The notes under the pieces: generated by a model
What the model was told of the DNA's origin: nothing
The model's input: only the letters and a program-made list of their open reading frames with translations
Database searches by the model: none
Position numbers and translations under genes: made by a program
Shown here: positions 1-34,388 of the stretch, one piece after another
Position numbering within the stretch: position 1 is the stretch's first letter
Layout: each line of letters opens with the position of its first letter
Assembly: GCA_025062275.1 (NCBI GenBank)
Contig: JANXAP010000028.1
Coordinates: forward strand, 1-34,388
Direction: 5' to 3'
DNA: 34,388 nt
Source: Dehalococcoidia bacterium
Lineage (GTDB): Bacteria > Chloroflexota > Dehalococcoidia > SM23-28-2 > HRBIN24

Positions 1-2550
<2,550 letters not shown>

Positions 2551-2578
2551 GGCGTTTGCGAAGCCATCCCTTCTTTTA

Positions 2579-2607
2579 TTGACGGTATAGGTGGGGGGGA
2601 GTATGCT
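2579..2607 (+). promoter_or_regulatory. Candidate sigma-70-type promoter of the nuo operon
   Basis: TTGACG (2579-2584), a 17-bp spacer and TATGCT (2602-2607) lie in the 103-bp gap between valS and nuoA. This would give a leader of about 40 nt before the GTG start of nuoA. A second, weaker pair, TTGTGG (2607-2612) and TAATAT (2630-2635), also with 17-bp spacing, overlaps it and could act as an alternative start. The region is visibly more AT-rich than its surroundings. No rho-independent terminator for valS is evident. Confidence 0.55.
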
Positions 2608-2653
2608 TGTGGAGGATGGAACAATCCTGTAATATGAGGGGTCGAGGCCAGCG

Positions 2654-3028
2654 GTGCCAGACGTCCACGCCCTCTTCGAGCAGTATACGGCTGTCCTGAT
2701 CGCCACCGTCCTCGGCTTCGTGCTGGTGGGCGGCGCCCTGCTGGCCAACCTTCTTCTCTCGCCCCGACAGCGGACGCGGCCCAAGGGACTCACCTACGAG
2801 TGCGGCATGTTGCCCATCGGCCGTGGCCGCTTTCAGATCCACTTCCGCTACTACCTGTTCGCCATCCTGTTCCTCATCTTCGACATCGAGGCCGTGTTCC
2901 TGTTCCCGTGGGCCCTGAGCTTCCTGGACGTGGGGGCGATGGCCTTCTACGAGATGCTGGTGTTCATCGTCATCCTGGGCTTCGGACTGCTCTACGCCTG
3001 GCGAAAGGGCGTCCTGCAATGGAGGTAG
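2654..3028 (+). CDS. nuoA: NADH-quinone oxidoreductase subunit A
   Basis: Small membrane subunit of complex I (NuoA/NdhC/ND3 family), at the junction of the peripheral arm and membrane arm near the quinone site. 124 aa, the usual length, with three predicted membrane helices (about residues 10-33, 68-87 and 95-115). The conserved loop TYECGM follows helix 1, and FDIEAVFLFPW is the family signature in helix 2. The start is GTG, preceded by a weak GAGG about ten bases upstream. First gene of the nuo operon. The stop is seven bases from nuoB, whose GGAGG ribosome-binding site lies in the last nuoA codons. Confidence 0.96.
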   Translation: MPDVHALFEQYTAVLIATVLGFVLVGGALLANLLLSPRQRTRPKGLTYECGMLPIGRGRFQIHFRYYLFAILFLIFDIEAVFLFPWALSFLDVGAMAFYEMLVFIVILGFGLLYAWRKGVLQWR

Positions 3029-3035
3029 ATAGCTG

Positions 3036-3650
3036 ATGGTCCAGCGACGGCCCGTACAGGTCTACGAGGTGCGGGACGACCCGCCGGGGGCGCGCTCGGA
3101 TGTGGTGCCGCCGGAGGTGGTGCACGAGGTCAAGTCGCTGACGCCGGCGCCGGAGGCCCACGCCCGCCCCAAGGCCCTGTACCGTCAGCTCCTGCCGGGC
3201 ATCATCCAACTGCCGGCCGACTGGATCATCGCCTGGGGCCGCAAGAACTCCCTGTGGCCCCTGACCTTCGGGCTGGCCTGTTGCGCCATCGAGATGATCG
3301 CTACCTACATGGCCCGGCATGACCTGGACCGGTTCGGCATCATCCCCTGGCCGTCGCCGCGCCAGTGCGACGTGATGATCGTCTCGGGGACCGTCACCAA
3401 GAAGATGGCGCCGGCTGTGAAGCTGCTCTACGAGCAGATGCCCAACCCCAAGTGGGTCATCTCCATGGGGGCTTGTGCGACCAACGGTGGCCCCTACACC
3501 CGCTACGACCGCGTGCTGCAGGGGGTGGACAAGATAATCCCGGTGGACGTGTACGTGCCGGGCTGTCCTCCGCGGCCCGAGGCCCTGATGGACGCCTTCC
3601 TGGCCCTCCAGAAGAAGATCATGGAGGAGAGGGGCCAGGTGGGCCGCTAG
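3036..3650 (+). CDS. nuoB: NADH-quinone oxidoreductase subunit B
   Basis: Peripheral-arm subunit of complex I that carries the terminal iron-sulfur cluster N2, which reduces quinone. 204 aa. The four N2 ligands are visible: the adjacent pair Cys82-Cys83 in GLACCAIEM, Cys147 in [10 protein letters not shown] and Cys177 in [14 protein letters not shown] and the GTVTKKMAP loop are conserved. It has an N-terminal extension of roughly 45 residues, Pro/Val/Arg-rich, ahead of the core; this is longer than in many bacterial homologues and of unknown role. ATG start with GGAGG about ten bases upstream, inside the end of nuoA. nuoC follows after four bases. Confidence 0.97.
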
Positions 3651-3654
3651 CGCT

Positions 3655-4785
3655 ATGAGCGAGGGCACCGCCACCGACCAGGCCCTGCCTCCCGTGCTGG
3701 AGCGTCTGCGGGAGGCGCTGCCCGATGTACCCTTCGAATACGTGCCCACGCCGCTCGACCCGGCGGTGACCGTGCCCCGTGAGCACCTGTTGCGCCTCAT
3801 GACCGCCCTCAAGGAGGACGAGCGCCTCGCCTTCGATTACCTGCGCTGCCTCTCGGGTGTGGACTACCTGGACGAGCTGGAGGTGGTCTACCACCTGCGC
3901 TCCTTCCGCCATGGCCACACTATCGCCGTCAAGGTGCGTGCCCCGGCCGACGACCCGCGCATCCCCAGCGTCGCCCACCTCTGGAAGGCCGCCGACTGGC
4001 ACGAGCGCGAGACCTGGGAGATGTTCGGAATCGTCTTCGAGGGGCACCCCGACCTGCGGCCCCTCCTCACCGAAGAGGGGTTGGGCTACTACCCCCTGCG
4101 CAAGAGCCATCCCCTGGCCGAGATAGAGGACTGGCAGGAGAACCTGCTGGAGCAGGTGGAGCGCCTGGCGGCCGCGGCTGCCCCGCCCGGCGCCCCGGAG
4201 GTGGTGGACGAGAAGGCCCAGAAGGTGGCCCTGGCCCAGAAGAAGGCGGAGGTCATCAAGAAGGCGCGGGAGGAGGCGCGAGCCAAGGGCCTCCCGCCGG
4301 AGGAGGAGCGCAAATACGTCCAGGAGGCCATAAAGCGCTTCGAGGAGGAGATGGCCAGGGAAGCGGCGGCCCCTGCCGCCCCTGCAGCCGCCCGTCCCGC
4401 CGCCGGGGACGAACGCGCCCAGAAGGTGGCCCTGGCCCAGAAGAAGGCCGAGGTCATCAAGAAGGCGCGGGAGGAGGCGCGAGCCAAGGGCCTCTCGGGC
4501 GAGGACGAACGCAAGTATGTGCAGGAGGCGGTGAAGCGCTTCGAGGAGGAGATGGCCGGCACCGCAGCGGCGCCGGCGGCCCAGCCCCAACGGCCCGCCG
4601 GCGAGGCCAAGGCGCCCCTCAGCGCTGCCGATAAGGCCGCCCGCATCGCACTGGCCCAGAAGAAGGCCGAGGTCATCAAGAAGGCGCGGGAAGAGGCCCG
4701 CGCCAAGGGCCTCTCGGGCGAAGAGGAGCGCAAATACGTCCAGGAGGCCCTGCGCCGCCTGGAGCAGGAAGGGGAAGGAGGCTAG
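3655..4785 (+). CDS. nuoC: NADH-quinone oxidoreductase subunit C with triplicated C-terminal tail
   Basis: Complex I 30-kDa subunit (NuoC) in the peripheral arm, packing against NuoD. The core is residues 1 to about 170, including the family signature HERETWEMFGI (residues 116-126). The protein then continues to 376 aa, about twice the usual size of an unfused NuoC. The extra part holds three charged, probably helical repeats (residues 186-234, 253-301 and 326 to the end) joined by Ala/Pro linkers; see the repeat entry. Starts at ATG 3655, five bases after nuoB, and ends ten bases before nuoD with GGAAGGAGG in its last codons serving nuoD. The core assignment is firm. The tail's function is unknown, and it does not resemble a NuoCD fusion because nuoD is a separate, complete gene. 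Confidence 0.95.
   Translation: MSEGTATDQALPPVLERLREALPDVPFEYVPTPLDPAVTVPREHLLRLMTALKEDERLAFDYLRCLSGVDYLDELEVVYHLRSFRHGHTIAVKVRAPADDPRIPSVAHLWKAADWHERETWEMFGIVFEGHPDLRPLLTEEGLGYYPLRKSHPLAEIEDWQENLLEQVERLAAAAAPPGAPEVVDEKAQKVALAQKKAEVIKKAREEARAKGLPPEEERKYVQEAIKRFEEEMAREAAAPAAPAAARPAAGDERAQKVALAQKKAEVIKKAREEARAKGLSGEDERKYVQEAVKRFEEEMAGTAAAPAAQPQRPAGEAKAPLSAADKAARIALAQKKAEVIKKAREEARAKGLSGEEERKYVQEALRRLEQEGEGG
4210..4785 (+). repeat. Three in-frame tandem repeats encoding the NuoC tail
   Basis: Units start at 4210, 4411 and 4630 (49, 49 and 51 codons; the last ends with the gene), separated by linkers of 18 and 24 codons rich in Ala and Pro. Each unit encodes the core ALAQKKAEVIKKAREEARAK followed by GL, then ERKYVQEA and a charged end. 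The 66-bp core at 4228-4293 differs from that at 4429-4494 at one base, and the copy at 4648-4713 differs from the second at four. All five changes are synonymous, so the 22-residue core is identical in all copies. The pattern of alternating Lys/Arg and Glu suggests a single alpha helix or a weak coiled coil. Confidence 0.93.
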
Positions 4786-4794
4786 CGGCCCGTC

Positions 4795-5931
4795 ATGGCC
4801 AGCACAGCCCCCCAGCACCGACACGAGCTGGAGACCATCGACCTGCACATCAACGTGGGGCCGCAGCACCCGGCCACCCACGGCGTCTTCCGCATGGTGC
4901 TGACGGTCAACGGCGAGCTGGTGGAGGACTGCGACCCGGTCATCGGCTACATGCACCGGGGCAACGAGAAGCTGCCCGAGAACTGCGACTACCGCCAGAT
5001 CATCGGCTACCACGACCGCACGGATTACCTGGCCCAGTTCAACACCGAGTGGACCTATTGCCTGGCCGTGGAGAAGCTGATGGGCCTGGAGGTGCCGGAG
5101 CGGGCGGAGTACATCCGCGTCATCCTGGGGGAGCTGAATCGGGTGGCCAGCCACCTCATGTGGGCCGGCGCCTTCGGCACCGACGTGGGCTTCTTCGGGA
5201 CGCCATTCATGTACGCCTTCCGCGAGCGAGAGGTCATCCAGGACCTGTTCGAGGCCGTCACCGGCGAGCGCATGATGTACAACTACTTCCGCCCCGGCGG
5301 GGTGGCCTGGGACGTGCCCGACGACTTCGAGGAGCACTGCCGCTACGTCATCGACCACGTCCGCCGCGGCATCGATGACCTGGACGCCCTCATGACCGAC
5401 AACGAGGTGTTCCTGGCCCGCTGCCGGGGCCTGTCCCCGGTGACGCCCGAGCAGGCCATCAACTGGGGTCTCTCGGGCCCCATGCTGCGGGCCTGCGGCG
5501 TCAAGCACGACCTGCGCCGGGCCGAGCCTTACTCCATTTACGACCGCTTCGACTTCGAGATCCCGGTGGGCACCCAGGGGGACGTCTACGACCGCTACCT
5601 GGTGCGCATGGAGGAGATGCGTCAGTCGCTGCGCATCGTGGAGCAGGCCCTGAAGCAGATGCCCAAGAACGGGCCTATCATGGCCGAGGGCCTCAAGAGG
5701 GTGCTGCGACCTCCCTCTGGCGAGGTTTACGCCCGCACCGAGTCGCCCCGAGGCGAGTACGGGGTCTACATCGTCTCCCGCGGCGCCGACAAGCCCTGGC
5801 GTCACAAGGTGCGGGGGGCATCCTTCTGCAACCTGTCCGCCCTCCGGGAAATGGTGATCGGCAACTACGTGGCCGACGCCATCATCATCCTCGGCTCCAT
5901 CGACATAGTCCTGTGCGAGGTGGACCGGTGA
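4795..5931 (+). CDS. nuoD: NADH-quinone oxidoreductase subunit D
   Basis: 49-kDa subunit of complex I, forming most of the quinone headgroup pocket with NuoB. 378 aa, normal for an unfused NuoD. GPQHPATHG (residues 22-30) supplies the loop His and RTDYL the conserved quinone-contacting Tyr (Tyr78); ELNRVASHLMW and FRPGGVAWD are also family blocks. The usual HRGIEK reads HRGNEK. The C-terminus DIVLCEVDR is conserved. ATG start with a GGAGG about 15 bases upstream, at the end of nuoC. Its TGA stop overlaps the GTG proposed as the nuoH start, suggesting translational coupling. Confidence 0.97.
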   Translation: MASTAPQHRHELETIDLHINVGPQHPATHGVFRMVLTVNGELVEDCDPVIGYMHRGNEKLPENCDYRQIIGYHDRTDYLAQFNTEWTYCLAVEKLMGLEVPERAEYIRVILGELNRVASHLMWAGAFGTDVGFFGTPFMYAFREREVIQDLFEAVTGERMMYNYFRPGGVAWDVPDDFEEHCRYVIDHVRRGIDDLDALMTDNEVFLARCRGLSPVTPEQAINWGLSGPMLRACGVKHDLRRAEPYSIYDRFDFEIPVGTQGDVYDRYLVRMEEMRQSLRIVEQALKQMPKNGPIMAEGLKRVLRPPSGEVYARTESPRGEYGVYIVSRGADKPWRHKVRGASFCNLSALREMVIGNYVADAIIILGSIDIVLCEVDR

Positions 5932-7064
5932 TCGGCGACAACCCCTGGCTGGACGGGCTGTTGCGGCTGCTGGTCATAGCTGTCGCCATTCCCCTGGCGG
6001 TCATCGTCCTCAACTACCTGGAGCGGAAGGTCATCGGCCGAGTCCAGAACCGCCTGGGCCCCATGCGGGTAGGCCCCTACGGCACCCTCCAGGCTGTGGC
6101 CGACACCATCAAGCTCCTGACGAAGGAGGACGTGCGTCCCCACAGCGCCGACCGCTGGACCTTCGAGCTGGCGCCCTACGTGGTGGTGGTGCCCTCGGTG
6201 GTGGCGCTGGTGACGCTGCCTCTGACCGAAGACCTGTTCGTGCGCAACCTGGCCCTGGGCCTGTTCTTCATCCTGGCCGTCTCCACCCTCTCCATCGTCG
6301 GCCTGGTGATGGCTGGCTGGGGGTCCGACAACAAGTACGCCATACTGGGGGCTATGCGCTCCGCCGCCCAGCTCATCAGCTACGAGATCCCGCTGGTGAT
6401 GGCGGCGGTGGCGGTGGCCATGGTGGCCCATACCCCCGACGGCCGCGGCACCCTCGACCTGGTGCAGATCGTGGACGGTCAGGGGCGGGTGCCCTACATC
6501 GTGTGGCAGCCCCTGGCCTTCCTGATCTTCACCGTGGCCGCCCTGGCCGAGCTCTACCGCCAGCCCTTCGACATCCCCGTGGCCGAGTCGGAGGTGGTGG
6601 GCGGCCCCTTCGTGGAGTACTCGGGCATGCGCTGGGCCATGTTCATGATGGCCGAATACGTCAACCTGGTGCTGCTCTCGGCCCTGACCGCCATCGTCTT
6701 CCTGGGTGGCTGGAACTGGCCTCTGGGCAACGAGGTGGGGCCGGCGCTGCAGGTGCCCCTCATGGCCGTCAAGACAGCCATATTCATCCTCTTCTTCTTC
6801 TGGGCCAGGGCCATCCTGCCCAGGCTGCGCATCGACCAGCTGATGGCCTATTCGTGGCAGGTGCTGCTGCCCCTGGCCTTCTACCAGATCATCGCCAACG
6901 GCCTGGTGCTGGTCTACGACTGGCCCGATGTGGTCCTGGGCGTCCTGTCCGGTGCCGGGGCCATGGCTGCCATATTCCTGACCTACCGCATGGCGCGTCG
7001 GCCGGCCCCCGTGCGGCGTCCGGTGGCCGTCGCTGCGACAAGCATGAGAGAGGTGAAGGTCTGA
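5928..7064 (+). CDS. nuoH: NADH-quinone oxidoreductase subunit H
   Basis: Membrane subunit (ND1 family) joining the peripheral arm to the proton-pumping arm and lining the quinone tunnel. 378 aa from the chosen start, with about eight membrane helices. ERKVIGRVQNRLGPMRVGPYG is the first family block, and the acidic loop with AELYRQPFDIPVAESE followed by EYSGMRWAMF is intact. GTG 5928 is preferred because it overlaps the nuoD stop (GTGA) and has AGGTGG upstream; an in-frame GTG at 5913 would add five residues. It ends in a short basic tail and is separated from nuoI by one base. Confidence 0.96.
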   Translation: MIGDNPWLDGLLRLLVIAVAIPLAVIVLNYLERKVIGRVQNRLGPMRVGPYGTLQAVADTIKLLTKEDVRPHSADRWTFELAPYVVVVPSVVALVTLPLTEDLFVRNLALGLFFILAVSTLSIVGLVMAGWGSDNKYAILGAMRSAAQLISYEIPLVMAAVAVAMVAHTPDGRGTLDLVQIVDGQGRVPYIVWQPLAFLIFTVAALAELYRQPFDIPVAESEVVGGPFVEYSGMRWAMFMMAEYVNLVLLSALTAIVFLGGWNWPLGNEVGPALQVPLMAVKTAIFILFFFWARAILPRLRIDQLMAYSWQVLLPLAFYQIIANGLVLVYDWPDVVLGVLSGAGAMAAIFLTYRMARRPAPVRRPVAVAATSMREVKV

Positions 7065-7065
7065 C

Positions 7066-7599
7066 ATGCTGGGCATCCTCAAGACCATCGCTGCCAGCGT
7101 GGGCATCGCCGCTCGCAAGCCGGTGACCGTCCAGTATCCCACCGAGAAGAAGCAGCTACCGCAGCGGTCGCGGGGCTTCCCGACGCTCCTTTGGGACTTC
7201 GAGCACGACGAGCCTTTCTGCACTGGCTGTCAGGTGTGCGCTCGTTATTGCCCCACCGACTGCATGACGGTGACCATGAAGGACAACCCCAAGTACGCGG
7301 AGGGCAAAAGTCCGCGCAAGAAGATCGTGGACACCTTCTACATCGACTACGCCCGTTGCATGCGCTGCGACATATGCGTCGAGGTGTGCAACTTCGACGC
7401 CATCGTCATGGACAACACCTGGCGCAGCGTGGAGATGTCCCGCTTCGACCGCCAGGACCTGATCATGGACCTGGAGGCCCTCCTGCGGCCGTCCAAGACG
7501 GGCCAGCTCCCCAATCCCTTCCGGGAGCCCATGGGGGTGGCCCACAGCGGCTGGCGGCCCAAGAGCGAGGGCGCCGAGAGGGGCGGCGAGGAGGAGTAG
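7066..7599 (+). CDS. nuoI: NADH-quinone oxidoreductase subunit I, 2x[4Fe-4S]
   Basis: Ferredoxin-like subunit of complex I carrying clusters N6a and N6b, passing electrons to N2 in NuoB. 177 aa. Two four-Cys motifs are visible: Cys52, 55, 58 and 62 (CTGCQVCARYCP) and Cys98, 101, 104 and 108 (CMRCDICVEVC). As in many NuoI proteins the second motif is followed by Asn-Phe rather than Pro. The C-terminal tail is Glu/Gly-rich. ATG start with GAGAGGTGAAGG upstream. This is the outermost cluster-bearing subunit encoded here: no NuoE/F/G gene follows, so an external donor would have to deliver electrons to it. A 113-bp structured gap follows before nuoJ. Confidence 0.97.
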   Translation: MLGILKTIAASVGIAARKPVTVQYPTEKKQLPQRSRGFPTLLWDFEHDEPFCTGCQVCARYCPTDCMTVTMKDNPKYAEGKSPRKKIVDTFYIDYARCMRCDICVEVCNFDAIVMDNTWRSVEMSRFDRQDLIMDLEALLRPSKTGQLPNPFREPMGVAHSGWRPKSEGAERGGEEE

Positions 7600-7643
7600 C
7601 AGTCCCGCAACGGAGGAGAGCTAGGACTAGAGCCTTACGGGTG

Positions 7644-7698
7644 GGGGCGCTATGATGGGCCGGGGGAAGTTCCCCCGGCACTCTCTGCGTAGCGCCCC
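7644..7698 (+). other. Two-tier stem-loop in the nuoI-nuoJ gap
   Basis: The outer stem is nine perfect base pairs, GGGGCGCTA (7644-7652) with TAGCGCCCC (7690-7698). Inside it, 7659-7668 (GCCGGGGGAA) is the exact complement of 7670-7679 (TTCCCCCGGC), a ten-base inverted repeat around a single base. In RNA it would form an eight-pair stem with a five-base loop. It has no U-tract, so it is not a standard terminator. It is the only gap over 15 bp inside the operon and could protect or process the mRNA, or tune nuoJKLMN expression. TATGAT at 7651-7656 also resembles a -10 box but lacks a good -35. Confidence 0.75.
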
Positions 7699-7712
7699 AG
7701 GGCATTGACAGG

Positions 7713-8219
7713 ATGACGCTGGAAGAGGGGATCTTCTACGTTGTCGCGGCGGTGACGACCCTGGGCGGCCTGGGGGTGGTGCTCGCCCGCAATGTCGTCT
7801 ACGCCGCCCTCTTCCTCATCGTCGCCCTCCTGGGCGTGGCCGGCATCTTCCTGCTGCTGGCTGCCGAGTTCCTGGCCATCGTGCAGGTGCTCATATACGG
7901 TGCCGCCGTCACCATCCTCGTCCTGTTCGTGCTCATGCTGACGAGGGCACGGGACGTGCCCCAACGGGTGGACAGCCCCCAGCGGCCGCTGGCCTTCTTG
8001 CTGGCCTCGGCCCTGCTGGGCCTGCTGGTGACGGCCATAGTGACCACCGATTGGGCGGCCCTGGGGGCGACGGAGCAGATCCACCTGGTGCCGGCGCGGG
8101 AGCTGGGGCGCTCCCTCTTCAGCAACTGGTCGGTGCCCTTCGAGGTGGCCTCGCTGGTGCTCATCGTGGCCCTGGTGGGGGCCGTCATCCTGGCCCGCAT
8201 AGAGGAGGGGGAGGAATGA
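7713..8219 (+). CDS. nuoJ: NADH-quinone oxidoreductase subunit J
   Basis: Membrane subunit (ND6 family) of complex I, 168 aa with five predicted helices. The third helix region holds the conserved AIVQVLIYGAAVTILVLFV block, which contributes to the connection between the quinone site and the antiporter subunits. ATG 7713 is chosen because the protein then starts directly with helix 1. The ribosome-binding site is weak (CAGGG about ten bases upstream), so the upstream stem-loop may matter for expression. The stop overlaps the nuoK start as ATGA, after GAGGAGGGGGAGG. Confidence 0.95.
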   Translation: MTLEEGIFYVVAAVTTLGGLGVVLARNVVYAALFLIVALLGVAGIFLLLAAEFLAIVQVLIYGAAVTILVLFVLMLTRARDVPQRVDSPQRPLAFLLASALLGLLVTAIVTTDWAALGATEQIHLVPARELGRSLFSNWSVPFEVASLVLIVALVGAVILARIEEGEE

Positions 8220-8524
8220 TCCCCATCCAGCACTTTCTGGTGTTGGGGGCCATCCTGTTCGCCCTGGGGGTCTACGGGGTGCTGGCGCGGCGCAGCGCCG
8301 TCCTCATCCTCATGTCGGTGGAGCTGATGCTGCAAGCGGTGAGCATCAACTTCGTGGCCTTCGCGGCCTATCTGGCGCCGCAGGAGTTTCGTGGTCTCAT
8401 CTTCGCCATCTTCGTGATCACCATCGCCGCGGCCGAGGTGGGCCTGGCGCTGGCCATCATCCTGCGGCTGTTCCGCAACCGGGCCACGGCCAACGTCGAC
8501 GAGGTGGACACGCTTCGATGGTAG
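8216..8524 (+). CDS. nuoK: NADH-quinone oxidoreductase subunit K
   Basis: Small membrane subunit (ND4L family), 102 aa, three helices. The conserved membrane Glu residues lie in LMSVELMLQAVSINFVAF and in AAAEVGLALAI. The true start is ATG 8216, overlapping the nuoJ stop (ATGA) with a strong GGAGG upstream; the same frame stays open further upstream inside nuoJ, but that part is not coding in this frame. The 3' end overlaps nuoL by seven bases, continuing the translational coupling of this operon half. Confidence 0.96.
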   Translation: MIPIQHFLVLGAILFALGVYGVLARRSAVLILMSVELMLQAVSINFVAFAAYLAPQEFRGLIFAIFVITIAAAEVGLALAIILRLFRNRATANVDEVDTLRW

Positions 8525-10419
8525 GCATGGAGCACGCCTGGCTGCTGCCGACGCTGCCCTTCGGGGCGTTCGTGGTTTTGCTGCTGCTGGGGCCTTATCT
8601 CCCGCGAAGGGGGGACTGGCTGGCCATCGGTGCCGTGGCGGCGAGCTTCGTCCTCTACGCCTTCATGCTGGCCGACCTGCTGGGCGCCCTGGACGAAGGC
8701 CCCTTCGAGGGGGTGGCCTCGGGCATCGACTGGCTGCGCTTCGGCACCTTTCACGTGACCCTGGGCTTCCTGTTCGACCAGCTGGCGGCGGTGATGCTGG
8801 CGGTGGTGACCTTCGTGGGGACGCTGATCTTCATCTACTCCACGGGCTACATGAAGGGCGACCCCCGCTATGGCTGGTTCTTCGCCGCCATGAGCCTGTT
8901 CGTGGCCTCCATGGTCACGCTGGTGCTGGCCGACAACCTGCTGCTGCTGTACGCCGCCTGGGAGGGGGTGGGCTTCTGCTCCTTCCTGCTCATCGGCTTC
9001 TGGCACGAGCGGCGGTCGGCGGCGGAGGCGGCCAAGAAGGCCTTCATCACCACCCGTATCGGCGACGTGGGCTTCCTCATCGGCATCGTGCTGCTGTGGC
9101 GGGAGGCGGGCACGTTCAACCTGAAGGAGATATTCGAGTTCGCCGAAGCCGGTGGCTACAGCCGCGAATACCTGACGCTGGCGGTGCTGCTCCTGTTCGC
9201 TGGGGCGGTGGGCAAGTCCGCCCAGTTCCCGCTGCACGTGTGGCTTCCCGATGCCATGGAGGGGCCGACGCCCGTTTCGGCCCTCATTCACGCTGCCACC
9301 ATGGTGGTGGCCGGTGTGTACCTGGTGGCCCGCACCATGCCCCTGTTCGACCTGGCTGACCCGGTGGCGCTGCACGTGGTGACGGCCCTCGGGCTGACGA
9401 CGGTGTTCCTGTCGGCCACCATCGGCCTGGTGGCCAACGATATCAAGCGAGTGGTGGCCTACTCCACCCTCAACAGTCTGGGCCTGATGATGGTGGCCCT
9501 CGGCTCCCGCGACGTGACGGCGGCCATGTTCTACCTGTTCGTGCACGGCTTCTTCAAGGCGCTGCTGTTCATGGCGGCAGGCAACGTCATTCATGCCACC
9601 GACCGCCAGGAGGTGACCCAGTTGGGCGGCCTGGCGGCCAAGATGCCCCAGACGGCGGCCGCCTTCGGGGTGGGAGTGCTGTCCATGGCCGCCCTCATCC
9701 CCTTCTCGGGCTTCTGGGCCAAGGACGCCATCCTGCACGGGGTGAGCGAGCACCAGCACGCCGCGGTGACGGCCCTGGTGGCCTTCAGCGCCTTCCTGAC
9801 GGCCGTTTACATTGCCCGCCTCTACATCCTGACCTTCACCGGGCAGCCGCGGGACCGACATGCCTACGAGCATGCCCACGAGGCGCCGCCCGTCATGCTG
9901 CTGCCGGTGCTGGTGCTGGCTGCCATATCGGTGGTGGCGGGCTTCTGGGCCTTCGATGGCGTGGGCGAGGCCCTGGGCTTCCCGGGGAGCATCGGCAAGT
10001 TCGTGTTCTTCGAGGAACCGGTGGAGCTGAAGTTTCCGTCGGCCATAGCCGTGGCCTCCATCGTCTCGGTGGTGGCGGGGCTGGCGGTGGCGGGCTGGGC
10101 CTGGTGGGGCGAGGCGCGCCCCGCCCAGGTGCTGGCCCAGCGCTTTCGTCCCCTCTATCAGCTCCTCTGGCACAAGTACTACATTGATGAGGCCTACCAG
10201 TGGGTCATCGACCGTATAGTGCTGGCCCTGGGACGGGTCATCGCCTGGTTCGACCGGGTGGTGGTCAACGACACGGGGGTGGACGGGACGGCGGGGCTGG
10301 CCTTCTTCACTGGCTTCGAGCTGAAGTTCCTGCAGACGGGGCGGCTGCCCAATTATGCCCTGGCCATCGCCGCCGGAGCTCTCATCGCGGCCGCCGTCGT
10401 CCTGGCGGTGAGGATCTAG
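8518..10419 (+). CDS. nuoL: NADH-quinone oxidoreductase subunit L
   Basis: Distal antiporter-like subunit of complex I (ND5 family), 633 aa, with about 16 helices including the long lateral helix at the C-terminus. The key charged pair is visible: Glu149 in AAWEGVGFCSF and Lys233 in GKSAQFPLHVWLPDAMEGP. TPVSALIHAATMVVAGVYL and the second Lys/His half-channel region HGFFKALLFM are conserved. The start at 8518 overlaps the nuoK end; ATG 8527 (MEHAW) is an alternative three codons in. The ribosome-binding site is not obvious, so translation is probably coupled to nuoK. Confidence 0.97.
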   Translation: MVGMEHAWLLPTLPFGAFVVLLLLGPYLPRRGDWLAIGAVAASFVLYAFMLADLLGALDEGPFEGVASGIDWLRFGTFHVTLGFLFDQLAAVMLAVVTFVGTLIFIYSTGYMKGDPRYGWFFAAMSLFVASMVTLVLADNLLLLYAAWEGVGFCSFLLIGFWHERRSAAEAAKKAFITTRIGDVGFLIGIVLLWREAGTFNLKEIFEFAEAGGYSREYLTLAVLLLFAGAVGKSAQFPLHVWLPDAMEGPTPVSALIHAATMVVAGVYLVARTMPLFDLADPVALHVVTALGLTTVFLSATIGLVANDIKRVVAYSTLNSLGLMMVALGSRDVTAAMFYLFVHGFFKALLFMAAGNVIHATDRQEVTQLGGLAAKMPQTAAAFGVGVLSMAALIPFSGFWAKDAILHGVSEHQHAAVTALVAFSAFLTAVYIARLYILTFTGQPRDRHAYEHAHEAPPVMLLPVLVLAAISVVAGFWAFDGVGEALGFPGSIGKFVFFEEPVELKFPSAIAVASIVSVVAGLAVAGWAWWGEARPAQVLAQRFRPLYQLLWHKYYIDEAYQWVIDRIVLALGRVIAWFDRVVVNDTGVDGTAGLAFFTGFELKFLQTGRLPNYALAIAAGALIAAAVVLAVRI

Positions 10420-10423
10420 AGCC

Positions 10424-11995
10424 ATGGAGTGGGCCGTATTCGCTACCATCGCCATACCCATCGGCACCTGCTTGCTGCTGATGCTGGTGCCCTACCGACA
10501 TGACGAGCAGGTGCGCTACCTGCCCGTGCCCAAGCTGGGGCCTCTGCCCGATCGGCTGCCGCTGTCGGGGCGCTACCTGGTGCGCTATATCTGTCTGCTT
10601 TCGGGGACGGCCCTCTTCGCCCTGTCGCTGCTCATCTTCGTGGCCTATCAGTTCGAGGACGGCGGTTACCGTTTCGAGCTGAGGCTGGACTGGCTGCGGG
10701 ACGTGGCCTTTCTGGGCGAGAACGGCATCAGCTTCCACCTGGCGGTGAACGGGATAACGGCGCCCCTCATCCTGCTGACGGGCATCGTCATCTTCACCGG
10801 CGTGTTCATCTCCTGGAACATCGACTACCGCAACAAGGACTACTTCGTGCTGCTGTTCCTGCTGGTATCGGGGGTGTATGGCGTCTTCGCCAGCCTGGAC
10901 CTGTTCTGGTTCTTCTTCTGGTACGAGGTGGCGGTGCTGCCGATGTACTTCCTCATCGCCATCTGGGGGGCCAGCACCAACTTCGGCACGTTCGTGCGGA
11001 CCAAGGAGTACGGGGCACTGAAGCTGGTGCTCTACCTGGTGGCGGGCAGCGTGCTCATCTTCATCGGCATCTTCGCCACCTTCGTGGAGGCGGGGCTGGG
11101 CACCTTCGACCTGCCGGCCCTGCAGGCGGTGGCCTACGACGAGACCTTTCAGAAGGTATTCTTCCCCTTCTTCATGCTGGGCTTCGGGGTGCTGGCGGGC
11201 CTGTGGCCCTTCCATACCTGGTCACCCGACGGGCATGTGGCGGCGCCGACGGCGGTGAGCATGCTGCACGCCGGGGTGCTGATGAAGCTGGGGGCCTTCG
11301 GCATCCTGCAGGTAGGGATGGCCCTGATGCCCGAGGGCGCCCACTTCTGGGCGCCGGTGATGATGACGCTGGGGGTGACGGGCGCCCTGTACGGGGCCGT
11401 CTCGGCCCTGGCCCAGACGGACCTGAAGTACATGGTGGGTTACTCCAGCGTCAGCCACATGGGCTACGTCATCATGGGCCTGGCCAGCATGCACGAAATA
11501 GGCATCAGCGGGGCGGTATTGCAGATGTTCGCTCACGGGGTGATGACCGCCCTCATGTTCACCAACGTGGGCGCCCTCTACGACCAGGCCCACGTGCGAG
11601 ACATGACCATCTTCGGCGGCCTGGCCCAGCGGATGCCCCGCCACGCTGCCTACTGGGCGGCGGCGGGCCTCTCCTCGTTGGGGCTGCCGGGGCTGGCGGG
11701 GTTCGTGGCCGAGGTGCTGATCTTCATCGGCGTGTTCAAGGCCGGCTACCCCTGGGCGGGGGCGCTGGGCATCCTGGCGGCGGCCATCACCGCCACCTAC
11801 ATCCTGCGCATGCTGGCCCGCGCTTACTTCGGCCCGTTCAACGAGCGCTGGGCCTTCCTGAAGGAGATGCGCCTCGGTGAGCAGTTTGGAGGGGCCGTGC
11901 TGGTCCTCTTCCTAGTGCTGGTGGGCATGTGGCCCTTCCCCTTCATCGAGCGCATCTCGGCTTCGGTGAAGAACCTGCCGGGGATAACGCAATGA
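10424..11995 (+). CDS. nuoM: NADH-quinone oxidoreductase subunit M
   Basis: Middle antiporter-like subunit (ND4 family), 523 aa, about 14 helices. The conserved Glu of helix 5 is in FFFWYEVAVLPMYFLI, and the block FHTWSPDGHVAAPTAVSML follows the channel helix. LKYMVGYSSVSHMGY is the second-half signature. The N-terminal segment has an extra hydrophilic stretch (PVPKLGPLPDRLPLSGRY) between the first two hydrophobic segments. ATG start four bases after nuoL, with GGTGAGG upstream. The stop overlaps nuoN as ATGA. Confidence 0.97.
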   Translation: MEWAVFATIAIPIGTCLLLMLVPYRHDEQVRYLPVPKLGPLPDRLPLSGRYLVRYICLLSGTALFALSLLIFVAYQFEDGGYRFELRLDWLRDVAFLGENGISFHLAVNGITAPLILLTGIVIFTGVFISWNIDYRNKDYFVLLFLLVSGVYGVFASLDLFWFFFWYEVAVLPMYFLIAIWGASTNFGTFVRTKEYGALKLVLYLVAGSVLIFIGIFATFVEAGLGTFDLPALQAVAYDETFQKVFFPFFMLGFGVLAGLWPFHTWSPDGHVAAPTAVSMLHAGVLMKLGAFGILQVGMALMPEGAHFWAPVMMTLGVTGALYGAVSALAQTDLKYMVGYSSVSHMGYVIMGLASMHEIGISGAVLQMFAHGVMTALMFTNVGALYDQAHVRDMTIFGGLAQRMPRHAAYWAAAGLSSLGLPGLAGFVAEVLIFIGVFKAGYPWAGALGILAAAITATYILRMLARAYFGPFNERWAFLKEMRLGEQFGGAVLVLFLVLVGMWPFPFIERISASVKNLPGITQ

Positions 11996-13464
11996 GGCTG
12001 GACTGGTCGCTCCTCGCTCCCGAATACGTTCTGGCCGGCTGGGCGGCCATGCTGGTGCTGGTGGACCTCTTCCTGCCCCGCCTGCGCCGGGAGTGGCTGG
12101 GCTACCTGGCGGCGGCCGGAGCGCTGGCTGCCGCTGGCACATCGACCATCTGGCTGGGGGACGAGGCGACCTTTGGCAACCTGCTGGACATCGACAACTA
12201 CACGACCTTCTTCCGTCTGCTCTTTCACGGCATCGCCTTTGTCGTCTGCCTCATCTCGGCCCGCTACGTGGGGGAACGGTTGCGCCACCACGGCGAGTAT
12301 TACGCGCTGGTGCTGCTGGCGGCCCTGGGCGCCACCTACATGGCTGCCGCCAGAGAGCTGCTGTCGGCCTACATCGCCCTGGAGCTGTCCAGCTTCAGCC
12401 TCTACGTGCTGGCCTCCTTCGCTAAGGCGGAGGTGCGCTCCAACGAGGGAGGCCTGAAGTACATGCTGCTGGGGGCTTTCTCCTCGGCCATCCTTCTCTA
12501 CGGCCTGAGCATGGTCTACGCCGTGGCCGGCACCACCCAGTACGAAGGCATACGCGAGGCCCTGGCGGGCGACCTGGGCGGGGCGCGCTCGGCGGCCCTG
12601 CTGGGGCTGGTTCTGCTGGTGGCTGGGCTGGGCTTCAAGGTGGCGGCGGTGCCCTTCCACATGTGGACGCCCGACGCCTACGAGGGGGCGCCCCTGCCGG
12701 TGACCGCCCTCATCTCGGCCCTCTCCAAGGCGGCGGGCTTCGCCCTGTTCATCAAGCTGTTCGTGCAGGCCTTCATGCCCCTGGCCGATGACTGGCGTCC
12801 CCTGTTGGCGGGACTGGCGGCTGCCACCATGGTGCTGGGCAACCTGGTGGCCATCCAGCAGCGCAACATCAAGCGGCTTCTGGCCTATTCCAGCATCGGT
12901 CAGGTGGGCTACATCCTGGCGGGGGTGGTGGCCCTTTCGCCCGATCGGCCGGACGTGGCCAGCGCCATCCTGTTCCATCTGGCCGGCTACGTCATCAGCA
13001 ACCTGGCCGCCTTCGCCTGCGCCATCGTCTACTACAACTGGACAGGGGAGGAGGACATATACGGCTACCGGGGCCTGGCGGAGCGGGCACCCTTCCTGGC
13101 CCTGGCCATGTCGGCCTCCCTCTTCTCTCTGGCAGGGATGCCCCTCTTCGCCGGCTTCGTCACCAAGTTCGTCCTGTTTCAGGCCATCGCCCAGGAGGAC
13201 TTTCTGTGGCTGGCAGGGGTGGGCGTCCTGACCAGCTTCATCTCCCTGTACTATTACCTGATGGTGATGAAGCAGATGTATCTGGGGGAGCCTGCGGAGC
13301 CCACCAGGTTCCCGACGCCCTGGCTGGAGTATGCGGCGGTGGCGGCCCTGCTGGCGGGCATATTCCTGGTGGGGCTGGCGCCTTTGCCGGTCATGGAGGC
13401 CGCCGAGCGGGCGGCGACGCTGGTCTATCGCGACCTGGGGCCGGCGCTGCTGGCTGGCCGTTAG
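11992..13464 (+). CDS. nuoN: NADH-quinone oxidoreductase subunit N
   Basis: Proximal antiporter-like subunit (ND2 family), 490 aa, about 14 helices. Conserved blocks are YIALELSSFSLYVLA with the membrane Glu, EGGLKYMLLGAFSSAILLYG, FKVAAVPFHMWTPDAYEGAP and IKRLLAYSSIGQVGY. ATG 11992 overlaps the nuoM stop; the same frame is open 63 bases further up inside nuoM, but those codons do not fit the family. Last gene of the operon. Its TAG stop overlaps the TAA stop of the convergent sigma-factor gene in the four bases TTAG, leaving no room for a terminator between them. Confidence 0.97.
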   Translation: MRLDWSLLAPEYVLAGWAAMLVLVDLFLPRLRREWLGYLAAAGALAAAGTSTIWLGDEATFGNLLDIDNYTTFFRLLFHGIAFVVCLISARYVGERLRHHGEYYALVLLAALGATYMAAARELLSAYIALELSSFSLYVLASFAKAEVRSNEGGLKYMLLGAFSSAILLYGLSMVYAVAGTTQYEGIREALAGDLGGARSAALLGLVLLVAGLGFKVAAVPFHMWTPDAYEGAPLPVTALISALSKAAGFALFIKLFVQAFMPLADDWRPLLAGLAAATMVLGNLVAIQQRNIKRLLAYSSIGQVGYILAGVVALSPDRPDVASAILFHLAGYVISNLAAFACAIVYYNWTGEEDIYGYRGLAERAPFLALAMSASLFSLAGMPLFAGFVTKFVLFQAIAQEDFLWLAGVGVLTSFISLYYYLMVMKQMYLGEPAEPTRFPTPWLEYAAVAALLAGIFLVGLAPLPVMEAAERAATLVYRDLGPALLAGR

Positions 13465-14003
13465 CCCACCGAAGCGGCCTGGTCGGCAGCCGTCTTCGCG
13501 CCCTCGAAGCCGCGGCGCAGGCGTCCCAGCGCCCGGTAGATGATGACCCGCACATGCACATCCGATAGCCCCAGCAACTCGCCTATCTGACGGCTGTCCA
13601 GGCCCCATTCGAAGCGCAGGGCCAGGATCTCCTGCTCCCGCGGGGAAAGGCGAGTGAGCAGGTGCTTGAGCTGGGCCAGTTCTTCCTTGTGCAGCACCAC
13701 CTCTTCCGGGTCCAGCAGGATGTCGTTGCCATTGGTGTTGAAGCGGGCCGCCTTGTCCAGCGCCCGCTCCAGCGTGCGGGTGCGACGACGGTGGCTGGCC
13801 ACCAGGTTCTTGGCGATGCGGAAGAGCCAGCTGGCCAGGGCCTCTTCGTGTCTGAGGCGGTCCCAGTAGCGATAGGCGCGGACGAAGGCCTCGGCCGTCA
13901 GGTCCTCGGCCACGTGCTGGTCACGGGTCCGGGCCAGTATGAAGCTGAAGATGCGCGGATAGAATGCCTGGAAGGCTTCACTGAAAGCGTCGGACTGTTG
14001 CAT
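13461..14003 (-). CDS. ECF-type RNA polymerase sigma factor
   Basis: Alternative sigma factor of the extracytoplasmic-function class, 180 aa. Sigma region 2 spans about residues 8-80 (FSEAFQAFYPRIFSF, AEDLTAEAFVRAYRYW, ASWLFRIAKNLVASHRRR). A linker with a conspicuous Asn-rich piece follows, then region 4 at about 115-165 (LTRLSPREQEILALRF, DSRQIGELLGLSDVHVRVI). The start at 14003 is chosen because GGAGGGGG lies six bases upstream; an ATG at 14030 would add nine residues. No anti-sigma gene is adjacent. The upstream gap has AT-rich stretches but no clear promoter. It is convergent with nuoN, and which stress it answers to cannot be read from the sequence. Confidence 0.9.
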   Translation of the reverse strand: MQQSDAFSEAFQAFYPRIFSFILARTRDQHVAEDLTAEAFVRAYRYWDRLRHEEALASWLFRIAKNLVASHRRRTRTLERALDKAARFNTNGNDILLDPEEVVLHKEELAQLKHLLTRLSPREQEILALRFEWGLDSRQIGELLGLSDVHVRVIIYRALGRLRRGFEGAKTAADQAASVG

Positions 14004-14160
14004 TGGGACCCCCTCCCTCTTTCGGGCCAAGGAGGCCTCCCAGGGAGACCCCTACCCGTGGCACCAGCCTAAGGCGGCGACGGAGATGATAGGTACTACC
14101 TGGAGGACAGAATAGAAGGTATCTTTTGGCCAAAAAGGGCAGTGACAGGTGGCTAAGGGT

Positions 14161-14188
14161 GGGCGCCCCCTGCCGGGGGGCTTCGCCC
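14161..14188 (-). terminator. GC-rich hairpin after the response-regulator gene
   Basis: A six-pair stem (14165-14170 with 14176-14181, loop TGCCG) is extended by four further pairs (14161-14164 with 14185-14188) across a three-base bulge. It directly abuts the stop codon of the - strand response-regulator gene. It has no T-run, so it is at best a weak intrinsic terminator or a 3'-end stabiliser. Confidence 0.45.
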
Positions 14189-14880
14189 TAGCGGTCCTCG
14201 GTGAGGCCGGCCCTGGCGGCCAGCACGGCTGCCTGGGTGCGGTCCGAGACGCCCAGCTTATCGATGATGCGTCGCACCACGTTCTTGACCGTGCCCAGGC
14301 TGTAGTGGATCTGCTGGGCTATCTCTTTGTTGGTGAGGCCGCGGGCGATGAGGCGCAGCACCTCCCGCTCGCGCGGCGAGAGGGAGGCCAGGGCTCGCGC
14401 TGTCTCGTCGGCCGGCTCCTCCTGGGACCGCTGCTGACGCACCAGTTGGGCCAAGAGGCTCGCCTCGATGATGGAGCCGCCGGCCCGCACGGTGCGGATG
14501 GCCTCCAGATAGGCCTCTCTGGGCATGCCCTTGAGCACGTAGCCGGAGGCGCCCACCTCCAGGGCCCGCTCCAGATATTCGCGGCTCTCGTAGCTGGTGA
14601 CCATGATGATGGCGGTACGGGGCAGCTCCTGCTTGATGGCGGCGGTGGCGGCGAAGCCGTCCATATCGGGCAGGCGGATATCCATGAGGACCACGTCGGG
14701 CTGCAGACGGCGGGCCAGCTCCAGGGCCTCCTGTCCGTTGGCGGCCTCACCCACCACCTGGATGTCGCGGGCCTTCATCAGTGCCCGCAGCCCTTCCCTG
14801 ACCACTGGATGGTCGTCGACGATGAGAATGCTGACGGTCTTGCTGCGACGGGCGTTGCTGGCCTTCTCGTCTACGCTCAC
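14188..14880 (-). CDS. NarL/FixJ-type response regulator
   Basis: Two-component response regulator, cytoplasmic DNA-binding transcription factor. From GTG 14880 it has 230 aa. The receiver domain shows the acidic pair in ILIVDDHPVVREG, phospho-acceptor Asp67 in VVLMDIRLPDMDG, Thr/Ser in IIMVTSYES and switch Lys117 in GYVLKGMP. The output is a LuxR-type helix-turn-helix (LSPREREVLRLIARGLTNKEIA). An upstream ATG at 14910 is in frame but lies inside a perfect TATAAT, so the GTG with AGAGGT upstream is preferred. No histidine kinase is adjacent. It sits between the nitrogen genes and a sigma factor but appears to have its own promoter, so a link to nitrogen control is only positional. Confidence 0.9.
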   Translation of the reverse strand: MSVDEKASNARRSKTVSILIVDDHPVVREGLRALMKARDIQVVGEAANGQEALELARRLQPDVVLMDIRLPDMDGFAATAAIKQELPRTAIIMVTSYESREYLERALEVGASGYVLKGMPREAYLEAIRTVRAGGSIIEASLLAQLVRQQRSQEEPADETARALASLSPREREVLRLIARGLTNKEIAQQIHYSLGTVKNVVRRIIDKLGVSDRTQAAVLAARAGLTEDR

Positions 14881-14908
14881 CTGGGCGTTACCTCTGGTGC
14901 CTCGCACC

Positions 14909-14914
14909 ATTATA
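14909..14914 (-). promoter_or_regulatory. TATAAT -10 box of the response-regulator gene
   Basis: A perfect TATAAT on the - strand, 28 bases upstream of the preferred GTG start. It would give a leader of about 20 nt carrying the AGAGGT ribosome-binding site. No good -35 is seen at 16-18 bp, so an activator may be needed. Confidence 0.5.
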
Positions 14915-14961
14915 TCCCCCCTAATAAGGGAAGCGCTGCAGGCGCGGAGCGTTACCGTGTC

Positions 14962-16317
14962 CTAGAGAATGGGCAGGTAGCGCCGCACCTCGTAGTCCGT
15001 TACCTGGCGACGGTACTCGCTCCACTCGATCTTCTTGTTCTGAATCAGGGTGTGGAAGACGTGCTCCCCCAGGCAGCGGCGCAGCAGCTCTGACCGCTCG
15101 GCCACCTGGATGGCCTCCCAGAGGGAGCCGGGCAGGTGGGTGATGCCCCTCTCGGCCCGCTCCTGGTCGCTCATCTCGTAAACGCTCCTGTCGGCCGGAG
15201 GCGGGCAGGGATACTCCCGTTCGATTCCCTCCAGGCCGGCGGCCAGCATGGCGGCGAAGGCCAGATAGGGGTTGCAGGCCGGGTCTGGGGCGCGATATTC
15301 GATGCGGACCGCCTGTTCCTTCCCCGGCTTCACCTCCGGCACGCGGATCAGGTCGGCGCGGTTGCGCAGCGACCAGGAGACGTAGACGGGCGCCTCGAAG
15401 CCCAAGGGGCCGCTTCCCCTCACCAGCCGCTTGTAGGAGTTGACCCACTGGTTGGTCACCAGGGTGATCTCCGGGGCGTGGCGCAGCAGACCGGCGATGT
15501 AGGACCGGGCCACCGCCGAGAGCCTTTGGGGGTCGTTGGGGTCGTAAAAGGCATTGCGCTCCCCCCGGAACAGGGACTGGTTGATGTGCATGCCGGACCC
15601 GTTCTCGTCCGAGAGGGGCTTGGGCATGAAGGTGGCGTAAACGCCGTGCTTCAGCGCCACCTCTTTGACCACCAGGCGGGCCGTCATGACCGCATCGGCC
15701 ATGGTGAGGGCGTCGGCGTAGTGCAGGTCGATCTCGTGCTGGCTGGGGGCGCCCTCGTGGTGGCTGTGCTCCACGGCGATGCCCATCTCCTCCAGCATGA
15801 GCACCGTGTCGCGGCGCAGGTCGGTGGCCTCGTCCAGGGGCGTCAGGTCGAAGTAGCCGCCCCGGTCCAGCACCTGGGGCGCTTCGGGCGTCTGGAAGTA
15901 AAAATACTCCAGCTCCGGCCCGACGTAGAAGGTGTAGCCCAGGTCGGCGGCCCGCTTCAGGTTGCGCTTGAGGACGTAACGGGGGTCGCCCTCGAAGGGC
16001 TGGCCGTTGGGCAGCAACACGTCGCAGAAGAGGCGGGCCACCCGCTTCTGCTGGGGGCGCCAGGGGAGCAAGGCGAAGGTGGTGGGGTCGGGCATGGCCA
16101 GCATGTCCGACTCGTCGGCCCTGGCGAAGCCCTCGATGGAAGAGCCGTCGAAGCTGATGCCGTCCTCCAGGGCCTCCGGCAGCTCCTCGACGGTGATGTT
16201 GATGCTCTTGAGCTGGCCCAGGATATCGGTGAACCAGAGGCGGACGAACTTCACGTCGTGCTGGCGGGCCATCTCCAGCACGTAGTCGCGGGCCTCGTCC
16301 CTGTCCAGCATCCCCAT
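14962..16317 (-). CDS. glnA: Glutamine synthetase, class I (alpha-like)
   Basis: ATP-dependent synthesis of glutamine from glutamate and ammonia; cytoplasmic dodecamer in this family. 451 aa, matching GSI-alpha length. Visible blocks are SFDGSSIEGFARADESDM, the metal-site [31 protein letters not shown] and [10 protein letters not shown]. The Tyr-containing adenylylation block of GSI-beta is replaced by DRSVYEMSDQER, and the beta-type insertion is absent, so it is probably not adenylylated. ATG 16317 is chosen over an upstream in-frame ATG because GGGAGG lies just before it. It follows a second glnA on the same strand after 78 bases containing a hairpin and a possible promoter. Having both GS types adjacent suggests different roles or regulation. 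Confidence 0.96.
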   Translation of the reverse strand: MGMLDRDEARDYVLEMARQHDVKFVRLWFTDILGQLKSINITVEELPEALEDGISFDGSSIEGFARADESDMLAMPDPTTFALLPWRPQQKRVARLFCDVLLPNGQPFEGDPRYVLKRNLKRAADLGYTFYVGPELEYFYFQTPEAPQVLDRGGYFDLTPLDEATDLRRDTVLMLEEMGIAVEHSHHEGAPSQHEIDLHYADALTMADAVMTARLVVKEVALKHGVYATFMPKPLSDENGSGMHINQSLFRGERNAFYDPNDPQRLSAVARSYIAGLLRHAPEITLVTNQWVNSYKRLVRGSGPLGFEAPVYVSWSLRNRADLIRVPEVKPGKEQAVRIEYRAPDPACNPYLAFAAMLAAGLEGIEREYPCPPPADRSVYEMSDQERAERGITHLPGSLWEAIQVAERSELLRRCLGEHVFHTLIQNKKIEWSEYRRQVTDYEVRRYLPIL

Positions 16318-16332
16318 CGACCTCCCGCGGCG

Positions 16333-16362
16333 ATTGTAAGGCAAAGGGGGCCGGGCCCCCAA
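16333..16362 (-). promoter_or_regulatory. Possible promoter plus hairpin upstream of the second glnA
   Basis: On the - strand TTGGGG (16357-16362), an 18-bp spacer and TACAAT (16333-16338) precede ATG 16317 by about 16 bases. The spacer contains the palindrome GGGGGCCCGGCCCCC, which as RNA read through from the upstream glnA could form a short strong stem followed by TTTG. It may therefore act both as partial terminator of the first glnA and as promoter of the second. The -35 match is weak. Confidence 0.4.
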
Positions 16363-16395
16363 GGCCCTGGCCCCCTGGCCCTGCTGCCTCCTCCT

Positions 16396-17856
<1,461 letters not shown>

Positions 17857-17897
17857 GACGCTCTACCTCCTGCTCTGCTATCGGGGCCTCAGTCCCC

Positions 17898-17952
17898 ATT
17901 CTAGGTGCCGCCCAGGCCACAGGGGCCAGGGCGGGTGTTAACGTCATGTTAC
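17898..17952 (-). promoter_or_regulatory. Candidate glnA promoter with GlnR-type half-sites
   Basis: On the - strand GTAAC (17948-17952), six bases, then TTAAC (17937-17941) form two half-sites at 11-bp spacing. About 33 bases downstream TAGAAT (17898-17903) is a -10 candidate lying 41 bases before the TTG start, with no recognisable -35. The arrangement fits an activator-dependent promoter. A nearby GTGAC-CCCC-GTCAC inverted repeat (17957-17970) overlaps the end of glnB. Confidence 0.5.
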
Positions 17953-17966
17953 TTTTGTGACCCCCG

Positions 17967-19839
<1,873 letters not shown>

Positions 19840-19841
19840 GG

Positions 19842-20528
19842 CTACTCCCCGGCGGGCCGAAAGCGGTAGCCAACGTTGCGCACGGTCTCGATGTACGTGT
19901 GGTGCCCCGTCTCCAGCTTGGCCCGCAGGCGCCGCACGTGCACGTCCACGGTGCGGGTGCCGCCGTAGAACTCGTAGCCCCAGACCTTGTTCAGCAGCTC
20001 TTCCCGACTGAAGACACGGCCGGGGTTGGAGGCGAGGAAGCGCAACAGCTCGTATTCCTTGTACGTGAGGTGCACGGGTCGGCCGCCCACGAAGACGCGG
20101 TAGCTGGCCAGATCGATAACCAGGTCGCCCTGGCGCAGAAGGTGGCGGGCGTCCACCCTGGCCTTGCGCCACAGGACCTGGCGCACGCGGGCGGTGACCT
20201 CGGCGGCGGTGGCGCTGCGCAGGGCGAAGTCGTCCAGCCCCAGGGTGGGGTCCAGGGAGGCCAACTGCTCCGGCGACACCAGGGCGAGGAAGGCCGTCTC
20301 GGCCCGGGCGGGGTGGGCCGAGAGGAAGGCCCGCAGGTCGAAGCCCTCGCCCAGGCTGGGGAGGTCGAGGACGACGACGTCGGGAGAGGCGGCCAGGGCC
20401 TCCTCCAGGGCGGGGGCCTCGGGCGGGGCTACGACCACGGCGAAGCCCTCGGGCCGCAGAGCTTCAGCCAGGGCCTGCATGGGCCCCTGATCGTAGGAGA
20501 CGATAAGTACCTGAAAGGAGGAGGGCAT
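19842..20528 (-). CDS. glnR: GlnR-like OmpR-family transcription regulator
   Basis: Winged-helix DNA-binding regulator resembling actinobacterial GlnR, the global nitrogen regulator. 228 aa. The receiver-like domain (about 1-120) keeps Asp55 in DVVVLDLP but lacks the acidic pair of phosphorylated receivers, and the switch Lys is Arg104 in GLDDFALRSA, as expected for atypical, phosphorylation-independent regulators. The C-terminal domain matches GlnR closely: HLTYKEYELLRFLASNPGRVF, VWGYEFYGGTRTVDVHVRR and ETVRNVGYRF. ATG 20528 is chosen, with GGTGAG upstream; an in-frame TTG at 20552 overlaps the probable -10. It lies directly upstream of amt, glnB and glnA. The assignment rests on family resemblance and context. 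Confidence 0.85.
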   Translation of the reverse strand: MPSSFQVLIVSYDQGPMQALAEALRPEGFAVVVAPPEAPALEEALAASPDVVVLDLPSLGEGFDLRAFLSAHPARAETAFLALVSPEQLASLDPTLGLDDFALRSATAAEVTARVRQVLWRKARVDARHLLRQGDLVIDLASYRVFVGGRPVHLTYKEYELLRFLASNPGRVFSREELLNKVWGYEFYGGTRTVDVHVRRLRAKLETGHHTYIETVRNVGYRFRPAGE

Positions 20529-20551
20529 GGCTTTCTCACCAGGTTCAATCA

Positions 20552-20557
20552 AGTATA
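20552..20557 (-). promoter_or_regulatory. TATACT -10 box of the glnR-like gene
   Basis: TATACT on the - strand lies 23 bases before the ATG of the glnR-like gene, giving a short leader. No consensus -35 is present. Confidence 0.4.
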
Positions 20558-20752
20558 CCCCTGCTTTCCGCCACAGGCCAGGGCCGTCCGCTCCGCTTTC
20601 GAGGCCCCACGAGCGGTCCGGGCAGGGTCGTGGCCGGCTCGAGCCCGTCGTCGGCGGACGGTGGCACAGCGTGGATACCCCGGTCCGGGCCGGTCCCGGG
20701 GGCGCGGGTGCCGCTCTGCCCAGTGCCCCCTGTGGGTCCCGACGGCCCGAAG

Positions 20753-20782
20753 TTGACCCACCCCTTCGCCGCCCCCTAAGAT
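20753..20782 (+). promoter_or_regulatory. Sigma-70-type promoter of the deoxysugar operon
   Basis: TTGACC (20753-20758), an 18-bp spacer and TAAGAT (20777-20782) are the best canonical pair in the window. Transcription would start near 20789, leaving a leader of about 75 nt before the TTG start at 20864. Confidence 0.65.
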
Positions 20783-20863
20783 GGGCAGAGGCCGGAAGGC
20801 GGCACGGTTCTGGCTCGGATACGTCGTCGCGCCCCTCGGGGTGCCCTCTGCGGGAGGTGAGGC

Positions 20864-21883
20864 TTGCGCGTCCTGGTCACCGGCGGTGCCGGTTACGTGG
20901 GGTCGGTGCTGGTGCCCATGCTCCTCGACCACGGCCATCAGGTGCGGGTGGTGGACTGGGGCATGTTCGGGCTGGAGCACGTGGACCCTCGTGCCGAGCT
21001 GGTGGTGGCCGACGTCCTGGACTTCCGCCCCCAGTGGCTGGAAGGGGTCGATGCCGTGGTCCACCTGGCGGGGCTGTCCAATGACCCCATGGCCGCCTTC
21101 AGCCCCACCCTCAACTACGTGCTGAATGCCGCCGGCACCGCAGTGGTAGCCCAGGCCGCCCGCGAGGCGGGCATCGGACGCTTCGTGTTCTCTTCCACCT
21201 GCTCCGTCTACGGCTTCCGTCCGGAGGGCGAGGCCGACGAGACGGACGAGACGCGCCCCACCTTCCCCTACGCCATCTCCAAGCTCATGGCCGAGCGCAG
21301 CCTCCTCTGCCTGGAGGACGAGAGCTTTCGTCCCATCATCCTGCGCTTCGGCACCATAGTGGGCTGGAGCCCCAGGCTGCGCTTCGACCTGGTGGTGAAC
21401 ACCATGGTCAAGACGGCCCTAAGCCAGGGCCGCATCGTCGTCTTCAATCCCGATATCTGGCGCCCCCTCCTGGATGTCGAGGACGCGGCCCGTGCCTACC
21501 TGCTGGCCCTGGCAGCGCCGCGGGAGGTGAGGGGCGTCTTCAACGTGGCGGCCGAGAACTACAGCCTGCCACGTCTGGCCGAGGAGGTGGCCGCCGCCCT
21601 GCATGACCTGGGCGTGTCGGCGGAGGTGCAGGTGGAGCATCGGCCCGACGTGCGCAGCTACCGTGTCTCCACCGCCCGGGCGAGGGATGTCCTGGGCTTC
21701 CGCCCCTGCCGGACCATGGCCGACACGGTGCGCACCCTGGTATCGCGGATCCGCGAGGCGGGCATCCGCGATTTCGACGATCCCCGCTATTACAACATCG
21801 AGGGCATGAAGCGGTTTCTGGCCGAGGGTCGCACCCCCTGGGCCGCCGTCCATGCCCTGGGCAGTGCCGAAGGGGGCCGCTGA
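20864..21883 (+). CDS. NAD-dependent sugar-nucleotide epimerase/dehydratase (extended SDR)
   Basis: Extended short-chain dehydrogenase acting on nucleotide sugars. 339 aa. The Rossmann motif is VTGGAGYVGS at the N-terminus, and the acidic cofactor Asp is in VRVVDWG. Catalytic Ser/Thr are in FSSTCSVYG, and YAISK supplies Tyr and Lys. The start is TTG 20864 behind GGGAGGTGAGG; the protein then begins exactly at the first beta strand. The exact reaction (4,6-dehydratase, 4-epimerase or C-4 reductase) cannot be decided from sequence alone. It is followed five bases later by an RmlD-like reductase, so both are likely to act in one deoxysugar pathway for surface glycans. Confidence 0.9.
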   Translation: MRVLVTGGAGYVGSVLVPMLLDHGHQVRVVDWGMFGLEHVDPRAELVVADVLDFRPQWLEGVDAVVHLAGLSNDPMAAFSPTLNYVLNAAGTAVVAQAAREAGIGRFVFSSTCSVYGFRPEGEADETDETRPTFPYAISKLMAERSLLCLEDESFRPIILRFGTIVGWSPRLRFDLVVNTMVKTALSQGRIVVFNPDIWRPLLDVEDAARAYLLALAAPREVRGVFNVAAENYSLPRLAEEVAAALHDLGVSAEVQVEHRPDVRSYRVSTARARDVLGFRPCRTMADTVRTLVSRIREAGIRDFDDPRYYNIEGMKRFLAEGRTPWAAVHALGSAEGGR

Positions 21884-21888
21884 CCGTC

Positions 21889-22761
21889 ATGGGGCCGGTG
21901 GCCGTCCTGGGGGCCACGGGCCAGCTGGGCTCCGACCTGTGCCGCCTGCTGGCCGAGAAGGGCCTGCCGTGCTTCCCCCTGGCCCACGCCGACCTGGACG
22001 TCTGTCAGCATGAGGAGGTCTCCCGTGTCCTGAAGGGGCTGAGGCCCCGGGTGGTGGTCAACTGCGCTGCCTTCCACCATGTGGAGCGGTGCGAGGAGGA
22101 GCCGGAGCGGGCCTTCGCCGTCAATGCCCTGGCGGTGCGCAACCTGGCCCTGGTCTGCCGCGACCTGGGCGCCCTGCTGGTTCACATCAGCACCGACTAC
22201 GTGTTCGACGGCGAGAAAGGGTCGCCCTACGTCGAGGGCGACCCCGTCTCCCCCCTCAACGCCTACGGCGTCTCCAAGGCGGCGGGGGAGTTCTTTCTGC
22301 GCGCCCTGTGCCCGGAGCACATCATCGTGCGCACCTCGGGCCTCTATGGCCATCGTGGCTCCAGCGTCAAGGGGGGCAACTTTGTGGAGACGATGCTCCG
22401 GCTGGGGGCCGAGCAGGGAGAGGTATGGGTGGTCACAGACCAGGCCCTGTCCCCCACCTATACCCGCGACCTGGCCCGGGGCCTGTGGGCGGTGGTGGAG
22501 GCGGGCGGCCGCGGCACCTACCACATCGTCAACTCCGGCCACTGCAGCTGGTACGAGTTCGCCTGTGCCATCTTCGGGCTGGCGGGGATGGAGGTGCGGG
22601 TGCACCCCGTGACCTCTGACCATTTCCCGGGGCGCGCCCGCCGCCCTCGCCTGTCGGCCCTGGAGAGCGTCCGGCTGGGGGAGCTGGGCCTGTCACCCCT
22701 CCGTCCCTGGCGGGAGGCCCTCGCCCACTACCTGGCCGGACGAGAGGCCAACGGGAGGTGA
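21889..22761 (+). CDS. rmlD: dTDP-4-dehydrorhamnose reductase-like (RmlD family)
   Basis: NAD(P)H-dependent reductase of the RmlD family, final step in dTDP-rhamnose-type synthesis. 290 aa. VLGATGQLGSDL is the nucleotide-binding motif and HADLDVCQ follows. VVNCAAFHHVERCEEEPE, HISTDYVFDG, YGVSKAAGE (Tyr/Lys pair) and VRTSGLYG are family blocks. Many family members read NAAAYTxVDxAE where this one has NCAAFHHVERCE, so the substrate may differ from rhamnose. ATG start five bases after the SDR gene. The stop lies just before the next ATG, whose GGGAGGTG is formed by the last codons here. Confidence 0.88.
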   Translation: MGPVAVLGATGQLGSDLCRLLAEKGLPCFPLAHADLDVCQHEEVSRVLKGLRPRVVVNCAAFHHVERCEEEPERAFAVNALAVRNLALVCRDLGALLVHISTDYVFDGEKGSPYVEGDPVSPLNAYGVSKAAGEFFLRALCPEHIIVRTSGLYGHRGSSVKGGNFVETMLRLGAEQGEVWVVTDQALSPTYTRDLARGLWAVVEAGGRGTYHIVNSGHCSWYEFACAIFGLAGMEVRVHPVTSDHFPGRARRPRLSALESVRLGELGLSPLRPWREALAHYLAGREANGR

Positions 22762-22766
22762 CCGGC

Positions 22767-23234
22767 ATGGACGCCTATGGCAACTTGCTCCACCTGAAGG
22801 CGGTGGAGGGCTTTGCAGAAGTGCGGGACGTGGCCCGCCGCTACGACGACGACCGCGGTCGTCGCTACTGCGACATCTTCGGCACCGTGACGGGCGACAT
22901 CAACATCACCTACTGCTATCCGGGGGTCATCACCGCCTGGCATGCCCACCGCCGTCAGTACGACGAGTGGTTCGTCATAAAGGGGGCGCTGAAGGTGGGG
23001 CTGGCCATCCCCAACGGGGACGGCACCTACCGCTGGACGTTCGTGGTGCTTTCCGAGTACGACGGCAAGGTGCTGCGCATCCCGCCGGGGGTGCTGCACG
23101 GCTGGCGCAACTTCACCAACGAGGTCGCCATCCTCATGTACCACATCTCGGAGAAGTACGATCCCCAAGACCCCGACGAACTGCGCTTCACCCTGGACGA
23201 GGTGGGCGCTGACTGGTCAACGCCCGTCAAGTAG
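22767..23234 (+). CDS. RmlC-like cupin, dTDP-sugar 3,5-epimerase family
   Basis: Cupin-fold protein of the dTDP-4-dehydrorhamnose 3,5-epimerase type, 155 aa, somewhat shorter than RmlC (about 180). The conserved core TAWHAHRRQYDEWFVIKGALK holds the His expected in the active site, and IPPGVLHGWRNF is the second cupin motif. ATG 22767 is chosen: GGGAGGTG lies about nine bases upstream, whereas the in-frame GTG at 22758 overlaps that site. Last of three linked sugar genes. RmlA and RmlB homologues are not in the window, so the activated sugar must come from elsewhere. Confidence 0.85.
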   Translation: MDAYGNLLHLKAVEGFAEVRDVARRYDDDRGRRYCDIFGTVTGDINITYCYPGVITAWHAHRRQYDEWFVIKGALKVGLAIPNGDGTYRWTFVVLSEYDGKVLRIPPGVLHGWRNFTNEVAILMYHISEKYDPQDPDELRFTLDEVGADWSTPVK

Positions 23235-23317
23235 CGCTCCCCGGTGCCACAAGGGGATTAGGGACCGCAGGCCTAGGCCCGTATGCTGGCGGCGTCGACA
23301 GCCAGGAGGTGCCAGCT

Positions 23318-24055
23318 GTGGCCTTGCGCCTGTACGGAGACGCCGCCGCCCAGAGGACGACCAGCACCATCGTCTACGCGCCGGGGCTGGCCGATAGCGG
23401 CGATATGGAGCCGGGGACGCGGAGCATCACCGCCACCAGCCGCCCGTCTTCGGCCGACTACAGCGTCAGCGTGTCCGTGCCGCCGCCGCCCGATCCCCGG
23501 GTGACGGTGCTGAGGATGGGGGTGAGGGCGCGGGTGGGGATAGCTAACTTCGGTGGCAGTCCCGCCGCCGGCGCCCTCTTCTATGCGTTGCGGGTCAACG
23601 GTGTCGACCGCCTCAGCGGCTCCTGGACTGCCCCGGGCAACCAGACGGCGGTCGAAGACCTTCAGCCAGGGGCCTTCAACCTCGGCTCCCCCAACCTGCT
23701 GGAGCTGTTCCTGTGGGTCGACCGGGGGCAGGTGGACGTCAACCTGGCCCAGGTCTGGCTGGCCGTGGGCAGCAAGCAGTCGTCCAACGCCATGGCTCCC
23801 GTCGTCCAGGTCAGGCACCAGGGCCTCGCGTCCCTGGTGGCCCAGGTGGACGTGGCCGGGGCCGGCAGCCCCACCATCGCTCTGTCCCATCCGCAGCAGC
23901 CTGCGCTGGAGATGGCAGTGGTGCAGGGGGCGGGCCTCCGCCTGCGGGTGCCGTGCGCGCTGGTGGAAAACCCCGTGCTGCTGGTGGGCGGCAGCGTGGC
24001 CACTGACCTGAACTACCTGCGGGGCCTGGTCCTCACCCTGGAAGAGCCTGCTTAG
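23318..24055 (+). CDS. Hypothetical protein, beta-rich, no family recognised
   Basis: 245 aa from GTG 23318, which has AGGAGGT eight bases upstream; a GTG at 23309 overlaps that site. I recognise no family. The sequence is poor in Cys and Lys, with many alternating hydrophobic/polar stretches (LEMAVVQGAGLRLRV, QVDVNLAQVWLAVG), suggesting beta sandwiches. A Ser/Thr/Pro-rich piece sits at about residues 35-60, ending in PPPPDP. No signal peptide or membrane helix is seen. It lies between sugar-biosynthesis genes and an FkbM methyltransferase on the same strand, but with its own 83-base upstream gap containing a 10-bp palindrome and TATGCT. Codon use is like its neighbours, supporting a real gene. 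Confidence 0.7.
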   Translation: MALRLYGDAAAQRTTSTIVYAPGLADSGDMEPGTRSITATSRPSSADYSVSVSVPPPPDPRVTVLRMGVRARVGIANFGGSPAAGALFYALRVNGVDRLSGSWTAPGNQTAVEDLQPGAFNLGSPNLLELFLWVDRGQVDVNLAQVWLAVGSKQSSNAMAPVVQVRHQGLASLVAQVDVAGAGSPTIALSHPQQPALEMAVVQGAGLRLRVPCALVENPVLLVGGSVATDLNYLRGLVLTLEEPA

Positions 24056-24119
24056 CCCCGGGCGGGGCGCATGGGCCTTCGGACAGCTATACTGGCGCCA
24101 GGAGGGCTGAAAGGCCCTC

Positions 24120-24968
24120 ATGAGGCGTCAGGCATTGTTGGCCCACTGGCAGCGCTCGCTCCTGGACTCCCTGCGGAGGTGGCGGGCTGTCCATCGCCTG
24201 GGATTTCCCCCCGAGCGCCTGGCCCAGGTTCGGACGAGGGACGGCCAGTCCCTGTTGGTGCCGGGCGAGTGCGTGGAGAACGGCCTCTATTACGCCGAGG
24301 TCTGGGAGCCTTACACCGTCTCGCTGTTCCTGGAAGAGCTGAGGCCGGGCCACACGGTGGTGGACGTAGGGGCGCACGTGGGCTACTACACCCTCATGGC
24401 CGCCAGGGCGGTGGGCCCCAGGGGCACCGTCTACGCCCTGGAGCCGGCCCCGGCCGAAGCGCGGCTGCTGCTCTGGAACGTTGCCCGCAACGGCCATGCC
24501 AACGTGCGGGTGGTGCCGAGGGCGGCGGGTGACCGTCGCGGCCGCGTCACCCTCTCCCTGTCGGGCATCTCCAGCATGCACTCCCTGGGCCGGCACGACG
24601 AGGCGGGGCCGTGGCGGGGCAGCGTCAGGGTGCCGATGGTGACGGTGGACGGCCTGCTGCGGGGCCGCCCCGTGGACGTGGTGAAGATGGACGTGGAGGG
24701 GGCGGAGCCGCTGGTGCTGAAGGGGATGCTGAGGACGGTGAGGGCTAGCCCCGGCCTGGTGATCTTCAGCGAGTTCTCGCCCCACGTCTACGGCGCCCTC
24801 TCCCTGGATGCCGAGGAGTTCGTGGCCCAGCTCATGGACCTGGGCTTCCAGGTCTGGCTGGTGGACGAGTGGGAGCGTCGGCTGGTGCCGGTGCCCAGGG
24901 GGCGGGCAGTGGAGATCTACTATTCCCTGGTGATGCGGGGCCACCTGGTCTGCCGACGGGCAGGCTAG
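24120..24968 (+). CDS. FkbM family methyltransferase
   Basis: SAM-dependent methyltransferase of the FkbM type, often O-methylating sugars or polyketides. 282 aa. The SAM motif is VVDVGAHVGYYTLMA (about residues 80-94) followed by VYALEPAPAEA, and the family signature VVKMDVEGAEPLVLKG lies at about 185-200. The N-terminus is basic and amphipathic. ATG 24120; the GGAGG at 24101-24105 is 14 bases away, but a GAGGGC/GCCCTC hairpin (24103-24108 with 24114-24119) would bring it closer or hide it. TATACT at 24088-24093 is a possible -10. Context suggests decoration of the glycan made by the preceding genes. Confidence 0.9.
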   Translation: MRRQALLAHWQRSLLDSLRRWRAVHRLGFPPERLAQVRTRDGQSLLVPGECVENGLYYAEVWEPYTVSLFLEELRPGHTVVDVGAHVGYYTLMAARAVGPRGTVYALEPAPAEARLLLWNVARNGHANVRVVPRAAGDRRGRVTLSLSGISSMHSLGRHDEAGPWRGSVRVPMVTVDGLLRGRPVDVVKMDVEGAEPLVLKGMLRTVRASPGLVIFSEFSPHVYGALSLDAEEFVAQLMDLGFQVWLVDEWERRLVPVPRGRAVEIYYSLVMRGHLVCRRAG

Positions 24969-25066
24969 GCCAGCTCTCGGCCAGGCCCTCCGGCGGCTCC
25001 AGGCAGGTCGACGACCAGACCCTGCCCGCCCGCGGCCCGTCCTCCGGCTGTGGCTGGTCTGCCCCC

Positions 25067-25855
25067 TCAGATGGCGGCGGCGACGACGGTGCGTAGCCCC
25101 ACGCTCAGCAAGGCCAGGGAGAGAGCCCGAACGATCCACCGTGCCCGCACCCGGTTGGAGAGCCAGGCCCCGGCCTGAGCGCCCCCCACGGCCCCCAGGC
25201 AGAGGGCCACGATCCTACCCACGCCGTGGCTGTAGGTCCCGGCTGCCACGTGCGACAGCACTGCCACCAGCGCGTTCACCATCAGGATGAAGTGGGAGGT
25301 GGCGGTGGCCGTATGGACAGGGAAGCGCAGCAGCTCCACCATGGCCGGCACATGCATGGTGCCTCCGCCGATGCCCAGCATGGTGGCCACGTATCCCACC
25401 CCCACGCTCAGGACCATGCCCGCGGGCAGCTGGTAGGGCGGCCGCGGCGAAGAGGTCGCGGGCGCGGCCCTTTCGGAGCCGTAGGGGCGGCCCTGGGCGC
25501 GCACCAGCAGCACCAGGGACACCAGCATCAGCGCCGTCCCGAAGGCGACCTCGAAGGCGCGGCGGGGCACATGCCCTACCGTCAGGGATCCCAGGACAGC
25601 GCCGGGCACCGTTGCCGCCGAGAAGAGCAGGGCGGCCCGGTAGTCCACACGTCGCATGCGGGCATAGGCGAGGGTGCCCGAGAAGCCGTTGGCCAGCACT
25701 ACCGCCAGGGAAGTGGCGGTGATGTAGTCGGCGCCCTCGCCCGGGTAGATGAGCAGGAGGGCGGGCACCAGCACGAAGCCGCCCCCAGCGCCGATGAAGG
25801 TGCCGATGGCCCCCACCACGGCGCCCAACAGGGCTAGGGAAAGCCACTCCAACAT
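25067..25855 (-). CDS. TauE/SafE family membrane permease
   Basis: Integral membrane protein of the sulfite exporter TauE/SafE family, 262 aa, about eight helices. The two family halves each begin with a Gly-rich segment: GTFIGAGGGFVLVPALLL near the N-terminus and TMLGIGGGTMHVPAMVELL in the second half, followed by TATSHFILMVNA. Known members export sulfite, sulfoacetate or other small organic anions; the substrate here is unknown. ATG 25855 is chosen because the protein then starts at the first helix; the longer open frame upstream shows no family features. The ribosome-binding site is weak. It is convergent with the FkbM gene and divergent from the DUF4349 gene. Confidence 0.9.
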   Translation of the reverse strand: MLEWLSLALLGAVVGAIGTFIGAGGGFVLVPALLLIYPGEGADYITATSLAVVLANGFSGTLAYARMRRVDYRAALLFSAATVPGAVLGSLTVGHVPRRAFEVAFGTALMLVSLVLLVRAQGRPYGSERAAPATSSPRPPYQLPAGMVLSVGVGYVATMLGIGGGTMHVPAMVELLRFPVHTATATSHFILMVNALVAVLSHVAAGTYSHGVGRIVALCLGAVGGAQAGAWLSNRVRARWIVRALSLALLSVGLRTVVAAAI

Positions 25856-26045
25856 AGGCCCGGTGCGGCCGGCAGAGAGGCGGGGAGCTGGCCAGCGACG
25901 ACAGCTGGACCGCCTCGGTGCTGGGAGGAGGCAGGCCGCATATCGCAAACTACGCCCCTGCAGCCCTTGGGGCAAGAGCGAGGGAACCAGTTGGCCTCCG
26001 GCCACGTCTGTAGGACAGAGGGACGTTGACCGGGAGGTGCTGCCC

Positions 26046-26960
26046 ATGCTGAGGACCCTGTCGCTGTCGCTCCTGGCTCCAGCCGTGTTGCTGGCTGCCT
26101 GCGCCGGGGCCGCCGAGGAGGTTGCCACCCCGCCCCAGCCGCCCGCAGCCGTGAAGCCCGTAGGCCCGGCCGAGGACGTCGCCGTGCCGCCTTCGGCCCC
26201 GCCGTCATCGCCAGCCGAGCGCACCGCTCCCCCCACCGGCGACGAGGGGGATAGTCTCCCCCTGAATGCCATCGGTGTCGACCGCAAGATCGTCTACAAC
26301 GCCCGCCTGGAGATGGAGGTCCAGGACGTGGACAAGGCCGTGGAGGAGGTGCAGCGAGTCGCCACCTCCCTCGGCGGGTACCTGGTGAGCGCCAGCGTGC
26401 GCGACGAGGGGCAGGGCGAGAAGCAGCGCCGTGTGGCCGAGGTCACAGTGCGGGTGGCTAGCGATGTCTACACCGATGCCCTGGCCCGGCTGCGACAACT
26501 GGCCTCCCGCGTCCGCAGCGAGACCGCTCAGAGCAACGACGTGACGGAGGAATATGCCGACCTGGAGGCCCGCCTGCGCAACCTGAGGGCCACCGAGGCG
26601 CGCTACCTGGAGCTGCTGTCCCAGGCCCGCAATCTGGGCGAGGTCCTCCAGGTGCAGGACCGCCTCAACGCTGTGCGCCTGGAGATGGAGCGGGTGCAGG
26701 GGCGCCTGAACCTGCTGCAGCGGCTCACCGACATGGCCACCATCACCGTGCGCCTGGAGCCGCCCGCGGCCGTGGAGGGTGACGCCCTCTGGCGTCCGTC
26801 GGACGTCGCTGCCGATGCCTGGGAGGCCCTGCAGGCCGTGCTGCGGGCGCTGGCCACAGCCGCCATCTACTTCGCCATCTTCGGCGGGTGGCTCGCCGTG
26901 CTGCTGGCCCTGGGGGTGCTGGCCTGGCGCCGCTGGCTGCCGGCCAGGAGGGAGGCCTGA
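26046..26960 (+). CDS. DUF4349-type lipoprotein with coiled coil and C-terminal membrane helix
   Basis: 304 aa from ATG 26046, with GGGAGGTG eight bases upstream. A lipoprotein signal peptide ends in LLAAC (Cys19), followed by a Pro/Ala-rich spacer to about residue 70. The DUF4349-like domain begins at DRKIVYNARLEMEVQDVDKA and includes LGGYLVSASV, VTVRV and a long coiled coil (about residues 165-235, rich in Leu/Arg/Glu heptads). A C-terminal membrane helix ends in a WRRW basic patch. The family's function is unknown. It is anchored outside the cytoplasmic membrane and lies just upstream of an ECF sigma/anti-sigma pair, so it may belong to an envelope-stress response, though its own 65-base gap to the sigma gene contains a separate -10. 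Confidence 0.85.
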   Translation: MLRTLSLSLLAPAVLLAACAGAAEEVATPPQPPAAVKPVGPAEDVAVPPSAPPSSPAERTAPPTGDEGDSLPLNAIGVDRKIVYNARLEMEVQDVDKAVEEVQRVATSLGGYLVSASVRDEGQGEKQRRVAEVTVRVASDVYTDALARLRQLASRVRSETAQSNDVTEEYADLEARLRNLRATEARYLELLSQARNLGEVLQVQDRLNAVRLEMERVQGRLNLLQRLTDMATITVRLEPPAAVEGDALWRPSDVAADAWEALQAVLRALATAAIYFAIFGGWLAVLLALGVLAWRRWLPARREA

Positions 26961-27009
26961 TGCGGCCGGTCGCTGGCGGGGGCGTTCGTGCCGTCTTCCC
27001 TCCTCGTGT

Positions 27010-27015
27010 TAGAAT
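27010..27015 (+). promoter_or_regulatory. TAGAAT -10 box, near-leaderless start of the sigma gene
   Basis: TAGAAT lies nine bases before the GTG start of the ECF sigma gene, so transcription would begin within a few bases of the start codon. No Shine-Dalgarno sequence is present between them and no canonical -35 is seen. Confidence 0.4.
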
Positions 27016-27024
27016 GCGGGCACT

Positions 27025-27591
27025 GTGCAGGACGAGGATGCCCTTCTATCGCGCGCCCGTAGCGGCGATCTGGACGCCTTCAATGCCCTGGTGGAGCGCT
27101 ATCAGGCGCTGGTGTATAACGTGTGCCTGAGGATGCTGGGCGAGAGGGCCGCCGCCGAGGATGCTGCCCAGAACGCCTTCATCGCCGCCTACCGTGCCCT
27201 CGGGCGTTTCCGCGGCGGCAGCTTCCGGGCCTGGCTCCTGCGCATCGCTGGCAACGCCTGCTACGACGAGCTGAGGCGGCGGCGTCGCCGTCCGCTCCCC
27301 CTGGAGGCAGCGGCGGCTGTCGCCGCACCCTCCCATGGCTCGCCGCTGCAGAGCTATCTTCAGGGGGAGTTGGCCGCGGAGATACAGCGGGGGCTGCTAC
27401 GCCTTCCTCCCGACCAGCGACTGGCCCTGGTGCTGCGGGACGTGGAGGGTCTAAGCTACGAGGAGATAGCGCGCGCTTCGGGCAGCAGCCTGGGCACAGT
27501 GAAGTCGCGCATCGCTCGCGGCCGAGCCCGCCTGCGGGAGCACCTGATGGCTGCAGGCTTCTCGCCCTCGGGGGCCTCGGAGGAGGGATAG
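27025..27591 (+). CDS. ECF-type sigma factor (RpoE/SigW-like)
   Basis: Alternative sigma factor, 188 aa. Region 2 is at about residues 8-85 (DLDAFNALVERYQALVYNVC, AEDAAQNAFIAAYRAL, FRAWLLRIAGNACYDELRRR). An Ala-rich linker follows, and region 4 is at about 120-175 (LLRLPPDQRLALVLRDVEGLSYEEIA, GTVKSRIARGRARLREHL). GTG 27025 is the only start that leaves a complete region 2; it has no ribosome-binding site, which fits a near-leaderless transcript. The gene is followed four bases later by a zinc-finger anti-sigma gene, the standard pair arrangement. Confidence 0.93.
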   Translation: MQDEDALLSRARSGDLDAFNALVERYQALVYNVCLRMLGERAAAEDAAQNAFIAAYRALGRFRGGSFRAWLLRIAGNACYDELRRRRRRPLPLEAAAAVAAPSHGSPLQSYLQGELAAEIQRGLLRLPPDQRLALVLRDVEGLSYEEIARASGSSLGTVKSRIARGRARLREHLMAAGFSPSGASEEG

Positions 27592-27595
27592 GAAC

Positions 27596-28210
27596 GTGGC
27601 CTTCGCCCCCCTCTCGCATCTGCTGCTCAGGCGCCACCTGTCGGCCTACCTGGACGGCGAGGTGCCCCCCGGCCTGCGTCGGCGCCTGGAGGGCCATCTG
27701 TCCCGCTGCTCCGCCTGTCGGCGGGAGCTGGCAGACCTGGAGGATGTGGCCAGGGCGGTGGCCTCTCTACCCCGGCAGCCACCGCCGCGCTCGTTCGCCC
27801 TGACCCCGGCCACAGCCTCCAGGCCGTCCCGGGGCCCGACGCTGGGCCTGAGACTGCTGCCTGCGGCGGCCGCCCTCTGTGCCTCGCTGTTGGCTGCCCT
27901 GGTGGCCTACGATGTCGTGGGGCCCTCGGTGCCGGAGGGAGGCCCCAACGCTCCCGCCTCGGCCCCCCGTGAGGCGCTTAAGGGGGCGCCCGAGGCCCCA
28001 TCGCCGTTGTGGCCATCGGGGCCGGGCGTCGCGGAGGCGCCGGCCTCGCCCCCGCCCGAGGCGATGCCTCAGAGGCCTCCGTCGGCTGAGAGGGAGGCCC
28101 GCGGTGGGGGACTGTCGCCGCTGCGGGTGGCCCAGCTGGCGGCGGGGGCGGCCATGGCGGCGGCCGTGGGCGGCTGGGCCATCCTCGCCCTTGCCAGACG
28201 ACGCACTTAG
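27596..28210 (+). CDS. Zinc-finger membrane anti-sigma factor
   Basis: 204 aa from GTG 27596. The N-terminal anti-sigma domain has the zinc motif His34-x3-Cys38-x2-Cys41 within LEGHLSRCSACRREL, and LSAYLDGEVP precedes it. A first membrane helix is at about residues 82-108 and a second at about 178-200, ending in a basic patch. Between them lie about 70 residues rich in Pro, Ala and Glu, probably outside the membrane. Most such proteins have a single helix, so the second is unusual. The motif and its position directly after the sigma gene make the pairing secure; it would sequester that sigma factor until an envelope signal. Confidence 0.9.
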   Translation: MAFAPLSHLLLRRHLSAYLDGEVPPGLRRRLEGHLSRCSACRRELADLEDVARAVASLPRQPPPRSFALTPATASRPSRGPTLGLRLLPAAAALCASLLAALVAYDVVGPSVPEGGPNAPASAPREALKGAPEAPSPLWPSGPGVAEAPASPPPEAMPQRPPSAEREARGGGLSPLRVAQLAAGAAMAAAVGGWAILALARRRT

Positions 28211-28218
28211 GAGGCGGC

Positions 28219-29034
28219 ATGTCCCTGCTGGACATCTTCCCCCAGCGGCTGCCCATCATCGGCATGGTGCACTTGCCGCCGCTGCCCGGCTCCCCGCGCT
28301 GGGGAGGCGACATGACGGCGGTGCTACGCAGGGCGCTGGACGATGCCATGGCCCTGGCCCAGGAGGGGGCCGATGGCCTGCTGGTGGAGAACTACGGCGA
28401 CCTGCCTTTCCTGAAGGGCCCTGTGGGCCAGGAGACGGTGGCCGCCATGGCCGTGGTCGTGCGAGCGGTGGTGGAGGCGACCGGCCTGCCGGTGGGGGTC
28501 AACGTCCTGCGCAACGACCCGTGCGCTGCCCTGGCCGTAGCCTGCGCCGCCGGAGCGCGGTTCGTGCGCACCAACGTCCACATCGGCGCCGCAGTGACGG
28601 ACCAGGGGCTGCTGGAGGGCCGGGCCGCCGAGGCCCTGCGCTACCGCCGCTGGCTGGGTTGCGAACCGGTGCTGCTGCTGGCCGACGTTAACGTCAAGCA
28701 CGGCGCCCCTCTCGGCGGCCGGAGTCTGGAGGAGACGGCACGGGACGCGGCCTATCGCGGCCTGGCCGACGGCCTCATCGTCTCCGGGCCGGCCACCGGC
28801 CTGCCGCCGACGCCCGAGGAGCTGATGCGGGTGCGACGGGCAGTCCCCGACCGCCCCCTGCTGGTGGGCAGCGGCCTCGACCCCTCCAACGCCAGGGACC
28901 TGCTGTCCCTGGCCGATGGCGCCATCGTCGGCACCTCGTTGAAGCAGGGAGGCAGGACCGAGGCGTCGGTGGAGCGGGAGCGGGTGCGGCTGCTGATGGA
29001 AGCAGTCCGGCAGGTTCGGGCCGCTCTGGGTTAG
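28219..29034 (+). CDS. btpA: BtpA family protein
   Basis: 271 aa, BtpA/SgcQ family with a predicted TIM-barrel fold. Family blocks are IIGMVHLPPLPGSP near the N-terminus, GADGLLVENYGDLPF, VGVNVLRNDP, ARFVRTNVHIGA, ADVNVKHGAPL and GSGLDPSNARDLL, DGAIVGTSLK at the C-terminus. The cyanobacterial member is needed for photosystem I accumulation, but homologues are common in non-phototrophs and their reaction is unsettled. ATG start with AGGAGG seven bases upstream, nine bases after the anti-sigma gene, so it may be cotranscribed. Its TAG stop overlaps the convergent MFS gene's TAA in TTAG. Confidence 0.9.
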   Translation: MSLLDIFPQRLPIIGMVHLPPLPGSPRWGGDMTAVLRRALDDAMALAQEGADGLLVENYGDLPFLKGPVGQETVAAMAVVVRAVVEATGLPVGVNVLRNDPCAALAVACAAGARFVRTNVHIGAAVTDQGLLEGRAAEALRYRRWLGCEPVLLLADVNVKHGAPLGGRSLEETARDAAYRGLADGLIVSGPATGLPPTPEELMRVRRAVPDRPLLVGSGLDPSNARDLLSLADGAIVGTSLKQGGRTEASVERERVRLLMEAVRQVRAALG

Positions 29035-30494
29035 GGCCTCCGCTCGGCCTCGGTCCCCACGATGGACGGTGCCTGCCCGGGAACCGCCATCCTGGGCTGC
29101 ACCGCCACTCCCACCTGGTCGGGTATCCCGAACACCAGGAAAGCGGTGGCCGCCGACACCATGGCAAGGCCGCCGAAGCCCATCTCTAGGCCGTCGGCCA
29201 CCGACGAGGCGCGGGAGGCCACCAGCACCATGACGGCGGTGCCCAGGGCACCGCCCATGAGGCGGAACATGCCTCTCAGGCCGGTGATGGCAGCGATGCG
29301 GTCCGGGGCCAGTTCGATGGCGGCGTTGTTGGCTGCCGGCCCCGACATCCCGAAGCCCACCCCTGTGAGGGCGATCACCAGGGCCAGGTAGGGGAAGTCG
29401 CCCAGCGCCAGCGGCCCCAGCTCGGGGCTGTGCAGCCCCTGCCACATGATGGCCAGGCCGCCCGCCATCACCATGAGGCCCAGGAAGATGGGGCGCCGGT
29501 AGCCCGTGCGGGCCAGCAGCATGCTGGCTATGGCCGAGGTGACCGCCGCAGCCACTGCCCTCGGTATGAGGATCAGGCCCGCCTGGCTGGACGTCATGCC
29601 GTAGGCCTCGCGGGCGTACAGGGGAATGAAGGAGAAGGCGCCGAACAGGCAGGCGCCGTACAGCAGGTTCAGAGCGTTGACGAAGGCGAACTCTCGCTGT
29701 CGCAGCAGCGCCACCTCCAGGATAGGCTCCGGCGCTCGCATCTCGTGGCGCAGGAACAGGGCACCGGCCACCAGCCCCGCCGCCAGGGAGACAGCCACCA
29801 CTGGCAGGCTAGGGGGCGGACTCTGACGCGAAAGCTCCGTCAAGGCATACACGATGCCCGAGACGGCCACGCTCAACAGGGCAGCGCCCACCACGTCCAG
29901 GGGCCGGGAGGCGCGTCGCTGCGTCCTGGGCATCAGCAGCAGCAGGGCCACCACCAGGGCGCCCACGGGGGTGTTCATGGCGTAGGTCCACCGCCAGCCC
30001 ATCTCGTCCACGATGAAGCCGCCCACGGTGGGGCCGATGACCGACCCCAGGGGGACGATGGACGAAAGGAGTCCCACCATCTGCGCCCGTCGCTGACCGA
30101 AGGTGTCGCCGATGATGCCGTAGGCCGAGGGCAGGAGGCCCCCCGCTGCCACGCCCTGCACCCCCCGCGCCAGGATGAGGAAGTAGACGTTGGGGGCCAG
30201 GGCGCAGGCCAGGGAGGCCAGGGCGAAGACCACCAGCCCGCCCACGAACACCGTGCGCCGTCCCAGGTCGTCGCTGAGCCTCCCCACGATGGGCATGGAT
30301 ACGGCCTGGGCCAGGGTATAGATGGTCACCACCCAGCCAGCCCAGCGCAGGGGAGCGTTCAGGTCGTCCATCAGGTCGCCCAGGGCCACGCTCACCATGG
30401 AGAACTGGAGGGCGGCTACCAGAAGGCAGAGGGAGACCAGGGCGAACAGCAGGTAAGAGCGCAGGGAAGGCCCCATGGACCCTTCGTTGTCCAT
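29031..30494 (-). CDS. MFS drug-resistance-type transporter (DHA2-like)
   Basis: Inner-membrane proton-driven exporter of the major facilitator superfamily, 487 aa with about 14 helices, typical of EmrB/QacA-type members. Motif A is GRLSDDLGRRTVF after helix 2; the helix 4 region RGVQGVAAGGLLPSAYGIIGD and motif C GSVIGPTVGGFIVDEMGWRW are intact. The C-terminal tail of about 30 residues is hydrophilic. ATG 30494 has no clear ribosome-binding site, and an in-frame ATG six codons later is possible. TACAAT (30507-30512, - strand) lies 12 bases upstream, giving a very short leader. The substrate is unknown. Confidence 0.92.
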   Translation of the reverse strand: MDNEGSMGPSLRSYLLFALVSLCLLVAALQFSMVSVALGDLMDDLNAPLRWAGWVVTIYTLAQAVSMPIVGRLSDDLGRRTVFVGGLVVFALASLACALAPNVYFLILARGVQGVAAGGLLPSAYGIIGDTFGQRRAQMVGLLSSIVPLGSVIGPTVGGFIVDEMGWRWTYAMNTPVGALVVALLLLMPRTQRRASRPLDVVGAALLSVAVSGIVYALTELSRQSPPPSLPVVAVSLAAGLVAGALFLRHEMRAPEPILEVALLRQREFAFVNALNLLYGACLFGAFSFIPLYAREAYGMTSSQAGLILIPRAVAAAVTSAIASMLLARTGYRRPIFLGLMVMAGGLAIMWQGLHSPELGPLALGDFPYLALVIALTGVGFGMSGPAANNAAIELAPDRIAAITGLRGMFRLMGGALGTAVMVLVASRASSVADGLEMGFGGLAMVSAATAFLVFGIPDQVGVAVQPRMAVPGQAPSIVGTEAERRP

Positions 30495-30506
30495 CAGCTA
30501 AGGACG

Positions 30507-30512
30507 ATTGTA
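30507..30512 (-). promoter_or_regulatory. TACAAT -10 box of the MFS gene
   Basis: Within TAATACAAT on the - strand, 12 bases before the ATG. It abuts the end of the NnrS-like gene, so the MFS gene may have its own promoter rather than depending on read-through. No strong -35 is seen. Confidence 0.4.
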
Positions 30513-31841
30513 TTACCTCCCACCAGGGAGAGGAACGCCGCGTCGCGCCCGCAGCGCTAGCCCCAGGGCCACGGCGAAGGCGGCCACCGCCAGCCAGGCC
30601 AGCACTCCAGCCGTAGCCGTCAGGTGGTCGGCCGCCTCCGTTTCCCCCGATAGCCAGCCCCCGGCCGTCCGCATGACGGCCGCCGCCGGCAGGCAGGCCA
30701 GGGCCAGCGCCACGGCCCAGCGCTGGGGCCGTCCCTGCTGTCGGGAGAGGGCGAAAGCGGGCATCACCAGATAGGCCATGCCCAGGATCATGGTGGTCAC
30801 GGCCCCCACTGCCAACAGGTGGCGGGCAGCGTCCACGCGGGCGTGAGGCACCGGCCCGCCGTCGGCCACTGCCATGGCTCCCACCGCTGACAGCAGCAGC
30901 CCCCCGAGTCCGAGCCAGGCGACGGCCACCTGCACCAGCAGTCCGGCCCCGCGGGCCGCGTCCCGCAGTCGGTGGGGCGGCCGCCACGGCCCCACCAGCA
31001 GCGCCGCGCCGGCCAGCCCCAGCCCCGCCAGCAGGAGACCCGCCGCCTCGGCCCTGGCTGCCCCCTCCCAGGGACGGTAGGTAGTCCAGGCGGCAGCCGC
31101 GGCGTGCAGCGCCAGCCCCAGGTGCAGAGGCAGCCACAGCCCCCATACGGCCGGAGGCCGTGGCTGGGGCCGTCCGAAGAAGATGACGACGGTGCGCAGG
31201 GATACCCCCACCACCGCCGACAGGACGAAGCCCAGCAGCATCGCGTCGTGCAAGAGCTGCTGTCGGTCGAAGGGCACCAACAGCGGCCCCGGGCCGGCCG
31301 CGGGCGTCCACGCCATCCCCAGGGCCTTGACCGCTACGAGCCAGGCCACCGCCGCCGCCAGGTGGGGCGCGAAGGAGCGGCCCTGCGTCAGGCCCTGGCG
31401 CAGGGCCGGGAGCAGCAGGGCGGCGAAGACGATGGCGCCGGCCAGCTCCAGCGCTGCTGAGGCCCGGATCGCGAGAGCGCCGACCTGGCCCGTGGCCAGA
31501 GGTTGGCCCAGGACCCTGATGGCGAGGCCGCTGGCAGTGGCCGCAAGGGAGACCAGGGCAGGGACGAAGGGGACAGGCGGCGCGCCGGCGAAGCGGGGCA
31601 AGAGCCGATAGGCCATGCCCATCACGAACAGGCCCGCCCAGCCGGCCAACTGGGCATGGCCATGGGCCTGGGCCAGGGCGGGCCAGCGCTCGCCCAGGTC
31701 GCTCACGCCCGTCCGGGCCAGGGCCAGCAAGATGCCCAGCGAAAAGCCGGCCGCCAGGGCTGCCGTCAGGGCACCGCCTGCGAACAGCAGGTGCAGGGCC
31801 TCCGGCTCCTCGCGGGGCTGCTGGCTCGCTGTCGCGGTCAC
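30513..31841 (-). CDS. NnrS-like multi-pass membrane protein
   Basis: 442 aa, about 12 membrane helices, resembling the NnrS family of heme- and copper-containing membrane proteins linked to nitric oxide stress and denitrification. The block AHGHAQLAGWAGLFVMGMAYRLLPRF (split across helices 2-3) matches the family's His-rich region, and further membrane His residues occur at LLHDAMLLGF and ARHLLAVGAVTTMILGMAYLVMP. Compared with classical NnrS (about 400 aa) it is slightly longer. GTG 31841 start, with TATACT 12 bases upstream. No nir or nor genes are nearby, so a role in nitrogen-oxide handling is inferred from family only. It could also be described as a heme-copper-oxidase-subunit-I-like protein. 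Confidence 0.7.
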   Translation of the reverse strand: MTATASQQPREEPEALHLLFAGGALTAALAAGFSLGILLALARTGVSDLGERWPALAQAHGHAQLAGWAGLFVMGMAYRLLPRFAGAPPVPFVPALVSLAATASGLAIRVLGQPLATGQVGALAIRASAALELAGAIVFAALLLPALRQGLTQGRSFAPHLAAAVAWLVAVKALGMAWTPAAGPGPLLVPFDRQQLLHDAMLLGFVLSAVVGVSLRTVVIFFGRPQPRPPAVWGLWLPLHLGLALHAAAAAWTTYRPWEGAARAEAAGLLLAGLGLAGAALLVGPWRPPHRLRDAARGAGLLVQVAVAWLGLGGLLLSAVGAMAVADGGPVPHARVDAARHLLAVGAVTTMILGMAYLVMPAFALSRQQGRPQRWAVALALACLPAAAVMRTAGGWLSGETEAADHLTATAGVLAWLAVAAFAVALGLALRARRGVPLPGGR

Positions 31842-31853
31842 CGGCCTGCCCCC

Positions 31854-31859
31854 AGTATA
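31854..31859 (-). promoter_or_regulatory. TATACT -10 box of the NnrS-like gene
   Basis: TATACT on the - strand, 12 bases before the GTG start. The transcript would be nearly leaderless. No -35 consensus is seen. Confidence 0.4.
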
Positions 31860-31979
31860 GAAGGGACAGACTGCCTAGGCCCATACGGAGCCCTCTGGAG
31901 GGTAGAGCGGCTCGGGCCAGGCCTGCGTATACTTGGTGTGCAAGGCCTTCTCCCCCCGCAGGAGGGCGGGCGTAAGGTG

Positions 31980-32344
31980 GGTGGCGGCTGGCAAAGGCGC
32001 TTCGCCTCGGCCGACATCTCCTGGGAGGACCTGGGGCGGGCCTGGGGACCACCCGCGAGGATATGCCGGAGTTCACTCGCCTGTATGTTAACGCCGGGAG
32101 GGCCGTCTTCGTCTGGTCAATGGGTGTGACCGTGCACAAGTTCGGGGTGGAGAACGTCCGCGCCATCATCGACCTGGCCCTGGCCAGGGGAATGGTGGGG
32201 CGGCCGGGCACAGTAGCGATGTTCTGGCCCGAGGCCCACGTCCTGGTGCCCAGGGGCGTGTCGGACCCTCAGTGCGGCATCCCCGCCTGCCGCGACGCCT
32301 GGGTGGAGGTGCTGCCAGCCCGGGAGGCCGAGGCCCGCGGCTGA
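31980..32344 (+). pseudogene. Remnant of FdhF/YdeP-family molybdopterin oxidoreductase
   Basis: Three matching pieces of one large enzyme are visible. Around 31989-32040, in one frame, [17 protein letters not shown] resembles the segment before the family's SREDI block. From about 32041 in another frame, [20 protein letters not shown], then [19 protein letters not shown] and [13 protein letters not shown] match the middle of FdhF. The frame then passes directly into [18 protein letters not shown], which resembles the extreme C-terminal dinucleotide-binding end. So the N-terminus is lost, there is one frameshift near 32040, and several hundred codons are deleted at the GRPG junction. An open frame of 93 codons (ATG 32063) remains, but it could not bind a cofactor. 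The exact left boundary is uncertain. Confidence 0.65.
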
Positions 32345-32354
32345 GGTGGGGCGA

Positions 32355-33107
32355 ATGCGCCTGCTGGTCTGGCTCCTGGCGATGGCCCTGGCGGGGATGG
32401 TGGGCCTGATAGCGGTGGTGGCCTTCCAGCGTGAGCTGCCGCCGGTGCCGGAGCTGGAGGTGTTGAGGGAAGAGGCGCCACCCACCGTCGGCCCCACGCC
32501 CACCCCCCTGCCGTCGCCGCCGCCACAGCCCACGCAGCTGGCCCTCGAGCTGATACAACGCAACACCACCATCATCGAGGCGACGGCCCCCAGAGGCCAT
32601 GGCCCTCTGATACAGGTGTCGCGGGGCACGGGGATGGTGGTCCGTCTGCTCCCCGATGGCTACGTCATCCTCACCGCCGGGCACGTGCTGGACTCCGGCA
32701 CCACCGTGCGGGCGCGGCGAGTGGAGGCCCGCGTCTGGTGCGAGGGCCGCATGATCAGCGACTACGAGAGCTCGGACGTGGCCGTCCTCTACTGCCACTT
32801 CGGCGAGGCCAGCGGTCTGCCCCGGCTCTCGCTGCCCACGCTGTTGACCGGCGCCCGCGACTACGACGGGCGGCCTGTCCTCTTTCGCTGTCACTTCGAC
32901 GACGCCCCCCGCCTGGGCAAGGTGCTGGGCCAGGTCCTCTCGTCCACCGGCCAGCCCATGCTGGTGACCGATATCCCCGCCGAGCCAGGCTGCAGCGGCT
33001 CCGCCCTCCTGGACACCGAGGGCAACCTCATCGGCGTGGTGGTGGGGTCCGACCGGGAGCGGGGGACGGCCCTGGCGGCGGTGCTGCCTCAGGGCCTGAA
33101 CCCGTAG
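32355..33107 (+). CDS. Membrane-anchored trypsin-like serine protease
   Basis: 250 aa from ATG 32355, with GAGGTGGGG upstream; a GTG at 32346 is also in frame. One N-terminal hydrophobic segment (about residues 3-24) acts as signal anchor. A Pro/Thr/Ser-rich stalk (PTPTPLPSPPPQPTQ) follows, then a trypsin-like domain. The likely triad is His110 in ILTAGHVL, Asp141 in SSDVAVL and Ser214 in EPGCSGSALLD. Cys129, 147, 179 and 213 could form disulfides outside the cell. No PDZ domain is present, unlike DegP/HtrA. Ten bases separate its start from the oxidoreductase remnant. It is exported, but its target is unknown. Confidence 0.85.
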   Translation: MRLLVWLLAMALAGMVGLIAVVAFQRELPPVPELEVLREEAPPTVGPTPTPLPSPPPQPTQLALELIQRNTTIIEATAPRGHGPLIQVSRGTGMVVRLLPDGYVILTAGHVLDSGTTVRARRVEARVWCEGRMISDYESSDVAVLYCHFGEASGLPRLSLPTLLTGARDYDGRPVLFRCHFDDAPRLGKVLGQVLSSTGQPMLVTDIPAEPGCSGSALLDTEGNLIGVVVGSDRERGTALAAVLPQGLNP

Positions 33108-33161
33108 TCACCATCGCCGGCCTCCCCCGCTAACAGCGGCGGGCCGTCGTGCGTCCCCACT

Positions 33162-34142
33162 ATGGACACGATGGCCACGCCGGATCCTGCTTCCCGACCT
33201 TCCCCCCAGGGGGGTGGCCTGGCGTCCTGCCGGGGCGCTTTGGCCCTGGGCGGCGCCCTGGTGCTGGGAGGCCTCGTGCTGGCCGCCGTCGTGGGTGCCC
33301 TGGCAGGGGGCCGCAGCGCCGCCAGCGCTCGCTCTTCTGCCGGCCCGGCGACGGACAGCGCCGGCCCGGCCTCTCCGGTCCAGGTCCAGCCGGCGGCCGA
33401 CGTCGCCTTCGAGCCCCAGACCGGGGGGCGTGAGGCCCAGTCCCCTCCCGCGGCCGCGCCGACCACCGGACGGCGGCTGGAGGTGGCCACCCCTGCCCCC
33501 GACGACCCCCGCGCCACCGTGCGGGCCGTCCGCAGCGGTCGACCACGACAGCAGCGGCCCCTGTCGGAGCCCGGCCCGCTAGCCAGAGTGCCCGGGGCGG
33601 TCGGCGCCACGGCCGGTGAGTCCCTGTCCCTGCCCATGCCCGTGCCAGGCCGCTGGCAGGTGAGCTGCGGTTACCGTTGCGGCCTGCACGACGGCGTCCA
33701 CACCTACGGCCTAGACCTGGTGCGGCTGGACGGCCCCACTGCGGGCACGCCCGTGCGGGCTCCGGTGGGGGGGCGCATCGTGGCCGTGACCGACGGCACT
33801 GTGGCCTACTGCGGCGGCCAGGCCGTGACAGGGGCGGCTGCCGGCTCGGTGCTGGTGCTGGAGTTTCCGCTGCCCGATGGCAGCCTGGCCCGCCTGCGCC
33901 TCATCCACCTGGACCCGGGCAGCATACCGGCCTCGCTGCGTCCCAAGGACGGGCCGGTGGCGGTGGCGGCGGGCACCTATCTGGGCGCCCTGGCCTACAT
34001 CGGCCCTGGCTGCGCCCACCTGCACCTGGACCTGGCCGTGCTGCAGGGGGGCAGGGAGGTGCCGGTGCCCCTCTCCATCGCCGGACGGGCTCTGCCCGAC
34101 TGCGGCCGCGACGGATGCTGGGCCGGCGCCGTCCTGCCGTAA
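33162..34142 (+). CDS. Membrane-anchored M23-like (LytM) peptidase
   Basis: 326 aa from ATG 33162 (ATG 33171 is also possible; neither has a strong ribosome-binding site). A membrane helix is at about residues 25-49. A long low-complexity Ala/Pro/Arg/Gly spacer runs to about 155, and an M23-like beta domain follows: HTYGLDL with His180 and Asp185, PVRAPVGGRIVAV as the typical next strand, and HLHLD with His286 and His288 as the HxH motif. The first motif is H-x4-D rather than the usual H-x3-D, so zinc binding should be confirmed. Several Cys pairs (SCGYRCG, DCGRDGC) suggest disulfides. It may act on peptidoglycan or be a non-catalytic regulator of cell-wall hydrolases. Confidence 0.75.
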   Translation: MDTMATPDPASRPSPQGGGLASCRGALALGGALVLGGLVLAAVVGALAGGRSAASARSSAGPATDSAGPASPVQVQPAADVAFEPQTGGREAQSPPAAAPTTGRRLEVATPAPDDPRATVRAVRSGRPRQQRPLSEPGPLARVPGAVGATAGESLSLPMPVPGRWQVSCGYRCGLHDGVHTYGLDLVRLDGPTAGTPVRAPVGGRIVAVTDGTVAYCGGQAVTGAAAGSVLVLEFPLPDGSLARLRLIHLDPGSIPASLRPKDGPVAVAAGTYLGALAYIGPGCAHLHLDLAVLQGGREVPVPLSIAGRALPDCGRDGCWAGAVLP

Positions 34143-34308
34143 GCGATGCGAATGAGTGGTCGTCACTGTAACGTTCGGGGCAGCCGCTGAGTCGTAACCG
34201 ACGGAAAAAGCTGGACAGAGGAGGTGGGAGCCAGAAAATGTCAAGAAACAACCGAATAGGGTCGATATAACGTCAAGTCGAGCGCGAAGGGAAAAAGGAG
34301 GTGTCGCA

Positions 34309-34388
34309 GTGAGGAAACTCAAGAGGGCCATGAAGAAGGTCCTGCGGGGCGAGCGGGGCATCACCGGCCTCGAGACGGCCATCATCCT
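34309..34388 (+). CDS. Archaellin/type IV pilin-like protein, N-terminus only
   Basis: The first 26 codons are visible, from GTG 34309 with a strong AAAAAGGAGGTG upstream. The peptide has a basic leader (about 17 residues, ending KKVLRGERG) followed by ITGLETAII. This is a class III signal peptide: prepilin-type cleavage after Gly17 would leave Ile as the mature first residue and Glu at mature position 5. The GITGLETAI block is typical of archaellin-like proteins of archaea and of Chloroflexota that carry an archaellum. The gene runs off the window, so length, copy number and neighbouring machinery cannot be seen. The alternative is a Flp or other type IV pilin. The 166-base upstream gap is AT-richer and has a TATAAC at 34266-34271. 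Confidence 0.75.
   Translation, partial: MRKLKRAMKKVLRGERGITGLETAII

Follow-up and report, generated by a model that had tools for sequence, protein, structure and literature searches.

Introduction

The field has yet to settle where 11-subunit complex I gets its electrons (PMC11238625). A docking platform has been proposed for this enzyme (PMC11238625, citing Moparthi and Hagerhall 2011), and an attempt to find a conserved donor came up empty (PMC11238625). The corresponding C-terminal region of T. thermophilus Nqo5 has no fold by itself and is held in place within the complex by Nqo3 (NuoG), Nqo4, Nqo6, Nqo9 and Nqo16, at the junction with the NADH module (PMC4932448). In E. coli, the space of the Nqo5/NDUFS3 extension is filled by a loop of NuoG (PMC8357420). 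Extensions at the termini of complex I subunits are already known, and the hairpin-repeat arm on NuoC described below is a variant of them. The E. coli peripheral-arm extensions and the NuoG G-loop are likewise lineage-specific additions near the junction of the N- and Q-modules; however, they are extended ordered tails lining the surface and not repeated hairpins (PMC8357420).

Long repeat extensions have also been recorded on NuoC itself. NuoC of the Bacillus type (NCBIfam NF005832, PRK07735, 430 aa) has a long Ala/Lys-rich helical-repeat extension, which is N-terminal (the NuoC core is at 307-422 of 430), whereas the extension considered here is C-terminal. RnfC/RsxC of E. coli, an electron-entry subunit, carries charged Ala-rich repeats at its C-terminus, in Ala/Lys units of ~33 residues as opposed to the 48 residues of the present units. 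E2 subunits of 2-oxoacid dehydrogenase complexes have small folded domains on mobile Ala/Pro-rich linkers. This last likeness concerns the manner of working only, as the NuoC units contain neither a lipoyl nor a peripheral-subunit-binding domain.

Here we report a real and conserved, apparently undescribed C-terminal arm of hairpin repeats on the NuoC subunit of an 11-subunit complex I. Papers on NuoC repeat tails, or on the other NuoC repeat extensions treated below, were not found in the literature searched, which took in few subscription journals.

Results and Discussion

Layout of the NuoC Gene and Its Tail

The window, i.e., the DNA that was analyzed, is a whole contig of 34,388 bases (C28 of genome G000) and carries valS-nuoABCDHIJKLMN (Table 1). 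Its NuoC belongs to PF00329 (148 bits versus a curated cut-off of 22.5), and the core matches NdhJ, Nqo5 and NuoC. The ordinary 30-kDa subunit accounts for the first ~157 residues and a tail with three units for the other ~219; cyanobacterial NdhJ (168 aa) ends about where this tail starts.

A repeat search of the window returned three in-register copies of 176 nt, at 4206, 4407 and 4626. The spacing of 67 and 73 residues is longer than the unit because of the linkers, which are 19 and 25 residues long and rich in Ala and Pro. An initial annotation of this DNA had described three near-identical 49-residue units on Ala/Pro linkers, in a tail at 4210-4785. The tail, its three units and the linkers are present, but the conserved unit has 48 residues, protein identities between units are 90% (1-2), 77% (1-3) and 77% (2-3), and the tail proper starts earlier, near residue 158 (nucleotide ~4126). 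Near-identity is confined to the first ~28 residues of the unit, and the second helices diverge more. A recount of the three 66-bp cores bore out the annotated pattern of five differences, all synonymous: exactly five positions vary, each at a third codon position (p ~0.001 for five of five, taking ~25% of random single changes as synonymous).

Table 1. Features of the nuo operon and of the repeat tail of NuoC (window coordinates).
Feature	Position	Strand	Basis
nuoA	2654..3028	+	PF00507
nuoB	3036..3650	+	PF01058
nuoC (376 aa; core plus C-terminal tail)	3655..4785	+	ORF and Pfam PF00329
NuoC 30-kDa core domain (residues 38-156)	3766..4122	+	PF00329 E 2.3e-43; fold like NuoC/Nqo5 of solved complex I
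Predicted helix, core-to-tail junction (residues 153-175)	4111..4179	+	AlphaFold2 model
Unit 1, predicted two-helix hairpin (residues 185-232)	4207..4350	+	Repeat search, unit alignment, AlphaFold2
66-bp repeat core, copy 1 (ALAQKKAEVIKKAREEARAKGL)	4228..4293	+	
Ala/Pro linker 1 (residues 233-251), low model confidence	4351..4407	+	pLDDT down to ~33
Unit 2, predicted two-helix hairpin (residues 252-299)	4408..4551	+	Repeat search, unit alignment, AlphaFold2
66-bp repeat core, copy 2	4429..4494	+	
Ala/Pro linker 2 (residues 300-324), low model confidence	4552..4626	+	pLDDT ~34-43
Unit 3, predicted two-helix hairpin (residues 325-372)	4627..4770	+	Repeat search, unit alignment, AlphaFold2
66-bp repeat core, copy 3	4648..4713	+	
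nuoD	4795..5931	+	ORF and conserved operon position
nuoH	5913..7064	+	ORF and operon position
nuoI, 2x[4Fe-4S] ferredoxin-like subunit	7066..7599	+	Fer4 families
nuoJ, nuoK, nuoL, nuoM, nuoN; nuoE, F, G missing from operon	7713..13464	+	

Predicted Structure of the Units

In the AlphaFold2 prediction for full-length NuoC (monomer model, 29-sequence alignment), the core is folded, residues 153-175 form a helix, and three hairpins stand apart from one another, joined by disordered linkers of low confidence. The helices of the hairpins span residues 186-210/215-237, 253-277/282-303 and 324-350/355-374, with pLDDT values of ~85-92 in the hairpins and ~33-43 in the linkers. A single unit modeled alone reached a pLDDT of 93 and a pTM of 0.69. 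The best PDB matches of the full model were NuoC/Nqo5/NDUFS3 chains.

Each unit is predicted with high confidence to form a two-helix hairpin, in which one face of the basic helix 1 (mean charge +4.6) bears most of that helix's invariant residues and helix 2 is acidic (mean charge -2.8). Searches for a known Pfam, NCBIfam or PDB domain in the unit gave no match over a curated cut-off and no significant sequence or fold match; the best PDB fold matches, including a cwf21 hairpin, had E-values above 4. Weak Pfam/NCBIfam matches of the tail (RRM_3, CmoM, SinI, L7/L12 and others) were under the curated cut-offs and were treated as compositional.

Conservation and History of the Units

Eight residues (A10, Q11, K13, R21, A24, R25, G28 and A41) were invariant in 43 aligned units, which was confirmed in 45 units, and K6, A14, I17, E34 and V38 were almost invariant across the 43-45 units. 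Conserved positions in helix 1 fall on one side (shuffling test, p 0.00025, with no correction for relatedness). Comparison of the window with HRbin24, a separately deposited record of the same genus, gave dN/dS values of 0.043 for the units, 0.079 for the linkers and 0.133 for the NuoC core (units versus core: Fisher p 0.058).

The few, synonymous differences among the 66-bp cores had been taken to point to selection on the peptide or to recent conversion, and both proposals found support. The lower dN/dS of the units relative to the core, together with the eight invariant residues, argues for strong purifying selection on the peptide, and unit identities and the unit tree point to amplification or homogenization within lineages. 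In this tree, which is based on 48 columns and leaves many forks open, the window's family keeps its units together in a single group (99/98). The middle unit groups with unit 1 in genomes of the window's genus, but with the last unit in most genomes of family f4. Judging from these different partners, it is probable that the third copy has more than one origin, from the first unit in the former and from the last unit in the latter, and that units were duplicated or homogenized within lineages.

Distribution of the Tail

Among 25 genomes examined from the order, whose Chloroflexota members are mostly uncultured, 20 have this NuoC, and 19 of these 20 carry the tail (families f1, f4 and f5), with two or three units each; in G007 and G018, contig ends fall inside the repeats. 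The exception is G005 (family f3), with just a short end past the NuoC core. In family f2 and in G019, again among the 25 genomes, only the second type of NuoC was found. Exactly one unit is present in G354, from another family of the class outside the order. When 400 genomes of the phylum were sampled, strong matches to the unit came solely from the window's order and this genome.

Unit tails were also found at 16 of 80 named genome loci with a related NuoC, and one more (L068) is cut by a contig end. The tailed loci among these 80 are all Chloroflexota records, some of them labeled Dehalococcoidia, the nearest being HRbin24 (BEIA01000011) with an identical three-unit layout. The possibility that the copy number is an assembly artefact, raised at the outset, was ruled out by this conservation of the same three units in HRbin24 and of the layout in other records, and by the occurrence of one to three copies elsewhere.

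Host Operon and Second Complex I Set

The window's operon and 11-subunit complex I have in common a gene set without nuoEFG, and all tailed operons that were fully read consist of the 11-subunit set (nuoABCDHIJKLMN), with flanks that contain no nuoE, F or G. Directly past the window's operon, and convergent with nuoN, lies a gene for an ECF-type sigma factor (13461-14030, minus strand).

The annotated absence of nuoEFG is correct for the tailed operon but does not extend to the genome, which has NuoE-/NuoF-like genes as a pair on contig C25 and a NuoG-like gene on C18. Contig C20 (L042) carries a second nuo operon (A, C, D, H, J, K, L, M, N) without nuoB and nuoI, and nuoB2 and nuoI2 adjoin the NuoG-like gene on C18. 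Together, these dispersed genes may form one second complex I, although the NuoE-, NuoF- and NuoG-like proteins score below the NCBIfam equivalog cut-offs, the top score of the NuoG-like protein being formate dehydrogenase alpha. The Desulfitobacterium paper cautions against confusing such proteins with complex I parts (PMC11238625). A nickel superoxide dismutase gene (PF09055; 6001-6684 of L150, on C18) is located between nuoB2 and nuoI2, beside the NuoG-like protein.

A tail is lacking from the second NuoC (on C20) of G000 and from its counterparts in the relatives checked (20 relatives; L249 was not cleanly readable). Since the second NuoC is tail-less and the tailed operons are all of the 11-subunit type, the tail goes with the 11-subunit enzyme. 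The expected correlation of the tail with nuoEFG loss held in so far as only the 11-subunit paralogue carries a tail, but it failed in the other direction. The tail does not follow from nuoEFG loss, because many 11-subunit enzymes of the class, including that of G005 in the same order, have none; most 11-subunit NuoC proteins of the class end within ~40 residues past the core. These common tail-less operons ruled out nuoEFG loss as the sole cause of the tail.

Possible Role of the Tail

By analogy with Nqo5 structures, we infer that the C-terminus of NuoC lies at the junction with the missing NADH module. It is possible, and we propose it tentatively as the best of the readings considered, that the tail is a multivalent flexible docking or tether arm on the side where electrons enter an 11-subunit complex I without this module. 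The junction at the NuoC C-terminus would be left free without NuoG, and the hairpin beads would extend outward from there. By binding a soluble electron donor, they would raise its local concentration near NuoI, presenting it much as E2 subunits show small domains on Ala/Pro linkers, and extra copies of the unit would add reach and avidity. Candidates for the donor would be an acidic ferredoxin, KorAB as an enzyme that reduces ferredoxin, or the detached NuoEF-like pair. Reduced ferredoxin would be a reasonable candidate because the genome encodes 2-oxoacid:ferredoxin oxidoreductases. A conserved modular arm at the vacant entry face, missing from the cell's second NuoC, would serve as a specific bait that is easy to express, and its deletion would be a clean test.

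Docking is favored by the conserved and selected hairpins, their presence in one to three copies, the confinement of the tail to the 11-subunit paralogue and the separate tails in families f25 and f36 (see below). Against it, EAK-rich helices are easy to evolve and easy for AlphaFold2 to predict, and the PDB sequence and fold matches point to no known binding domain. Electron delivery as such does not need the tail, because G005 and most 11-subunit NuoC proteins of the class do without it.

An arm of this build could also hold complex I to its own kind, to another complex or to the membrane, and self-tethering and arm stabilization stay serious rivals to docking. Many near-identical amphipathic hairpins on flexible linkers, with a dipolar charge (basic helix 1, acidic helix 2) and in variable copy number, would suit multivalent self-association, in which hairpins of neighboring complexes join each other or another respiratory complex and cluster the 11-subunit enzyme in the membrane. 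We nevertheless regard such clustering as rather unlikely, as the one-unit form in G354 would cluster weakly and the site is on the cytoplasmic arm and not on the membrane arm. A tail that wraps the peripheral arm and replaces contacts of NuoG or of supernumerary subunits would have precedents: the NuoB, NuoI and NuoF tails and the G-loop, which lies in the Nqo5-extension space, stabilize the arm in E. coli (PMC8357420), and the C-terminus of Nqo5 orders on assembly only (PMC4932448). The E. coli extensions have little secondary structure, however, compared with repeated independent hairpins on low-complexity linkers of ~20 residues, and the hairpins are not packed on the NuoC core in the model, although a monomer model cannot settle this point. 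A role in assembly or stability appears unlikely to us.

The hairpins might instead bind a partner that is neither redox-active nor part of complex I, such as ribosomes, RNA or a biogenesis chaperone. Helix 1 is basic, and the nearest PDB folds, albeit non-significant, include spliceosomal helical hairpins of the cwf21 type. We consider this improbable, given the absence of significant matches of any kind (sequence, Pfam, PDB fold) and given that, outside NuoC, a search of the proteins of these genomes for the unit produced weak matches only and nothing convincing. Even less probable is a tail that mostly resulted from repeat expansion within the gene and does little. Copy number does vary, repeats are homogenized within lineages and similar Ala/Lys/Glu repeats readily arise, but the eight residues are invariant over 43-45 units from several families, dN/dS is lower in the units (0.04) than in the core (at the Fisher p of 0.058 given above), and, of the order's 20 genomes with this NuoC, 19 have kept the tail.

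Other Extended NuoC Proteins

The initial annotation knew of no described role for such repeats on NuoC. A repeat-bearing NuoC has a precedent in NF005832/PRK07735, although that repeat is N-terminal and not detectably homologous to the present unit (hhalign 0.2%, with short and shallow profiles); the window's NuoC is not a member of this family (114 bits versus an equivalog cut-off of 431). The suggested parallel with RnfC applies to the charged Ala-rich C-terminal repeats of both proteins but not to their sequences, since homology of the RnfC/RsxC repeat was not detected (hhalign probability 0.4%, BLASTP E 15; profiles short and shallow).

Two further types of NuoC repeat tail were found. 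In family f25 of the class, the tail sits on a NuoC of the 11-subunit type and comprises ~165 residues with units like LTPEELAEKKAAQAERVKRARELAAKARAE. G055 (family f36) has two copies of a different charged repeat, RRKLTPEEMEAAKERAAALRAEHQAKK...KKRYTPEEI, on a NuoC encoded in an 11-subunit operon (L047, 8116-9255). In the 19-20 kb read around the f25 and G055 operons, nuoEFG were not present. Comparison of the f25 units with those of the window gave an hhalign probability of 1.7% over 19 columns, from short and shallow profiles, and the helical-repeat tails of f25 and f36 appear to be unrelated to the window's and to have arisen separately. Three f25 loci (L244, L245 and L246) retain the other genes of the operon, but no nuoI was detected in the stretch from nuoH to nuoJ, and at L078 and similar Streptosporangiales loci, tblastn did not detect NuoD between nuoC and nuoH.

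Recurrent unrelated arms on one subunit suggest a common selective need. It is conceivable, if doubtful, that complex I without the NADH module has repeatedly evolved strings of helical docking domains on NuoC (in the window's order, in f25, in f36 and, N-terminally, in PRK07735) as a general, convergent means of capturing soluble donors; if so, the hairpins would allow the donor of the 11-subunit enzyme to be pulled out directly. A Bacillus NuoC repeat matched the NF005832 profile at positions 54-179 (E 4e-31).
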